64,000 nt of DNA from Nitrospirae bacterium GWF2_44_13 (GTDB taxonomy: Bacteria; Nitrospirota; Thermodesulfovibrionia; Thermodesulfovibrionales; UBA1546), in assembly GCA_001805105.1 (NCBI GenBank), contig MHEE01000014.1, forward strand, positions 1 through 64,000, written 5' to 3'. The position numbers and the translations under genes were made by a program. Below the pieces are notes generated by a model, which did no database searches, was not told the DNA's origin, and worked only from the letters and a program-made list of their open reading frames with translations. This document shows, piece after piece, positions 1-64,000 of the stretch. Each line of letters starts with the position of its first letter. Within the stretch, counting starts at the first letter, position 1.

Positions 1-96
1 AAAAAGGGCATACTTGAAGAGGGGCTGAACTTTATATCAAAACCTGCTTCACCTCATGAGTTTCTGAAGAGGATTAGGGAGGCAATAGATCAATGA
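1..96 (+). CDS. C-terminal end of a receiver-domain protein (partial)
   Basis: The window opens inside a reading frame of 31 codons ending in TGA at 94-96. The residues [19 protein letters not shown] look like the last strand and helix of a response-regulator receiver domain, with the conserved Lys-Pro pair. It is probably the tail of a hybrid sensor kinase or a response regulator. Its stop overlaps the next start (ATGA), so it is likely co-transcribed and translationally coupled with the HD-GYP regulator. The 5' part lies outside the window. Confidence 0.7.
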
Positions 97-1166
97 GCAA
101 AAAAAATGAAGGCTCTATACTCATTGTTGACGACGACCAATATGTCCTTGAATCTGTTTCAGCGCTGCTGAAAGAGTATGGATATTCCATTTCAACATGC
201 TCAAACGGCTGCGATGCTGTTGAGATGTTCCTTAAAAACAGCTTCGATGTTGTTTTAACAGATATAAAGATGCCTGTAATGACAGGGATTGAATTTCTTG
301 GAAAAATCCGTGAAACCAATAAAGATATTCCTGTACTCATGATGACTGCATACGCGGAAATAGATGCGGCAGTTGCAGCGATAAAAAACGGCGCATTTGA
401 TTTCATAATAAAACCGTATAAGCCGGAATATCTCATCCATTCCATAGAAAAGGCAATTAAGTATAGCGGCCTTCTGCAGATAGAGAAGAACTACAAGAAA
501 ATGCTTGAGGATACAGTCCAAACAAGGACAAAGGAACTTGCAGATGCGCTTGTTATAGTCAGAAACATGACCAGCGAGGTTATCAGGCGTCTGACAACAG
601 TGGCAGAATACAGAGATACCGACACCGGAGCCCATATCTCGCGGGTAGGACTTTATTCGAATAAGATTGCCGAGGCTCTGGATATGCCTATGGAGTTCAT
701 TGAGGCCATCACATTCACAAGTTCCATGCATGATATAGGCAAGATAGGAATCCCCGACAACATACTCTTAAAACCGGGGCCCCTTACGCCTGAGGAATTT
801 GAAATCATGAAGAAACATACGACAATAGGAGAAAAAGTGCTCGCAGGTTCAAGCTATCCAATGATAAAAACAGCCGCTTCTATCGCATTAAATCATCATG
901 AAAGATGGAATGGGAAAGGGTATCCGAGAGGTTTAAAGGGAGAAGCAATACCAATTGAGGGCAGGATTGTCATGCTTGTGGACCAGTATGACGCCCTCCG
1001 CACCAAAAGGCCGTATAAAAAAGGTTTTACGCATGAGGAAACATTCAAGATAATAACAGAGGGAGACGGCAGGACCATGCCCGAGCATTTTGACCCGAAG
1101 GTGTTAAAGGCATTCATTGAGATTGCGCCTGTGTTTGACGAAATATACGAAACCTTTAAGGACTAA
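93..1166 (+). CDS. Response regulator with HD-GYP domain (probable c-di-GMP phosphodiesterase)
   Basis: A receiver domain covers residues 8-123: acidic pocket DDD at 14-16, phospho-acceptor Asp57 in LTDIKMP, Lys107 in KPYKP. A coiled linker follows, then an HD-GYP domain from about 160, with HD at 213-214 (HDIGKIG), HHE at 268-270 and GYP at 276-278. HD-GYP proteins with intact signatures usually hydrolyse cyclic di-GMP. Phosphorylation by the kinase system whose last codons precede it probably controls activity. It overlaps the upstream gene by 4 bp. All key residues are present; the target process cannot be told from sequence. Confidence 0.92.
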
Positions 1167-1213
1167 CTCCCCCTTAACCCCCTCTTAAATTAAGAGGGGG
1201 TTAAGGGGGAGTT
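1165..1213. terminator. Perfect 24-bp-arm palindrome shared by convergent genes
   Basis: Arms 1165-1188 and 1190-1213 are exact reverse complements around a single base. The runs CCCCCTTAACCCCCTC and its complement make up most of it. It overlaps the stop codons of both the HD-GYP gene and birA, so it probably acts as a bidirectional terminator. It has no long T tract on either side, so it may instead be a repeat element placed between convergent genes. Confidence 0.6.
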
Positions 1214-2198
1214 ATCTCAGCATAAACACATCGCCTGCGCTTATCTTCTTCAACCCGCCTGACGGCAGCCTTAATATCAGCATCCCCTCGTCATCTATAT
1301 CCTCTGCAATTCCCGAGAACGTATCTTTCCCTGAAACAACCTTAACCTTTCTTCCAAGAGTTGATGAAAGTTTTTTCCATTCGTTGATTAATTGAATTCT
1401 GCCTCCTTTAATCAACACCTTAAACCATCTTTCCAATTCATTCAGTATTGCGGCAATGATTAATGTCCTTGATATTTCCTGGGAATAACCTTTCTCTCTC
1501 AGTTCTTCCATTACCGATGCTGCAACAGCACGGACCTCAGGCGGAAACGCATCAAGGCTTGAATTAACATTTATACCGATACCGATAACAGCAAAAATAA
1601 TCCTGTCCTGATCGGATTTCATCTCTGTGAGTATGCCGCCTAATTTTCTTTCGGAAACCATCAGGTCATTGGGCCATTTTATCTTCACTTCAATGCCTGT
1701 TGAATTCCTTATTGCTCTGGCGCAGGATATTGCGCTCATTATTGTAAGAAGGGTCGCATCTTTAGGTTCAATCTCAGGCCTGACAATTACGCTCATATAA
1801 ATATTGCATTGTGGAAGCGAGAACCAAGTCCTTCCAAGCCTTCCCTTGCCTTTTAACTGCCTGTCTGCAATTACTACTGTTCCGTGTGTTCCGTGATGGC
1901 CTCCTTTTTCTGCAAGCTCCATCGCAAGCGTATTGGTAGAATCAAGGCTTTCATGAAAAATTATCTCTTTCCCGAAATCGCCTTTAACGAGAATTTTCAG
2001 CTCTTCAACTGAAAATTCAGGAGTTTTTATAAGTCTATAGCCCTTTGCCGTGGAACCCTCAATCTCATAGCCTCTCTCTCGCAATGCCTTTATCTTTTTC
2101 CAGATTGCTGCCCTTGTAATGCCGAGCCTCCTGCTCATCTCCTCGCCTGAGACAAAACCATCCTTTTCCTTAAACATCCTGATTATGCCTTCAAACAT
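1212..2198 (-). CDS. birA: Biotin-[acetyl-CoA-carboxylase] ligase / biotin repressor
   Basis: 328 residues. An N-terminal winged helix (about 1-60, SRRLGITRAAIWKKI) is followed by the ligase core: GKGRLGRTW at 117-125 for biotinyl-AMP binding, KWPNDLMV at 174-181, and a C-terminal SH3-like domain. It activates biotin with ATP and transfers it to AccB; the HTH suggests it also represses biotin genes. It starts one base after nth ends, so the two form an operon. bioF (10.6 kb) and accD (52.6 kb) in this window belong to the same pathway. Confidence 0.95.
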   Translation of the reverse strand: MFEGIIRMFKEKDGFVSGEEMSRRLGITRAAIWKKIKALRERGYEIEGSTAKGYRLIKTPEFSVEELKILVKGDFGKEIIFHESLDSTNTLAMELAEKGGHHGTHGTVVIADRQLKGKGRLGRTWFSLPQCNIYMSVIVRPEIEPKDATLLTIMSAISCARAIRNSTGIEVKIKWPNDLMVSERKLGGILTEMKSDQDRIIFAVIGIGINVNSSLDAFPPEVRAVAASVMEELREKGYSQEISRTLIIAAILNELERWFKVLIKGGRIQLINEWKKLSSTLGRKVKVVSGKDTFSGIAEDIDDEGMLILRLPSGGLKKISAGDVFMLR

Positions 2199-2834
2199 TT
2201 AGATTCTCTCCTTATCCTTCTCCGTCCATCCGCATTCATTATAAAGCACACAGGCGCCGCACCTCGGCTTTCTTGCCGCGCAGGTCTCTCTCCCGTGAAG
2301 TATCATGGCAAGATTAAATTTCGTCCATTTGTCCTGTGGTATCTGCTTCGTAAGTTCTCCCTCCACCTTATCAGGATTTTCGGAATGCGCGATGCCAAGC
2401 CTGTTGGAAACCCTCAACACATGGGTATCAACGGCAATAGCCTGCTTTCCGAAAGCGCTTCCCAGGATAACATTGGCTGTTTTCCTTCCGACTCCGGGAA
2501 GTGTTGTAAGCTCTTCAATGGTTGACGGCACTCTGCCGTTAAATTCCTTTATAAGTTTTTGGCAGCAGCCTATAATCATCTTAGCCTTGTTTCTATAAAA
2601 TCCTGCCGGCCGTATCTCATTCTCAAAAGCCTTCAGGTCAGCGGCAGCATAATTTTTCACGTTTTTATATTTTTTGAAAAGCGTCTTCGTAACTTCGTTC
2701 ACCCTTACGTCAGTGCATTGCGCCGAGAGAATAGTTGCAACGAGAAGTTCAAGAGGATTCGAGAAATTGAGGGCAATCCCCGGGTTGGGATATTTCTTCA
2801 GCAAAAGGGTTGTTATTTTTTTAGCGTCAGGCAT
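2199..2834 (-). CDS. nth: Endonuclease III (DNA glycosylase/AP lyase)
   Basis: 211 residues, the usual family length. The helix-hairpin-helix LPGVGRKTANVIL carries the catalytic Lys118, and the active-site Asp136 lies in AVDTHVLR. Four cysteines (185, 192, 195, 201; spacing 6-2-5) form the [4Fe-4S] site. It removes oxidised pyrimidines and cleaves the abasic site in base excision repair. It sits directly upstream of birA and 5 bp after the metallo-hydrolase gene on the same strand. Confidence 0.96.
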   Translation of the reverse strand: MPDAKKITTLLLKKYPNPGIALNFSNPLELLVATILSAQCTDVRVNEVTKTLFKKYKNVKNYAAADLKAFENEIRPAGFYRNKAKMIIGCCQKLIKEFNGRVPSTIEELTTLPGVGRKTANVILGSAFGKQAIAVDTHVLRVSNRLGIAHSENPDKVEGELTKQIPQDKWTKFNLAMILHGRETCAARKPRCGACVLYNECGWTEKDKERI

Positions 2835-2839
2835 TGTTG

Positions 2840-3538
2840 CTATTCTTCCTGCATTATCACAGCTTCAACCTTCCCTTTAAGCCCGTCTGCAAACCTCTTT
2901 GCATCGTTCTTGTCTCCGACTATTGAACCGTAATGCATCGGGATTGCAATCTTGGGCTTTATGTCTAACGCTGCCCTTACAGCCTCATCAGCAGTCATTA
3001 CATAGGTTCCCGAAACCGGAAGGAGCGCAATATCGCATTTGTAGTTCTTCATCTCAGGAATATGGTCGGTATCCCCGGCTATATAAATCCGCTGTCCCTT
3101 TACCTTAAATATATACCCTGCCCATCCTCTTTCTTTTACATGAAACTGTTTGTTTGTGTTATAAGACGGTACTGCCTCAATCTCAATGCCCTCAACATTA
3201 ATCTTATCGCCGGGCTTAACAATCTTTATTTTTCCTGAGAGCTTCTTTGCACAGTCCGCTACTGTTACAACCACAGTCTTGGCATTCTGAATCTTCTTTA
3301 CATCCTCGGGCGAGCAATGGTCATAGTGCTCATGCGTAATCAGGATGATATCTGCATTATCTTTCTTCTTGATCTTGAAAGGATCAGTATAGATTACCTT
3401 CTCTCCTGTAATCTTAAATGTATCGTGCCCGAGCCAGTGAATATCTTTCAGCATACCCCTCACCTCCTTAACTTCTGCATTTACAGCAAAAGGGATTAAG
3501 AACAAAAAACCTAAAAAAATAAAAGCTGCCTTCCGCAT
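2840..3538 (-). CDS. Exported metallo-beta-lactamase-fold hydrolase (UlaG/YtkL-like)
   Basis: 232 residues with a clear signal peptide (MRKAAFIFLGFLFLIPFAVNA). The metal-binding motif THEHYDH gives His69, His71, Asp73 and His74; later GDTDHIP and MHYGS supply further ligands. The domain resembles the UlaG-like MBL group rather than true beta-lactamases. Substrate unknown; predicted periplasmic. A strong GAGGAG Shine-Dalgarno precedes the start. It is first in a probable MBL-nth-birA operon. Confidence 0.85.
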   Translation of the reverse strand: MRKAAFIFLGFLFLIPFAVNAEVKEVRGMLKDIHWLGHDTFKITGEKVIYTDPFKIKKKDNADIILITHEHYDHCSPEDVKKIQNAKTVVVTVADCAKKLSGKIKIVKPGDKINVEGIEIEAVPSYNTNKQFHVKERGWAGYIFKVKGQRIYIAGDTDHIPEMKNYKCDIALLPVSGTYVMTADEAVRAALDIKPKIAIPMHYGSIVGDKNDAKRFADGLKGKVEAVIMQEE

Positions 3539-3662
3539 GTCTCCTCCTCATATTTATAAAACAGGATAAACCGGCTTCCTGTGAAAATTATATCACAATT
3601 ATTCCTTCATCAGGGAAAATAACAATGGCATCAATATGCCGGTTTCTGTTAATTTATTAATC

Positions 3663-4463
3663 ATGAAATACACTCAAATCACAAGCGCCTCAAATCCCAA
3701 AATCAAAGAAGCGCTGGATATTAAAAACAAACGAAGCAAATACAAACACGCCGCATTTATTATTGAAGGCACGCATCTTGTAGAGACGGCGCTGGCGTCA
3801 GGCAATAAAATAAACACGGCCTTCTTCACGGATTTATTCAGGGCAAAAAAAGACGGGCAGAAGATATTAAGAGAGATTGGAAAAAAGACAGATGAGATAT
3901 TTGAGGTTACAGAACAGATAATGCACAAACTCGCTGATACAGAGACGCCTCAGGGGATTATCGCAACAGCATCTTATGCCGGAAAAAACCTTGAAGAAAT
4001 TAGATTCAAATTGGTTCCATTAATTGTGGCAGTTGACGGAGTTCAGGAGCCGGGGAATTTAGGGACAATAATAAGGACTTCTGATGCCGCAGGCGCAGAT
4101 GCAGTGGTAATCCTCAAAGGCACATGTGATGTCTTCATGCAGAAAACAATAAGGGCCACTGCCGGAAGCATATTCAACATCCCGATAATTTATACCGGCA
4201 CTGATAAATTCCTTGAATGGCTGACGCTAAACGGCATAATGCTCATTGCAACTGCGCTTGATTCAGGCAAATCAATCTTTGATGCAGGACTGAAAAACCC
4301 AATTGCCTTTGTATTCGGCAATGAGGCGCATGGCGTGAGCAGTGAGATTAAGAGAAAAACTGATTTGATTTTAAAGATTCCAATCTTTGGAAAAGCCGAA
4401 AGCCTTAATGTCTCAGCATCCGTAGCGGTATGTCTTTATGAAACTGTAAGACAGCGTCTTTAA
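3663..4463 (+). CDS. TrmH/SpoU-family RNA 2'-O-methyltransferase
   Basis: The N-terminal substrate-binding domain (ITSASNPKIKEAL, FIIEGTHLVETAL) precedes the SPOUT catalytic domain with motif 1 (EPGNLGTIIRTSDAAGAD), motif 2 (FVFGNEAHGVS) and motif 3 (IPIFGKAESLNVSASVAV). It probably methylates a ribose in 23S rRNA using SAM, like RlmB/TsnR-type enzymes; the exact target is not decided. The ATG at 3663 starts the family-like sequence MKYTQITSASNPK. An in-frame ATG at 3636 would add nine residues; neither has a clear Shine-Dalgarno. It converges on atpC, with adjacent stop codons. Confidence 0.9.
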   Translation: MKYTQITSASNPKIKEALDIKNKRSKYKHAAFIIEGTHLVETALASGNKINTAFFTDLFRAKKDGQKILREIGKKTDEIFEVTEQIMHKLADTETPQGIIATASYAGKNLEEIRFKLVPLIVAVDGVQEPGNLGTIIRTSDAAGADAVVILKGTCDVFMQKTIRATAGSIFNIPIIYTGTDKFLEWLTLNGIMLIATALDSGKSIFDAGLKNPIAFVFGNEAHGVSSEIKRKTDLILKIPIFGKAESLNVSASVAVCLYETVRQRL

Positions 4464-4874
4464 CTACTTCGGTATTTTCAGTTGTGCTACCTGAATCCTT
4501 GTGGCCGCCCTTTCAAGTGATGCCTCAGCGCGGTGAAAATCTATGTCTTCTGCCTTCTTGAGCCTGTCTTCTGCCCTCTTAAATGCAGCCCTTGACCTCT
4601 CAACATCAATATCTTCAGCCCTCTCTGCACTGTCAGCAAGAATCAGAACTTTGTCAGCCCCTATCTCTGCATATCCCCAATTAACAAAGAAGATTACAGG
4701 TCCCTTCCCTGTCTTGCATGTGAGCATCCCTATCTTGAGCGTTGTTACATAAGGTGCATGCCCCTGAAGCACGCAGAATTCTCCCTCGCTTCCGTTAGCA
4801 GTAACCTCATCAACCTCTTCGCTGTATATCAGGCCGTGAGGTGTGACTATCTCCAGCAATATCTTATTTTCCAC
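4464..4874 (-). CDS. atpC: ATP synthase F1 epsilon subunit
   Basis: 136 residues. The beta-sandwich N-terminal half (ILLEIVTPHGLIYSEEVDEV, GSEGEFCVLQGHAPYVT) is followed by a helical hairpin rich in Ala, Glu and Lys. It is part of the rotary stalk and modulates ATP hydrolysis. Last gene of the operon b'-b-delta-alpha-gamma-beta-epsilon; the gap to atpD holds a heptamer repeat array. Confidence 0.96.
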   Translation of the reverse strand: MENKILLEIVTPHGLIYSEEVDEVTANGSEGEFCVLQGHAPYVTTLKIGMLTCKTGKGPVIFFVNWGYAEIGADKVLILADSAERAEDIDVERSRAAFKRAEDRLKKAEDIDFHRAEASLERAATRIQVAQLKIPK

Positions 4875-4888
4875 TTTTTTTATTCCTT

Positions 4889-4920
4889 AACTTTTAATTT
4901 TGAACTTCTAACTTCTAACC
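4889..4920. repeat. Heptamer array between atpD and atpC
   Basis: Successive 7-bp units AACTTTT, AATTTTG, AACTTCT, AACTTCT, then AACC. It fills most of the 53-bp gap between the stop of atpD and the start of atpC. Confidence 0.75.
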
Positions 4921-4927
4921 TTATTTT

Positions 4928-6405
<1,478 letters not shown>

Positions 6406-6422
6406 GAATTTGTTTTTCCATA

Positions 6423-6457
6423 ATTTTGCATTTTGCTTTTTAAATTTTGCATTATCC
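6423..6457. repeat. Heptamer array, atpG-atpD gap (B)
   Basis: Five 7-bp units with a different sequence from the neighbouring array: ATTTTGC, ATTTTGC, TTTTTAA, ATTTTGC, ATTATCC. Its last units run into the stop codon of atpG. Confidence 0.8.
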
Positions 6458-7321
6458 TTTCAGCGCCTCAACGCCGCCGACTATATCCATAAGTTCCCTG
6501 GTGATTGACGCCTGTCTTGCCTTATTAAACTGGAGAGTCAGGCTGTTTATCATATCATTGGCAGCCTTTGTCGCATTCTCCATGGCAGACATCCTTGCAG
6601 CCTCTTCCGATGCCTGTGATTCAAGCAATGCCCTAAATACCTGTATCTCAACATTCTTAGGAAGCAGGTTATTGAATATATCTTCCTTTGAAGGCTCATA
6701 TATGAAATTAAAAACCGGCAGCGTTTCCGCAGCTGCCTCTATTGACGCCAATGGGAGAAGCCTTGTGACAACAACCTTTTGCGCGGCAACTGATTTAAAC
6801 TCATTGTATGCAAGAATGATTTCATCGGTGGCCTCATTGGTATAGCGTTCGATAATATCCGTTGCTATTTCCTGGGCATTCGCATATGAAATTCTCCCTG
6901 AAATGCCTGTCCAGCTTTTTTTCAGAGGGACATTTCTCCTCTTGAAATAGTCAGCAGCCTTTCTTCCGATAGCGCTTACATTAACTTCAAATCCCTCTTT
7001 CTGCAGATGCGATATGTGTTTTGAAGCAGCCCTCAGTATATTAGAATTAAAGGCGCCGCAGAGCCCCCTGTCGCTTGTAAGAACAATGATATCCACCTTC
7101 TGCCTTGGCCTTACCGCAAGGAGCGGATGTATCTCGCTCTCCGCGCCGCCTGCAAGGCTTGAAAGCACGCTGTTCATTCTGTCGGCATACGGCCTCAGCT
7201 CAAACATCCGCTGCTGCGCCTTTCTGAACTTGGAAGCAGCGACCATCTTCATAGCCTTTGTTATCTTGCTGGTGCTGTGAACAGCCTTTATCCTGCGTTT
7301 TATATCTCTAAGTGTAGGCAT
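6452..7321 (-). CDS. atpG: ATP synthase F1 gamma subunit
   Basis: 289 residues. The N-terminal helix (MPTLRDIKRRIKAVHSTSKI) and the C-terminal helix (ENATKAANDMINSLTLQFNK) form the central coiled-coil shaft. The Rossmann-like middle part contains LTSDRGLCGAFNSN. It is the rotor linking F1 to the c-ring. Its start is immediately after the atpA stop. Confidence 0.97.
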   Translation of the reverse strand: MPTLRDIKRRIKAVHSTSKITKAMKMVAASKFRKAQQRMFELRPYADRMNSVLSSLAGGAESEIHPLLAVRPRQKVDIIVLTSDRGLCGAFNSNILRAASKHISHLQKEGFEVNVSAIGRKAADYFKRRNVPLKKSWTGISGRISYANAQEIATDIIERYTNEATDEIILAYNEFKSVAAQKVVVTRLLPLASIEAAAETLPVFNFIYEPSKEDIFNNLLPKNVEIQVFRALLESQASEEAARMSAMENATKAANDMINSLTLQFNKARQASITRELMDIVGGVEALKG

Positions 7322-8830
7322 TTATGCCTGAAATCCTTTCTTGAAATCTTCAACAGCTGATATTAGTTTTGCCTTGAGGGCATCATCAATCGCCTTCTTT
7401 TCTCCAAGCTCCTTCTTGATGTCCGCCTTGCGGTCATTTATATAGCGCAGGAACTCCTGCTCAAACTTCTTGACTGATTCCACTGGAATATCATCAATGA
7501 ATCCCTGTGTCGCGGCAAAAAGAACCAGAACCTGATCTATCATTGTCATAGGCACAAACTGGTCCTGCTTCAGAAGTTCTACCATCCTTTTGCCTCTCTC
7601 TATCTGTGCCAGGGTTGTCTTGTCAAGGTCGCTTCCGAACTGCGCAAATGCGGCAAGCTCCCTGAACTGCGCAAGGTCCAGCCTGAGTGTGCCTGCGACC
7701 TGCTTCATTGCCTTTGTCTGCGCGGCGCCGCCGACACGGCTTACTGAGAGGCCTACATTAACGGCAGGCCTTATGCCTGCATAGAAAAGTTCAGGTTCAA
7801 GATATATCTGTCCGTCTGTGATAGAGATAACATTTGTCGGAATATAACCTGAAACGTCGCCTGCCTGTGTTTCTATTATAGGAAGCGCTGTCAGCGAACC
7901 GCCTCCGAGTTCTTTAGAAAGTTTAGCAGCCCTTTCAAGAAGCCTTGAATGCAGATAGAAAACATCTCCCGGGAATGCCTCACGTCCGGGCGGCCGCCTG
8001 AGAAGCAGCGATAACTGCCTATACGCTGTAGCCTGTTTGCTGAGGTCATCGTATATTATCAAAGCGTGTTTGCCGCTATCCCTGAAATACTCGCCTATTG
8101 AGCATCCTGTGTATGGAGCAATGTACTGCAATGGCGCGGGCTCGCTTGCTGTTGCTGAAACTATGATTGTGTGCTCCATTGCGCCGTTTTCTTCCAGAGT
8201 CTTCATAACACGCGCTACATTTGAACGCTTCTGTCCGACCGCAACATATATGCATGTAACATCTCCGCCCTTCTGATTTATGATTGCATCTATTGCTATT
8301 GCCGTCTTTCCTGTCTGTCTGTCGCCGATGATAAGCTCTCTCTGTCCTCTTCCGACAGGTATCATGGAATCTATTGCCTTAAGTCCTGTCTGCATAGGTT
8401 CGGAAACAGGCTGCCTGTCAACAATGCCCGGGGCAACAACATCAACTATCCTGAAATCTTTTGTATTAATGGGGCCCTTTCCGTCAATCGGCTGACCGAT
8501 AGCGTTGACAACCCTGCCTCTCATCGCTTCACCCACAGGCACGGACATAATCCTGCCTGTGCGTTTAACAATATCGCCTTCATGAATAAACGAGTCCTCT
8601 CCGAAGAGAACCGCGCCCACAGTATCTTCTTCAAGGTTGAGGGCCATTCCCATAATATTATTCGGGAATTCAAGAAGCTCCGAAGACATGCATTTGTCAA
8701 GCCCGTAAACCCTCGCTATACCGTCGCCAACTGAGACGACAGTTCCAATCTCGCTGACATCAACCTTCTTTTCAAAGTCTGTTATCTGTTTTCTTAGAAG
8801 TTCACTTATCTCATCAACCTTAATTTCCAT
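7322..8830 (-). CDS. atpA: ATP synthase F1 alpha subunit
   Basis: 502 residues. Walker A GDRQTGKT at 169-176, the segment [20 protein letters not shown] and the Arg-finger region [14 protein letters not shown] are intact. It is the regulatory nucleotide-binding subunit of the hexamer. It lies between delta (4 bp upstream) and gamma in the conserved order. Confidence 0.98.
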
Positions 8831-8834
8831 TCTC

Positions 8835-9374
8835 TCACCCCTTTATAAGCTCATCTTTTAAAAGCCTCAATTGGCCTTTTATACTTGTGTCATACATTGT
8901 ACTTCCTACTTTTACAAGGATTCCTCCAAGCAAAGCAGGCTCCATAACCACTTCTATATCCACATCCCTCTCCGTCAATTTCTTTAATGAACGCTTAAGC
9001 CTCTCCTCATAATCTTTGTTTATCTCAATAGGAGTTAAAACAACGGCCTTTGCGCGCTTTTTCTTTTCAAGATAAATGGCGGCGGCTATCTTAATTATTT
9101 CAGGCAGAGCAGCAATTATCCTGAACTCTGAAAGATGCATTATGAATCTGACGACCTTTTCAGAAAGCCCTGCGCTCTCTGCCATCTGTTTCAATGCCTT
9201 CTCCCTGTCAGGCTGAGAAAATGCCGGGTTTAACAGAAAGCTCCTGAAATCTCTGCTCTTCAGCATAAGGTTTTCTATCACCGCAAGCTCAGCCAGCGCC
9301 TGAGGCACACCATCAATGCCTACAACATTTATAAGAGTCTTTGCGTATTTTTTAGCTTCTTTTGCCGGCTTCAA
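8835..9374 (-). CDS. atpH: ATP synthase F1 delta subunit
   Basis: 179 residues with the OSCP/delta pattern: helical N-terminal domain ([12 protein letters not shown]), [15 protein letters not shown], and the C-terminal segment [25 protein letters not shown]. It connects the top of F1 to the b/b' stator. It overlaps atpF by 4 bp (ATGA). Confidence 0.96.
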
Positions 9375-10012
9375 TTTTTGCCTTCTATCTTTGCTAAAGA
9401 TTCCTCAAGCAGTTTAAGCTGCTCTTCTTCAGTAAGTTTTTCTTTAAGTTTTTTCTCTGCAAGTTCTATTGCAATGGCAGATGCCTCTTCCATTATTGTT
9501 TCCTTAGCCCTTTTAACCTCGTAAGCTATATTAGTCCTTGCCTGCTCAAGTATTTTTTCTTTCATCCTGCTGCCTTCTTCGATAAGCCGCGCTTTCTCCT
9601 TTTCTCCCGACTCTTTCGCTGATGAAACAATCTCCCCTATCTCTCTGTCCCTTGCCTTAAGCCTTTCTTCAACCTCTGCGAGGGCTTTCTGCGCCAGTTC
9701 CCTTGCCTGTTGTGCCTCTTTGAGAGTTTTTTCTATAAGCTCTGTTCTCTGTTTCAAAAAAGACTGCAACGGCTTTTTACCAAACTTATATAAAACAAAA
9801 AATAAAATTCCAAAATTTATAATCTTCCAGAGATAGTCCTTAGCTATCGCTCCTGCGCTTCCTTCTTCCCCGCCTCCGCTTGCGAAAGTAAAAGAAGCCG
9901 AAAGTAAAAAACAAATAACAACCAGAACAAATGATGCATGATGCACGATGCACGATGCATGATTCTTTTTATCCTGTATCCTGTATCTTGTATCTTGTAT
10001 CGTGGTTTTCAT
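9371..10012 (-). CDS. atpF: ATP synthase F0 subunit b with repeat-derived N-terminus
   Basis: 213 residues, longer than the usual 150-170. Residues 30-45 are a signal-peptide-like hydrophobic stretch, followed by a Gly/Glu linker, the membrane helix (LWKIINFGILFFVLYKFG) and a long charged coiled coil. Residues 4-27 are encoded by two heptamer repeat arrays (9933-10001). The start is fixed by the ATGA overlap with the b' gene and by the lack of a later ATG, so the repeats appear to be truly translated. Function: peripheral stator stalk. Confidence 0.92.
   Translation of the reverse strand: MKTTIQDTRYRIQDKKNHASCIVHHASFVLVVICFLLSASFTFASGGGEEGSAGAIAKDYLWKIINFGILFFVLYKFGKKPLQSFLKQRTELIEKTLKEAQQARELAQKALAEVEERLKARDREIGEIVSSAKESGEKEKARLIEEGSRMKEKILEQARTNIAYEVKRAKETIMEEASAIAIELAEKKLKEKLTEEEQLKLLEESLAKIEGKN
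9933..9967. repeat. Heptamer array inside atpF (unit GATGCAT)
   Basis: Units GATGCAT, GATGCAC, GATGCAC, GATGCAT, GATTCTT. It lies in frame within the first 30 codons of atpF. Confidence 0.9.
9967..10001. repeat. Heptamer array inside atpF (unit CTGTATC)
   Basis: Units TTTTATC, CTGTATC, CTGTATC, TTGTATC, TTGTATC. Directly adjacent to the GATGCAT array but with a different unit; together they span 69 nt, exactly 23 codons. Confidence 0.9.
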
Positions 10013-10428
10013 GCCTTTAACAGCTTCCTTACGATTTCATCCGAGAATTTATCCACATCAGCCCGTAAGGCCTGTCTTGCCTTTTCAGCCTCTACCCTCA
10101 GTTCTGTTCTCGCCTTCTGAAGCATTCCTGACGCCTCAGCCTCGGCGACTGAGAAGAGTTCCCTTTGCTTATTTCCGCCCTCTGCCCTGAGGGTTTCAAA
10201 CGCCTCTTTCGCCTTGTCTCTGGCGTCAGCTAAATCTTTATTCAGCCTCGCAAGAGCATCGTCTCTTTTCTGAGACATATCCTTTGCGGAATTGAGCGCT
10301 CCGCCTATGTTGTTTTCCCTTTCTTTAAAAAGCTGAAGAAGAGGCTTGAAAAGAATTTTATTCAGTATATAGAGCAACCCAAGAAAGTTTATGAGGAGGA
10401 CAAAAAACCATTTATTCAGTTCTAACAT
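10009..10428 (-). CDS. atpF: ATP synthase F0 subunit b' (second b-type subunit)
   Basis: 139 residues. One N-terminal membrane helix (WFFVLLINFLGLLYILNKI) is followed by a charged coiled coil of about 110 residues. Two different b-type subunits in tandem indicate a heterodimeric b/b' stator, as in photosynthetic bacteria and several delta-proteobacterial and Nitrospirota lineages. It is first in the operon; no a or c subunit genes lie upstream, so atpB and atpE must be elsewhere. Confidence 0.92.
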   Translation of the reverse strand: MLELNKWFFVLLINFLGLLYILNKILFKPLLQLFKERENNIGGALNSAKDMSQKRDDALARLNKDLADARDKAKEAFETLRAEGGNKQRELFSVAEAEASGMLQKARTELRVEAEKARQALRADVDKFSDEIVRKLLKA

Positions 10429-10487
10429 TGCTCCACCCTGTTTTTATTGATAAGATTTTTTTGACAATCAAAAGTGAAAACGATGAA

Positions 10488-10516
10488 ATTTATCACATAT
10501 TTTTTTCCTTTGTCAA
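10488..10516 (-). promoter_or_regulatory. Candidate sigma70 promoter of the atp operon
   Basis: On the minus strand TTGACA (10516-10511), a 17-nt spacer and ATAAAT (10493-10488) precede the b' start by about 60 nt. The -35 is perfect and the -10 is weak. Confidence 0.45.
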
Positions 10517-10581
10517 GGAAAAGGCTTAGAACTCAGGAAGAATTTTTTAAATCGTTTTATAAGTTTTCCTAATTTGTGAGG

Positions 10582-10587
10582 TATAAT
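10582..10587 (+). promoter_or_regulatory. -10 hexamer of bioF, leaderless arrangement
   Basis: A perfect TATAAT lies 7 nt before the bioF ATG, which would put the transcript start at or next to the start codon. No good -35 or Shine-Dalgarno is visible. Confidence 0.45.
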
Positions 10588-10594
10588 AGCAGAA

Positions 10595-11743
10595 ATGTTC
10601 TCTGAATCACTCATCCGCCTTAAAGAAAAAAACCTCATGCGTGAGATTAAAAACCGCAATTCCCCACAGGGTTCAAGGATATTAATAGACGGGGAAAACT
10701 ACATAAATTTTTCGTCAAACGACTATCTCGGGCTTGCAAACCACCCTCATGTGATTGAATCAGCGCAGAAAGTTATTGCGACATTCGGTTTCGGCTCAGG
10801 CGCATCAAGGCTTCTCTGCGGCGGAAGCATTCTTCACGATGAACTTGAAAAAAAGACAGCAGAATTCAAGGGAACAGAATCAGCCCTTATCTTTAATTCA
10901 GGCTATTCGGCAAATACAGGGATAATCCCTGCAATTGCTGATGAAGGAGATGTGATATTCAGCGATGAACTCAACCATGCAAGCATAGTTGACGGATGCA
11001 GGCTGAGCAAGGCAAAGAAAATAATTTACAGGCACAAAGACATAGGGCATCTGTCAGAACTGATAAAAAAGGAAAATACAGCGCGGAAAATAGTTATTAC
11101 TGACTCCGTCTTCAGCATGGACGGCGACATCGCTCCATTAAAAGAGATTTATGATCTTTGTGTAACTCTTAACTATTCACTTTCTACTCCTAACTTTCTA
11201 CTCTATATAGACGACGCTCACGGCACAGGTGTTCTTGGAAGCGGGAAAGGCGCACTCGCACATTTTGGCATAAAGCCGGAGCCGTGGATTATACAGATGG
11301 GAACTTTCTCAAAGGCACTGGGTTCATTCGGAGCATTCGCTGCCGGAAGCAAAAGCACGATAGAGTGGCTACTGAACACTGCAAGAAGTTTTATATTTTC
11401 CACAGCCCTGCCTTCATGCGCTGCTGCAGCCTCAATTGCCGCATTAGAGGTTATAGAAAGAGAACCTGATATTCTTAACAAGCTGTGGTCAAACAGGGAA
11501 CAGGCTGTTCACGGAATTATAAAGCTCGGTTACGATATTATGGGCAGCGAAACACCCATAACCCCTGTCAGGACAGGAACAGTTGAAGAAGCTCTGCGGA
11601 TATCACGGCACCTAATGAAAAACGGCATCTTTGCGCCTGCAATAAGGCCGCCGTCTGTAAAAGAGCCCCGGATAAGAATAACAGTGACAGCCGCTCATAC
11701 CGCTGAAGATATTGAGAGCCTTATAAAGGCATTATCATTGTGA
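10595..11743 (+). CDS. bioF: 8-amino-7-oxononanoate synthase
   Basis: 382 residues. PLP-dependent alpha-oxoamine synthase joining pimeloyl-ACP/CoA and alanine in biotin synthesis. Seen: GSGASRLLCGG, FNSGYSANTG, DDAHGTGVLG, and the PLP lysine Lys240 in TFSKALGSFG. Residues about 190-202 (including LNYSLSTPNF) come from a heptamer array and make the PL..DDAHG interval about 7 residues longer than in typical BioF. This is a tolerated surface insertion, judging from intact flanking motifs. Divergent from the atp operon. Confidence 0.93.
   Translation: MFSESLIRLKEKNLMREIKNRNSPQGSRILIDGENYINFSSNDYLGLANHPHVIESAQKVIATFGFGSGASRLLCGGSILHDELEKKTAEFKGTESALIFNSGYSANTGIIPAIADEGDVIFSDELNHASIVDGCRLSKAKKIIYRHKDIGHLSELIKKENTARKIVITDSVFSMDGDIAPLKEIYDLCVTLNYSLSTPNFLLYIDDAHGTGVLGSGKGALAHFGIKPEPWIIQMGTFSKALGSFGAFAAGSKSTIEWLLNTARSFIFSTALPSCAAAASIAALEVIEREPDILNKLWSNREQAVHGIIKLGYDIMGSETPITPVRTGTVEEALRISRHLMKNGIFAPAIRPPSVKEPRIRITVTAAHTAEDIESLIKALSL
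11163..11204. repeat. Heptamer array inside bioF
   Basis: Units TAACTCT, TAACTAT, TCACTTT, CTACTCC, TAACTTT, CTACTCT. Six degenerate 7-bp units in frame in bioF. Confidence 0.8.
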
Positions 11744-11755
11744 TATGCTTATAAT

Positions 11756-12754
11756 ATGCCTGAGCTCAGATTAAACCTTATAACAAGAGAGTGGGTAATA
11801 ATCGCAACCGAGCGGGCAAAACGGCCTAATGAATTCCGCCAGAAAAGAGACAAGAAATATCTGCCTGACCATGACAAAAACTGCCCTTTCTGCCCCGGCA
11901 ATGAAGACAAAACCCCCGGAGAAATAATGAAGGTGTCCTCTGACGGGAGTTGGAAGATAAGGGTAACGCCCAATAAATTTTCCGCGCTGAGCTTTGAAGG
12001 AGAAAGAAAGCGGATAAACGAAGGCTTGAAACATCTTGTCACCGGAGTCGGAAGGCACGAAGTAATAATAGAGTCAGCCCTCCACAACACTCCGACAGCG
12101 CTTATGCCTGTAGCGGATGCAGCTGATATTTTAAGGATATACAAAAACCGCTTTCTTGACATCTATAACGATCCCAGAATTGAGCATGTAATAATCTTCA
12201 AAAACAACGGGGAGAAGGCAGGCACATCAATCGAACATGCCCATTCACAGATTGTAGGCACGCCTGTAACGCCGATGCAGGTAAGGGACAGAATAGATGA
12301 GACAACAAGATATTTTAACAATACCGGAGGATGCCTGATGTGCGCTACTGTGAGGTCCGAACTTTCAGAGGGCAGGCGGATAATATTGGATACAAACCAT
12401 TTTGTGACATTCATTCCTTATGCGGCGCTGTCTCCGTTTCACACATGGATATTCCCCAAAAAGCATAGTGCATCTTTCGGAGACATAAGCGATGAGGAAA
12501 TAGCTGACCTCGCATATAATCTAAAAACAGCACTCTCTAAGATTTATCACGGACTGGATAACCCTGACTACAACTATGTCATACGCTCGGAAAGCCCGAA
12601 GGAAAGCGGCTCCGAATATTTTCACTGGTATCTGAGCATTGTACCGAGGGTAATTCAGGCAGCAGGATTTGAACTCGGCTCAGGCATGTATATAAACACG
12701 TCCCTGCCTGAAGAGATTGCAGAGTTCCTAAGAAAAGTTAAAACTGATTCCTAA
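11756..12754 (+). CDS. galT: Galactose-1-phosphate uridylyltransferase-like protein
   Basis: 332 residues of the GalT branch of the HIT superfamily. Two zinc-type pairs (NCPFCPGN near residue 43 and CLMCAT near 198), the nucleotide-binding segment TSIEHAHSQIVGTP, and the second half motifs FHTWIFPK and EYFHWYLSI are visible. Active-site HAHSQ replaces the enterobacterial HPHGQ, as is common in bacterial homologues that may act on UDP- or ADP-sugars. A TATAAT abuts the start codon. It lies 12 bp after bioF but is functionally unrelated. Confidence 0.82.
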   Translation: MPELRLNLITREWVIIATERAKRPNEFRQKRDKKYLPDHDKNCPFCPGNEDKTPGEIMKVSSDGSWKIRVTPNKFSALSFEGERKRINEGLKHLVTGVGRHEVIIESALHNTPTALMPVADAADILRIYKNRFLDIYNDPRIEHVIIFKNNGEKAGTSIEHAHSQIVGTPVTPMQVRDRIDETTRYFNNTGGCLMCATVRSELSEGRRIILDTNHFVTFIPYAALSPFHTWIFPKKHSASFGDISDEEIADLAYNLKTALSKIYHGLDNPDYNYVIRSESPKESGSEYFHWYLSIVPRVIQAAGFELGSGMYINTSLPEEIAEFLRKVKTDS

Positions 12755-12767
12755 TGCCTGTCTTTAT

Positions 12768-13529
12768 CTACACAAATTTACCAAGAATATCGTAAACACT
12801 TTTTATTGCTGGTGAATCCTCCGGCAGTTCCACAATGGCTTTGCCCTGAAGGTCATACTGAAAAACATTCTTATCCTGAGGAACAACACCGGCAACTTCA
12901 AGCCCGAGAGACTCGGCAAGCTTTTTGAGTTCATCGCCTTCATCGCCTGTTACCCTGTTGATTATCAGCATATGCTTATCAATATCAAGGTCAAGCTCTT
13001 TTACAAGGTCTGCAATCCTTTTTGCTGTTTTGATGCCCCTTACAGTCGGGTCGCTTATTATCAGCAGCAGATCAACCTTATGCGTAGTCCTCCTGCTAAG
13101 ATGCTCCATTCCGGCCTCGTTGTCTATAACAACATAGGTATAAGTCTCTGAGAGTTTGTCAGTATATTTTCTGATTATATTGTTTGCAGCGCAGTAACAG
13201 CCGGGGCCCTCAGGCCTTCCCATCACCATCAAATCAAAACCCTTTGCCTCTATAACTGACTGCTGAACCTGATAGTCAAAGAGCTGTTCCATTGACATGT
13301 CGCCGGGCCTTTTTGTTCCGCCTCTTATTGTCTGGAGCGATTCCTCCCTCAGATGCCCGATAGTTGCATGGACATCAACACCCAATGCCTCATTCAGGCA
13401 GGAATTGCTGTCAGCATCAACTGCAAGCACGGCCTTTTTCTTTTTTTCAACGAGATACTTGACAGTCAGCGCAGATATGCTCGTTTTGCCTGTCCCGCCT
13501 TTTCCTGCAAGTGCAATCACAAACGCCAT
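12768..13529 (-). CDS. cooC: CooC-type nickel-insertion ATPase (CO dehydrogenase maturation)
   Basis: 253 residues of the MinD/ParA-like P-loop family, with deviant Walker A GKGGTGKT at 9-16 and switch residues AVDADSN. The Cys-Tyr-Cys at 111-113 (GPGCYCAANN) matches the CooC/AcsF metal site between the two protomers. These ATPases help load nickel into carbon monoxide dehydrogenase. No CODH gene is in the window, so the target must be elsewhere; the Ni/Co transporter at 32.8-35.8 kb may supply the metal. Good Shine-Dalgarno GGAGGT. Confidence 0.85.
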   Translation of the reverse strand: MAFVIALAGKGGTGKTSISALTVKYLVEKKKKAVLAVDADSNSCLNEALGVDVHATIGHLREESLQTIRGGTKRPGDMSMEQLFDYQVQQSVIEAKGFDLMVMGRPEGPGCYCAANNIIRKYTDKLSETYTYVVIDNEAGMEHLSRRTTHKVDLLLIISDPTVRGIKTAKRIADLVKELDLDIDKHMLIINRVTGDEGDELKKLAESLGLEVAGVVPQDKNVFQYDLQGKAIVELPEDSPAIKSVYDILGKFV

Positions 13530-13574
13530 TCAAAAACCTCCGTAACATTCTTTATATATACTTTAGCACATACA

Positions 13575-13745
13575 GGCTTTACCGATGCTACGCTTGTGGT
13601 TCTGGCTGAAGAGGCTGATATTGATGAGATTTTTACGCTTGATATGAGGGGCTTTCAGGCATACCGGATTCATGGAAAAAAATCATTTAAAATCTGGCCG
13701 ACCTCAATCCGCCTAAAATTAAAATTCTTATCCTGCTTTTTCTAA
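13575..13745 (+). pseudogene. C-terminal remnant of a PIN-domain (VapC-type) toxin
   Basis: In the frame from 13575 one reads GFTDATLVVLAEEADIDEIF followed by TLDMRGFQAYR, the pattern of the last third of VapC PIN domains (conserved Asp in the TDA and TLD motifs). No start codon or N-terminal part is present: upstream lies the cooC start region on the other strand. The last residues are not family-like and the frame ends within the hicA-like stop region. Read as a decayed toxin fragment. Confidence 0.55.
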
Positions 13746-13970
13746 AAGCTCAAAGAATTTTTCTCTGGTTATTCCCGCAGTTGTCATGTTAGTGCGTATA
13801 TGCGTAACAGGGACAAGTCTTGGGCTGGTTTTAATAACCAAAGGCCTTTTAATTCCTGCCTTTGTCATTATGATATGATCTCCCTTTTTCCTTTTGACGA
13901 CAAAACCATCAAGTTCGAAAATCTTTATTAGGGTTTCATAATGGAGGGGGATAATTTTATGCTCAGGCAT
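13728..13970 (-). CDS. HicA-like toxin
   Basis: 80 residues: FELDGFVVKRKKGDHIIMTK is the dsRBD-like fold with the His of the mRNA-interferase active site, and the end (THIRTNMTTAGITREKFFELL) matches the helix that follows. It comes 3 bp after the HicB-like gene, in the antitoxin-first order. It probably cleaves mRNA when free of its partner. Divergent member of the family, so the call is by pattern. Confidence 0.7.
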   Translation of the reverse strand: MPEHKIIPLHYETLIKIFELDGFVVKRKKGDHIIMTKAGIKRPLVIKTSPRLVPVTHIRTNMTTAGITREKFFELLEKAG

Positions 13971-13973
13971 GTC

Positions 13974-14240
13974 TTATACAGCGAGGGCAAGGTTTTCTTC
14001 AATAATAGGTTTTCTTGATTCCCATGAATTGTTGATTTTTGAAAAGCCGGACTCTTCCAATACTTCTTCCAGCGTGCCCATAGTTTCACATTCTTCAATA
14101 AAAGCTCCGACTGCTTCTTTGAGGGATTTCTTCGCTTCATCTACAGTTTCGCCAAAGCTGGAGACATTCAATTCAGGCGATAATGCCACATAAGCATCGC
14201 CTTCTTTAAATATCTCAACTCTTACAGATATATCCATCAT
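13974..14240 (-). CDS. HicB-like antitoxin
   Basis: 88 residues. The N-terminal RNase-H-like partial domain reads VRVEIFKEGDAYVALSPELN, followed by SSFGETVDEAKKSLKEAVGAF, as in the HicB/UPF0150 family. No separate C-terminal DNA-binding domain is obvious. It pairs with the HicA-like gene directly downstream. A GAGGTG Shine-Dalgarno precedes the start. Confidence 0.75.
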   Translation of the reverse strand: MMDISVRVEIFKEGDAYVALSPELNVSSFGETVDEAKKSLKEAVGAFIEECETMGTLEEVLEESGFSKINNSWESRKPIIEENLALAV

Positions 14241-14333
14241 AATTCACCTCCACTCTTAATTGCTATTTTAGCACACTTTTAAATATGTATAATTAAGATT
14301 TTTCTCAAGCTTCGTCCGTATCTCCTCACTCCC

Positions 14334-16718
14334 TCACCAGACCTCAAAAAGCCTCTTTATATTCTTTATCTCTCCTGCAAGGTTTCTTGTCTTTGAAAAC
14401 ATAAAGTCCCTGTATGTTTTGACATGAAGCTGGCCGTCCTTTTCCGTTATCTTTACGGCTCCATTCATGTCCGTGCGGTATATTTTTGCGCCTTCAAGCA
14501 TTTCAAGCGTATCCTGATGCGGATGGCCGAAGGCATTGTCCCTTCCTGCGCTTATCACTGCTATCTCAGGAGATACAACATCATAGAAGGGTTTATACGC
14601 TGAGGTACTTCCGCCGTGATGCGGGACTTTAACAACATCACTCTTAAGCCATTTGCCAAGATGGATTATATCCTCTTCAGCCTCTTCTTCAATATCCCCT
14701 GTGAATAAGAATGATTTATTTCTGCCTTCTATCTTTAACACCAAAGAACTGTTGTTTCCCCCGTTATCGCTGTCGCTGCTCATAGTATAAAATTCCCGGT
14801 ATGGATGAAACACATACATCTTATATCCTTTCCCCTCAACAACATCGCCCCTCTCAAGAATCCTGCGAACTATGCCCGTGCTGTTTCCTTCCTGATAAAT
14901 AATGCGTCCGCTGTCCCACAATTCTTTAACTCCGAATCGCCTTTTCAGGTAATCAGCTCCTCCTGCATGGTCAGAATCTGCATGTGAAAGAACAAGGGCG
15001 TCTATGCTTTTTATGCCGAAGTATTTCAAAAATGCAGAAACTTCGCGCCCGTTTTTCCCTGTATCCATCACAACAACTTTTTTATCAGGAAGTTCTATTA
15101 CTGCTCCGTCTCCCTGCCCGACGTCAAGATACGTGATTCCCATTTCGCCGCCTCTTAAAAAGATATGCGCCGATAAATAGGCTATCATCAGGAGAGAAGT
15201 GATTACAGGGACCAGTTTCTTCTTGCTTACGAAAAAATAAAAAACAAATCCCGCATAAAAGATTATTACTGCAAACAGGGGGAATGCGGGAATCTTTATA
15301 TCTGAAAACGGTAATTCCGCCATAAATCTCACGGAATAGGCAGTAATGTCAGTTACTGTCTTTACTAGAGAGCCGAACATATAATGCCCTGTAAAAAGAA
15401 ATATGCAAGACGATAACAGCGACAGCGGCAAGAGCACAAAACCTATCAGCGGCGTGATTAAGAGATTGGACAGCGGGGATATAATGGAAAAATAATGAAA
15501 GTGATACGCAACCAGAGGCGCTGTTCCCAGAGAGGCTGCAAGCGTAAGCAAGACAGAAGCCCGCAGTATTCTGAGTGCAGAGGCGAAAAAACGCAGCAGG
15601 ATTTTTTGTTCTTCTGCGCCTTTGCTATCCTGCGCTTCCAGATTTTCCTCGTCCTTTTCATAATCTATTGAACCCCCTATAAACAGCACTGCAATGAATG
15701 AAAGCTGAAAAGAAAGGCTGAACAGAGCCTCCGGATTCCACAAGACAATAACAAAAGCGGCAAACAAGAGCGAATTAAGCCAGAATCTTTTTCTGCCTAT
15801 CAAAAGCCCTATGAGAAACAGGCTTATCATTATAAAAGACCTCACTGCCGGAATGCTCCATCCTGAAAGAGCAAGATATGCAAGCATGAACGGAAGGCTC
15901 AGGGCCGCTGCTCCCTGAGACGGCGTGAAGTAGAGTGTAATCCTCTGGAGCCAACTGTACGGCAGAAATTTTATTACAAACCTGAATAAACCGAACAGGA
16001 GAACAGAGAAGATTCCGAAATGCGTGCCTGAAATGCTTAAGATATGCGCAAGCCCCGTTGAGTTAAAGGCATCTTTCAACCCCTCGCTCATATTGCTTCT
16101 CTGCCCTGTGGTTATGGCAGAAACAAGTGCGCCCGAATCAGCGCTAAAGTTCTCTGTAACATATCTGTTAAGTCTTGCCCTTGCATCTTCAAACACTGCC
16201 CATATATTTTTTTTGCCGCCTCTTAAGTCTTTGACTTCAATCAGGTTTGCATAGAGATTGTTGTTTTCGGCCATTCCGGGATTGAACTTTCTATGGTCCC
16301 TGCCTATCTTGACTGCTATCTCATACCCCGAGCGGCTCGGGGCTTTAAACTCCGCATCTGAAAAAATAAAAATATCTTTTCCCTCAATCTCTTTTAATGC
16401 CTTCCCTGTTTCCTCGTCTGCTGCCGAGCTTACATGAAACTCCTGAATAAATTTCCCTGTTGATGCCGCAACTGCACCTGGACTGAACTCCCCTGATACG
16501 ATTATTTCTTTTCCCCTGATATTGGAAAAATCAGTCTCAGGCGCATATCTGAAAAAGGCATATAAAACTCCGAAAGCAAGGACAGGAATCAAGAGGTATC
16601 TTTTCTTAAAAATCAGGCCGGCAAGAAACAGAAAAAATATGATACTGCTTGTGTAAGGAAAATAATGTAATGAATAAAATAAAATGACGCCAGCAAGAAA
16701 TGCGATGAAAAATGCCAT
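14334..16718 (-). CDS. comEC: DNA internalisation protein ComEC/Rec2
   Basis: 794 residues with the full ComEC order: N-terminal hydrophobic segments and a soluble DUF4131-like domain, the multi-spanning Competence domain (GLAHILSISGTHFGIFSVLL) and a C-terminal metallo-beta-lactamase domain (LDVGQGDGAVIELP, LSHADSDHAGG, VPHHGGSTSAY). It forms the inner-membrane channel for single-stranded DNA in natural transformation. The palindrome at 16326-16342 lies inside the gene and encodes APSRSGY. With pilB and pilC at 46-49 kb this hints at DNA uptake ability. Confidence 0.93.
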   Translation of the reverse strand: MAFFIAFLAGVILFYSLHYFPYTSSIIFFLFLAGLIFKKRYLLIPVLAFGVLYAFFRYAPETDFSNIRGKEIIVSGEFSPGAVAASTGKFIQEFHVSSAADEETGKALKEIEGKDIFIFSDAEFKAPSRSGYEIAVKIGRDHRKFNPGMAENNNLYANLIEVKDLRGGKKNIWAVFEDARARLNRYVTENFSADSGALVSAITTGQRSNMSEGLKDAFNSTGLAHILSISGTHFGIFSVLLFGLFRFVIKFLPYSWLQRITLYFTPSQGAAALSLPFMLAYLALSGWSIPAVRSFIMISLFLIGLLIGRKRFWLNSLLFAAFVIVLWNPEALFSLSFQLSFIAVLFIGGSIDYEKDEENLEAQDSKGAEEQKILLRFFASALRILRASVLLTLAASLGTAPLVAYHFHYFSIISPLSNLLITPLIGFVLLPLSLLSSCIFLFTGHYMFGSLVKTVTDITAYSVRFMAELPFSDIKIPAFPLFAVIIFYAGFVFYFFVSKKKLVPVITSLLMIAYLSAHIFLRGGEMGITYLDVGQGDGAVIELPDKKVVVMDTGKNGREVSAFLKYFGIKSIDALVLSHADSDHAGGADYLKRRFGVKELWDSGRIIYQEGNSTGIVRRILERGDVVEGKGYKMYVFHPYREFYTMSSDSDNGGNNSSLVLKIEGRNKSFLFTGDIEEEAEEDIIHLGKWLKSDVVKVPHHGGSTSAYKPFYDVVSPEIAVISAGRDNAFGHPHQDTLEMLEGAKIYRTDMNGAVKITEKDGQLHVKTYRDFMFSKTRNLAGEIKNIKRLFEVW
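16326..16342. repeat. Palindrome CCCCGAG-CGG-CTCGGGG inside comEC
   Basis: Perfect inverted repeat, one of three copies of CCCCGAG-N3-CTCGGGG in the window (others at 27451 and 41468). Here it is coding sequence. Confidence 0.75.
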
Positions 16719-16734
16719 TCTTAATCCATATTAC

Positions 16735-18078
16735 TTATAAATATTCTCTCACAACTTTTGCGATTCCATTCCCCAGCTTCTCTATCAATCGTCTCTCTTT
16801 ACCCTCAACCATCACTCTTATCTTCGGCTCCGTGCCTGACGGCCTTACAAGTATCCTGCCGTTGCCGGCGAGTCTTTCCTCCGCCTTCCTGATTGCTGCG
16901 CCTATTTCAGGGATTGATTTAAGGTCCTTTCTCTTTTCTGTCTCAATATTTATGAGAATCTGAGGATACAGCGTTATATCAGATACAAGTTTGGAGAAAG
17001 GCTTGCCTCTTTTCCTCATCAGATAAAGCACATGGAGAGCTGTTATAGGCCCGTCTCCTGTTGTATTGTAATCAGAGAATATTATATGCCCGGACTGTTC
17101 TCCTCCAAAGTTATATCCGCCTGCACGCATCTTCTCGGCAACAAACCTGTCTCCGACCTTTGTCCTTATAAATTTAATCCCATTCCTTGCAAGATAATGC
17201 TCAAGCCCAAGGTTGCTCATAACCGTGGAGACAACTGTATTGCCTTTAAGCCTTCCTTCTCTCTTAAACTCTCTCGCGCATATCCCTATAATCTGATCTC
17301 CGTCAACGATTCTGCCTTTTTCATCGCAGAATATTGTCCTGTCAGCATCGCCGTCATGCGCAATGCCGACATGAGCCCTGTGCTGCCTGACAGCCTTCTG
17401 AAGCATTTCAGTATAGAGCGCCCCGCAGCCGTCATTAATATTACTGCCGTCAGGCTTATCGTTTATCACTATAACTTCAGCTCCGAGTTCACGCAGAACC
17501 CACGGTGTTGTTTTATACGCAGCGCCGTTTGCGCAGTCAACAACAACTTTTATCCCTTCAAGTGTCACGCCTTTGGGCACGGTTGATTTTATATATTCAA
17601 TATACCTGCCTGTTGCATCATCAAGCCTGTATGCCTTCCCTATATCAGAACCGGAAGGCCTTTTTGTGCCAAGCCCGTCATCCACCACAAGCTCTTCTAT
17701 GCTCTTTTCTATTTCATCGGGAAGCTTGAACCCGTCAGATGAAAAAAACTTTATTCCGTTATCCTCGTAAGGATTATGCGATGCCGATATCACAATTCCT
17801 GCATCAAGCCTCAAAGCCCTTGTAAGAAATGCCACTCCGGGAGTCGGTATAGGCCCGACAAGCGTTACATTCATCCCCATTGAGCAAATCCCCGAGGTAA
17901 GGGCGCTCTCTATCATATACCCTGAAAGCCTCGTGTCCTTTCCTATCAGAACCATATTCCTGCCGTGCTTTTTCCTCAGAACCTTAGCTGCTGCCATTCC
18001 TATCCTGAGCACATTTTCAGGAGTCATGGGATGCTTATTTACCCTGCCTCTTATGCCGTCTGTACCGAAAAGTTTCAT
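16735..18078 (-). CDS. glmM: Phosphoglucosamine mutase
   Basis: 447 residues. Catalytic Ser100 lies in VISASHNPYEDNG, the Mg site is DGDADRTIF, the sugar-binding loop GEQSGHI and the phosphate-binding end RPSGTEPKIRVM are present. It interconverts GlcN-6-P and GlcN-1-P for UDP-GlcNAc, feeding peptidoglycan and LPS. It is downstream of cdaA and cdaR in the widely conserved cdaA-cdaR-glmM order, where GlmM can inhibit the diadenylate cyclase. Confidence 0.97.
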   Translation of the reverse strand: MKLFGTDGIRGRVNKHPMTPENVLRIGMAAAKVLRKKHGRNMVLIGKDTRLSGYMIESALTSGICSMGMNVTLVGPIPTPGVAFLTRALRLDAGIVISASHNPYEDNGIKFFSSDGFKLPDEIEKSIEELVVDDGLGTKRPSGSDIGKAYRLDDATGRYIEYIKSTVPKGVTLEGIKVVVDCANGAAYKTTPWVLRELGAEVIVINDKPDGSNINDGCGALYTEMLQKAVRQHRAHVGIAHDGDADRTIFCDEKGRIVDGDQIIGICAREFKREGRLKGNTVVSTVMSNLGLEHYLARNGIKFIRTKVGDRFVAEKMRAGGYNFGGEQSGHIIFSDYNTTGDGPITALHVLYLMRKRGKPFSKLVSDITLYPQILINIETEKRKDLKSIPEIGAAIRKAEERLAGNGRILVRPSGTEPKIRVMVEGKERRLIEKLGNGIAKVVREYL

Positions 18079-18113
18079 CTTTCTCTCCGCATGATTAAAA
18101 ATTATGAAAATCC

Positions 18114-18141
18114 ATTAATTTTTAATTTCGAACTTTGAACT
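18114..18141. repeat. Heptamer array at the 3' end of cdaR
   Basis: Units ATTAATT, TTTAATT, TCGAACT, TTGAACT. It encodes the last residues of the CdaR protein and covers its stop codon. Confidence 0.65.
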
Positions 18142-18777
18142 CTTTTTTATAACAACCTTTACACTGACTTCCTGCATATCAGTCCTTATATCCCTGCCGG
18201 CTGTATCAATGCGCACAGTCTGCGTAAAAGTTTTATCGGCGTCTGAAATATCAACAGGCTCGGTCCTCAGAAATTTTACTTTGCCTGTCTCTGTTCTTAC
18301 TCCCTCAATAGCCAACTCCTTAGGCAAAACCTCTACAGAACTCACAACAAACCCTTCCTTGGGACTACCGGCCCTGATTGCATGGACAGGCACGGTCTTA
18401 ATAATCGTCTCTTCCAGCACAATCCATACAGACGAAGGGGTTATGCCTATAATGTTAATTGTAGGAGGGATTTCAACATCGTCCTTGTTTATATAGTATA
18501 TCCCCTTCCCTTTTTTGGCCTTGCTCAAATCCACATGAACTCTTACATCAGACGGCTTCATATTCCTGAGAATTCTATCCTGTCCTTTCAAACTCACATT
18601 TACAGATTTCACTCCATGCTTAATACTCTCAAGCCCCTGCGGTATATTTTTGAGTTCCATAGGAACGTTAATTGATATCTCAGACTGTCCCTTTGAGATA
18701 ACAAAAAACCACAGGATTATTGCCATGATAACCGCAGTAACTTTCAATCCGAAATTCTCAAGCAATCGCCCTCTCAT
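18115..18777 (-). CDS. cdaR: YbbR-domain protein, CdaA regulator
   Basis: 220 residues: a short cytoplasmic N-terminus, one membrane helix (VTAVIMAIILWFFVIS) and two or more extracytoplasmic YbbR repeats (INVPMELKNIPQGLE, IIKTVPVHAIRAGSPKEGF). It is thought to tune c-di-AMP production by CdaA at the membrane. Overlaps cdaA by 4 bp. The C-terminal codons are formed by a heptamer array. Confidence 0.88.
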   Translation of the reverse strand: MRGRLLENFGLKVTAVIMAIILWFFVISKGQSEISINVPMELKNIPQGLESIKHGVKSVNVSLKGQDRILRNMKPSDVRVHVDLSKAKKGKGIYYINKDDVEIPPTINIIGITPSSVWIVLEETIIKTVPVHAIRAGSPKEGFVVSSVEVLPKELAIEGVRTETGKVKFLRTEPVDISDADKTFTQTVRIDTAGRDIRTDMQEVSVKVVIKKSSKFEIKN

Positions 18778-19541
18778 TGCGCCGCCTTCTTCTTTGATGT
18801 GAACATATCCGTTAATATATCACGGAGAGTCCCCATGTCAATATGGGTTTCAAGCTTTCCAGCGGAAGCCATAGAGATGTTGCCTGTTTCTTCAGAAACT
18901 ATAATAGCAACCGCATCTGTTTCTTCTGTAAGCCCGAGGCCCGCCCTGTGCCTTGTGCCCATGGCTTTATCAACCTCAGAGCTGAGCATTATAGGAAGAA
19001 AACAGCCTGCCGCGACAATCCTGTTCCCTTTTATAACAACCGCTCCGTCGTGTATCGGAGATGAAGGATGAAAGATGCTGAGAAGTATTTCACGCGTAAC
19101 CCTTGCATCAAGCGATGTGCCTATCTCAACAAATTCATTCAGGCTTGTCTCACGCTCAATGACAATCAGTGCGCCAATCTTTCTGTTTGCAAGGGCAACT
19201 GAAGCCTTGACTATCTCTTCCAGAGATTTAAGTTCCTCAGCGGAAGTGAATGACTGCAGAAACGGCGTCTCACCCATACGCGCAAGCGCCCTTCTAATCT
19301 CAGGCTGGAAAAGCACTATAAGCGCTATAACTATCTGAGCCCAGAAACTCTGTATAATCCAGTCCACTGTGTAAAGTCCTGTATAGCCTGAAAGGAGAGA
19401 GGCAAGCAGCAGCACCCCGATACCTATAAGCATCTGAACAGCCCTTGTGCCTTTTATAAAAAGAAGCAGACGGTAAAACAAGAGGGACACGAGAATAATG
19501 TCCAGAATATCCTGCCACCTTAATTGCCTGAATATTTCCAC
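18774..19541 (-). CDS. cdaA: Membrane diadenylate cyclase CdaA
   Basis: 255 residues. Three N-terminal membrane helices (about 13-80) precede the DisA_N catalytic domain with the two signatures DGA (165-167) and RHR (197-199, GTRHRAGLGLTEETD). It makes cyclic di-AMP from two ATP, which controls K+ uptake and wall balance in many bacteria. It starts 1 bp after the deaminase gene. Confidence 0.95.
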   Translation of the reverse strand: MEIFRQLRWQDILDIILVSLLFYRLLLFIKGTRAVQMLIGIGVLLLASLLSGYTGLYTVDWIIQSFWAQIVIALIVLFQPEIRRALARMGETPFLQSFTSAEELKSLEEIVKASVALANRKIGALIVIERETSLNEFVEIGTSLDARVTREILLSIFHPSSPIHDGAVVIKGNRIVAAGCFLPIMLSSEVDKAMGTRHRAGLGLTEETDAVAIIVSEETGNISMASAGKLETHIDMGTLRDILTDMFTSKKKAAQ

Positions 19542-19542
19542 T

Positions 19543-20019
19543 TCAGACCCTCTTCTTAAGCCACTTCTTTGGATTTATTACATGAAAGTTTCCGTTTCCA
19601 TCCGAATAAACCACTCTTGCAATCCGCGCATTGAGTATTATCCTTTTGCACATCATGCACGGCTCTGAATGGCATTCATCAGCGCTATCATCCGCGCCTG
19701 ATATATAAATTGTTGCGCCTTCAAGCTCATGGACTGCCGCGCGTATTACTGCATTTGCCTCTGCGTGAACGCTGTGACAGAGTTCGTATCTTTCACCGTG
19801 AGGGATTTGAAGTTCCTTTCTCGTGCATTTTCCGGCCTCAAGGCAGTCTTTCATGCCCGCAGGAGCGCCGTTATATCCTGTGCTGACAATGATATTGTCT
19901 TTCGTAATCACAGCGCCGTATTTGCACCTGAGGCATGTAGCCCTTACTGCAACAGCCTTGGCTATATTTATGAAATATTCATCCCATCCCGGCCTCTTAC
20001 TCTTCTTTTTCTTAGGCAT
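19543..20019 (-). CDS. dCMP/cytidine-type deaminase (ComEB-like)
   Basis: 158 residues. The zinc site is HAE (85-87) and PCMMC (Cys121, Cys124), the pattern of deoxycytidylate deaminases. Extra cysteines (CLRCKY, KCTRKE) probably form a second zinc site, as in ComEB-type enzymes. It converts dCMP to dUMP for thymidylate synthesis. The start has no Shine-Dalgarno; TATATT at 20031-20026 lies 6 nt before the ATG, so the message may be leaderless. Confidence 0.9.
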   Translation of the reverse strand: MPKKKKSKRPGWDEYFINIAKAVAVRATCLRCKYGAVITKDNIIVSTGYNGAPAGMKDCLEAGKCTRKELQIPHGERYELCHSVHAEANAVIRAAVHELEGATIYISGADDSADECHSEPCMMCKRIILNARIARVVYSDGNGNFHVINPKKWLKKRV

Positions 20020-20076
20020 ATGCTTAATATATTATTAGATTTAGAGGGGAAAATGCAAAGATGGATATAAAGAATG

Positions 20077-20871
20077 TTATTTTCTTGCCCTTAAAACCGC
20101 AGCGAAAAAGAGCGCTGTGCTTATCAGGACGATTGTGCCGCCCGGCGAGAGGTCAAACTGATATGAAAGATAAAGCCCTGCTATCGTAGAAAAAAGGGCA
20201 ACAGAGCATGATATGAGCAGCATCGGATAAAAACTTCTTGAAAGCAGCTGGGCCACAGCGCCGGGAATGACAAGAAGGGCAGAGACAAGGATAATCCCCA
20301 CAACCTTGATAGAGATAACAATCGCCACTGCCATAGAGAGCAGAAAGAGCGACTTAATCAGACGTGTCGGGATACCGCTTACAATTGCAAGCTCTTCGTT
20401 GAATGTCGTAAACAAAAGCTCCTTCATAATCATCATAATCGCAGCAAGGATTACTATTGTTACTGTAATTGTCAGCCACATCTCGCTTTCGCTTATTGCG
20501 AGTATGCTGCCGAAAAGATAGCCGAAAAGGTCTACATTGTAACTTTTTGAAAGGCTTATCAGAACTATGCCGAGAGCCATTGAGCTTGAAAAGAATACGC
20601 CTATGGCGGTATCTTCCGCCACCCTGCCCTTTGAGCTTATTTTCTCAATTCCGAATGCCACAAGGATGGAATATATCATCGCTGTTATGACAGGATTTAC
20701 TCCCGCAAGAAAACCTATGGCCACTCCTCCGAATGCAGCATGGGAAATACCTGAGCCTACAAAGGAGACTCTCCTCAGCACGACAAAGACAGAGACTACA
20801 CCTGCGAGTATGCTGATAGCCATGCCGGTGACAACAGCCCTCTGCATGAATCCGTATGATAAGATTTCCAT
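20077..20871 (-). CDS. znuB: Metal ABC transporter permease (Zn/Mn/Fe type)
   Basis: 264 residues, about eight hydrophobic spans, with the ABC-3 family motif GISHAAFGGVAIGFLAGVNP near residue 37. It forms the inner-membrane channel of a divalent metal importer. It overlaps the ATPase gene by one base and is the last gene of the three-gene operon. Confidence 0.88.
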   Translation of the reverse strand: MEILSYGFMQRAVVTGMAISILAGVVSVFVVLRRVSFVGSGISHAAFGGVAIGFLAGVNPVITAMIYSILVAFGIEKISSKGRVAEDTAIGVFFSSSMALGIVLISLSKSYNVDLFGYLFGSILAISESEMWLTITVTIVILAAIMMIMKELLFTTFNEELAIVSGIPTRLIKSLFLLSMAVAIVISIKVVGIILVSALLVIPGAVAQLLSRSFYPMLLISCSVALFSTIAGLYLSYQFDLSPGGTIVLISTALFFAAVLRARK

Positions 20872-21641
20872 TATTTCCTAAGCCTCTCGCATTTATCGCA
20901 TACGTCAGAATGTATAAGTATATCCACATTCTTGCCGTAGAGCCTTCCAAGCACATTCTCGTCAAGCGCGCCCAGAGGCGCGCCGTGGTAATAGAGAATT
21001 TTATTCAGGCAGGCAATTTCGTCAACATAGGCTGTCACAGCGCCTATATCATGCGACACCATGATAATTGTAAGTCCGAGTCTCATCTGAAATCCCTTAA
21101 GGAGATGATAAAAATCCTCCTGCCCCACAACATCTATGCCTGTGCTCGGCTCGTCAAGTATGAGTATTTTAGGATTGCTCGCGAGCGCCCTTGCAATAGA
21201 AATGCGCTGCTGCTCTCCGCCTGACATCTCGCCAAATGGAAAATTCTCATGTCCTGACATTCCGATAAGCGCTATATATTCAGATGCCTTTTCTTTGTCC
21301 TTTTTTGAAGGCCACCTGAAAAATCCGAGCCTGCCGTATAATCCCATTGTTACAACATCTATCGCCCTTGCAGGGAAATTAATATCAAGGTTAAGATGCT
21401 GCGGCACATAACCAAAAACTCCCTCGCTTAAACATTCCTCGGAAGATTTGCCCAGCACCCTTACCATCCCGGCTAAAGGCTTAATAAGGCCAAGTATTGA
21501 CTTCAGGAATGTTGTCTTGCCGCTGCCGTTAGGCCCGACAATGCCGAGGAATTTCCCTTCTTCAAGAGAAAGGTTTATATCCTTCAGTATCTCTTTACCG
21601 CTCAGAACTATAGAAAGATTTTTTATTTCCAGCGCTTTCAC
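20871..21641 (-). CDS. znuC: Metal ABC transporter ATP-binding protein
   Basis: 256 residues. Walker A GPNGSGKTT, signature MSGGEQQRISIARAL, Walker B ILILDEPSTGID and the switch SHD. The C-terminal tail (HSDVCDKCERLRK) adds a possible metal-sensing Cys pair. It energises uptake with the ZnuB-like permease. Overlaps the binding-protein gene by 4 bp. Confidence 0.9.
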   Translation of the reverse strand: MKALEIKNLSIVLSGKEILKDINLSLEEGKFLGIVGPNGSGKTTFLKSILGLIKPLAGMVRVLGKSSEECLSEGVFGYVPQHLNLDINFPARAIDVVTMGLYGRLGFFRWPSKKDKEKASEYIALIGMSGHENFPFGEMSGGEQQRISIARALASNPKILILDEPSTGIDVVGQEDFYHLLKGFQMRLGLTIIMVSHDIGAVTAYVDEIACLNKILYYHGAPLGALDENVLGRLYGKNVDILIHSDVCDKCERLRK

Positions 21642-22540
21642 TTCATTCCCTCTTCCATTATTGAAAGATTATATCTCATAAGGCCTATATATGTATCTCT
21701 GCCTTTAACATTAGCGCCGCCAATCGGATCAAGAAACAAAACCTTTGCGCCTGCCTCTTTTGCAATCACCTCTGCAATCTTTGGATTGAACTGAGGCTCC
21801 GCAAAGACAACTTTTGATTTTATCCTCTTTATCTCACTCACAATCTTTACAATATGTTTAGGAGAAGGCTCTCTGCCGGGCGATTCCTCTATAACGCCTG
21901 CGACCCTGAGCCCGTATCTTTTTGAAAAATAGCTCCATGCAGAGTGAAAGGTTACATACTCCTTGGCCTTGAAATCCTTCACCCTATTCACAATCTCGCT
22001 GTGAAGGGCGTCTAAATCTTTTTTGTATTTTCCGGCATTCTCTCTGTAATACGTCTCTCCCCCGGGGTCAGCCTTGGAAAGGGCCTCCTGTATCTTATCC
22101 ACAATTGTTTTCATCAGCACAGGGTCCAGCCACACATGAGGGTCGGCAGATTCCTGAGGCCCTTTTTCTTCAGAAACGCCGGCGTCGGCATGAGAATGAA
22201 CATGCCTTATCAGCGGAAGCCCTGATGTTGCTTCAACAATAATGAGCTTTCTGTTAGAAGACCCCTTCATCATCTTTTCTGCCCAGAACTCAAGCCCCGC
22301 GCCTGCCTTCACAAAAACCTTTGAATTCTGGATTTCCATCATATCAAACGGAGTGGGATCAAATGTATGCTCTGATGCGCCGGGAGGGAGCATTACCTTT
22401 ACGCTGACCCTGTCTTTGCCGACCTGTTTTGTGACATCACCAAGGGGATAAATGCTCGCAACGACTTTTATCTTTTCTGCAAAGGAGGCATGAGCAAAAG
22501 ACAAAAACACTGCTATAAGAATTACGATAAATTTTTTCAT
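21638..22540 (-). CDS. znuA: Metal ABC transporter substrate-binding protein (ZnuA family)
   Basis: About 300 residues from the ATG at 22540, which begins a clean signal peptide (MKKFIVILIAVFLSFAHASFA). The frame extends to 22699, but that extension would overlap the divergent MFS gene and lacks a signal. Ligands: SEHTFDPTP, a short His-rich loop HVHSHADAG, DPHVWLDP, FHSAWSYF and the C-terminal FLDPIGG. Periplasmic zinc or manganese capture; which metal is not certain. Confidence 0.9.
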   Translation of the reverse strand: MKKFIVILIAVFLSFAHASFAEKIKVVASIYPLGDVTKQVGKDRVSVKVMLPPGASEHTFDPTPFDMMEIQNSKVFVKAGAGLEFWAEKMMKGSSNRKLIIVEATSGLPLIRHVHSHADAGVSEEKGPQESADPHVWLDPVLMKTIVDKIQEALSKADPGGETYYRENAGKYKKDLDALHSEIVNRVKDFKAKEYVTFHSAWSYFSKRYGLRVAGVIEESPGREPSPKHIVKIVSEIKRIKSKVVFAEPQFNPKIAEVIAKEAGAKVLFLDPIGGANVKGRDTYIGLMRYNLSIMEEGMK

Positions 22541-22578
22541 ATCTTTTATGTTCTCTATGGTAGCGGTGTTTGGAATTA

Positions 22579-22607
22579 CTGTCAAGAGAAAGCAGTTCGT
22601 GTAAAAT
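22579..22607 (+). promoter_or_regulatory. Candidate leaderless promoter of the MFS gene
   Basis: CTGTCA, a 17-nt spacer and TAAAAT end 6 nt before the ATG at 22614. There is no Shine-Dalgarno. Confidence 0.4.
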
Positions 22608-22613
22608 ATCATA

Positions 22614-23816
22614 ATGGAAAACCAGGAAAAGTCATCGGCATTATATTTCAGAGACTTCCGCCTCTTCTGGCTCAGCCAGTTGATTTCCCTTTCAGGCACA
22701 TGGATGCAGGCTGTTGCACAGGGATGGCTGGTATACTCCTTGACGAAATCTCCTTTTTATCTTGGAATGGTAGCAGCCGCATCAACCCTTCCCATACTCC
22801 TCTTCACACTCATCGGAGGCATTGCGGCAGACAGATTCAGAAAAAGAAACCTCCTGATTGCAACACAGGCATTATCAATAGCCCCCGCTCTTATGCTCGG
22901 CATATTTACGGATACAGGCGTAATAACTGTATATCAGGTAATCTTCTTTGCATTTTTTCTCGGCACGGTAAATGCCTTTGACATGCCTGCGAGGCAGTCA
23001 TTCGTCATTGAGATGGTCGGCAAAGGGCATCTCCTTAATGCCATTGCGCTCAATTCTGCCGCCTTTAATGGCGCGCGGCTCATAGGCCCTGTCTTTGCCG
23101 GACTGGCAATAGCATACCTCGGGCTTCCCTCGTGTTTTTATCTTAATGCCGCTAGTTTTATCCCTGTAATAATCGCCCTCTCAATGATAAAAGCAAAAGG
23201 CGAGATACGAAATACGCAGGAAGGATTTTTAAGAGACCTCGCCGAGGGTTTTTATTTTATAAGAAGGCAGAGAAATATCCTTTACATGATAATTCTCATC
23301 GCTGTCTTCAGCCTCTTCGGGATCCCGTTTATAAGCTTCCTGCCTGTTTTTGCAGAGGAGATATTCAAGGCCGGGCCGACAGGCCTAGGCTTTCTTGTAA
23401 GCGCCACCGGATTAGGCGCTCTTTCCGCAGCCCTCTTGCTCGCATTCAAAGGTGATATGAGAAATAAATTGAGATTTATGTCCCTGTCAGGATTGTGTTT
23501 TTCACTGGCGCTTCTATGCGCCTCTTTTTCACGGGTCTTTGCGGTTTCACTTTTACTGCTGATTATGGCAGGCTGGGGAATAGTAAGTTTTCTTGCAACA
23601 GCGAACAGCTTTATCCAGCTGTCAACACCCGACAATCTCAGAGGAAGGGTAATGAGCGTCTATTCATTTGTATTTCTCGGCTTTACGCCCATAGGTAATT
23701 TCCTCATGGGCATAATGTCAGAGCGCATAGGGACAACAAACACCGTTGGAGCGGCAGCGCTTGTATGCCTTGCGGGAGCGTCAATCTTTGCAATAAAACA
23801 CATGAACGATAATTGA
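22614..23816 (+). CDS. MFS transporter of the EntS/MFS_3 type
   Basis: 400 residues, 10-12 membrane spans. The start MENQEKSSALYFRDFRLFWL, the segment SLSGTWMQAVAQGWLVYSLT and the cytoplasmic loop GGIAADRFRKRNLL are characteristic of the MFS_3 exporters related to enterobactin exporter EntS. Substrate unknown. Divergent from the metal importer, so a siderophore or metal link is possible but not shown. Confidence 0.85.
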   Translation: MENQEKSSALYFRDFRLFWLSQLISLSGTWMQAVAQGWLVYSLTKSPFYLGMVAAASTLPILLFTLIGGIAADRFRKRNLLIATQALSIAPALMLGIFTDTGVITVYQVIFFAFFLGTVNAFDMPARQSFVIEMVGKGHLLNAIALNSAAFNGARLIGPVFAGLAIAYLGLPSCFYLNAASFIPVIIALSMIKAKGEIRNTQEGFLRDLAEGFYFIRRQRNILYMIILIAVFSLFGIPFISFLPVFAEEIFKAGPTGLGFLVSATGLGALSAALLLAFKGDMRNKLRFMSLSGLCFSLALLCASFSRVFAVSLLLLIMAGWGIVSFLATANSFIQLSTPDNLRGRVMSVYSFVFLGFTPIGNFLMGIMSERIGTTNTVGAAALVCLAGASIFAIKHMNDN

Positions 23817-23850
23817 AAAATAACTCCTGATATATTAGTCTTTATAGACA

Positions 23851-24576
23851 ATGAAGATACTTGCGATAGACACATCAACAATGCTCGGCGGAATAGCAAT
23901 CATGGATGAATCCCTGTTGATTGCAGAAAGCAGGCTCAATGTCAAATCAACACATTCAGAGAGGCTCATGACAGAGATTGAGCACTGCCTCAAGCAGTCA
24001 GGCGTCAAAATATCTGATATTGACGTCTTTGCAGTCGCAACAGGCCCCGGCTCTTTCACAGGCCTGCGAATCGGGCTGAGCACTGTCAAGGGATTCTCCT
24101 ATGCAACCGGGAAACCTATAGTCTCTGTGCCGACGCTTGAAGCGCTCGCGTGGAACTTCCCTTACAGCAGATACCCTGTATGCACAATGCTTGATGCAAG
24201 AAAGAAAGAGGTCTATGCGGCATTATTTAGATGGGAAGGAGAGAATTTAATCAGGCTGCTAAGTGAGACATCGGCAAAACCTGAAGAGTTTATACGCGAT
24301 GCGTTACGCGTTACGCATGTCGCAGACTCGACTCTACGAGATGATAAATTCATATTCGCCGGAGAGGGAGCTACGCTTTACAGAGATAAAATAATTGAGG
24401 CCATGGGTGAAAAGGCTATATTCGCATCGCCTGAAAAAACAGTCCCATCCCCTGCAAATGTCGCGGTTCTTGGACTGAAAAAGGCTAAGGCTGGAGAATT
24501 TTCAGAGCCTGTCAGCCTTGCCCCCATGTACATAAGAAAATCAGAGGCAGAGGTAAAGTGGTCGAAGATTCGCTAA
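23851..24576 (+). CDS. tsaB: tRNA threonylcarbamoyladenosine biosynthesis protein TsaB
   Basis: 241 residues with the ASKHA-type start LAIDTSTMLGGIAI, TVKSTHSERLM-like motif VKSTHSERLM and ATGPGSFTGLRIGLSTVKG. It is the partner of TsaD in t6A formation on tRNAs reading ANN codons. A heptamer array encodes the segment around residues 148-159 (IRDALRVTHVA). The 3' end overlaps rimI. Confidence 0.93.
   Translation: MKILAIDTSTMLGGIAIMDESLLIAESRLNVKSTHSERLMTEIEHCLKQSGVKISDIDVFAVATGPGSFTGLRIGLSTVKGFSYATGKPIVSVPTLEALAWNFPYSRYPVCTMLDARKKEVYAALFRWEGENLIRLLSETSAKPEEFIRDALRVTHVADSTLRDDKFIFAGEGATLYRDKIIEAMGEKAIFASPEKTVPSPANVAVLGLKKAKAGEFSEPVSLAPMYIRKSEAEVKWSKIR
24293..24327. repeat. Heptamer array inside tsaB
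   Basis: Units TACGCGA, TGCGTTA, CGCGTTA, CGCATGT, CGCAGAC, with GCGTTAC repeated exactly twice in the middle. It is in frame in tsaB. Confidence 0.65.
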
Positions 24577-25022
24577 GGCGAAAAGGACTTACAATAAGGA
24601 CAATGCAGGAATCTGACCTACCCTCTATTGTTAAAATTGAGCGCCTCTCATTCAGCACGCCGTGGTCGGAAACATCGTTTTTTAATGAAATCTATAAGCA
24701 GCGTTCTATCCCAAAAGTTGCTGTCATAGATGACAGGATCGCCGGATATATATGTGCAAACCATGTTGCCGACGAGGGGCATATTCTGAATCTTGCAGTC
24801 CATCCTGATTTCAGAGGAAAGGGAATCGCAAATACGCTGGTTGAAAACATCCTTGAAGAACTGAAAGAAAACGCCTGCAGGTTTTTATATCTTGAGGTTA
24901 GGGCGTCAAACAATGCCGCAAGAAAACTTTATGAAGGCTTTGGATTCAGCGTAGTCGGGACAAGAAAAGAATATTACACAGAGCCAAAAGAAGACGCAGT
25001 GATTATGATGCTAAGGCTTTAG
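24558..25022 (+). CDS. rimI: Ribosomal protein S18-alanine N-acetyltransferase
   Basis: 154 residues from a GTG with GAGGT 5 nt upstream. GNAT fold: IRTMQESDLPSIVKIERLSF, acetyl-CoA loop VHPDFRGKGIANTL, LEVRASNNAARKLYEGFGF, YYTEPKEDA. The tsaB-rimI pair is a common arrangement. Overlap with tsaB is 19 bp; the last bases overlap the convergent regulator. Confidence 0.92.
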   Translation: MVEDSLRRKGLTIRTMQESDLPSIVKIERLSFSTPWSETSFFNEIYKQRSIPKVAVIDDRIAGYICANHVADEGHILNLAVHPDFRGKGIANTLVENILEELKENACRFLYLEVRASNNAARKLYEGFGFSVVGTRKEYYTEPKEDAVIMMLRL

Positions 25023-25417
25023 CCTTTTTTATCTCTCTTTTCCGACAACTCAGCGATACTTTTTATTGCAATCAAAAATCCATCTTTCAATTTTTTATCC
25101 TTAATTCTTCTGAAGAGTTTGAGAAGTTCAATCTCATTATCGCTCAGTGTGCCATATGGGCTGACAGATTCAGATACCATCATCTTTTCTTCATCCAGAA
25201 CAAACCTGCTCAAGGGAATATTCAAGGCATGTGCAATCTGGGAAAGACGCGATACGCTGATCTCGCTCACTCCTTTTTCGTATTTCTGAATCTGTTGATA
25301 GGAAATACCCACCCTTTCCGCTAACTCCATCTGAGATAGCCCTGCTGTCTTTCTCACAATTCTTATCAGATCTCCAATATGTCTTTTATCTGTCTCTCTT
25401 TTCATAATACAATGCAT
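25019..25417 (-). CDS. XRE-family transcriptional regulator
   Basis: About 130 residues. The helix-turn-helix (IRIVRKTAGLSQMELAERVG, ISYQQIQKYEKG) resembles SinR/Cro-type and RapGH-type regulators; a short helical C-terminal part follows. The start may be the ATG at 25405 (MKRETDKRHIG) instead of 25417. The target is unknown. Divergent from the single-domain receiver gene next to it, which is a candidate target. Confidence 0.85.
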   Translation of the reverse strand: MHCIMKRETDKRHIGDLIRIVRKTAGLSQMELAERVGISYQQIQKYEKGVSEISVSRLSQIAHALNIPLSRFVLDEEKMMVSESVSPYGTLSDNEIELLKLFRRIKDKKLKDGFLIAIKSIAELSEKRDKKG

Positions 25418-25470
25418 AATTTTGCTTGTTGCGATGTAAAATGTCTATAAACCTGCAGTTGCAATAAGAA

Positions 25471-25499
25471 TTGACAAACACAACCTTAAGTAGTATTAT
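25471..25499 (+). promoter_or_regulatory. Strong sigma70 promoter with leaderless start
   Basis: TTGACA at 25471-25476, a 17-nt spacer and TATTAT at 25494-25499. The predicted transcript start falls on the GTG at 25506. Confidence 0.65.
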
Positions 25500-25505
25500 T
25501 TGTGC

Positions 25506-25868
25506 GTGAAGACTAATAATAAAAAAATCTTAGTTGCTGATGATGATCCCCTTGTAAGAAAATTGTTAAATGAATTTTTAACTCTGTGCGGCTACGATGT
25601 AGACTGTGTCAGCAATGGAAAAGAGGCGATAGCCCTGATAGAGACAGACAGCTATGACGTCCTTATAACTGACTATCTGATGCCTGAGATGAACGGCATA
25701 GAACTTATAAAAAAAGCGCGCAATATTAAAAAATCATTGGCAATAATGGGTATGAGCGCCTCGGAGGAAGAGAGGGGATTCATAGCTGCCGGAGCAAATC
25801 TTTTTATAGCCAAGCCTTTCAGCCCTTATGCGCTAAAAAATATAATTGAAAAAATCTGTCTTACTTAG
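25506..25868 (+). CDS. Single-domain response regulator (CheY-like)
   Basis: About 120 residues, only a receiver domain: LVADDDPLVRK, phospho-acceptor in VLITDYLMPEMNG, Thr/Ser MGMSASEEE and Lys in FIAKPFSP. There is no output domain, so it probably signals by protein contact. Start taken as GTG at 25506; a TTG at 25500 is also in frame. The promoter just upstream would give a leaderless message. Its 3' end overlaps the convergent heptose kinase gene by 8 bp. Confidence 0.88.
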   Translation: MKTNNKKILVADDDPLVRKLLNEFLTLCGYDVDCVSNGKEAIALIETDSYDVLITDYLMPEMNGIELIKKARNIKKSLAIMGMSASEEERGFIAAGANLFIAKPFSPYALKNIIEKICLT

Positions 25869-26829
25869 AAAAATTCCTTATTGATTCCATAATTTTTGCC
25901 GGTGTTGTCACTGCTGTCCCGACTTCTCCCACAACAATGCCTGCCGCATGATTCGCAATAACCGCTGCCTGATGCATGGTTGCGCCTGATGCATGGGCAA
26001 GGGCAAAGGCTGCGATAACCGTATCGCCTGCTCCTGTAACATCATAAACATGCCTTGCAACTGTAGGGATATGCGTGACCCTGCCTTTCTCAAAAAGGCT
26101 CATTCCTTCCTCTCCCCTTGTTATCAGCGCTGATTTGCATGGAAGTTTTTTGAGAAGTATCCTGCCTGCCTTAATCAGCGATTTTTCGTCTTTTATCTCA
26201 ATGCCTGCTCCGTGCGACGCCTCCATGATATTCGGCGTTATCAGCGAGACATTCTTATAACAGTGAAAATGCCCTGTCTTGGGGTCAACAGCAATAAATT
26301 TATTTTTTGCTCTTGAAGCCTTCACCACCTCTGCCACAAGCTCTGACGAGACGATACCTTTTTTATAGTCGGATATTATCACCGCATCGTGGTCTCTGAC
26401 CGCGCTCTTTATGCAATCAATAATCGCCTCATATGTTTTGCCTGCAACCTTCCTCTTATCCTCTCTGTCAAACCTCACAACCTGCTGGTTATGGGCTATT
26501 ACTCTTGTCTTGACTATTGTGGGCCTCTGGTCGTCAAAGATGCATGAACCGATGCCCTTTTCATCAAGAATGCTTCTTAAGACATCGCCTGTCCTGTCTT
26601 TGCCGACTATTCCGACAACAGTAACCTGCCCTTCAAGGCTGACGATATTATGCGCCACGTTGGCCGCTCCGCCCAAGAAAAAGTTTTCGCTGGTAACTTC
26701 CACAACAGGCACAGGCGCCTCAGGAGATATTCTGCTGACCTTGCCCCAGATATAGCGGTCCAAGACAAGGTCTCCGATTACGAGTATCTTTTTTCTGCTG
26801 AAATTATTGAATACCTTGGAATAATCCAT
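25861..26829 (-). CDS. rfaE1: D-glycero-beta-D-manno-heptose-7-phosphate kinase
   Basis: About 322 residues from the ATG at 26829 (MDYSKVFNNFSRKKILVIGD). PfkB-type kinase with the diagnostic RISPEAPVPVVEV, FLGGAANVAHN and the C-terminal DVTGAGDTVIAAFALA anion hole. It corresponds to the kinase half of HldE, here without the adenylyltransferase domain. It makes heptose-1,7-bisphosphate for the LPS core, in agreement with lptD. TATTCT lies 7 nt before the ATG and no Shine-Dalgarno is seen. Confidence 0.9.
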   Translation of the reverse strand: MDYSKVFNNFSRKKILVIGDLVLDRYIWGKVSRISPEAPVPVVEVTSENFFLGGAANVAHNIVSLEGQVTVVGIVGKDRTGDVLRSILDEKGIGSCIFDDQRPTIVKTRVIAHNQQVVRFDREDKRKVAGKTYEAIIDCIKSAVRDHDAVIISDYKKGIVSSELVAEVVKASRAKNKFIAVDPKTGHFHCYKNVSLITPNIMEASHGAGIEIKDEKSLIKAGRILLKKLPCKSALITRGEEGMSLFEKGRVTHIPTVARHVYDVTGAGDTVIAAFALAHASGATMHQAAVIANHAAGIVVGEVGTAVTTPAKIMESIRNFSK

Positions 26830-26913
26830 GTTTCTAAGAATAAAATATCGGGACTTAAAAAGCAATCCCGTTATTTAAGGGCAATGTTGAAACCCCAAAA
26901 GCTCGTTTTCCAC

Positions 26914-26943
26914 TTGACAGTAAAGTGACATATTTATTATATT
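26914..26943 (+). promoter_or_regulatory. Candidate promoter of the cytochrome gene
   Basis: TTGACA (26914-26919), 18-nt spacer, TATATT (26938-26943). A second perfect TATAAT lies at 26954-26959. The leader is about 140 nt long. The 9-mer AAGTGACAT occurs at 26923 and again at 27032, possibly a regulator site. Confidence 0.5.
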
Positions 26944-27097
26944 GAGCTTATTCTATAATTTCCGAATTGGGGATATATTCTTCAAAAGGGAAGCGTATCT
27001 ATTTTGATTAAGGTTTAAAATCAAACCGGTTAAGTGACATGCAATTTGATTCCTAAGTTATTTTAGTAGAGAATCTTTTGAGAGAGGAGGTTAAGAA

Positions 27098-27424
27098 ATG
27101 AAGAAATTCACGATAATCATAGCTCTGATAATAGCAGTAGCATTTGTGGGCAGCGCAATGGCAGTTTCTTCGGGTCAAAAAGCAGAGTTTAAAGGCGGCG
27201 CCATGGGCAAAGTCACTTTTGACGGCAAGATACATGCTGACAAGGGGCTTAAATGTAACGACTGTCATACGAATATATTCCAGATGAAACATGGAACGGC
27301 AAAGATAAAGATGGCTGACCATAATGCAGGCAAGCTCTGTTTCTCATGCCATGACGGCAAAAAAGCTTTTACATCTAAAGAAAATTGTGCAAAATGCCAC
27401 AAGAAAGCAGCAGCGGGTTATTAA
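27098..27424 (+). CDS. Triheme periplasmic cytochrome c (c7/c3-like)
   Basis: 108 residues with a signal peptide (about 1-22) and three CXXCH heme sites: CNDCH at 53-57, CFSCH at 81-85 and CAKCH at 97-101. His46, His65 and His75 are likely distal ligands. The size and spacing resemble the triheme cytochrome c7 family used for periplasmic electron transfer in metal- or sulfur-reducing bacteria. Strong AGGAGG Shine-Dalgarno, own promoter and terminator, so it is probably well expressed. Confidence 0.92.
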   Translation: MKKFTIIIALIIAVAFVGSAMAVSSGQKAEFKGGAMGKVTFDGKIHADKGLKCNDCHTNIFQMKHGTAKIKMADHNAGKLCFSCHDGKKAFTSKENCAKCHKKAAAGY

Positions 27425-27444
27425 ACAAAAAAATCGGTGAAAAT

Positions 27445-27473
27445 AAAAAGCCCCGAGCATCTCGGGGCTTTTT
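27445..27473 (+). terminator. Rho-independent terminator after the cytochrome gene
   Basis: 13-bp perfect arms (AAAAAGCCCCGAG and complement) around CAT, with T-rich tail. Its core is the same CCCCGAG-N3-CTCGGGG palindrome found in comEC and before the zapB-like gene. Confidence 0.9.
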
Positions 27474-27494
27474 ATTTTTGAATGCGGATATGTT

Positions 27495-28409
27495 TCAGAT
27501 TTTCGTAATCCATGATCCGTACTTTTTATTCTTACCTTTCACGCTGTCAAAAAATACAGACTGAAGTTTCTTTGTAATCCTTCCTGCCCTTCCTTCTCCG
27601 ATCACCCTGCCGTCAACCTCTCTTATCGGAGTAATCTCTGCTGCCGTGCCTGTGAAAAAAGCCTCATCCGCTATGTAGAGTTCGTCCCTTGTGAACCGCT
27701 CTGCCGTGACTTCAATCTTTAAATCACGCGCAATCTTCATTATGCTGTCTCTTGTGATGCCCTCAAGCACCGAAGTCAGAGGCGTGGTCTTAAGCCTGCC
27801 GTCTCTTACGATAAATATATTCTCGCCGCTCCCTTCAGCCACATATCCGTCTGTGTCAAGCAGAAGCGCTTCGTCATAACCCAACGAGATTGCCTCTTTC
27901 TTTGCAAGCTGCGAACTGATGTAATAACCGCATGCCTTAGCCCTGCTCATCTGTGAGTTAACGTGGTTCCTTATGAAGGATGACACTTTAACCCTTATGC
28001 CGTTCTTCAGCCCATCGTCACCGAGGTATGCGCCCCACGGCCATACACTGACGGCAACCTTCACGGGATTATCCTTGGGATATAAGCCCATGGCTCCGTA
28101 TCCTATATACACCAAGGGCCTTATGTAGCATTCCTTAATCTTATTTATCTTAACTGTCTTTATTATCGCCTCTTCAATCTCTTTCTCTGAATAAGGAATA
28201 GCAAGCAGAAAAATATGGGCTGACTTAAAGAGCCTCTGAACATGCTCCTTGAGCCTGAAGATTGCGGGCCCGCTTTTTGTCTCATAACACCTTATGCCTT
28301 CAAAAACTCCAAGCCCGTAGTGAAGGGTATGGGTCATTACATGCACATTGGCGTCATCCCAATCCACAAACCTGCCATCCATCCATATCTTTTCCGTCTT
28401 CTTTACCAT
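27495..28409 (-). CDS. ilvE: Branched-chain amino acid aminotransferase
   Basis: About 304 residues from the ATG at 28409 ([15 protein letters not shown]); the frame runs 14 codons further up without family-like sequence. Class IV PLP fold: [21 protein letters not shown] lysine in [22 protein letters not shown] and [12 protein letters not shown]. It catalyses the last step of Val/Leu/Ile synthesis. TAAAAT lies 7 nt before the ATG. Confidence 0.93.
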
Positions 28410-28467
28410 AGGGATTATTTTATAACAAACATAATTATAAATCCAGCGCAAAAGCGGTTAAAAATTC

Positions 28468-29601
28468 TCAGTCAAGCCCAAATCCTTCAAACAGCATTAC
28501 TATAACTGAATTTGACACCACCAAACCCTTTCTCGTAAGCCGCAAATAATCGCCTTCCACCTCAAGATGCCCGTCTTCAATTAATTCTCTGCAAACAGCC
28601 GGCATGTCCAGTCCAAGCTCTTTTGCCTTTGCAAGACTTATCCCTTCGGTCTTTCTTAAGCCAAGGAATATAAACTCCTTAATTGCGTCATCGCGCTTAA
28701 TCTCCGTTGACTCAGCCTCAGGGATTATTCCTTTATTCAGGTCTTTAATGTATCTCCTGATATCATCTGTGTTTTTTGAGCGGAAGCTTCTGATAAAAGA
28801 GTGCGCTCCGGCTCCGGCTCCTATATATTCTCCCCTGTCCCAATAATTCAAATTGTGGAGACATCTGAATCGTGGCAGGGCAAAATTTGATATTTCATAA
28901 TGCTCGTAGCCTTTGTTTCTAAGATAATCAATCGCAGAGCCGTACATCTCAAGAACCAACTCCTCATCAGGTATTTTAATCTTACCGCTCTCAATTAATC
29001 CGTATAACGGCGTATCTTTTTCAGGAGTAAGCTCATAAGAAGATATATGCGCCGGAGAAATGGTAAAAGCTGCTGTCTTTGATAAGGTCTCTTCCCATGT
29101 CTTCATCGTCTGACCCGGAATTCCGTATATGAGGTCTATTGAAAAATTATTAATGCCTGAGTTTTTGATTGCCTCTATCGCCTTCAATGCCTCGTTAGAT
29201 GTGTGGATTCTTCCAAGGGTCTTTAATTCATCATCATTGAATGACTGGACTCCAATGCTTATTCTATTCACTCCAAGGGAGAGGAGCATTTTTATCTTAG
29301 ATTCATCAACAGTACCCGGATTTGCCTCAACAGTTATTTTAGGAGAAGGCGACAAGGAATAATTATTTTGCAGGCATGTAAAAAGCTGTCTGAAGCATTC
29401 ATCGGGAAGAATCGTCGGCGTCCCCCCGCCGATGTATATTGTCTTTAATTCTCCTGCAACATCTTTTTTAAGAACCAGCTCTTTGCATAGAGCGTCTGTG
29501 TATGCCCTTGCAAGCGCTTCATTGTAAGTCACGGAAAGAAAATCACAGTAAAGGCATTTTTTTATGCAGAAAGGGATGTGGATGTAGAGGGATTCGGGCA
29601 T
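28468..29601 (-). CDS. hemW: Radical SAM heme chaperone HemW (CPO-like)
   Basis: 377 residues. The radical-SAM cysteines lie in IPFCIKKCLYCDF, then IYIGGGTPT, EANPGTVDESK, GVQSFNDDELKTLGR and a C-terminal HemN-type winged domain. The single-Cys-after-CXXXC HemW pattern and short length argue against coproporphyrinogen dehydrogenase HemN. It probably delivers heme to respiratory proteins. Confidence 0.9.
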   Translation of the reverse strand: MPESLYIHIPFCIKKCLYCDFLSVTYNEALARAYTDALCKELVLKKDVAGELKTIYIGGGTPTILPDECFRQLFTCLQNNYSLSPSPKITVEANPGTVDESKIKMLLSLGVNRISIGVQSFNDDELKTLGRIHTSNEALKAIEAIKNSGINNFSIDLIYGIPGQTMKTWEETLSKTAAFTISPAHISSYELTPEKDTPLYGLIESGKIKIPDEELVLEMYGSAIDYLRNKGYEHYEISNFALPRFRCLHNLNYWDRGEYIGAGAGAHSFIRSFRSKNTDDIRRYIKDLNKGIIPEAESTEIKRDDAIKEFIFLGLRKTEGISLAKAKELGLDMPAVCRELIEDGHLEVEGDYLRLTRKGLVVSNSVIVMLFEGFGLD

Positions 29602-29774
29602 AATTTAGAGTAACACAAAAATAAAGGGATATTTTTTAGAGGCTTTTTCTCCAGATTAAAAATTCTTCTTTCTTACCTCCTCTCTTTATGCTATATTGTA
29701 TCAAATTATCGCAAAAGGGAATATTCAGATATTAATTGTTTATGCCTTAAATTCAAACACAGGAGGAGAAAAGA

Positions 29775-30218
29775 ATGAAAAAAACTATTATAGCTCTTGT
29801 ATTCACTTTGGCTGCTTGCGCAACCCCGACCCCGTATGGTAAGTATGGTCATCTTGGAGGTTACATTGACAACCGAATCGACGCAAATACCTTTTCTATA
29901 AGTGTCAACAATAACGCCTTCACAACGTAGCAAACAACTTCAATGCACGCTTTCTATCGGGCGGCTGAATTAACGGTCGAAAATGGCTTTGATTATTTCG
30001 TAATTGTAAGCGGTGCGAATAATCCGACCTCCATGGCCACAGCAATGCAGGGGAGCAACTACTCGCCAATTATAGTGGTCCCAATAGTATTTCCTAATCA
30101 GGTCATAGTTATTAGGTCATTTAAGGGTACAAAACCAAATGACCAAGTCAACGCGTATGATGCCCGTGAAGTTATGAAATATTTGGGACCTCAAATTGGG
30201 GCACGCCAAGGCAAATAA
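29775..30218 (+). pseudogene. Small lipoprotein interrupted by an in-frame TAG
   Basis: From the ATG at 29775 (Shine-Dalgarno AGGAGGAG) the frame encodes MKKTIIALVFTLAAC, a lipoprotein signal with Cys15, then a conserved-looking NRIDANTFSISVNNNAF. A TAG at 29928-29930 interrupts, and the same frame continues to 30218 with HAFYRAAELTVENGFDYFVI. The two parts look like one protein of the CC0125/CC1285-type lipoprotein family. A single CAG-to-TAG change explains it; read-through is the other option. All else in the frame is intact, so the change seems recent. Confidence 0.75.
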
Positions 30219-30335
30219 TCCAGCGTGGTGGCAGACAATTATGAGAATATTAGCTCCACACCCCTATTTCTTGATACAACAAACCCGCGCTGCTGATTTA
30301 GAGCGTTAGCTTTTAAAAAATGCTAAAATACATAT

Positions 30336-30578
30336 ATGAAACATACGCAATATTTTTCCTTTATTAAACAACGGCCCGATAGGGCAATTATCAAAGATGA
30401 ATGGATACTGGAGACTATCAGTGATCCTCTGAAAACAGAGATTCAAACTGATGGAAGAATAAGGAAGTGGAAGTATATAGAGGAAGTGGGGAAATATCTG
30501 AGAGTAATACTCTTGGAAGATGGAGAAACAGTTCATAATGCCTTTTTTGATAGAGGCTTTAAGGAGGAACAGCTATGA
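30336..30578 (+). CDS. Small protein paired with DUF2283, possible toxin
   Basis: 80 residues with FSFIKQRPDRAIIKDEW, DGRIRKWKYIEEVGKYLRV and EDGETVHNAFFDRGF. Proteins of this pattern frequently precede DUF2283 genes, as here (4-bp overlap), and the pair resembles a small toxin-antitoxin module. No catalytic residues can be named with certainty. Confidence 0.7.
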   Translation: MKHTQYFSFIKQRPDRAIIKDEWILETISDPLKTEIQTDGRIRKWKYIEEVGKYLRVILLEDGETVHNAFFDRGFKEEQL

Positions 30579-30781
30579 AAATCAGGTATTTTGCTGATAC
30601 CGATACTGCACTCATTGAGTTTTCAAATGAATCTGTTGTGGAAACAAAGGAAATCTCAGAGAACCTTTATATTGATTTGGACGGAAAAGGTAATCTTGTC
30701 AGCATGACCATTGAGCACGCAAAAGAAAAGGCAGGCATCTCAGAGGTATCGTATTTGCAGATGGGAAAAGTAGGCGCCTAA
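30575..30781 (+). CDS. DUF2283 family protein
   Basis: 68 residues: MKIRYFADTDTALIEFSN, followed by ENLYIDLDGKGNLVSMTIEHA, the typical DUF2283 sheet. AGGAGG precedes the start. Likely the antitoxin-side partner of the gene before it. Confidence 0.85.
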   Translation: MKIRYFADTDTALIEFSNESVVETKEISENLYIDLDGKGNLVSMTIEHAKEKAGISEVSYLQMGKVGA

Positions 30782-30829
30782 TAAAAAATTGAAGTGGACG
30801 GCGTAAAATGCTGCCGCAAGTTCAATCTC

Positions 30830-32617
30830 TCACTTCACCTTTAACACCGCAAGAAACGCCTCCTGCGGAAGTTCTATTTTCCCAATCTGCTTCATCCTCT
30901 TTTTCCCCTCTTTCTGCTTCTCAAGGAGCTTTCTCTTACGGCTTATATCACCGCCGTAGCACTTTGCAAGAACATCTTTCCTCAGCGCCCTTACGCTCTC
31001 ACGCGCTATAATCTTGCTTCCTATTGCTGCCTGAATCACGACCTCATACATCTGCCTCGGTATAATCCCCCTCAGCTTTTCACTCAGCTCCCTGCCTTTG
31101 TAATATGACTTTTCCTCATGCACTATCAGGGAGAGGGCGTCAATAATCTCGCCGTTAATGAGGATGTTAAGCTTAACAAGGTCTGATTCCCTGAAGCCGA
31201 TGAACTCATAATCCATTGACGCATAGCCTTTTGATATGGATTTTAACCTGTCGTAAAAATCCCATAAAATCTCATTCAGAGGCAGTTCATACTCAACCTT
31301 AATCTTGTCTTTCCCTATAAATGTGAAATTCTTCTGTGTCCCCCTTTTTTCCTGACAAAGGTCAAAGATAGGGCCTATGTAATCCTTCGGCACGAATATG
31401 GTCACAAGAACAAAAGGCTCCTCTATTCTCTCGTACTTGTCAGGCAGCAGAGCTGGGTTTTCAATATGAATGACCTCTCCTCCGGTCTTTGTCACCTTGT
31501 AAACAACAGTCGGAGCCGTGCTTAAAAGTGAAAGGTCAAACTCACGCTCAAGCCTTTCTTTTATTATTTCCATGTGAAGAAGCCCGAGAAAACCGCACCT
31601 GAACCCGAACCCGAGCGCAAGCGAAGTCTCAGGCTCGTAATTAAAAGACGAATCATTTAATCTCAGTTTATTAAGCGCATCCCTCAGGTTGTCGTATTCA
31701 TGGGGTATTGTCGGATAAAGCCCGCAAAATACCATCGGCTTTATGTCCTTATATCCGGGACACGGCTCCTGTGCCGGAGTATCCACATCAGTCATCGTGT
31801 CTCCGATCCTTGAGTCTGTTACGTTCTTTATCCCTGCAATTACATAGCCGACCTCGCCGGAGGAAAGTTCTTCTGAGGGCTGCATCTTTGGACTGAAAAT
31901 CCCCACCTGCGCCACCTCAAATTCATTCCCTGTCGCCATAAGTTTTATTTTCTTGCCTGCCCTCACCATCCCGTCAAAAACTCTTACGAGCACGATTACT
32001 CCCTGATAATTGTCAAACCATGAATCAAATATTAACGCCTTGAGAGGCTTATCGTCTTCTCCTGTTGGCGGCGGAATTTTCTTCACTATAGCTTCAAGAA
32101 TCTCTTTTGTGCCTATGCCTTCCTTCGCGCTTGCGAGTATTGCTTCGGAACAGTCAAGCCCGATTGCATCTTCTATCTGCTCCTTTGTTTTTTCAGGCTC
32201 TGCCGCCGGCAGGTCTATTTTATTTATGACAGGAATCATCTCAAGGTTATGTTCCACTGCAAGGTATGCGTTGGCAAGGGTCTGCGCCTCAACTCCCTGC
32301 GATGCGTCAACAATAAGAAGCGCGCCTTCGCACGAGGCAAGGCTTCTTGACACCTCGTATGAAAAATCAACATGCCCCGGTGTGTCTATGAGATTGAGGA
32401 TGTATTCCTTTCCGTCATCAGCCTTATACAGAAGACGCACTGAATGCGCTTTTATCGTAATGCCCCGTTCGCGCTCAAGGTCCATGGAATCAAGAACCTG
32501 CGCCTGCATCTCCCTTGCGCTGAGCGCGCCTGTAAATTCAAGAAGCCTGTCTGCAAGAGTAGACTTCCCGTGATCTATATGAGCTATGATGGAAAAATTA
32601 CGTATATCCTTTGGCAT
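30830..32617 (-). CDS. lepA: Elongation factor 4 (LepA)
   Basis: About 595 residues from the ATG at 32617 ([20 protein letters not shown]), which has AAGGA 4-9 nt upstream; the longer frame to 32689 is not family-like. GTPase motifs [17 protein letters not shown] and NKIDLP, EF-G-like domains, and the LepA-specific C-terminal domain ([20 protein letters not shown]). It back-translocates or remodels stalled ribosomes. Confidence 0.97.
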
Positions 32618-32753
32618 AGTCCTTCCGGGGATTAATCTGGAATTGTTTATTTTATCACAAAATATAGGAAAGAAAGGGATAGAATACATTATTATTGAAA
32701 GAGCGGTGTTTTTGTGTTACTGTTTTTAAACCGCCAATATCTGAAATGAGCAG

Positions 32754-32774
32754 GCCTGAAACTTTCAGGCTTTT
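32754..32774 (+). promoter_or_regulatory. Short hairpin with T tract in the cbiM leader
   Basis: GCCTGAAA and TTTCAGGC flank one base and are followed by TTTT. It could be an attenuator or a weak terminator ahead of the Ni/Co transporter operon. No known riboswitch core was recognised in 32690-32806. Confidence 0.35.
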
Positions 32775-32806
32775 ACCTGAACACAGGCAAACAGCAAAGG
32801 GGTTAA

Positions 32807-33520
32807 ATGCACATACCTGACGGATATTTAGGGCCGATAACATACGGAAGCCTCTGGGCAGCCGTTATTCCAATCTGGATTTACGCCTCAAAAAAGGTCA
32901 AGGAGATATTAAAGGCATCTCAGGTTCCTCTTCTTGCCCTGAGCGCCGCATTCAGCTTTGTGATAATGATGTTTAATGTACCGCTGCCGGGCGGGACAAC
33001 AGGCCATGCAACAGGCGCAACACTGATTGCAATCTTAATCGGGCCGTGGCCCGCAGTGATTGCTTTATCAATTGCGCTTATTGTTCAGGCTCTTATCTTC
33101 GGAGACGGCGGGATTACTGCCATAGGAGCAAACTGTTTTAATATGGGTTTTGCAGGCGTGCTTGTGGGCTATGGGATATATAAATTAATTTCAAATTTCT
33201 CCCGATATTCATCGGGACAAATTTCAAATGCAGGAACTCGTAATTCGCCACTCTCCACCTGTCACTTAATAGGGGCCGGGATAGGCGCATACGCAGGGAT
33301 AAACCTTGCAGCATTTCTCACAGCCGTAGAACTCGGGATTCAGCCGCTTCTCCATACAGGCGCAGACGGAAGGCCTCTATACAGCCCGTTCCCTTTGAGC
33401 ATAACCATTCCTGCAATAATGTTAGAGCATATATTTATTTTTGGAATTGTTGAGGCAGTGGTTACCGTGACTGTGCTTCTTTACATCAAAAAATCACATC
33501 CTGAGTTGATAAGAGGGTAG
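32807..33520 (+). CDS. cbiM: Ni/Co ECF transporter S component CbiM/NikM
   Basis: 237 residues. The N-terminal MHIPDGYLGP supplies the metal-binding Met-His and His2; the remaining helices include the characteristic PLPGGTTGHATGATL. Imports Ni2+ or Co2+. The loop at residues about 132-153 (FSRYSSGQISNAGTRNSPLS) is encoded by a palindrome plus a heptamer array, not by family-like sequence. AAGGGG Shine-Dalgarno. First gene of cbiM-PDGLE-cbiQ-cbiO-HsdR_N. Confidence 0.9.
   Translation: MHIPDGYLGPITYGSLWAAVIPIWIYASKKVKEILKASQVPLLALSAAFSFVIMMFNVPLPGGTTGHATGATLIAILIGPWPAVIALSIALIVQALIFGDGGITAIGANCFNMGFAGVLVGYGIYKLISNFSRYSSGQISNAGTRNSPLSTCHLIGAGIGAYAGINLAAFLTAVELGIQPLLHTGADGRPLYSPFPLSITIPAIMLEHIFIFGIVEAVVTVTVLLYIKKSHPELIRG
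33200..33217. repeat. Palindrome TCCCGAT-ATTC-ATCGGGA inside cbiM
   Basis: Perfect 7-bp arms. A close relative (ATCCCGAT-ATT-ATCGGGAT) lies at 63091-63109 before groES. Here it is coding and sits 13 bp before a heptamer array. Confidence 0.7.
33231..33265. repeat. Heptamer array inside cbiM
   Basis: Units CAGGAAC, TCGTAAT, TCGCCAC, TCTCCAC, CTGTCAC. In frame in a loop between membrane helices. Confidence 0.75.
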
Positions 33521-33522
33521 TC

Positions 33523-33864
33523 ATGGCGAATTCAAAATTCGGGAAGCTCTGGATAGGAATCGCTATATTGATAATACTGTCACCTGTGGGATTAATTCTC
33601 CCTGAACTTTTAAAGGCGGGCGGCGCATGGGGAGAATGGGGCGCGGATGAGATTGAAAAGATTGCGGGATATATTCCGCACGGACTTAAAAAACTGTCGG
33701 AACTCTGGAAAGCTCCGATTCCTGATTATGCGTTTTCAGGCTGGGACAAAGGGGTTAAGTCATATATAGGCTATATATTTTCAGGGATAATAGGCGCTGC
33801 TCTGGTTATAGGAGTATCAATGCTCATAGGAAAAATTTTTGCGGGGAAAAATGGGAATTCCTGA
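33523..33864 (+). CDS. PDGLE-domain (CbiN/NikN-like) component
   Basis: 113 residues: N-terminal helix (LWIGIAILIILSPVGLILPEL), an extracytoplasmic segment AWGEWGADEIEKIAGYIPHG and a C-terminal helix (IFSGIIGAALVIGVSMLIG). This matches the small auxiliary N subunit that assists CbiM/NikM. ATG 2 bp after cbiM. Overlaps cbiQ. Confidence 0.8.
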   Translation: MANSKFGKLWIGIAILIILSPVGLILPELLKAGGAWGEWGADEIEKIAGYIPHGLKKLSELWKAPIPDYAFSGWDKGVKSYIGYIFSGIIGAALVIGVSMLIGKIFAGKNGNS

Positions 33865-34795
33865 CTGGCTTAAAACAGTAACGAGAGACGAGTTGCAAGT
33901 TGTGAACATAAAAAAACCAAGAGAGAGGTTTCTTGATAAGACTCTGCGGCATGTTGTCTCTTTTGTTGAAGATACGATGTTCAATGAAAGAACCTCTTCA
34001 ATAAAGGGGTTTCTGCAGGGGACTGAACCGAGAATAAAGATTGTCATCATCTTCCTGTTCATTATAGTTTTAAGTTTTCAGAAAACTGTTTCAGGCATCG
34101 TTGTCTTTCTGTCTCTTGCTCTGCTGTTGGCGCTTCTGTCAGGCGTGCTTATTACTCTTCTGAAGAGGCTGATGCCGGCAATGGTTTTTACAATGCTGAT
34201 TGCCCTGCCTGCTGCGCTGAATCTGATAGTTGACGGAGAACCGATGGTGATGCTTCATGAATTTGAAAAACCGCACACATTTTATCAGATAACAATCCCC
34301 GCTCACATCTCTGTCACAAAGCAGGGGGCTTTAAGCGCTCTGGCTCTTTTCCTACGGGTGATGGCGTCTGCTTCCCTGGTTTTTCTGCTTACGCTCACTA
34401 CGCCGCCGAATAGATTTATCAAGGCTGTCTCATCCTTTGTACCAGGAGCATTCAAGTCAATCGTTTCAATAAGCTACAGATATATATTCTTTCTGACAAG
34501 AAAAGTTGAAGAGTTCATTATGGGTTTCAGGGCAAGAAATATCTCGTTGCCCGCCACCCGCCACTCGTCACTGATTGGGCAGCGGTGGACTGCATCAAGA
34601 ATGGGACTTTTATTTTCAATGAGCATAAGGTTGAGCGCCGAGCTTGAACGGGCAATGGAGGCGAGGGGATATGATTATAATTTTGAAGTTCAAAGTGAAA
34701 GGTTAAAAGTTTCGGATATTTCGGGGCCTGATATCTTATTGATTATTTTTTCAATAACAATCATAGGGGTAATGCTTTGGACGCCTTTAATGTAA
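33851..34795 (+). CDS. cbiQ: Ni/Co ECF transporter T component
   Basis: About 314 residues from the ATG at 33851 (GCGGGG upstream); a TTG at 33839 would add four residues. Five or so membrane helices and the coupling motifs (SISYRYIFFLTRKVEEFIMG, ELERAMEARGYDY) that contact the ATPase are clear. Two heptamer arrays lie in frame: one encodes LPATRHSSL between the coupling helices, the other the segment after EARGYDYN. Confidence 0.88.
   Translation: MGIPDWLKTVTRDELQVVNIKKPRERFLDKTLRHVVSFVEDTMFNERTSSIKGFLQGTEPRIKIVIIFLFIIVLSFQKTVSGIVVFLSLALLLALLSGVLITLLKRLMPAMVFTMLIALPAALNLIVDGEPMVMLHEFEKPHTFYQITIPAHISVTKQGALSALALFLRVMASASLVFLLTLTTPPNRFIKAVSSFVPGAFKSIVSISYRYIFFLTRKVEEFIMGFRARNISLPATRHSSLIGQRWTASRMGLLFSMSIRLSAELERAMEARGYDYNFEVQSERLKVSDISGPDILLIIFSITIIGVMLWTPLM
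34545..34572. repeat. Heptamer array inside cbiQ (A)
   Basis: Units CGTTGCC, CGCCACC, CGCCACT, CGTCACT. Confidence 0.8.
34685..34712. repeat. Heptamer array inside cbiQ (B)
   Basis: Units GAAGTTC, AAAGTGA, AAGGTTA, AAAGTTT. Similar in base content to the array at 6364 but not the same unit. Confidence 0.65.
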
Positions 34796-35829
34796 AAAAA
34801 ATATCATACGCTTATAAAAATGGCAAAAAAGCTGCTGACGAGGTTTCATTCAGTGTTAAAAAAGGCGAGAGCCTTACAATAATAGGCACTAACGGCTCCG
34901 GCAAGTCAACACTGCTTTATCTCCTCAACGGCCTTCTAACGCCTGAGTCAGGTGATATTGAAATATTCGGCAGAAATATAACTGGCAATTTTCCGCCTGA
35001 ACTCAGACAGCGGATATCTCTCCTGTTTCAAAACCCGCATGCCCAGCTTTTTCTGCTGAGTGTATGGGATGAACTCTGCTTGGGCCCTCTGCAGCTCGGG
35101 CTTGAAAAAAACGAGATACAAAAACGGACAGAGGAGTTGCTTGGCCTTCTAAATATCAAACACTTGAGAGACAGGGGGCCGTGGGATTTGAGCGGCGGCG
35201 AGATGAGGAAGGTGGCATTCGGCACATGTCTCAGCGTTAATCCTGATGTTCTTCTTCTTGATGAGCCCACAACAGGGCTTGACCCAAGAAGTCAGGTTGA
35301 ATTCGTGGACTTGATAAATGAATTGCGGCGCGCAGGGAAAACAATAGTCACGGCAACGCATGACCTTGGTATAATTGAAGACATATCCGACAGGACTATG
35401 GTCATTGGAGAAGACCACAGGCTGCTGACGGAGGGGAACCCATGGGATGTTATGGAGGATACGGATATGCTTCTCAGGGCAAACCTTATTCACAGGCATG
35501 TCCACAGACACTGCTGGTATGCCCATGAGCACAGCCATTTCGGGACGCATGGACACGAACATATACAAGTGGAAAATAAACAGCCGCAAGTTGAAAGTCA
35601 GGCTATTAAGGAGGCAATCATCGCTATGACAGAACTGGATAAATTGAAAAAACTTCTTGAATACTGGTCAGAGCATAATGAAGAACATGCAAAGACGTAT
35701 CTTGAGTGGGCGGAAAAGGCGGCTGCCTCAGGGGATAAGGAGTTATCCGCTGTACTTAAAGAGATTGCTGAAAATACAAAAAAGATGGATGGGTTGTTTG
35801 AAAAGGCAAAGAAGGCTGTTAGGAAATGA
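34777..35829 (+). CDS. cbiO: Ni/Co ECF ATPase with His-rich linker and extra C-terminal domain
   Basis: 350 residues from a TTG (AGGGG upstream), longer than the usual 270-280. ABC motifs: GTNGSGKST, DLSGGEMRKVAFG, LLLDEPTTGLD, ATHD. After about residue 235 comes a His-rich stretch (HRHVHRHCWYAHEHSHFGTH) able to bind nickel or cobalt, then about 80 helical residues (LEYWSEHNEEHAKTYLEWAE) forming an added domain. The His stretch favours a metal transporter role and suggests storage or sensing. Overlaps cbiQ by 19 bp. Confidence 0.9.
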   Translation: MDAFNVKKISYAYKNGKKAADEVSFSVKKGESLTIIGTNGSGKSTLLYLLNGLLTPESGDIEIFGRNITGNFPPELRQRISLLFQNPHAQLFLLSVWDELCLGPLQLGLEKNEIQKRTEELLGLLNIKHLRDRGPWDLSGGEMRKVAFGTCLSVNPDVLLLDEPTTGLDPRSQVEFVDLINELRRAGKTIVTATHDLGIIEDISDRTMVIGEDHRLLTEGNPWDVMEDTDMLLRANLIHRHVHRHCWYAHEHSHFGTHGHEHIQVENKQPQVESQAIKEAIIAMTELDKLKKLLEYWSEHNEEHAKTYLEWAEKAAASGDKELSAVLKEIAENTKKMDGLFEKAKKAVRK

Positions 35830-36383
35830 AATATAAACTTCCTGATGGGTTTGAAAACAAAGAAGAGGCGATGGAGGCATTGATTAAAAAAGAGATTGAT
35901 GCCGCTGAATCAGAACTGTCCGCAGTGAGGCGGGATATAGAAAAATTCCTTCTTGAGAAAAAAGGCTACGCCGCAACCGAGATAGAAAAAGACAGGGAAT
36001 TTGAAGTTTTGATTGGGAATGAAAGGTGTAAATCAGGAACAGACATTATCATAAGCATTGACGGCAAGAGGCTTATCTTAATTAAATGTTCTGTAGGCGC
36101 GCTGGTCTCAAGGGAAAGGCAGTCTGTTGCATGCGCGCGCGTGCTTGATTCTTATCAGATACCATTTGCTGTTGTAACGGACGCGGTGGATGCGATAGTG
36201 CTTGATACATTAACAGGCAAGGTTATGAGCGAGGGGATGGAATCCATTCCTTCAAGAAATGAACTGACTGAACTCATCAGCACGATTGAATTAAAAACAC
36301 TTTCTCCTGAACGGGCAGAGAAAGAGAAAAGGATACTCCTTGCATTTGATTCAATTAAATGCACGATAAATTACGGGGAGTAA
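35826..36383 (+). CDS. Stand-alone HsdR_N-type (restriction R-subunit N-terminal) protein
   Basis: 185 residues. The middle reads FLLEKKGYAATEIEKDREFE, CKSGTDIIISIDGKRLILIKC, RERQSVACARVLDSYQIPFAVVT, the PD-(D/E)xK-like fold of PF13588-type domains. The catalytic-like E/D...K pattern (D-x-I...I-K-C) is present. No other restriction subunits are near. It overlaps cbiO by 4 bp and so ends the transporter operon; the link is unexplained. Confidence 0.75.
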   Translation: MKYKLPDGFENKEEAMEALIKKEIDAAESELSAVRRDIEKFLLEKKGYAATEIEKDREFEVLIGNERCKSGTDIIISIDGKRLILIKCSVGALVSRERQSVACARVLDSYQIPFAVVTDAVDAIVLDTLTGKVMSEGMESIPSRNELTELISTIELKTLSPERAEKEKRILLAFDSIKCTINYGE

Positions 36384-36566
36384 TCAGAACAAATCCTTCT
36401 GTTTTTCGCTGGAGGCTTTGATTGTATTTCTTTCGTATCTCTCCGCAATCCCGAATAGTTTTTCCGTAAATGCCATCTCATCAATAAGCCCGAGCCTGAA
36501 ATCAGTCACAACAAGGTAAAATACCTCAAGAAGCTCTTCATTTAGCGCTCTGTTTGTTTCAGCCAT
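36384..36566 (-). CDS. Small helical protein of unknown function
   Basis: 60 residues, MAETNRALNEELLEVFYLVV then DFRLGLIDEMAFTEKLFGIA; predicted all-helical, no motif recognised. It starts 15 bp after the cysK stop on the same strand and ends directly against the HsdR_N stop. Compact placement supports a real gene. Confidence 0.5.
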   Translation of the reverse strand: MAETNRALNEELLEVFYLVVTDFRLGLIDEMAFTEKLFGIAERYERNTIKASSEKQKDLF

Positions 36567-36581
36567 AAATATACCTTTGCC

Positions 36582-37514
36582 TTACGGCGTCTCTGATGCA
36601 AAAAGGCCTGTGCTCAGATAACGCTCCCCCCTGTCAGGCAATATCACAACAACCTTTTTCCCTTTTCCTAATTTATTGGCGACCCTTAACGCAGCCCACA
36701 TCGCTGCCCCGGATGATATCCCGCAAAGAAGCCCTTCCTTTAGGGATAATTGTTTTGCTGTCGCTGCGGCATCGGAATCTGTTACAGGAATAACTTCGTT
36801 ATATATCTTTGTGTTCAGCACTCCGGGGGAAAAGCCTGCCCCGATTCCAGCAATCTTATGCGGCCCGGGATTTCCGCCTGAAAGAACAGGTGAAGCCGCA
36901 GGCTCTACCGCAGCTATCCATAGGTCGGGGTTTTTACTCCTCAACATCTCGCCAACTCCTGTTATCGTGCCGCCTGTGCCGACGCCTGCCACAAAACCGT
37001 CAGGCACAGTGCCGAGCGCATCCATTATCTCAACTGCAGTTGTCTTTTTATGTATCTCAGGGTTAGCAGGGTTTTCAAACTGCTGCGGCATAAAATAACC
37101 TGTACTTGCCCTGTAAATCTCTTCTGCCTTTTCAACAGCTCCCATCATTCCCCTCTTGCCCTCAGTCAGAACAAGCTCTGCTCCATAAGCCTGAAGCAGA
37201 TGCCTTCTTTCCATTGACATTGTCTCGGGCATTGTAAGGATTAATTTGTATCCCTTTACTGCCGCTATCATTGCAAGCCCTATTCCTGTATTGCCGCTTG
37301 TAGGCTCTATTATTGTGCCTCCGGGTTTAAGCGCCCCGCTTTTCTCAGCTGTTTCTATCATTGAAAGGGCAATCCTGTCCTTCACAGAGCCGCCTATGTT
37401 GCAGCCCTCAAGTTTTGCCCAGACCTCAGCGTCATCCGCCTGACATAAGCGGTTAATCTTCACCAGAGGCGTATTGCCGATCAAAGTCAGAATATTCTTA
37501 TTCAGTTTAATCAT
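36582..37514 (-). CDS. cysK: Cysteine synthase A
   Basis: 310 residues. PLP lysine in GGSVKDRIAL, phosphate loop EPTSGNTGIGLA, substrate loop and GVGTGGTITGVGE, C-terminal CGISSGAA. It makes cysteine from O-acetylserine and sulfide. GGAG-type Shine-Dalgarno. First gene of a likely two-gene unit. Confidence 0.95.
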   Translation of the reverse strand: MIKLNKNILTLIGNTPLVKINRLCQADDAEVWAKLEGCNIGGSVKDRIALSMIETAEKSGALKPGGTIIEPTSGNTGIGLAMIAAVKGYKLILTMPETMSMERRHLLQAYGAELVLTEGKRGMMGAVEKAEEIYRASTGYFMPQQFENPANPEIHKKTTAVEIMDALGTVPDGFVAGVGTGGTITGVGEMLRSKNPDLWIAAVEPAASPVLSGGNPGPHKIAGIGAGFSPGVLNTKIYNEVIPVTDSDAAATAKQLSLKEGLLCGISSGAAMWAALRVANKLGKGKKVVVILPDRGERYLSTGLFASETP

Positions 37515-37536
37515 TGGCGCTCCATTCCTTTATTCC

Positions 37537-39378
37537 TCAGTTTTCAACTCCCAAGAGTTCTTTCCCTTCCCTTAGCTGTTCCAGCACAGATTCATCAAGC
37601 CCCTTATCATCAAAGTATTCCTTTTCTATGGTTTCGATATAAAACCTGTCAAGGCCGCTGTTTTTGAGAAAGTCTTCTCTCAGGTTTATGTCCTTCTTCT
37701 CTATGATTATAGGCAGGAGATGATTCAGATAGAATGATTCTTTTCTGAGATCCAGAAGCGTCTTTTCAAATAATTTATGCGGCACCTTTCTTGCGAAACC
37801 TTCTTCAGCAAGTTCCCTTTCTATGTCCTCTCGTATCTCAGCCCTGCCCTCTTTTGTATTGAGTCTGGGATAGAAGCTCCGCATCCTTTCTTTGAGCGCG
37901 GCATGTACCTGATGATAAAGCCTCTCTTCGTCCCTGATCATCCTGAGTTCGGCAACCACGTCCCTGAGGGATGCATCTCCGCCTTGAATTTTTGTTATTC
38001 CTTTCAGTATCGCATTAATCTTACGCCTGCCGTAGGATGTTATGTATTTGTTTTGAAGCAGTCCTTTTATGACCACTTCATCAAAGAGCGCCCTGTCAAT
38101 CTTATCAAATTCATTCTTATTGCCGATGAGGCTCCTGAGAGAATCTTCCGCAAAATCCATATTTTCCATAAAGGCTATCTGGCTGAGCAATGCATGGACA
38201 TTATCGTACCTGTCAAAGTATGTAAGTATAGCGCTGAACTCTTCAAAGATGCTGAAATCATTTGTCTCGCGAGCAATCTCATCGCAGGCCCTGCCTACAT
38301 CAAGAAGCACCTGTTCAAAGCCCATGTCGCTCTGGGAATATGCCTTATGTTTTGCCTTTATCAGCCTCACAATATCTTCATTTATTATGTGTTTTTTGAG
38401 CGAGGGGTCCTTAAAGAACAGAGTTTCAAGTATAGACCTTGCTTCCTTCAGATAATCAGACTCTTTCATGTCCTGCAGCTTTTTGCCTCCGAGCAGAAGT
38501 TCGTCGAGCGTATCAAAAAGCACGCTCGGTATATTATTCCTGATACTGAGCGTCCTCAGCCTTCCCAGCCTCGCAATCTCCGCCTGCTCGAGACTTTCTT
38601 TGGAGATGCTGCCCAGGAGAATGTCCCTGTATTCGTCAACAACGCACCTGTTTTCAGAATGCTTGTACATTATGTCAATCTTCATCCTCTCCTGCTGATA
38701 GCTGTCTATCCCGTATCTTGCAACTATGTCTTCAAGATAAAGTTCTTCCTGCGGAGTCAGTGCTCTTTCACTGGAGTAGAAATTTTCAAATGCCTTGTAG
38801 AATTCCTCATTTTCCTTGTGGATTATCTTAAATATGAATAAAGTTGATTTCTGTTCCCCGAGTTCATTAATAAAAGCATTCATCAACTCGGCATCCTTAT
38901 CGCTGCCAACAAATTCAGTTCTTTTTAAAAACTTGCCCGCAGACCTCAATATATGCTCCTGCCTCTTTTTGCGTTCTGTCCTGTGGTCTGAAGATACGAA
39001 AAAATAATAGTTCTTCACTGCATTGCCCTGCAGAAAAAGCCTGTAAAAAAATTCACTCCCCTCAGTATTGCTCGTGAATACAATCTTTTCGCCTTCATCA
39101 AGAAATGCTCCGAACATAATCAGCCTGTTTGAAACCTCTCCTTTTATCATGTCCTTGAGCGCTTTTTCAACTCCGAACATATATTCGCAGAAACTGCCGC
39201 CTGTGCCTTTATAATGCACGCCTTCGCCCGAGACGGTGAATTCGTTGCCCCTTGAGAAGAATCTTATATTTGAAGCTGTTTCTTCGTAGAAGTAAGTGCT
39301 TTCAACGCTCGCTCCGCCTACAAATGCGAAAAATTCGACAGGTCCGAGAGTTCCATGAAGCCTGAGGTCTTTAATCAT
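37537..39378 (-). CDS. Large conserved protein of unknown function (TIGR04442-like)
   Basis: About 613 residues from the ATG at 39378 (MIKDLRLHGTLGPVEFFAFV). An N-terminal beta-rich part (about 1-125) is followed by a long, strongly charged helical region. No catalytic motif, signal peptide or membrane span is seen. The start resembles the conserved family TIGR04442 of delta-proteobacteria and Nitrospirota, by memory and not checked. Divergent from the lytic transglycosylase gene. TATATT lies 5 nt before the ATG. Confidence 0.7.
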   Translation of the reverse strand: MIKDLRLHGTLGPVEFFAFVGGASVESTYFYEETASNIRFFSRGNEFTVSGEGVHYKGTGGSFCEYMFGVEKALKDMIKGEVSNRLIMFGAFLDEGEKIVFTSNTEGSEFFYRLFLQGNAVKNYYFFVSSDHRTERKKRQEHILRSAGKFLKRTEFVGSDKDAELMNAFINELGEQKSTLFIFKIIHKENEEFYKAFENFYSSERALTPQEELYLEDIVARYGIDSYQQERMKIDIMYKHSENRCVVDEYRDILLGSISKESLEQAEIARLGRLRTLSIRNNIPSVLFDTLDELLLGGKKLQDMKESDYLKEARSILETLFFKDPSLKKHIINEDIVRLIKAKHKAYSQSDMGFEQVLLDVGRACDEIARETNDFSIFEEFSAILTYFDRYDNVHALLSQIAFMENMDFAEDSLRSLIGNKNEFDKIDRALFDEVVIKGLLQNKYITSYGRRKINAILKGITKIQGGDASLRDVVAELRMIRDEERLYHQVHAALKERMRSFYPRLNTKEGRAEIREDIERELAEEGFARKVPHKLFEKTLLDLRKESFYLNHLLPIIIEKKDINLREDFLKNSGLDRFYIETIEKEYFDDKGLDESVLEQLREGKELLGVEN

Positions 39379-39432
39379 ACTAAAATATACCACAGGCCCC
39401 TTGAAATATTCTATTGCTGCGGACTTCCTTTA

Positions 39433-39462
39433 TTGCTGAAAAGGGCCGCATTTGGTTATGAT
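39433..39462 (+). promoter_or_regulatory. Candidate leaderless promoter of the lytic transglycosylase
   Basis: TTGCTG, 18-nt spacer, TATGAT ending 6 nt before the GTG at 39469. No Shine-Dalgarno. Confidence 0.4.
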
Positions 39463-39468
39463 AGTTTT

Positions 39469-41388
39469 GTGAAGAAAAGCTTTCTGTTTTTAGCTGTATT
39501 CCTTGTTATTTTCAGCGCTGCTTCAGGCGAAGACATAAACGGAAAGCCTTTTTTTATAAAGGGCAAAAGCGAGTTTGATGCCGGCAGATATGCCGGGGCA
39601 ATCGAGAACCTGTCCGAGGCCTACAAAAGGCTTCCTGTTGTCAGGGATTACATACTTTTTTATCTGTCAAGGGCGTACAGCGAATCAGGCAATATCAGCG
39701 AATCTGATTTAAGAATAAAAGAACTCTTGAAAGATTATCCGTCATCCCCATTGCGTAAAAAGGTGCGGAGGCTGGAAATCAAAAATCTTATTGCTTCAGG
39801 CGAGATGCCGCATAATCCTGAGATTCTTGAGTCTTATGTCAGGGATTATTCTGAAGACAATGAGATGAAATTCCTGTTTGCAAAGCATCTCAGGGATAAA
39901 GGGGAAACAGAAAGGGCAAGGGCAATTTTCAAAACCATCTATCTCAGCAGCGAGGGGCTGTTCTCGAAAATATCATACAATGAACTGGCAGCTTCTGATA
40001 TTACCCCGCAGGATATTATTGAAAAGGCGGCTAACCTGACAAATGTGACGGAGTTTAAAAAAGCAGAATCCGCATTGAGAGAGGCGCTGGCAAAAGACGA
40101 CGGGCAGCGAAGGATTGAAATCATTAAAAAACTCGGCTATGTGTTATTCAAGCAAAAGCGCTATAAAGAATCGGCAGATGCGTATGGAAAAGCAGGAGAT
40201 CATTATCTGAAGGCAAAGGCGCTTTACAGGGCAGGAGACAAAACCGGATTTGACAGAGTTCTGAAGAAACTGTCTTTAATGGATGACAAAAGGACCGGCT
40301 CGCTTCTGATATTGGCGGCATTGGATAAAAGGAGGAACGGCGAGATTGGTGAAGCGCTGAATTTATATCAAACAATAAAGGAGAAGTATCCGGCCGAAGC
40401 TGAAAACGCTCAATGGGGCATCGCGTGGACATACTACCGCACTGGCAGCTATCAGAAAGCCCTTGATGCCCTTACATCTCTTTACGATAGCTATGGCAGC
40501 TCAAAATACCTCTACTGGAAGGCTCAGTCTCTTGAAAGGACAGGCGGGAATGCAGGCCATATTTACAAACAGCTCGCGGTTAAAACACAGGATTTTTACA
40601 GCATCCTTCCGCAGATAAAGAAAAGTCATGGGACTGAGAACCCTCCATCCCTCGTCGCCTCCGGCGACTCGCCGGGGAGAGAACACTCTGAATATAAGCC
40701 TTTCAAATCTGAGAGGATTGAAATACTTCTTGAAGCCGGCATGACAAAAGAGGCTGCGGCAGAACTGTCCGCTATAGCCGGAAAAACTACGAATCCTGAC
40801 AAGCTCATATCTGTTTCCCTTAAATTGCAGGAATGCGGGGAATACAGGGAGGCCTTAACCCTGCTCTCACGGCTGCCGTCCAGAGAGGTTGCGCACAATA
40901 TTTTGTACCCTCTTGCCCACTGGCATATTGTAAGGGATGTATCTGACAAATATAACATTGACCCATTTATCATTCTTTCTATCATGAGAGAGGAGAGCCG
41001 TTTTGACACGCAGGCGCGCTCACAGGCAGGCGCTCTCGGTCTCATGCAGCTTATGCCGCAGACAGCCTATGCCATAGACAAAAAAATAAATCTGAACATA
41101 AAATCGCATGAGCATATCCTTGATGCAAAGGCAAACATAAATCTCGGCTCATACTACATGGCATCTCTCTTAAAAGAGTTCGGCTCTCTTCCTGCGGCTG
41201 TCGCAGCTTATAACGCAGGGGAGGACGTTGTGAGAAAATGGCAGAAGGCAGGCAACTATCAATCATTTGATGAATTCATAGAGGATATTCCTTACGAAGA
41301 GACTAAAAACTATACCAAGCGCGTTATTACAACTTATTTTGAGTATCATAAATATTCCGGCGAAAAAGGCAGCCCTGAAAATCTTTGA
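39469..41388 (+). CDS. slt: Soluble lytic murein transglycosylase
   Basis: About 639 residues from GTG 39469, which begins a signal peptide (KKSFLFLAVFLVIFSAASG); a frame-start at 39355 would bury it. TPR-like helical repeats (about 30-470) precede the SLT domain: catalytic Glu in IMREESRFDTQA, GALGLMQLMPQTA, AAVAAYNAGEDVV. It cleaves peptidoglycan in the periplasm with 1,6-anhydro product formation. A GC-rich double-hairpin element at 40654-40675 encodes LVASGDSPG in the linker region. Confidence 0.92.
   Translation: MKKSFLFLAVFLVIFSAASGEDINGKPFFIKGKSEFDAGRYAGAIENLSEAYKRLPVVRDYILFYLSRAYSESGNISESDLRIKELLKDYPSSPLRKKVRRLEIKNLIASGEMPHNPEILESYVRDYSEDNEMKFLFAKHLRDKGETERARAIFKTIYLSSEGLFSKISYNELAASDITPQDIIEKAANLTNVTEFKKAESALREALAKDDGQRRIEIIKKLGYVLFKQKRYKESADAYGKAGDHYLKAKALYRAGDKTGFDRVLKKLSLMDDKRTGSLLILAALDKRRNGEIGEALNLYQTIKEKYPAEAENAQWGIAWTYYRTGSYQKALDALTSLYDSYGSSKYLYWKAQSLERTGGNAGHIYKQLAVKTQDFYSILPQIKKSHGTENPPSLVASGDSPGREHSEYKPFKSERIEILLEAGMTKEAAAELSAIAGKTTNPDKLISVSLKLQECGEYREALTLLSRLPSREVAHNILYPLAHWHIVRDVSDKYNIDPFIILSIMREESRFDTQARSQAGALGLMQLMPQTAYAIDKKINLNIKSHEHILDAKANINLGSYYMASLLKEFGSLPAAVAAYNAGEDVVRKWQKAGNYQSFDEFIEDIPYEETKNYTKRVITTYFEYHKYSGEKGSPENL
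40654..40675. repeat. Double-hairpin repeat inside slt
   Basis: GTCGCC-TCC-GGCGAC overlaps CCGGCGA-C-TCGCCGG. Its reverse complement matches the element in lptD (51121-51140) at 17 of 20 positions; consensus GGCGASTCGCCKGAGGCGAS. Confidence 0.75.
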
Positions 41389-41463
41389 TGACACTTGCAA
41401 TACACCACAGCGTCTTGGTATCTTAAACATCATGAAACAAAACAGGACTCTGTTTGATGATGC

Positions 41464-41488
41464 TCCGCCCCGAGCAGCTCGGGGCGGA
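41464..41488. repeat. 12-bp-arm palindrome in the leader of the zapB-like gene
   Basis: TCCGCCCCGAGC and its complement flank a single A. It contains CCCCGAG-CAG-CTCGGGG, the core also seen at 16326 and 27451. It is followed by AAAGGG, not by T, so it is not a plain terminator on the + strand. Confidence 0.75.
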
Positions 41489-41521
41489 AAGGGAATCAGC
41501 AATAAAAAGGAGGTTACGCCA

Positions 41522-41743
41522 TTGGACAGGCTGAAAAATCTTGAAGATAAGATAACAGGTGCGATAGAGAAAGTGAAAACACTGAAGGAAGAAAAAACGG
41601 CTCTTGAACTCAGGATAAAAGAGCTTGAGGCAAGGCTCTCCGATAAAGACCATGATATAGAAAAACTGCAGGCTGAAAAGAACGCTATAAAGAGTCAGGT
41701 TGAAGGCCTGCTGAACGAACTCGACACCTTAGAGGTAGCGTAG
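41522..41743 (+). CDS. zapB: ZapB-like coiled-coil protein
   Basis: About 73 residues from a TTG with a perfect AAGGAGG 8 nt upstream; the longer frame to 41339 runs into slt and includes a palindrome. The whole chain is a coiled coil (LKEEKTALELRIKELEARLS) like ZapB, which bridges ZapA and the chromosome terminus at the division ring. It sits 1 bp before zapA, which supports the call. Confidence 0.75.
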   Translation: MDRLKNLEDKITGAIEKVKTLKEEKTALELRIKELEARLSDKDHDIEKLQAEKNAIKSQVEGLLNELDTLEVA

Positions 41744-41744
41744 C

Positions 41745-42014
41745 GTGAGCAGCATAGATGTTTATATCCTCGGCCAGAAATATACTGTAAAGGGCGACGC
41801 CCCTGAGGAACATATACAAAAAATCGCAGCCTTTGTAGATGCAAAGATAAAAGAGGTTTACAATACTGCGCCGAACGTTGCTCCGCTTAAGGCTTCTATT
41901 CTTGCGGCCCTTAACATCGCCGATGAACTGCACAGGCTGAAGGCAGAGCAGGATAGCATTACAAGGCATATTGAAGAAAGGACAAAAGTCCTGAGCGGAT
42001 TATTTGAGACTTAA
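41745..42014 (+). CDS. zapA: Cell division protein ZapA
   Basis: 89 residues from a GTG with AGAGGT upstream. MSSIDVYILGQKYTVKGDAP, IQKIAAFVDAKIKEV and a helical C-terminus match ZapA, which bundles FtsZ filaments at midcell. Forms a unit with the zapB-like gene. Confidence 0.9.
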   Translation: MSSIDVYILGQKYTVKGDAPEEHIQKIAAFVDAKIKEVYNTAPNVAPLKASILAALNIADELHRLKAEQDSITRHIEERTKVLSGLFET

Positions 42015-42036
42015 TACTGAAAACTTTTTAGTGCTT

Positions 42037-43416
42037 TCATTTCATCAAACCGTATTTCTTCATTTTATTAAAAAGACTTTTTCTGCTTATGCCGAGCCGG
42101 GCTGCCGCCTCCATCCTTTTCCACCTCGCCTCCGCGAGCGCCTCAATTATAAGTTTCTTTTCCTCTTCTGATTTAATTGCCTCCACCCTTTCTTTCACCC
42201 CTGCACTTCCATTTCCTGCCCGGGTTGTATTATTGGATATAAGCCCTTTTACTGTTTCTTCCCTGACCGTATCAGTATCTTCAAGGATTATCGCGCGCTG
42301 GATGAGATTTTCCATCTCCCTGACATTTCCGGGCCAGCTATAGCTTATAAAAAACTTTATGGCAGATGCAGCAATGCCTTTGACATTCCTGCCCATGGTC
42401 CTGTTATATTTCCTTACAAAGTAATCCGCCAGAAGAGGAATATCCTTTATCCTTTCTCTGAGCGGCGGAACCTTAATCTCAAAAACCTTCACTCTGTAAA
42501 GAAGGTCTTCGCGAAAACTGCCTTCTCTGATAGCGCTGTCAAGGTTTTTATTCGTTGCTGATATCAATCTCATATCCACTTTTATGGTTCTTGTGCCGCC
42601 AAGCCTCTCTATCTCTTTATTCTGCAGAACCCTCAGAAGCTTTGCCTGAAGCCCCGGTGAAAGGTCGCCAATCTCATCAAGAAAGATACTGCCTTTAGAC
42701 GCTCTTTCGAATTTGCCGGCATGCTGCTTTGATGCGCCAGTAAAAGCGCCTTTTTCATAGCCGAACAGTTCTGATTCAAGCAGTGTTTCAGGGATTGCCG
42801 CACAATTTACGCTTACAAAAGGATTATCCTTCCTGTCGCTCAGCTTATGTATGGCCTGGGCGATAAGTTCCTTGCCTGAGCCGCTTTCGCCTGTTATCAG
42901 CGCTGTGACGTCTGTTGCCGCAACTTTTATTGCAAGTTCAACTGCCTGCCTCATCTCCCCGCTCTCGGCTATGATTTCATCTTTGAGTATATTTTCAATA
43001 TTTTGAGTCTTCAGCGCCTCAAGCTCTTTCTGCAGCTCATATTTTTCTATAGCCCTGCTTATGACTGTTCTGACTATCCCTATGTCAACGGGCTTGGTGA
43101 AAAAATCATAAGCCCCATCTCTTATTGCCCTCATCGCAAGCTCTTTTGAACCGTAGGCAGTTATCATTATCACCGGCATAGGATAACCTTCGGATTTTAT
43201 GTGACGGAGGACTTCGATGCCGCTCATGTTAGGCATCTTTTCATCAAGAATCACAAGGCTGTAAGTATTTTTTTTCAGGCGCTCAAGCGCATCGGCGCCT
43301 GTCCCGGCAAAATCAAACTCAAAACCTTCTTTCCCGAGGAGTTCACCGAGGAAAAAACGAATGCTGGCATCGTCATCTGCGATTAATATCCTATGTTCCT
43401 TAGCGCTGAATGGCAT
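42037..43416 (-). CDS. Sigma54-dependent NtrC-family response regulator
   Basis: 459 residues: receiver (about 8-120, LIADDDASIRFF, LVILDEKMPNMSG, FFTKPVD), AAA+ domain (GESGSGKELIAQAIH, GAFTGASKQHAGKFE for sigma54 contact, FLDEIGDLSP, R-finger region) and a Fis-type HTH at the end (AAARLGISRKSLFNKMKKYG). It activates sigma54 promoters when phosphorylated. The kinase at 44787-46166 on the same strand is the likely partner, although a gene on the other strand lies between them. Confidence 0.95.
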   Translation of the reverse strand: MPFSAKEHRILIADDDASIRFFLGELLGKEGFEFDFAGTGADALERLKKNTYSLVILDEKMPNMSGIEVLRHIKSEGYPMPVIMITAYGSKELAMRAIRDGAYDFFTKPVDIGIVRTVISRAIEKYELQKELEALKTQNIENILKDEIIAESGEMRQAVELAIKVAATDVTALITGESGSGKELIAQAIHKLSDRKDNPFVSVNCAAIPETLLESELFGYEKGAFTGASKQHAGKFERASKGSIFLDEIGDLSPGLQAKLLRVLQNKEIERLGGTRTIKVDMRLISATNKNLDSAIREGSFREDLLYRVKVFEIKVPPLRERIKDIPLLADYFVRKYNRTMGRNVKGIAASAIKFFISYSWPGNVREMENLIQRAIILEDTDTVREETVKGLISNNTTRAGNGSAGVKERVEAIKSEEEKKLIIEALAEARWKRMEAAARLGISRKSLFNKMKKYGLMK

Positions 43417-43471
43417 CTTAAAACTCTTGGTTATTATGTTGCATGTTTAATAGTTTAGCACATACAAACAG

Positions 43472-43500
43472 TTGACATAAAATATTGTTTAGGCAATGAT
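43472..43500 (+). promoter_or_regulatory. Candidate leaderless promoter of the PLD gene
   Basis: TTGACA (43472-43477), 17-nt spacer, AATGAT (43495-43500), ATG 6 nt later at 43507. Confidence 0.5.
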
Positions 43501-43506
43501 TTCATT

Positions 43507-44745
43507 ATGCATGACAGCGGAGATATAAGAACAGCCTTTGAAATACCCGAGATAGAAAAATTATACGGCGGCAGTTTTACGGACGGCTACAGCGTCCGCC
43601 TTCTGTGGAAGAACGGCGAACTTTTCAAGGCGATATTTGATTCCATTGCGGGTGCAGAAAGATTCGTCTGTCTTGAATTCTACATATTCCGCAATGATGA
43701 AACAGGCATTGAATTGGCAGAGCTGCTGAAAAAAAAAGCCGCAGAAGGAGTCCGAGTATTCATTCTTTATGACCACTTCGGCTCTTTTGGAACACCGCGG
43801 AAATTCTGGGCAGAATTAAAACAAGCAGGGATAAATGTCAGGGCATCTTACCCTTTCAAGTGGACCGCTCCATTGCATTATGCCCGGCGCGACCATAAAA
43901 AACTCATCCTGATAGACGGGGAAAGGGCATTCACAGGAGGGTTGAATATCGCAAATGAATACAGGGGATATTATTTCAAAAGGCATAAAGAGGCCTGGCG
44001 GGATACAGGCATACTGCTTGAAGGCCCGATAGCCGGGACGCTGCTAAGCGAGTTTGAGAAAAGCTGGCTGCTATGGGGCGGAAAGCCTATCGAAACAGAA
44101 GCCAGAAGGCAAAAAACCAAGATTCAGGATTCAGGATACAAGATTCAGGATAATCATGCATCGGAGGACTCTCAACTCTCAACTCTCAACTCTGGTGCTC
44201 TGCCTGTGCTGCCTATATTTGCAAGTTCATCACGAGGGAGGAGAAGGCTGAGAAAGCTTTTATACTACAGCATCAATCATGCAAGAAAGAGCATATTTCT
44301 CACTACAGCCTATTTCACTCCAAGCAGAAGGATGATTGACATGCTGTCGGAAGCTGTTAAAAGGGGCGCCATAGTCAGGCTGCTCTTGCCGCTAAAAAGC
44401 GATGTGCTGGTTGCGGATTATGCAGGAAGGGCGTCATTCACAGAACTGCTGCAAGCCAGCGTGCAGATTTACACCTATAAAGGCAGGATACTTCATGCCA
44501 AGACTGCCGTGTTTGACGGCTGCTGGAGCATTATAGGTTCTGCAAATCTTGATTTTCAGTCACTGAGGAGGAATGATGAGGGGAATGTCGGAATACTTGA
44601 CAAAAAATTCGGGCAAAAGATGATGGACGTATTTGAGGCAGATATTAAAGACTCTGCAAAAATAGAACCGGATGAGTGGGCAAAACGGAATTTCTGCGAA
44701 AAAATCAAAGAAAGATTTTTTGTCCTCTTCAGAAGACGGTTATAA
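43507..44745 (+). CDS. Phospholipase D-family protein (cardiolipin synthase-like)
   Basis: 412 residues with two HxKxxxxD sites: HKKLILID (about 137-144, followed by FTGGLNIANE) and HAKTAVFD (with GSANLDFQSLRRNDEGN). No N-terminal membrane helices are seen, unlike classical Cls, so it is closer to ClsB/YbhO-like proteins. Between the two domains, two heptamer arrays encode a polar insert (about residues 200-230). Likely makes cardiolipin. It lies on the strand opposite to the kinase/regulator genes around it. Confidence 0.88.
   Translation: MHDSGDIRTAFEIPEIEKLYGGSFTDGYSVRLLWKNGELFKAIFDSIAGAERFVCLEFYIFRNDETGIELAELLKKKAAEGVRVFILYDHFGSFGTPRKFWAELKQAGINVRASYPFKWTAPLHYARRDHKKLILIDGERAFTGGLNIANEYRGYYFKRHKEAWRDTGILLEGPIAGTLLSEFEKSWLLWGGKPIETEARRQKTKIQDSGYKIQDNHASEDSQLSTLNSGALPVLPIFASSSRGRRRLRKLLYYSINHARKSIFLTTAYFTPSRRMIDMLSEAVKRGAIVRLLLPLKSDVLVADYAGRASFTELLQASVQIYTYKGRILHAKTAVFDGCWSIIGSANLDFQSLRRNDEGNVGILDKKFGQKMMDVFEADIKDSAKIEPDEWAKRNFCEKIKERFFVLFRRRL
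44121..44155. repeat. Heptamer array inside the PLD gene (unit GATTCAG)
   Basis: Units GATTCAG, GATTCAG, GATACAA, GATTCAG, GATAATC. Confidence 0.9.
44168..44195. repeat. Heptamer array inside the PLD gene (unit ACTCTCA)
   Basis: Units ACTCTCA, ACTCTCA, ACTCTCA, ACTCTGG. Three exact copies, 12 bp after an array of a different unit. Confidence 0.9.
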
Positions 44746-44786
44746 ATTCAAGCTCTGAAACCTGCAATGCTATTTGCGTTTCATCC

Positions 44787-46166
44787 TTAAGCGTTATTAT
44801 TGTATGCGGTTGGCGGCAGACTTATAACAAACTTTGTTTTGCCTTCCGATGCCTCTGCGGTTATGTCGCCTCCAATGCTCTTTATTGCATCCCTCGCAAT
44901 TTTCAATCCCATTCCGCGTCCTCTACCCTTGGTTGTAACATCCGCCTCAAATATTGCATCTACATCCATCCCGGGGCTAAGTTCTGAATCGCTTCTTACC
45001 TCAACCGTAGTGCCGTCATTTGTTGTCTTTGTCCTTATGGTTATCTCTCCATTTTTTACAACTGCTTCATAGGCATTCAGGACTATATTATAAAATGCAT
45101 GAAAAAATCTCTCATCTCCAACCTGCATCTTATCTGCAGTCTCATCATAGTCCTCCCTTATACTTACAGCCTTATCCCTTGCAACCTGACTGCATAAAAG
45201 CACAACCCTGTGGATTATATCCCTGAGAGTATCATCTTCAGCAGCAGATGTCTTTTTTTCAAAGAGAGTGTCCACAACCCTGTTCAACCGGTCAGTTTCT
45301 TTGAGTATTGTATTGATATAAAGTTTCTTCTGTTCGTTGTCATTTATATCCTCTCCGATAAGCTGTACCAGCCCCTTTATGGATGCAAGGGGATTTCTAA
45401 TCTCATGCGCTACCTCCATTGCCAGCATTCCTATATTCGCCAGTTTTTCAGTTTTTTGCATCTCGCGGTGCATCTCTTTTATCTTTGTGGTATCCATGAA
45501 ATTGAGTACTGCTCCGTCTATGCCATATCTGCCTTTTATTGGTGAAAGCGTATAACCAATGGTCCTGCTTTCACCGTTCATTGTTATATTCAACTCAGAG
45601 GCAGCGGTCTTTCCCTTCAGAACTGTTTGCAAGTCCCTTGTTATATTCAATACGGTTCCTATATTTTTGCCAAGCAGGCCGGTTTCCTTACTGCCGAGTA
45701 TATGGCAGACATACGGGTTCACCATTGTTATTGTTCCGCTCTTGTCGGCTGTCATTACCCCTCCTGTTGTACTTTCAAGTAATGCGGTGTACTTGCTGAG
45801 GGATGCAGCTATTTTTGTAAACTCCTTGCCAAGCGAACTGAATTCCTCTATATTCTTGCCTTCCCAACCTTCGCTTAATAATTTCCTTGCAGGCCTTACA
45901 AGAGCGTACGCAACAATCAGGCCCGTCGCAAATGCCACTACAGCAAGGATGTAAGTCCATTGTTCCGTAAAATTATAAAGGGAGATAAGCTCTGCCGAGT
46001 CAAGAACACTGCGCTTAAAGACAGCCCTGAACCTTGCCAATAAAATTAGCGGCACAGCGACTGCAAAAACAGAAAAAAACAGGGGCAGGAACACAAAGAG
46101 CCCAAGATAGAACCGCCTTTTTAAAAAGGCTGCTATTATCTTCTCATAACTTTCATCATGTCCCAT
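44787..46166 (-). CDS. Membrane sensor histidine kinase (PilS/AtoS-like)
   Basis: 459 residues. Two membrane helices (about 17-45 and 70-92) with a short periplasmic loop, a HAMP-like linker, a PAS domain (ESTTGGVMTADKSGTITMVN), the H box (MEVAHEIRNPLASIKGLVQL), N box (NIVLNAYEAV) and G box (GRGRGMGLKIARDAI). It probably phosphorylates the NtrC-type regulator at 42-43.4 kb. It overlaps the pilC end by 31 bp, so it is coupled to the pilus genes. Confidence 0.92.
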   Translation of the reverse strand: MGHDESYEKIIAAFLKRRFYLGLFVFLPLFFSVFAVAVPLILLARFRAVFKRSVLDSAELISLYNFTEQWTYILAVVAFATGLIVAYALVRPARKLLSEGWEGKNIEEFSSLGKEFTKIAASLSKYTALLESTTGGVMTADKSGTITMVNPYVCHILGSKETGLLGKNIGTVLNITRDLQTVLKGKTAASELNITMNGESRTIGYTLSPIKGRYGIDGAVLNFMDTTKIKEMHREMQKTEKLANIGMLAMEVAHEIRNPLASIKGLVQLIGEDINDNEQKKLYINTILKETDRLNRVVDTLFEKKTSAAEDDTLRDIIHRVVLLCSQVARDKAVSIREDYDETADKMQVGDERFFHAFYNIVLNAYEAVVKNGEITIRTKTTNDGTTVEVRSDSELSPGMDVDAIFEADVTTKGRGRGMGLKIARDAIKSIGGDITAEASEGKTKFVISLPPTAYNNNA

Positions 46167-47353
46167 ATTGGAAGAAATATCCCTAGTGCAAGAAAGAGTA
46201 TCCCGCCGGCAAGAAAGACCAGCAGAACCGGTTCAAGTGTTGTTGCAAGGTTTTTAATTGCATATTCGACCTCAAGGTCGTAATAGTCGGCTACCTTTGT
46301 AAGCATATCATCAAGCGCTCCTGTTTCCTCGCCAACAGCAACCATCTGCGTAACCATAGGCGGAAAGACCATTGTGCTTGCCATCGGCACAGCCAGCCCT
46401 TTTCCTTCACGCACGCTCTCTTTTATCACCTCAACCGCCCTTGCAATGATGATATTCCCGAGTGTGCCTGCAACTATGTCAAGCGCATGGAGCATTGGGA
46501 TGCCGCTGCTGTAAAGCGTAGAAAATATCCTTGCAAACCTTGACATAACAGTTTTCTCAACAACAGATCCGATTATCGGAACCTTGAGTTTAAACTTGTC
46601 CAGATTCCATCTACCGGACGGAGTCTTTATATATCCCCTGAATGCAAAAATAACGCCTGCCACAGCGGCTAATAGAAGCGGCCAGTATACCCTTATTGCT
46701 TTATTCAGGAATATAAGCACACGCGTCGGGAATGGAAGCTCTACTTTTGCAGATTGATATAACGAAGCAAATTTCGGAACAACAAATGTCGTGAGCACAA
46801 GGAAAGCGATTATCATGCTTATTATAACTATAACGGGGTATCTTGTTGCCGCCTTTACCCGCGCCCTTGTTGTCGCATCATGTTCCAGCAAAGATGACAG
46901 CCTATTAAGGATGTCGTCAAGCACTCCTGCCTCTTCGCCTACTTTTACCATGCTGATATAAAGCGTAGAGAATACCTTCGGGAATTTTGCCAGAGCATCG
47001 GAAAAAGAACTTCCCCTCTCCACCTCTCTTCTTATTTCTTCTATTATCTTGCGGAGCTTTCTGCTTTTAGTCTGTTCCGCGAGTGTGTCCAGGCTTCTGA
47101 TAAAGGATATGCCTGATGTAACAAGCGTTGCAAGCTGTCGGCTGAACACAATGAGATCTTCATCCTTTATCTTGTCAAAAATCTGCCATCCGCTCTCACC
47201 TGAAGATTTAGTCTCTTCTTCCGCTTCTATTTTTATAGGGGTATACCCTTTGGAAAAAAGCTGCTCTGCAACTGAGTCGGCGTTGGGAGCATCAATAACA
47301 CCACTTATAATCTCTCCTATTTGATTCCTTACTTTATAGCTATACGTTGGCAT
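46136..47353 (-). CDS. pilC: Type IV pilus/type II secretion inner-membrane protein (PilC/GspF)
   Basis: 405 residues, two T2SSF repeats (FSRQLATLVTSGISFIRSLD and FARIFSTLYSSGIPMLHALD), three membrane helices, and the Gly-Ala loops VGEEAGVLDDILNRLS and VGEETGALDDMLTKVA. It forms the platform for the assembly ATPase. Downstream of pilB. Confidence 0.93.
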   Translation of the reverse strand: MPTYSYKVRNQIGEIISGVIDAPNADSVAEQLFSKGYTPIKIEAEEETKSSGESGWQIFDKIKDEDLIVFSRQLATLVTSGISFIRSLDTLAEQTKSRKLRKIIEEIRREVERGSSFSDALAKFPKVFSTLYISMVKVGEEAGVLDDILNRLSSLLEHDATTRARVKAATRYPVIVIISMIIAFLVLTTFVVPKFASLYQSAKVELPFPTRVLIFLNKAIRVYWPLLLAAVAGVIFAFRGYIKTPSGRWNLDKFKLKVPIIGSVVEKTVMSRFARIFSTLYSSGIPMLHALDIVAGTLGNIIIARAVEVIKESVREGKGLAVPMASTMVFPPMVTQMVAVGEETGALDDMLTKVADYYDLEVEYAIKNLATTLEPVLLVFLAGGILFLALGIFLPIWDMMKVMRR

Positions 47354-47367
47354 ATCACTTATTTTTT

Positions 47368-47402
47368 AGTTCTCACTTCTCACTTTTAACTTCCTATTCT
47401 GT
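47368..47402. repeat. Heptamer array at the pilB-pilC junction
   Basis: Units AGTTCTC, ACTTCTC, ACTTTTA, ACTTCCT, ATTCTGT. It fills the gap before pilC and runs into the last codons of pilB. Confidence 0.7.
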
Positions 47403-49070
47403 CTCCTGCGTCACTCTCATTACTTCTTCAATCGTCGTAATCCCATCCACTGCTTTCAAGAGGCCTTCCTGCCTCATAGTTCTAAAGCCTTCCTTTACCG
47501 CCTGTGCCTTTATCTCGCTTGCAGGAGCTTTCTCAATTATCAGTTTTTTTATTCCCTCTGTAACCAGAAGGAGTTCAAATAATCCTTCTCTTCCGAGGTA
47601 TCCCGTGAAGCGGCACTCGCTGCAGCCCTTGCCGTGGAGGAGAACCTTCCCTTTAATTCCCACACGCCTTAACATATCTTCGTCAGCAGTATAGCTTTCT
47701 TTGCAGTAAGGGCATATCTTTACAATAAGCCTTTGGCCTAAAACGCCGATAAGAGAAGATGTTATAAGGAATGGTTCTATTCCCATATCTATCAGACGGG
47801 CTATGGCCCCGACCGCTTCATTTGTATGAAGGGTACTGAGAACAAGATGCCCTGTAAGCGCTGCATGTGTTGCTATTGACGCTGTTTCAGTATCCCTTAT
47901 CTCACCGACCATTATTACATCAGGGTCCTGCCTGAGAATGGACCTCAACCCTGATGAGAATGTCAGCCCTGCCTTTGGATTAACCTGCACCTGATTTATA
48001 TTAGGCAGGTTATATTCTATGGGATCCTCTATTGTCACTATGTTTTTCTCTGCTGCGCTTATCTTACGCAGAGACGAATACATCGTTGTTGTCTTGCCGC
48101 AGCCCGTGGGCCCGGTTGAGAGTACAAACCCGTAAGGCATGCTGATCAGCTTTTCATATGCCTCAAGCACACTTTTCGTGAACCCAAGCTGGCTGAGCGT
48201 GAGTTGAGGAAGACCTGATGTTTTCTCAAGCAGCCTCAGCACCATTTTTTCGCCGTGATGCGTCGGCAGAGTCGATGCCCTTACATCAAATTGTCTGCCC
48301 TCAACATTTATAGGAAATCTTCCATCCTGTGGCACTCTCTTTTCAGCTATATCCATTCCTGAAAGTATCTTTATCCTTGAGACAATGCCCGAATGAAGGT
48401 GCTTGGGAGGTTTCATAATATCATGCAGCTTCCCGTCAATCCTGAACCTTACACGGATGGAATCCTCATAGGGTTCTACGTGTATGTCGCTGGCCCTGTC
48501 CTTTACAGCCTGTGTAACCACTGTATTGACGAGCTTAACAATTGGGGTGTCTTCAACCATCGCCTCTGCTGCAGCAACAATCTTTTCCTTTTCAGGATAG
48601 TAAACATCTGCAGCCTTAACAACCTCATCCATCTCTCCTCTGGTATAATATTGGTCAAGCGCCCGGAGAAGATCAGATTCTGTTATAACTACTGTATCCA
48701 CAGGCATCCTTGTGGCCCGTTTTATCTCATCTGCCGCAAAGACATTGAGCGGGTCAGACATTGCAATAGTAAGCCTTCCGTTATTAATCTCAAGAGGCAG
48801 CGCCCTGTGTTTACGCGCAAGAGACTCCGGCACCAAATCTAAGACTCCCGGAGCTACAGACATAGACCGCAGTTCTTTAAACGGCAGCCCCATCTGCGCG
48901 CTGAGCGCCCTTGCCATGACTTCTTCTGTAATAACCCCGAGGCTGACAAGTGTTTCTCCAAGCCTTTTGCCAAGCCTCTTCTGTTCCTGCATGGCCTTAT
49001 CACGCTGTTCAACGGTTATTACCCCTGCTTCTATCAGGAGTTCTCCTAAATATTTTTTTCTCATCACCAT
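47394..49070 (-). CDS. pilB: Pilus assembly/type II secretion ATPase (PilB/GspE)
   Basis: 558 residues. N-terminal MshEN domain (about 1-150, KRLGETLVSLGVITEEVMAR), then the ATPase core: Walker A GPTGCGKTTTMYSSL, Asp box, GEIRDTETA and a zinc site with CPYC and CSEC. It powers pilin polymerisation or secretion. MshEN domains often bind c-di-GMP, which fits the HD-GYP proteins in this window. Whether pilus or T2SS cannot be settled here as no pilin or secretin gene is visible. Confidence 0.93.
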   Translation of the reverse strand: MVMRKKYLGELLIEAGVITVEQRDKAMQEQKRLGKRLGETLVSLGVITEEVMARALSAQMGLPFKELRSMSVAPGVLDLVPESLARKHRALPLEINNGRLTIAMSDPLNVFAADEIKRATRMPVDTVVITESDLLRALDQYYTRGEMDEVVKAADVYYPEKEKIVAAAEAMVEDTPIVKLVNTVVTQAVKDRASDIHVEPYEDSIRVRFRIDGKLHDIMKPPKHLHSGIVSRIKILSGMDIAEKRVPQDGRFPINVEGRQFDVRASTLPTHHGEKMVLRLLEKTSGLPQLTLSQLGFTKSVLEAYEKLISMPYGFVLSTGPTGCGKTTTMYSSLRKISAAEKNIVTIEDPIEYNLPNINQVQVNPKAGLTFSSGLRSILRQDPDVIMVGEIRDTETASIATHAALTGHLVLSTLHTNEAVGAIARLIDMGIEPFLITSSLIGVLGQRLIVKICPYCKESYTADEDMLRRVGIKGKVLLHGKGCSECRFTGYLGREGLFELLLVTEGIKKLIIEKAPASEIKAQAVKEGFRTMRQEGLLKAVDGITTIEEVMRVTQETE

Positions 49071-49072
49071 AT

Positions 49073-51169
49073 TTATTTCCTCGCAGAATAAGAGCCGAGT
49101 CCGAGCAAATCAAACGTAACAAAGACACTAATCTCGCTTGGCTTGTTGTTTACCTCATCAGGAGGCTTTCTGTTAACCATTATTGTCATTCCCCAACACT
49201 GTTGAAGATACTTCATGATAAACGAAGAATCCCTCATTCCTCCTCCTTTAGAATCATACCAAAGTTTAACCTCAGCGGACAAGTTTTTAGAATGAGTATA
49301 CCCGACCCCTATATCGTAGAACATAGTATTGTTAGGCTGGTTGTACCTCTCCCCAAAGGAAAATGCAAATTTTTTAAAAGGGATTGAGACGCTTGAGTTT
49401 ATAGTCTCCATACGGTCTGTATAGTGATTATAAGAGGCATCAGCAGTTACAGGGAAAGGCCTTGGAATATATGCTGACACACTTAACGGAGAAAGCGGAA
49501 CGTCCCGTTCATATGTATTATATGACTCCGACACGCTTACGGTAAGGAACTCTCCCTTTTTATCAAGGAGGCGGTTTGTAAGAGACATTCCTATTGTTGA
49601 CTGCTTTGTAGAAAGTTCCGTGGAATCAAACAGCGGAACATTTTTAATCCATGGCACAAAAGTATATCCCAAAGAAGGTTCAATGCCGTGGGTAAAATTC
49701 TCGCTATATTTTTTTATGAACCGGCTGGACGCTGTGATATTGTAGTCAAACATATCTCTGTGCACTGAACTCTTAAAGCCCTCGTCAGCATTGTCCTGTA
49801 AGGAATATACTGTTTCTCTCAGCCCGAGATTCTGGAATATAATAACTCTGTCGCCGAAGGAATGAGAAAGTTTGGGATAAATATCAAGACGCTGTCCTGA
49901 TACGCCTTTGTCCCTTGCGAAGTTTGAGGCAGATGATGTCATTGAGAAAACCAAAGGGCCTGCGCTGGATGGATTAACAACATACCCTAATTCAGGCAGT
50001 CTCTGAGCTACCGCTGAATTATGACTCCCGTCTTTAAGGTCAATAATATACTGCGACATGAGGTAAAGGCGTGAATTGTCCGAAGGAAGCGTCAGTTCGC
50101 CGGTTGATTCAAGAAATCTGTTTACCCTTTCATCGCGGTGCATGCTGAATTCCCTGTAAAAATTTTCTTCACTTAACAGATTAATATTCCAGTATCCGGA
50201 AAGACCATCCTTGCTCCTTTTCGAATGGGTAGACTTAAGTTCATAAAAATCCAGTTCTGCCTTTTTGTCTCGGAAGTGATAGAGCCAGTGTTTGCCCTCC
50301 ACATTTCCGGGCGCTACATATCTATATTCAGCCCCTTCTCCCAAGCCTGCTTTTGTATACCAGTCAACAATAAATGTCGCGTCCTTGTCTTCATCTATCG
50401 CCCAGAAAAACGGCTGCCTGTAATAGAATCCTTTTGACTGTGTATGACCAAATACAGGTGTCAGAAGCCCTGTTTTTCTTTCGGTAAGTGCAGGCCCCAA
50501 GAGATAAGGCGTATATAAAAAAGGGAAGTCTTTGACATGGAAAGTGGCATCACGCACCTTGAAGCGGTCTCCGATAATTATGTCAGCAGTCCTGCCTTTG
50601 ATACACCACTCAGGAGAGGGATTTTCGCATGTTGTTATTGATGCCTTTTTAATGAAATATTCCTTTTCTCCTTTCTTTTCTATCTCTTCACCTGAGACAC
50701 GGAACTTTTCTTTTTTTGAGAAAATCTCCGCATTATAAAAAGTGCCTTTTTTTGTATTGAGATTAAACTCTGCCTTTTCTGCTTTAAGGATTATATCAGG
50801 GGTGTCGAATATCACATTGCCTTCAGGAAAGACATTTGATGTCTTCTCATCATACTGCATCTCATTTGCAATCATTATTGTCTCGCCTTGTTCAACAAGC
50901 ACAGAGCCTTTTGCCGTATACATTGATGTGCTTTTTTCATACTTTAAAGAATCTGATGTTATGAATGTCGGAGGCTCTTCAGCAAAACAGTAAACAGCAG
51001 ACTGCAGGCAGCAGACACTAAAGAGTAATAAAAAAAACAGGAAAGAATGATACATGATACATGATACATGATACATGATACTTTTCTTTTTATATGCCGT
51101 ATCCTGCATTCTGTCTCCTCGGCGACTCGCCTGAGGCGAGAATCCTGCATCTTGCATCGTGTGTTTCAT
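49073..51169 (-). CDS. lptD: LPS-assembly outer-membrane protein LptD
   Basis: About 698 residues from ATG 51169, fixed by the ATGA overlap with the folC stop. An LptA-like N-domain (FITSDSLKYEKSTSMYTAKG, GNVIFDTPDIILKAEKAEF) precedes a C-terminal beta barrel rich in aromatic-ended strands. It inserts LPS in the outer leaflet. The first 65 residues, before and inside the hydrophobic signal (FLFFLLLFSVCC), are encoded almost wholly by heptamer arrays and a palindrome. The signal still looks usable. Confidence 0.9.
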   Translation of the reverse strand: MKHTMQDAGFSPQASRRGDRMQDTAYKKKSIMYHVSCIMYHSFLFFLLLFSVCCLQSAVYCFAEEPPTFITSDSLKYEKSTSMYTAKGSVLVEQGETIMIANEMQYDEKTSNVFPEGNVIFDTPDIILKAEKAEFNLNTKKGTFYNAEIFSKKEKFRVSGEEIEKKGEKEYFIKKASITTCENPSPEWCIKGRTADIIIGDRFKVRDATFHVKDFPFLYTPYLLGPALTERKTGLLTPVFGHTQSKGFYYRQPFFWAIDEDKDATFIVDWYTKAGLGEGAEYRYVAPGNVEGKHWLYHFRDKKAELDFYELKSTHSKRSKDGLSGYWNINLLSEENFYREFSMHRDERVNRFLESTGELTLPSDNSRLYLMSQYIIDLKDGSHNSAVAQRLPELGYVVNPSSAGPLVFSMTSSASNFARDKGVSGQRLDIYPKLSHSFGDRVIIFQNLGLRETVYSLQDNADEGFKSSVHRDMFDYNITASSRFIKKYSENFTHGIEPSLGYTFVPWIKNVPLFDSTELSTKQSTIGMSLTNRLLDKKGEFLTVSVSESYNTYERDVPLSPLSVSAYIPRPFPVTADASYNHYTDRMETINSSVSIPFKKFAFSFGERYNQPNNTMFYDIGVGYTHSKNLSAEVKLWYDSKGGGMRDSSFIMKYLQQCWGMTIMVNRKPPDEVNNKPSEISVFVTFDLLGLGSYSARK
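50988..51029. repeat. Heptamer array inside lptD (unit CAGCAGA)
   Basis: Units CAGTAAA, CAGCAGA, CTGCAGG, CAGCAGA, CACTAAA, GAGTAAT. It encodes the last part of the signal sequence. Confidence 0.75.
51049..51083. repeat. Heptamer array inside lptD (unit GATACAT)
   Basis: GATACAT four times without a change, then GATACTT. The cleanest array in the window. Confidence 0.95.
51099..51167. repeat. Composite: heptamer array split by a double-hairpin element (lptD 5' end)
   Basis: Units GTATCCT, GCATTCT, GTCTCCT (51099-51119), then the 20-bp hairpin element at 51121-51140 shared with slt, then GAATCCT, GCATCTT, GCATCGT, GTGTTTC. The palindrome looks as if it was inserted into a pre-existing array. 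Confidence 0.75.
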
Positions 51170-52518
51170 AGTGTTTCCCTCAAACTCGAAAAAATCCCTC
51201 TTCCACAAAGTATTTCCTTTGCTTCGCCTATAGTGTAAAACGAGCCTGTAATCAGGAGGAGTTCGGAGTTTTTTGCTGAAGGCTGAGGGCTGAACGCTGA
51301 AAGGTTAATTGCCATATCAATTGCCTCTTTCACAGTCGGCGCCAGATGGATATTCGTAAATCCCATCCCTGCTGCACACTCTGCAAGTTTCTGCGGTGAT
51401 GCTGCCCTCTCATAAGCGGGCGCTGTCAATATAATTTCAGCGGCAAGGGGCAGAAGCGGCGCCATTATCCCTCTTACGTTTTTATCAGACATGATGCCTG
51501 CAATCAATATTATTCTCCTGTATTTCTTGAAAAAAATTTCCCTAAGCGCATCGGCAAGAATTTTCGCAGCCGAAGGGTTATGCGCCCCGTCAATCAAAAT
51601 CAGCGGTTCCTTTGAGATGAATTCGAGCCTGCCCTGCCATTTTATATTTCCAAGCCCATTTCTGATAGCGTGATGCGTGATGCATGATGCGTGATGCGAA
51701 GATTTCTTAGAAACAATTTCAATCGTTTTTAGCGCAAGAGACGCATTCAACACCTGATGCCTGCCGGGAAGTGCTATAACCAAATCCTCGAAACAACTAT
51801 CGCCGTTATAATTAAAAACACTTCCACTCGTATCCTCTGACTTTATTGCCACTGAAAAATCCCTTCCATAAATAAAAAGGTCGGCATTCTTTTCTCCGGC
51901 TCTCCTTTCAATTACATTCATTACAGACAGCTCCTGCGCTGACGTAATAACAGGGACACCATCCTTTATTATCCCTGCCTTTTCTTCTGCAATCGCTGAG
52001 ATGGTATTGCCGAGAAATTCGCTGTGGTCATAATTGATACTTGTTATAACAGCTGCCTCAGGCAACAGAACATTTGTTGCATCAAGCCGTCCGCCCATCC
52101 CTGTCTCGACTACTGCCCAGTCAATGTTTTTCCTCTTAAAATACAGCAGCCCCATCGCAGTTACAAACTCAAAGAAAGTAGGATTCAGCTCAGAGCCTTC
52201 TATTTTGCTTCTTATCTCTTCTGTGAGTTCAACTACCTCCCACTCTGTTATCTCTTCATTATTGACCCTGATCCTCTCTGTGAAACTTACAAGATGCGGA
52301 GATGTAAACAATCCCGTCCTGAACCCCGCAGCCTGCAATATTGAAGCTATCATTGCTGATGTAGAGCCTTTCCCGTTTGTCCCTGCAACATGGATAGAGT
52401 GAAATTTTTCCTGCGGATTGCCAAGTAGAGAAAGCAGTTTCACGGTGTTATCAAGCCCCAGCTTGATACCGTGTTTCTGAAGCCCGTAGAGATAATCTAT
52501 TGCACCGGCGTAACCCAT
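51166..52518 (-). CDS. folC: Folylpolyglutamate synthase / dihydrofolate synthase
   Basis: 450 residues. Mur-ligase fold: P-loop VAGTNGKGSTSAMIA, TSPHLVSFTERI, the carbamylated-Lys region AEEKAGIIKDGVP and LIDGAHNPSAAK. Adds glutamate to folates and forms dihydrofolate. Two heptamer arrays are in frame: one encodes SHHASCITHHAIR in the middle, the other SAFSPQPSAKN near the end; core motifs are intact. Confidence 0.95.
   Translation of the reverse strand: MGYAGAIDYLYGLQKHGIKLGLDNTVKLLSLLGNPQEKFHSIHVAGTNGKGSTSAMIASILQAAGFRTGLFTSPHLVSFTERIRVNNEEITEWEVVELTEEIRSKIEGSELNPTFFEFVTAMGLLYFKRKNIDWAVVETGMGGRLDATNVLLPEAAVITSINYDHSEFLGNTISAIAEEKAGIIKDGVPVITSAQELSVMNVIERRAGEKNADLFIYGRDFSVAIKSEDTSGSVFNYNGDSCFEDLVIALPGRHQVLNASLALKTIEIVSKKSSHHASCITHHAIRNGLGNIKWQGRLEFISKEPLILIDGAHNPSAAKILADALREIFFKKYRRIILIAGIMSDKNVRGIMAPLLPLAAEIILTAPAYERAASPQKLAECAAGMGFTNIHLAPTVKEAIDMAINLSAFSPQPSAKNSELLLITGSFYTIGEAKEILCGRGIFSSLRETL
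51275..51302. repeat. Heptamer array inside folC (unit GCTGAAG)
   Basis: Units GCTGAAG, GCTGAGG, GCTGAAC, GCTGAAA. Confidence 0.85.
51670..51697. repeat. Heptamer array inside folC (unit GTGATGC)
   Basis: Units GTGATGC, GTGATGC, ATGATGC, GTGATGC. Confidence 0.9.
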
Positions 52519-52608
52519 AAGTGCAATATTTTACATTAAATGAGATAAAAGTAAGAAGAGGGAAATAAAAAAACTTCACAGGCTATAAACTGTTGCGAAG
52601 CGAATTTC

Positions 52609-53439
52609 TTACGAAAGGAATTCTATGAGTTTTGCGAGAGTCTTTTTCATGTCTTCTCTGCTGACAACCATATCTATCAACCCGTGCTCAAAAAGGAACT
52701 CCGCCCTCTGAAAATTATCAGGGAGCTGCTGTTTCATTGTCTGCTCTATGACACGCGGGCCTGCGAACCCTATCAGGCTTCTCGGCTCAGCAATTATTAC
52801 GTCTCCGATTGTGGCAAAACTCGCGGCAACGCCGCCGAATGTCGGGTCGGCAAGAACAGAGATATATGGAATGCCGTTATCCTTGAGCCTTCCTATCGCC
52901 GCAGAAACCTTTGCCATCTGCATAAGAGAGAATATCCCTTCCTGCATCCTTGCGCCGCCTGACGATGCAATGCTTATTAATGGTATCCTTTTTTCAAGCG
53001 CTGTTTCTGCAGCCCTTGTAATTTTTTCTCCGACAACAGAACCCATGCTTCCGCCCATGAACGAGAAATCCATCACGGTAAGGATAACAGGAAAACCGTT
53101 TACCGCTGCCTCGCCTGAGACAACAGCTTCAGAAAGACTGCTCTTGTTCCGGTTTGCCTGCAGCCTTTCAGGATACGTAAGAGAATCTTTAAAGTTCAGC
53201 GGATCTCCTGAACACATATCTGCGTCAAACTCCGCAAAACTTCCTGTGTCCGCAAGAAGCCCAATTCTTTCTTTAGCGCTTATTCTGAAATGGTAATCAC
53301 ACTTCGGACAGACTTTAAGATTCTTGTCTATCTCTTTTTTGTAAACAATCTCTTTGCAGTTATCGCACTTTACCCAGAGGCCTTCAGGTATCTTTACCTT
53401 TTTCTGCAGTTTTGGTTCTTTTAATTTTTTAAACCACAT
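52609..53439 (-). CDS. accD: Acetyl-CoA carboxylase carboxyltransferase subunit beta
   Basis: 276 residues. A four-Cys zinc ribbon (CDNC...CPKC, about 25-47) precedes the crotonase-like carboxyltransferase domain (SFMGGSMGSVVGEKI, SSGGARMQEG, ADPTFGGVAASFA). First committed step of fatty acid synthesis, using biotin attached by BirA. Start overlaps the upstream stop as TAATG. Confidence 0.96.
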   Translation of the reverse strand: MWFKKLKEPKLQKKVKIPEGLWVKCDNCKEIVYKKEIDKNLKVCPKCDYHFRISAKERIGLLADTGSFAEFDADMCSGDPLNFKDSLTYPERLQANRNKSSLSEAVVSGEAAVNGFPVILTVMDFSFMGGSMGSVVGEKITRAAETALEKRIPLISIASSGGARMQEGIFSLMQMAKVSAAIGRLKDNGIPYISVLADPTFGGVAASFATIGDVIIAEPRSLIGFAGPRVIEQTMKQQLPDNFQRAEFLFEHGLIDMVVSREDMKKTLAKLIEFLS

Positions 53440-54206
53440 TAGATATTTATAACCTCGCCGTCTTTAAGCAGCCTGATATTGGGAATTCCGAGCTTCTTAA
53501 TCTCGGACCTTATGGTTTTGAGATGCTGCGGCTTAGGATGCGTTATCAGTATTTTGTCAGGAGGCATCTTTATCTTATCCAGCTCTTTCCTGAGAAGCTT
53601 TGGAGTTAAATGCCCTGTCTCAAGAGCCAGAGCCTCCATTTTGTTTGGAAAAGAGACTTCTATTATGGCACGGTCTATCTTTGCTCTGCCTGCTTCCTTC
53701 CATATAGCATGTGTCGGCCCTGTATCGCCTGTATAAAGGAGTCTCTTGCCTCTTCTGTCCTGAATTATATAACCTGTTGCAGGAACCGAATGGTTGACTC
53801 TGTATGCGGTAATTTTATAGCCGTTAATTTCTATCTGCTTGCCGGGCTTCACCTCTAAAAATTTTATTACAGCCTTTTCAACATTCGGTATCATTGTGAA
53901 ATCAGGCCATATCTTATTATTTAAGAGATTGTTTTTCAGCGACTTCAAAACCGGCGCAATCCCTATCACCGTGACATTGTGCCTCTTGTTTTTTATAATT
54001 ATGTTATCCGCAAGGAAAGGTATTCCTCTTATATGGTCAAGATGAGCATGGGAAACAACAATATGCCGTATCTTCCACTGGGCATTCTCAGAGAGGGAAG
54101 CTCCGATGGTCCCGGCATCAAGCAATATTTTTCCGTCAATCAAGAAACCCGGAGGGTTAAACCCCGGAAATTCTGCTCCTGAACATCCGAGAACTTCTAT
54201 TTTCAT
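53439..54206 (-). CDS. Metallo-beta-lactamase-fold hydrolase (RNase Z / class II cAMP PDE-like)
   Basis: About 255 residues from ATG 54206 (MKIEVLGCSGAEFPGFNPPG). Metal motif SHAHLDHIRG, then LLYTGDTGPT, EVSFPNK and THPKPQH. The long-glycine start and layout fit the class II cyclic-nucleotide phosphodiesterase group, but substrate is not certain. ATGA overlap with the HD-GYP gene upstream suggests coupled expression of two possible nucleotide-signal enzymes. Confidence 0.8.
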   Translation of the reverse strand: MKIEVLGCSGAEFPGFNPPGFLIDGKILLDAGTIGASLSENAQWKIRHIVVSHAHLDHIRGIPFLADNIIIKNKRHNVTVIGIAPVLKSLKNNLLNNKIWPDFTMIPNVEKAVIKFLEVKPGKQIEINGYKITAYRVNHSVPATGYIIQDRRGKRLLYTGDTGPTHAIWKEAGRAKIDRAIIEVSFPNKMEALALETGHLTPKLLRKELDKIKMPPDKILITHPKPQHLKTIRSEIKKLGIPNIRLLKDGEVINI

Positions 54207-55297
54207 AGCACAATCTCCATTTCTCTCCACGCTTTTAAAAATGCATTTACAACCGAAGGGTCAAACTGCCTGCCCGCATGTTTTTTTAATTCAGCAAATG
54301 CATCATCTGCAGTGCGCGCTTTTCTGTACGGCCTGTCAGTTGTCATGGCGTCAAATGTGTCGGCAACCGCAATAATCCGCGCTGCTAAGGGTATATCGTT
54401 ATCTTTTAGACCGTCAGGATATCCTGTCCCGTCATATTTCTCGTGGTGTCCCCTCATACCCGGAATAACATCCTTCAGTTGCTTAACATGACTGAGTATC
54501 TCTGAGCCGTATTTGGGATGCAGATTCATTGCCTCAATTTCTCCACCTTCAAGCTTGCCGTCTTTTAGAAGAACGTTGTCTCTTACCCCTATCTTCCCGA
54601 TGTCATGGAGTATAGCAGAAAGTTTTAAATTTTCAAGCTCTGCCCTGCTAAGCCCGAGCATGCGTCCTATAGCAAGACTGTAGTTCATAACCCTTTTTGT
54701 GTGGCCTCCTGTGTAAGGGTCTCTTTTTTCAATGGTCTCTGCAAGCGCCTGGGCTGTCCCGTAAAATGTATCTTTAAGTTCCTGATAAAGGTTTGCATTT
54801 TCTATCGCAACAGCCACCTGATTTGCAAGCGCGCACAGTATCTCCAGGTCCTCATTATCAAAACTCCCTGCCTTTTTGTTTATTGTCTGGAGCGCTCCGA
54901 GAATCTCCTCTTTTGTTTTTACGGGCACACATATCATGTTTCTTGTAAAGAATTCGCTTCTGTCATCTGCGCCCCTGAAAAACCTCGGGTCTGACTGAAC
55001 ATCATGCACTATGACAGGCTTCCCCTTTTCAACAACCCAGCCGGCTATGCCCTCGCCTTTTTTAAGCCGTATCTCTTTGACCTTCTCTCCCTTGTCTCCA
55101 AGAGCAACTTCAAAAAAAAGCTCGCTGTTTTCCTTGTCCTTGAGAATGAGGCTGCCCGCTTCAGCATTCACAAGCCGCGTTGCCGCCTCAATCGCCCGGA
55201 TTCTAACTTCACGCGTATCAAGCGTGGAAATTACCAGAGATGTAAGCTCCATAAGCGTATTAAGCTGTGCCGGTTTTCTGTCGGAGACCCCGTTCAT
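54203..55297 (-). CDS. GAF and HD-GYP domain protein (probable c-di-GMP phosphodiesterase)
   Basis: 364 residues. GAF domain at about 25-170 (AGSLILKDKENSELFFEVAL, RNMICVPVKTKEEILGALQT), then HD-GYP: GGHTKRVMNYS, LHDIGKIGVRD, HHEKYDGTGYPDGLKDND, ADTFDAMTTDRPYRK. The GAF domain probably senses a small ligand and controls hydrolysis of c-di-GMP. It sits between trpA (4-bp overlap) and the MBL gene, an unusual place for a signalling enzyme. Confidence 0.93.
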   Translation of the reverse strand: MNGVSDRKPAQLNTLMELTSLVISTLDTREVRIRAIEAATRLVNAEAGSLILKDKENSELFFEVALGDKGEKVKEIRLKKGEGIAGWVVEKGKPVIVHDVQSDPRFFRGADDRSEFFTRNMICVPVKTKEEILGALQTINKKAGSFDNEDLEILCALANQVAVAIENANLYQELKDTFYGTAQALAETIEKRDPYTGGHTKRVMNYSLAIGRMLGLSRAELENLKLSAILHDIGKIGVRDNVLLKDGKLEGGEIEAMNLHPKYGSEILSHVKQLKDVIPGMRGHHEKYDGTGYPDGLKDNDIPLAARIIAVADTFDAMTTDRPYRKARTADDAFAELKKHAGRQFDPSVVNAFLKAWREMEIVL

Positions 55298-56073
55298 TTG
55301 ATTGCCTCTCTTAATTTAAGAAGAAAATTTCTGAATTCTCCGTTCAAACCTTCTTGAGCTTTTTTAACTATCGCGCTTCCGATAATCACGCCGTCAGAGA
55401 TGCCTGCCACTGCCTTAGCTTCATCAGGCGTAGAAACGCCGAATCCTACGGCAACAGGTTTATCCGTAATCCTGCGGATGTCATTTATTGATGTCTCAAT
55501 AGAGCCGTCAAGTAAAAGTTGAGCGCCGGTAATGCCGGTTATTGAAACATAATATATAAAACCCCTTGATGCGCCTGCAACCTTTTTTATTCTGTCTGCT
55601 GTTGATGTCGGCGCAAGAAGAAAGATTGCAGCCATTGCAGTATTTTTAGCAAGTTTTGTAAACTCTCCCGCTTCATCAGGCGGAAGGTCAGGTATTATGA
55701 CGCCGTCAACACCCGCATCTTTTGCATCCGCGAGAAATCTCCCTTCACCGTATTTAAAAATCGGATTGTAATATGTCATTAATACAAGAGGAATTTTTGT
55801 TTTTTGTCTTAAATCTTTAACAAAAGCAATTGCCTTTTTTAAAGTAACCCCATTTTTCAATGCCCTCTCCGCCGCCCTCTGGATTGTCGGACCGTCCGCG
55901 AGAGGGTCTGTGAAAGGAACGCCGAGTTCAACAATATCTGCGCCGCACTCCTCAAACATGAGGACAATCTCTTTTGTCTTCTCAAGAGAAGGATCCCCTG
56001 CCATTATATAAGGGATGAATGCTTTTTTATTCCGGGCCTTTAACCCTTTGAATAGCTTTTCTATCCTATTCAC
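55294..56073 (-). CDS. trpA: Tryptophan synthase alpha subunit
   Basis: 259 residues of TIM-barrel fold: catalytic Glu in [17 protein letters not shown] together with the second Asp, [20 protein letters not shown] and [10 protein letters not shown]. Releases indole from indole-3-glycerol phosphate. Overlaps trpB by 4 bp. Confidence 0.97.
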
Positions 56074-57245
56074 AGTTCTATCCCTTTGATATTTGCTACG
56101 TGCTGAACGTCTTTGTCCCCTCTTCCCGAAAGATTTATAATGATGATCTTATCCTTTGAGAGTTTAGGCGCGAGCTTAACTGCTTCTGCAAGCGCATGCG
56201 CAGATTCAAGAGCTGGAATTATACCTTCTTTTTTTGAAAGAAGTTCAAATGCAGCCAATGCCTCATCGTCTGTTGCATATGTATACTGAACTCTTCCGTT
56301 ATCTCTCAGATAAGGATGCTCAGGCCCTATGGATGCATAGTCAAGCCCCGCTGAAACAGAATGGGTTCCAAGCACATTGCCGTCATCATCCTGAAGGAGA
56401 TAGGTCTTGCATCCTTGAAATACGCCTACAGAACCGCCTGCAAATCTCGCCGCATGCTCGCCTGTATCTATGCCCTTGCCTCCGGCTTCTACGCCAATCA
56501 TTTTTATGTCATCGCCAAGGAATTCATGGAACAACCCCATTGCATTGCTTCCGCCCCCGACACAGGCAATCAGGTAATCAGGCAGTCTTCCTGCTGCCTG
56601 AAGTATTTGCCTCTTAGCTTCCTTGCCTATAATTGATTGAAAATCCCTCACCATTGACGGAAACGGATGGGGGCCGAATACCGTGCCTAATATGTAATGC
56701 GTAGTCCTTACATTTGTTGTCCAGTCTCTCAGAGATTCATTTATTGCATCTTTCAATGTCTGCGAACCAATAGCTACTTCTATAACCCGCGCGCCCAAAA
56801 GCCTCATTCTGAAAACATTCAATGCCTGTCTTTTCATGTCCTGAGTGCCCATGTAAACATCACATTCAAGGCCGATAAGCGCAGCGCCCGTGGCAGTTGC
56901 AACTCCATGCTGTCCGGCGCCCGTTTCAGCGATGACTCTTTTTTTGCCGATTCGTTTTGCAAGAAGCGCCTGCCCCAGCGCATTGTTTATCTTGTGAGCG
57001 CCTGTGTGAGCCAAGTCTTCCCTTTTAAGATATATCTTTGCTCCTCCGAGATGTTCCGTAAATCTCTTTGCAAGGTACAGCGCAGTTGGTCTTCCTATAT
57101 ATGTTTTCTGGAGGTCTGCAAGCTCTTTCTGAAAATCTTTATCTTTCCTGTATCTACTATATGCTTCTTCAAGTTCAATGAGCGCAGGCATCAATGTCTC
57201 GGGAACAAATCTTCCGCCATACTGTCCGAAATAACCTTTCTTCAT
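56070..57245 (-). CDS. trpB: Tryptophan synthase beta subunit
   Basis: 391 residues, with [19 protein letters not shown] lysine in [23 protein letters not shown], phosphate loop [10 protein letters not shown] and SGRGDKDV. Condenses indole and serine. The other trp genes are not in the window. It overlaps a small zinc-ribbon gene upstream by 4 bp. Confidence 0.98.
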
Positions 57246-57457
57246 CTATTTATCCTCTTATGATACTTGCCTGTGAGTCTGTCGCTGGAGCCTGAAAAGG
57301 GACTCACCTGGGTCCCTTCAGGAATAAACTCGCCGCATTTGCAATTCCATCCGCCTCCATCCGCAGCCTTAGCTTTATCAAGCTCTCTACCGCAAACAGG
57401 GCAGAGAGGTTTTATATCGTCCATCGTAACAGATGTTTTTTCAGGATTTTTTCCCAT
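57242..57457 (-). CDS. Small zinc-ribbon protein
   Basis: 71 residues with CPVCGREL and CKCGEF, a four-Cys zinc ribbon, and a basic C-terminus. ATGA overlap with trpB makes it the first gene of the trp unit. The true start may be the Met at residue 12. Function unknown. Confidence 0.6.
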
Positions 57458-57565
57458 TTCAGAGAAATATTATAGCACATTGCGGCTTACTGCTATATGA
57501 GAAATATATGGTTTACGCCCTCTGTTCTCTGGCCCTGCGAATAGTTTCTTTTTTAAGCGGTTGTT

Positions 57566-57600
57566 GTTTCTAATTTCTAATTTTCTATTTAGTTTCATCT
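57566..57600. repeat. Heptamer array in the gap before the zinc-ribbon gene
   Basis: Units GTTTCTA, ATTTCTA, ATTTTCT, ATTTAGT, TTCATCT. Intergenic, between convergent-free minus-strand genes. Confidence 0.7.
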
Positions 57601-57619
57601 ACAGCGAGACTAAAGGTAA

Positions 57620-58012
57620 TTAGAAGCATTTTTGCTTTCCTGCTCCATGACTGGTGCTGTTTTTAATAGAAATTACTTTTCCACCTGATACTTCAATGAT
57701 TTTATTAAAACTCCCTTGCCCACAGTTATAAAACCATTTATCAACTGATTCAGTAACGGCAGCAAAAGAGCCCGTTGTTATTAAATTTGGACTCTTTTTT
57801 TGGGTTTTGCTTTGAAAGACTCCTCCTGTTTTATCGTATGCTTTTGCCGTATAATCTGGCTCGCCACATTTCTTTATAAGGTCAAATACTGCATCATTCT
57901 CGCATACTAAATCAGAGCCGCCATCATTGAGGCACCTTATACACTCTGCCTTAACCGCAGATGAAGTCAAAATAAAAATCAAAAAAGACACAAAACCTAA
58001 AATAGTTTTCAT
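57620..58012 (-). CDS. Exported DUF2845-like protein
   Basis: About 130 residues from ATG 58012 (GGAGG upstream), which starts a signal peptide (MKTILGFVSFLIFILTSSAVKA). The mature part has CIRCLNDGGSDLVCENDAVF and DLIKKCGEPDYTAKAYD, as in the DUF2845 family, and the C-terminal DKWFYNCGQGSFNKIIEVSGGK. Periplasmic, several cysteines, function unknown. Weaker GC bias than neighbours. Confidence 0.75.
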   Translation of the reverse strand: MKTILGFVSFLIFILTSSAVKAECIRCLNDGGSDLVCENDAVFDLIKKCGEPDYTAKAYDKTGGVFQSKTQKKSPNLITTGSFAAVTESVDKWFYNCGQGSFNKIIEVSGGKVISIKNSTSHGAGKQKCF

Positions 58013-58082
58013 AACTTGCCTCCGTATGATTTTACTTAATTCAATTATACACAATTTGCCGCAATCCAGCCTCACAGAAAAA

Positions 58083-58118
58083 CAGAGGGGCAAGGCTCTC
58101 AAGAGCCTTGCCCCTCTG
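58083..58118 (-). terminator. Rho-independent terminator of the SIMPL gene
   Basis: Perfect 17-bp arms (58083-58099 and 58102-58118) with T5 next on the minus strand. It separates the SIMPL gene from the DUF2845 gene. Confidence 0.85.
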
Positions 58119-58148
58119 AACTTGTCACCTGCCGTTGCGAATTCCGTT

Positions 58149-58847
58149 TTAACTGGGTATTAACTCAAAATTTACGCTATATTTCAGATAAACAATCCTT
58201 TCATTACCTTTCAATTCTATATTAATGTCATCATCTGAGCCACCTCTCGAAGGAGCATAACATCTAATAGTGCTCCAATCGTTATCTCCATAGTTACCAG
58301 CGCCCATGGATTCTTTCGCAAATTCCTGAATTTCCAATGGTTTCCCGACTTTCATCCCCAGACTGGCGGCCAAACTCTCTGCTTTTTCAAGAGCATTCTT
58401 GCAAGCTAACTCCCTTGCTTTTAAAATATCCTTAGCCTTTGATTTAAAAATCGGGGTTCTCTCGTCAATTCTTATTGATATTCTTTTGTCCTTCTTGTTT
58501 AACCACTCTGCTTTTTCTAAAGCCTTATAAGCTTTATACCTGTCACCTGTCCTGATGGTAACCTTATGAGAAACAATAATCCCCTTTTTATCCTTTTTCT
58601 CCAGTTTCCACCATGGAGTATAAGCGTCTGTGCCGGCATAAAACAGTTGTTTCTTCGGTATGCCTTCGTCAATAAGGAATTTAATTAACTTGTTCTTGTA
58701 TTCACCGGCCTTGGCTAATATAGGATCGCCCTTCTTGGCAGCCTGAATATTGAGTATAATGTCAATAAACCATGTTTCCGGGTACTCAAAATAATACGCC
58801 TCGCCGACAACTCCGATGTAATTCTTAGACACTTTCATACCCTCCAT
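58149..58847 (-). CDS. SIMPL-domain (DUF541-like) protein
   Basis: 232 residues with VVGEAYYFEYPETWFIDIIL, the segment KARELACKNALEKAESLAAS and LGMKVGKPLEIQEF, typical of SIMPL proteins. Most relatives are exported, but no signal peptide is seen here; the start may be the Met at residue 4. Function unknown. Own terminator downstream. Confidence 0.75.
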   Translation of the reverse strand: MEGMKVSKNYIGVVGEAYYFEYPETWFIDIILNIQAAKKGDPILAKAGEYKNKLIKFLIDEGIPKKQLFYAGTDAYTPWWKLEKKDKKGIIVSHKVTIRTGDRYKAYKALEKAEWLNKKDKRISIRIDERTPIFKSKAKDILKARELACKNALEKAESLAASLGMKVGKPLEIQEFAKESMGAGNYGDNDWSTIRCYAPSRGGSDDDINIELKGNERIVYLKYSVNFELIPS

Positions 58848-58924
58848 GCTTTTTTAATCAATCCGCAAAAGCGGAATATGTGCCCTAATTTCATTTCACT
58901 AGTTCCATAAGTATATGTGCATAT

Positions 58925-59428
58925 TCATTTTAAATTCTCCCTTTCATTGTCTGAATCTGAGCCTGATTCTGGAAACTTTTCTAGTTTTTTGATTAATTCT
59001 TTAATTTCCTCTTTTGTTTTTCCCTTTAGCAGTAGCAGAATTCCCTCTTCTTGTTGTTTCTCAGACAGCGATTCCCATCTTGCATTTTCCTTAAGCTTTA
59101 AAACAGTCTCCTGCCAAGACTTCATTTCGATATTATCATCCAAGCCGGAATCTACATACTCATTTAGAACATTGCTCCAATAATCGATAATTTCATATGG
59201 GCAATCAATTGGACTGGCCATTATTTTATTTATTTCTAAAGCGATACGTTTCTTTAAAGTCAAAAATAAGTTCGTTGCTATTCTCTTATTTTGTTCATCA
59301 TAATTACCATTTTTAATATCATCTATATACGAAAGAAAATCAGCAAGGTAGCTTAGCCCTTTTAGAGTATTACTATGATCTTCAAATTTATCTAACAAAT
59401 AGTGTATCCGATCTATCTCGGTTGGCAT
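58925..59428 (-). CDS. Unknown helical protein of the RHH-like cassette
   Basis: 167 residues, mainly helical, acidic, no known motif (MPTEIDRIHYLLDKFEDHSN; C-terminal KGKTKEEIKELIKKLEKFPE). AT-rich, unlike the core genes. Last of three genes on the minus strand (60297-58925), 9 bp after the DUF4258-like gene. Confidence 0.6.
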   Translation of the reverse strand: MPTEIDRIHYLLDKFEDHSNTLKGLSYLADFLSYIDDIKNGNYDEQNKRIATNLFLTLKKRIALEINKIMASPIDCPYEIIDYWSNVLNEYVDSGLDDNIEMKSWQETVLKLKENARWESLSEKQQEEGILLLLKGKTKEEIKELIKKLEKFPESGSDSDNERENLK

Positions 59429-59437
59429 TTCATTCTC

Positions 59438-59698
59438 CTACCGTATTTTATGATAAGTTGTTATTACTTCGTTATCGTCTTCGTCTATAATTATTGCTTT
59501 CCCCTCAAGCCTATCAAGACTTTGAATGCATTTTTTCAAAACTTCAATTGCTTCTTGCTTATCCTTTCTCGATATGAAATATTCGCAAACACCTCCTGGC
59601 TTCGTGACTTTAGTACCTAAAGACTTTATTATCTCAATACTCGTTTCTTTTACTCCTCTCTGTTTACAGCGTACTAAACAATGCTGAGTTAGATTCAC
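59438..59698 (-). CDS. DUF4258-like small protein
   Basis: 86 residues: TQHCLVRCKQRGVKETSIEI and the end VITTYHKIR match the DUF4258 pattern (HA..R..RGI.. and a C-terminal TxYHK), known from toxin-like small proteins. Middle gene of the cassette, 14 bp downstream of the RHH-like gene. Confidence 0.65.
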   Translation of the reverse strand: MNLTQHCLVRCKQRGVKETSIEIIKSLGTKVTKPGGVCEYFISRKDKQEAIEVLKKCIQSLDRLEGKAIIIDEDDNEVITTYHKIR

Positions 59699-59712
59699 TT
59701 GCCCCTCCTTTT

Positions 59713-60297
59713 CTATGGTTCGATTGGTGTTCCTTCAGATAAAAATTCATTTATTGCCTCTGAAATCTCCATGAGATGATGTGTGATCCAATAGTATCTT
59801 GATACTATTGGATCATTACGCCCTAATTTCTCTATAAGCTTTTTTTCTACTTCGTCTGCATGCTCAGCGAATGGATTGATAAGTTCATCCAGAGCTTCAA
59901 GATACTTCTCTTTTTTACTTGTAGTCTCCTTATCCACAATAAGCAAAAGAATTTTGACAATTGCGTCTATGAATTGGTCTCGTGGGATTCTATTCTTATT
60001 TGCATGGTCTGTTATCTTTGAAAGCGTGTTTTTTCTAATAATATATGTTTTGCGTATTGTCTCGCCTTCCTTATTAGTGACCTCTGGAAAGCTTTCTATT
60101 TTTTCTTCTATAAATTCATAAGCGTTAAACGCCATATCAAAAATGTCAGCTATTTTCTCGCCTTGCAATTTTGATAGTTTTTTAATTGCCTCATGTCCTT
60201 TTCTGGTGAACCTAAGGGTCGTACGCAATAATTGTTGTTTTTCCGGAAACTTAAACCCTTCAACTGCTTCTTTGATTAATGCTTCTTTCGTTTTCAT
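59713..60297 (-). CDS. Two-fold ribbon-helix-helix-like protein (putative cassette regulator)
   Basis: 194 residues. Two segments look alike: LRTTLRFTRKGHEAIKKLSK (about 24-43) with the helix IADIFDMAFNAYEFIEE, and IRKTYIIRKNTLSKITDHAN (about 80-99) with DQFIDAIVKILLLIV. Both have a basic strand followed by two helices, as in RHH DNA-binding domains. The rest is helical and unrecognised. It is first in the cassette, behind a strong promoter with a palindrome in its spacer, so autoregulation is plausible. Confidence 0.55.
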   Translation of the reverse strand: MKTKEALIKEAVEGFKFPEKQQLLRTTLRFTRKGHEAIKKLSKLQGEKIADIFDMAFNAYEFIEEKIESFPEVTNKEGETIRKTYIIRKNTLSKITDHANKNRIPRDQFIDAIVKILLLIVDKETTSKKEKYLEALDELINPFAEHADEVEKKLIEKLGRNDPIVSRYYWITHHLMEISEAINEFLSEGTPIEP

Positions 60298-60322
60298 ATG
60301 ACCTCCAAGCTTTAATGACTTT

Positions 60323-60351
60323 ATAATACCATATAATTAATAGTATGTCAA
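60323..60351 (-). promoter_or_regulatory. Strong promoter with operator-like palindrome
   Basis: On the minus strand TTGACA (60351-60346), 17-nt spacer, TATTAT (60328-60323). An imperfect 21-nt palindrome with ATAC/GTAT ends (60326-60346) fills the spacer, a good place for a repressor. Confidence 0.65.
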
Positions 60352-60405
60352 GTAATATTTATAACTTGATGATAAATTATCTTCTTATTCAATATAATCA
60401 TCTTT

Positions 60406-60546
60406 ATGAATAAAGCTATTGATTTTAAAATATATTTAAGGCATGTCGATTACCTGAAGGAAGAAAAGGACAGGGGGAGGAAAAATAGAATCAAGGCAAA
60501 ATTAGGCAGAAAAATTGTAAACGCAATGCGGATATCCCAATTTTAG
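60406..60546 (+). CDS. Possible 46-residue basic peptide
   Basis: ATG 60406 to TAG 60546: MNKAIDFKIYLRHVDYLKEE and a Lys/Arg-rich remainder. TATAAT at 60393-60398 ends 7 nt before the ATG, the same spacing as other genes here. No homologue recognised; may be a remnant. Divergent from the RHH-like cassette. Confidence 0.3.
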   Translation: MNKAIDFKIYLRHVDYLKEEKDRGRKNRIKAKLGRKIVNAMRISQF

Positions 60547-60557
60547 CCGACTGCAAA

Positions 60558-60625
60558 ACAAAAAAAATGGCACAGACTTTTTTGTCTATGCCCTTTTGAA
60601 TTCATTTTAATCCTAATCCTCCCTT
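60558..60625. repeat. Left direct repeat flanking hicAB
   Basis: About 68 bp. It shares 24 identical bases (60584-60607) and similar flanks with 61117-61183. It contains a hairpin (GGCACAGAC, T6, GTCTATGCC) and a following CTTTT. Confidence 0.75.
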
Positions 60626-60667
60626 ATTGATTCCGTTCCCTGTCAGTGAAAGTGACCTAAAATTCCT

Positions 60668-60880
60668 TTACTGAACAGCAACATATTCTGCAAAAGAATG
60701 AGATTCAGGGATTGGCAATTTGTCCTCCAATAATCCACGAATATGCATTTCAATAGCTTCATGCATATTTTTTTCTGCCTCTTCACGTGTAGCGCCAGTG
60801 GCAATACAACCTGCCAAATCAGGTGAATATGCAGAATAGTTGCCATTTGCCTTTTCAAGTACAATAAGGAAACGATACAT
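60668..60880 (-). CDS. hicB: HicB-family antitoxin
   Basis: 70 residues: FLIVLEKANGNYSAYSPDLA, then GCIATGATREEAEKNMHEAI, the canonical HicB partial RNase-H fold. No HTH domain at the end. It is 1 bp downstream of hicA. Confidence 0.88.
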   Translation of the reverse strand: MYRFLIVLEKANGNYSAYSPDLAGCIATGATREEAEKNMHEAIEMHIRGLLEDKLPIPESHSFAEYVAVQ

Positions 60881-60881
60881 A

Positions 60882-61076
60882 TTATTTTCCCTCCTTCAAT
60901 TTGGCCTGCTTCAGGATGCTATTTAAAGTCCCCGGCGCCAAATCATCGCTGGGATGACCAGCAATTGTTACCCTGCCCGGCTTTGTAGGGTGTTTATATT
61001 GGCGATGGCTTCCTCTTGTATCAACCTGATACCAGCCATCCGTCTCGATTAATTTTATAATATCACGAATCTTCAT
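60882..61076 (-). CDS. hicA: HicA-family mRNA interferase toxin
   Basis: 64 residues: MKIRDIIKLIETDGWYQVDT, the catalytic His in RGSHRQYKHP, VTIAGHPSDDLAPGTLNSIL. Small dsRBD-like toxin that cleaves mRNA. Order hicA-hicB, different from the pair at 13.7-14.2 kb. Confidence 0.9.
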   Translation of the reverse strand: MKIRDIIKLIETDGWYQVDTRGSHRQYKHPTKPGRVTIAGHPSDDLAPGTLNSILKQAKLKEGK

Positions 61077-61116
61077 TTAATTTTTTTATTTCGTATATGC
61101 CAGCGCTATCTAAACA

Positions 61117-61183
61117 ACAAAAAAGGACATAAACTTTTTCGTCTATGCCCTTTTGAATTCATTTAATCCTGAGCCTCCTTTTA
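61117..61183. repeat. Right direct repeat flanking hicAB
   Basis: Copy of the element at 60558-60625 in the same orientation, 559 bp away; 24-bp identical core at 61141-61164. The hairpin is degraded in this copy. Confidence 0.75.
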
Positions 61184-61269
61184 AGGACAGGAAATATTAG
61201 CCAAAATATCTGCTATTATTATAGCAGTCCAATGGCATAATTTATATTTGAATTATAAGTTAAGGCTAT

Positions 61270-61299
61270 TTGACCCTAAATAATCACTTGGGGTAATAT
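61270..61299 (+). promoter_or_regulatory. Candidate promoter of the rhomboid gene
   Basis: TTGACC, 18-nt spacer, TAATAT. The rest of 61184-61326 contains one inverted repeat (CTGCTAT-TATT-ATAGCAG, 61210-61227), perhaps an operator. Confidence 0.4.
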
Positions 61300-61326
61300 T
61301 AATATCACGCAGAATGAGAAGAAAAA

Positions 61327-62004
61327 ATGTTTCCATATAAAGATGATACTCCAACACAAACATTTCCGTTCGTTACAATAGGGATAATCGCAATTAACGT
61401 TCTTGCCTATTTATGGGAAATCCTCTCACCTGTCGGCGAAAGGTATATCATTGATAACTACGGCGCGATTCCTTCAGGACTGCTGTCTTTTGAAAAGACA
61501 CAGGCGCTGCATCCGATAGCCACTGTTTTTTCATCCATGTTTCTTCACGGAGGCCTGCTGCACGTTGGCGGCAACATGCTTTACCTCTGGATATTCGGCG
61601 ATAATATTGAAGACAGGCTGGGCCACTTCAGGTTTCTTCTCTTTTATCTTGTAAGCGGAATTATAGCCTCATATGCGCATGCGATATCATCGCCTTCCTC
61701 AACTATGCCAATGATAGGCGCAAGCGGCGCCGTCTCAGGCGTCCTCGGCGCTTACATGCTTTTATTTCCTCATGCGCGGGTGCATACCCTGTTATTTTTT
61801 GGATTTTTTATTCAGGTTGTAAAAATTCCTGCCTTGATAGTTATTGGATTTTGGGCTATTATACAGCTTGTTAACGGAATCCTCAGCCAGGGGCTTTTAC
61901 CTCAGGGCGGAGTCGCATGGTTTGCACATATCGGCGGATTCCTTACGGGCCTTTTGACGATTAAGCTATGGCTGCCTAAAAGGAGGTTCAGAGAGTGGTC
62001 GTAA
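61327..62004 (+). CDS. Rhomboid-family intramembrane serine protease
   Basis: 225 residues, about six membrane helices. The N-terminal FPYKDDTPTQTFPFVTIGII, catalytic Ser in MIGASGAVSGVLGAYM and His in AHIGGFLTGLL are intact; HGGLLHVGGNMLYLWIFG contributes the oxyanion residues. Cleaves membrane proteins within the bilayer; substrate unknown. GAGAAG Shine-Dalgarno. Overlaps the next gene by 10 bp. Confidence 0.93.
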   Translation: MFPYKDDTPTQTFPFVTIGIIAINVLAYLWEILSPVGERYIIDNYGAIPSGLLSFEKTQALHPIATVFSSMFLHGGLLHVGGNMLYLWIFGDNIEDRLGHFRFLLFYLVSGIIASYAHAISSPSSTMPMIGASGAVSGVLGAYMLLFPHARVHTLLFFGFFIQVVKIPALIVIGFWAIIQLVNGILSQGLLPQGGVAWFAHIGGFLTGLLTIKLWLPKRRFREWS

Positions 62005-62957
62005 GTTGTCCCAAGTGCAAGATAAAGCTTAAAATCGCGGACGAAAAACTAACACCTGAAGGCGTGAGGTTTAAATGTCCGAAATGCAGTGCGGTTCTTC
62101 TCGTAAAAAAACCTGCTGTCCTGATAAAACCTCTTGAAGGAAAGGTAATTGTTGCGCACGAAGACCCTGCAATTGTTGGGAAGATGAGCGGTTTCCTTAC
62201 AAAGAAGGGATATACGGTTATTACATCAAGCGACGGGATAGACACGATGAAAAAAGCTATTAAGGAACTCCCGTTTCTTGCTCTTCTGGATGTTGCGCTT
62301 CCCAAGATATACGGCTTTGAGCTGTGCAAAAGGCTTAAGGAAAGGCCTGAGACAAAAGATATAAAAGTCATTCTGATTTGTTCAATCTACGACAAGACCC
62401 GATACAGGAGAGAGCCCAATTCCCTGCATGGAGCTGATGATTACATAGAAGAGCATCATATAGAAGATCTCCTTATGGAAAAGATTGAAGCGCTGCAGGG
62501 GATAAAAGAAAAAAGAGAAGAAGTTATAGAAAGGCCCAAAGAGCCTGTTCCGGAAAAACCACAACCAAAACCACAGCCCTTTGCAGAGATGCCTCCCAAA
62601 ATAGAGGCGCATCCGCCTCTGGCGGAGCTTCATGCGGCAATACCTTCAAGGCCGGAAATAAAGCCGGCAGTAAAACCGGAAATAAAAAAAGAGATAAAAA
62701 CAGAAGCGGATGACGCAGCGGAAAAGGCAAAACGGCTGGCAAGAACAATCATTGCGGATATTTACCTTTACAGTTCAACAAAGATGGAAGAAGCAATAAA
62801 GAAAAACACCTTCTACACGGAATTCGCCTCTGATATAAAAGAAGGGACCAAACTCTACAATGGCCGCGTGTCTCAGGAAGTTAAAAATAAAGGAGATTTT
62901 TTCCGTGAGGCAATAGAAAATTTCATAGAAAATAAGAAAAAAACCATAAAAATCTGA
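61995..62957 (+). CDS. Zinc-ribbon and receiver-domain protein with novel C-terminus
   Basis: 320 residues from a GTG with AGGAGG upstream. A four-Cys zinc ribbon of the MJ0042 type (CPKC at 5-8, CPKC near 28-31), a receiver domain (about 49-165, HEDPAIVGKM, LALLDVALPKIYG), a long Pro/Lys/Glu linker (165-235) and a helical C-terminal domain (AKRLARTIIADIYLYSSTKM). The receiver lacks the usual KP lysine context. A similar layout occurs in delta-proteobacterial proteins; role unknown. Confidence 0.8.
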   Translation: MVVSCPKCKIKLKIADEKLTPEGVRFKCPKCSAVLLVKKPAVLIKPLEGKVIVAHEDPAIVGKMSGFLTKKGYTVITSSDGIDTMKKAIKELPFLALLDVALPKIYGFELCKRLKERPETKDIKVILICSIYDKTRYRREPNSLHGADDYIEEHHIEDLLMEKIEALQGIKEKREEVIERPKEPVPEKPQPKPQPFAEMPPKIEAHPPLAELHAAIPSRPEIKPAVKPEIKKEIKTEADDAAEKAKRLARTIIADIYLYSSTKMEEAIKKNTFYTEFASDIKEGTKLYNGRVSQEVKNKGDFFREAIENFIENKKKTIKI

Positions 62958-63027
62958 AAAAGTCAGAAAATACAAGAGAAAATCCGATTAAACGAGATTT
63001 CAAGCCTTAAATCCCATTTAAAAGCCC

Positions 63028-63057
63028 TTGCCTTAAATGCCGGTTAGCTATTATATT
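63028..63057 (+). promoter_or_regulatory. Candidate groES promoter
   Basis: TTGCCT, 18-nt spacer, TATATT. The -10 touches the CIRCE operator. Confidence 0.5.
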
Positions 63058-63082
63058 AGCACTCTCTGTTAGTGAGTGCTAA
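63056..63082. promoter_or_regulatory. CIRCE operator (HrcA binding site)
   Basis: TTAGCACTC and GAGTGCTAA, separated by exactly 9 bp, a perfect match to the consensus. HrcA would repress groES-groEL here and release on heat stress. Confidence 0.97.
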
Positions 63083-63090
63083 CAAGTCCA

Positions 63091-63109
63091 ATCCCGATAT
63101 TATCGGGAT
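63091..63109. repeat. Palindrome ATCCCGAT-ATT-ATCGGGAT in the groES leader
   Basis: 8-bp arms, close to the palindrome within cbiM (33200). It lies in the 5' leader of the groES message. Confidence 0.7.
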
Positions 63110-63146
63110 AGCTATCAGTTAAACCTTAAGAAAGGAGATATGTTTT

Positions 63147-64000
<854 letters not shown>

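Follow-up and report, generated by a model that had tools for sequence, protein, structure and literature searches.

What is a block of heptamer repeats doing at the very start of lptD, and does it act as a switch? The initial annotation of this locus saw four separate repeat blocks covering the whole signal peptide of an outer-membrane protein, and suggested that a change in copy number would shift the reading frame. The window (the whole stretch of 64,000 nucleotides that was analyzed) is contig C14 of a 1.99-Mb genome, G000, and the named relatives are Thermodesulfovibrionales/Nitrospirota metagenome-assembled genomes (MAGs). The product of the gene matches the Pfam family LptD (PF04453, E 3.6e-28) and also has an LptD_N domain, the two following a Sec signal peptide recognized by hydropathy and charge only. 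The gene is present in 41 of 41 relatives. Here it lies directly after folC, and the two genes are found together, with their ATGA overlap, in most relatives; the first-listed start, a TTG at 51208, is probably not the start of lptD. Read on the lptD strand, the block (50985-51169) begins with ATGAAACACAC and then runs through the following parts, a short T-rich stretch separating the last two.

49073..51169, minus strand: lptD coding sequence, an ORF whose ATG (51169-51167) overlaps the folC stop as ATGA
51142..51158, minus strand: first part of the 5' purine-rich arm, GATGCAAGATGCAGGAT (GATGCAA GATGCAG GAT), which pairs with 51047-51081 in the predicted RNA fold
51114..51140, minus strand: 27-bp GC hairpin CTCGCCTCAGGCGAGTCGCCGAGGAGA, which interrupts a unit as GATN^CAG, is missing from G006 and G002, and contains a GC-rich double hairpin of 20 bp (51121-51140)
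51094..51110, minus strand: remainder of the 5' arm, the GATNCAN remnant AATGCAGGATACGGCAT, common to G000 and G006
51082..51093, minus strand: A-rich loop ATAAAAAGAAAA
51047..51081, minus strand: 3' pyrimidine-rich arm, five perfect TATCATG units (GATACAT on the plus strand), TRF score 70 with 100% matches
50985..51017, minus strand: degenerate GTCTGCT/GTTTACT heptamer array that codes for the last part of the hydrophobic core and for the cleavage region (predicted, YCFA-EE), at which it ends (VCCLQSAVYCFA); seen by TRF, period-7 scan, relatives and hydropathy

The repeats are real, and the five TATCATG units are the strongest tandem array, with the highest TRF score, in the window; the GTCTGCT/GTTTACT array is weaker, at 76% matches. 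Because the G000 genome holds no perfect copy of the pattern CAGCAGACAGCAGA, the array of that pattern is a degenerate one. The mosaic does span the entire signal peptide, and a hairpin does split one of the arrays; G006 lacks exactly that 27-bp insert. The reading as four blocks has to be revised, however: the arrays exist, but two of the blocks, GCATCNT and GATACAT, form the opposite arms of a single inverted element. The window contains a second copy of the GC double hairpin, with 3 mismatches, within an ORF at 40654-40673. After another ORF, at 1164-1214, are C-rich and G-rich inverted short tandem repeats (TAACCCCCCCT / TTAAGAGGGAG) that resemble the C-rich hairpin of the relatives described below.

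Are such repeats peculiar to lptD? They are not; the block is one copy of a dispersed element family. Period-7 match runs of at least 10 number 8 in the window against 0.05 expected from Markov shuffles, and period 7 alone stands out among the simple periods there; 410 kb of G000 has 31 period-7 match runs against 0.6 expected. Over a sample of 850 kb of the 1.99 Mb, period-7 arrays occur at about 142 per Mb and period 8 comes next at 27 per Mb, densities that are approximate since part of the sample was drawn around known matches; the orientation and pairing tests given below are independent of density. In being tandem heptamers in which some positions are fixed and others degenerate, and in exceeding other periods, these arrays are like the Xanthomonas and STRR repeats. 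GATNCAN-like units make up 63 of 147 arrays. Three-unit GATRCAN is found in 27 of 296 Nitrospirota genomes, the family of G000 being the richest, and the reversed-pattern control is near zero (3 matches, in one genome). In 180 kb of the control genome G009 there is no period-7 array at all. G026 (stretches L127-L136) is without GATRCAN arrays; other units nonetheless make up period-7 arrays there, at about 100 per Mb. Further arrays lie elsewhere in the window.

51275..51301: GCTGAAG array in folC, reading LSAFSPQPSA; congeners have other arrays or none at the site
51668..51698: GCGTGAT array in folC, reading SHHASCITHHAIR; a non-repeat sequence of the same length stands here in G005, G006 and G007
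9931..10004: element of the GATNCAN family at the N-terminus of an ATP synthase b subunit gene
44096..44193: heptamer-array mosaic within a phospholipase D-like gene; each congener has a different mosaic

The element consists of a pair of GATNCAN arrays, inverted and converging, 5'-(GATNCAN)n-loop-(NTGNATC)n-3'. There are 86 GATNCAN arms of at least two units in the 850 kb of G000, and neighboring arms no more than 90 nt apart form 36 convergent pairs, no divergent pair and 1 tandem pair. The corresponding numbers are 16, 0 and 5 for G008, which belongs to a second genus, and the congeners add 3 convergent and 0 divergent pairs, so that 55 convergent pairs stand against 0 divergent ones. It is, like the Rickettsia palindromic elements (RPEs), a short palindromic element capable of forming a hairpin. 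Its length recurs, modally as 4+4 units. The elements align end to end, loop included, and their flanks do not align; because arrays of one unit align trivially, this end-to-end similarity is only moderate evidence of copying. No conserved flank or terminal motif common to the copies is apparent by eye. Hairpins are nested in element loops, and the GC hairpin has six copies in the genome, of which four share one position within a GATNCAN arm, GATN^CAR. The diacylglycerol kinase-like gene offers a nested case (L084:13165-13296), with TCAGAAG outside, a GATNCAN pair inside and ACTCCGA outside again. The lptD genes of G005 and G003 (L013, L016) have elements built from units of 8 bases (GAGCAGCA / CTACTGGT), again convergent, and period 8 is mildly in excess.

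Does pure local replication slippage account for these arrays? Heptamers would then grow independently at many sites, because polymerases would have a preference for slipping by about 7 nt; neither mobility nor copying would be involved, and the apparent hairpins would come from template switching. Neighboring units within an arm are alike (121 of 156 share their N7 class), as slippage would have it, three units have been gained or lost at lptD, single-arm arrays exist beside the paired elements, and the footprint of the polymerase has been suggested as the reason for heptamers (cited in PMC4692102). Independent slippage does not, however, lead one to expect the common GATNCAN vocabulary, an exclusively convergent order, the recurrence of the 4+4 length and of the loop, or the presence of a 27-bp hairpin in four arms at one and the same point. 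Local slippage explains the number of units; it does not explain the common vocabulary and the order of the arms, and as a full account we think it rather unlikely.

The predicted folds of the element are ladders of 3 bp, 1 mismatch, 2 bp and 1 mismatch. The arms pair in GAT and CA, and complementary letters at the variable positions 4 and 7 are rarer than expected by chance, as judged against arm partners permuted between elements. The fraction able to pair in G000 is 0.068 at N7, against 0.252 permuted, and 0.255 at N4, against 0.377; for G008 the values are 0.206 against 0.343 and 0.181 against 0.321 (p<=0.0002 in both genomes). Coding constraint was considered as the full cause of these mismatches and rejected, because the deficit is also present in elements outside genes (0.127 against 0.255). 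Within genes alone, the test for purine/pyrimidine opposition was not significant (p 0.21).

Where do the copies lie? The 36 paired elements of G000 comprise 12 that are ORF-internal, 6 N-terminal, 1 C-terminal, 6 across gene ends and 11 intergenic; with 19 of 36 inside ORFs, the location is not the mainly intergenic one of the Xanthomonas and STRR repeats. These 19 in-gene copies are variants of one peptide, roughly IQDTGYRIQDKKNHASCIMHHAS (or, in another rendering, [IM]QDTGYRIQDKKNHASCIMHHAS), in unrelated proteins. Such in-frame copies with a recurring peptide, in many unrelated protein-coding genes, are what RPEs also display. The hosts, given by common names derived from their Pfam families, include queuine tRNA-ribosyltransferase (TGT), KdsB, QueA, YbeY, LpxK, an RsmE-type methyltransferase, HypF, a histidine kinase, a CobB-like enzyme, AtpF, a diacylglycerol kinase-like protein and an outer-membrane efflux protein. 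In alignments to solved TGT, KdsB, YbeY and QueA, the peptide falls either within an insertion or in the interval between two stretches that align, and it matches many further open frames in the genus. One stretch, L054, has three in-frame elements within 5.5 kb, in YbeY (4223-4291), QueA (7798-7895) and a SpoIID-domain protein (9634-9716).

Read in the sense of the gene, most 5' arms are of the type with a purine at N7 (0.74 against 0.09). Such in-gene polarity is explicable by stop-codon avoidance, because T at N7 in the 5' arm gives TGA. Of 27 in-gene elements, 18 have their first GAT at codon position 3. Averaged over all frames, the pyrimidine-rich (right) arm codes for more hydrophobic residues than the purine-rich arm in 36 of 36 elements, and the convergent order thereby mirrors, as it happens, the arrangement of a signal peptide; the remark concerns codons and is not a proof of selection.

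If the element folds, does it serve as a signal? A hairpin in the folC-lptD mRNA might control translation of lptD or stability of the message, or the arms might be binding sites for a protein, and similar roles have been proposed for the TAACTGA repeats near start codons (PMC4679880). The predicted RNA fold of the lptD element (z -3.66) and that of the KdsB copy (z -5.6) speak for such a role. The atpF copy, at z -1.2, folds little better than its shuffles, however, copies are found anywhere, whether internal to genes, N-terminal or intergenic, the units at one site differ between species, and G009 keeps folC-lptD without any arrays. A signaling role thus seems to us most improbable.

What has become of the same sites in sister species? 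Seven orthologous sites were compared, in lptD, KdsB, QueA, TGT, atpF, the PLD gene and folC. A period-7 or period-8 array is present in 24 of 29 congener sequences, mostly of a different unit, against a background of 101 in 6000 random segments (1.7%). The clearest case is KdsB, in which one loop has six arrangements in six species, namely GATACAG, a GATACAG form shorter by 21 nt, AACTTTC, GTTCAGC with a C-rich hairpin, GGGGATT, and AGAGCAGA. At lptD, G000 differs from G006 by +27 (the GC hairpin) and +21 (three TATCATG units), the element itself being common to both. In G002 the lptD loop carries a C-rich hairpin; the hairpin (CCCCCCTCTATCCCCCCTTAG...) occupies the loop of a heptamer hairpin in both lptD and folC of that genome (G002:C96, L071, 7685-7844 and 8862-8987), and it is also seen in an element of G008 and beside the KdsB array of G004. 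The lptD signal peptides of other family members are made of quite different heptamers. A conserved non-repeat sequence at this place, which the initial annotation had named as the contrary outcome, is not what the relatives show: apart from G009, where the signal peptide is ordinary, they carry repeats of other kinds. One apparent empty site was found, in folC of G002 as compared with G000, where about 15-18 nt of host sequence seem to have been replaced and no target duplication is visible.

Might the lptD block nevertheless be a phase-variable contingency locus, in which gain or loss of units in the five-unit array switches LptD or alters its N-terminus? The unit, of 7 nt, cannot be divided by 3, the five units are perfect, and perfect tandem units such as these are prone to slippage. 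The unit count does differ between species, as had been anticipated. The frame-shifting, variable expression proposed with it finds no support: the differences in block length at lptD are +3, -69, -48, -30, -48 and +6, every one a multiple of 3, and the LptD reading continues through the block in the congeners compared. Over the seven sites, 27 of 27 non-zero length differences in complete segments are multiples of 3 (the QueA segment of G006 is cut by a contig end), though these share ancestry and are not 27 independent events; length differences of intergenic arrays include 1 and 2 mod 3. All 15 of 15 LptD N-termini keep a positive n-region and a hydrophobic core, as judged by hydropathy and charge. 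The G007 lptD match (L017) is reported with one TAG inside. Moreover, lptD is expected to be essential, and the same elements are found in many housekeeping genes, not mainly in genes of surface variation. Between species, then, the number of units changes and every state seen keeps the frame, which gives phase variation no support; we judge a contingency locus very unlikely.

One might also ask whether the repeats are an artefact of assembly, as repeats are prone to misassembly and the named relatives are MAGs. Eight congeners show the same phenomenon with the frame kept, however, and the control G009 is free of such arrays, so that we give this explanation practically no credence.

What, then, is the block? 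The family is genome-wide and always convergent, its length and in-gene peptide recur, the frame is kept, and the same positions carry different units in sister species. We consider it probable that the lptD block is a copy of a dispersed, hairpin-forming element, in frame, whose purine-rich arm supplies the polar n-region and whose pyrimidine-rich arm, with the further heptamer array, supplies much of the hydrophobic part of the signal peptide, and that it is selfish or neutral-like rather than a switch. The element would behave as a selfish or neutral palindromic insertion, as RPEs do. Elements may have spread or been re-created, surviving in proteins that can accommodate an added loop or a signal peptide that varies, and unit number would then change through slippage. 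The element's hairpin might itself be a hotspot for further hairpin insertion and replacement, and selection would remove states that break the frame. Long perfect palindromes are unstable in bacteria; arms that are too perfectly complementary would presumably be lost, leaving mismatches at the variable positions.

By what machinery might the copies arise? Mobilization by a RAYT of the kind that moves REP elements, end joining by Ku, and an RVT_1 reverse transcriptase were considered as sources and set aside, the genes being absent from G000. Searches of that genome found no gene for Ku, Y1 transposase or RVT_1, and so none of the machinery usually invoked for end joining, REP mobility and reverse transcription; the Y1 transposase (PF01797) is found in several congeners. 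A more radical proposal, which we regard as doubtful, is that these are fixed fragile sites within genes whose sequence is rewritten again and again. In this scheme, cutting or stalling would occur at the tip of a hairpin, short repeats would be added to both 3' ends, and the ends would be rejoined by a repair that uses neither Ku nor an RVT_1-family reverse transcriptase. End extension at broken hairpins would explain the convergent order, the nesting and the exchange of units. If the proposal were true, the arms would always be convergent, arrays would be nested like an "onion", each arm would vary on its own, and unit families would be exchanged while the site stayed the same, in a lineage that constantly swaps loops in its housekeeping proteins and rebuilds its signal peptides from heptamers.

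How does the dispersed element compare with known systems? It shares tandem heptamers with the cyanobacterial STRR repeats, which, in work by Vioque from 1997, reportedly form a hairpin within rnpB, the gene for RNase P RNA. STRR units are different, as is the host phylum, and their context is mostly non-coding. RPEs are short hairpin elements found in frame in unrelated genes, where the host protein tolerates a recurring peptide (reviewed in PMC10969869), and the dispersed, in-frame, recurring-peptide hairpins in genes of G000 are like them. RPEs are, however, about 150 bp long and their family sequences are not described as tandem heptamers, whereas the arms here are heptamer arrays, of several unit families, with other families at the same gene positions in sister species. 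The Xanthomonas (GGGANTN)n and Nostoc GGGGAYT repeats are degenerate heptamers, often in two close convergent arrays whose length varies between related species, and are described as intergenic and G-quadruplex forming (PMC4692102); those studied here are not G-rich, are often within genes, and have variable positions that are non-complementary between arms. We do not claim that the element belongs to either the RPEs or the Xanthomonas repeats, the likeness to RPEs being one of description and the architecture being different. The TAACTGA repeats of the Beggiatoaceae also form abundant heptamer arrays, some of them in genes, near protein ends, but they are direct repeats of a single unit, mostly just upstream of start codons, with one indirect repeat reported (PMC4679880), unlike the paired inverted arms here. 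In-gene tandem repeats of the archaeal Borgs do not break frames, their unit lengths being multiples of 3 (PMC9879509); here the unit is 7 and only the total length is a multiple of 3. A literature search found no prior description of heptamer or palindromic elements in Nitrospirota, most subscription journals being outside its coverage, and a text search of papers for the element peptides gave no match.

In-frame palindromic elements are best known from Rickettsia, and here an unrelated phylum has reached the same outcome with a different architecture. For annotation there is a warning, since peptides such as IQDTGYRIQD and HHASCIMHHAS mark inserted repeats, not homology. The over-representation of heptamer repeats in bacteria has been noted and is still unexplained, and the present family gives a way to ask how they arise. 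The conservation of sites, with exchange of sequences between sister species, provides a large natural collection of loop insertions that well-known enzymes tolerate, and a route by which signal peptides can arise from simple repeats.
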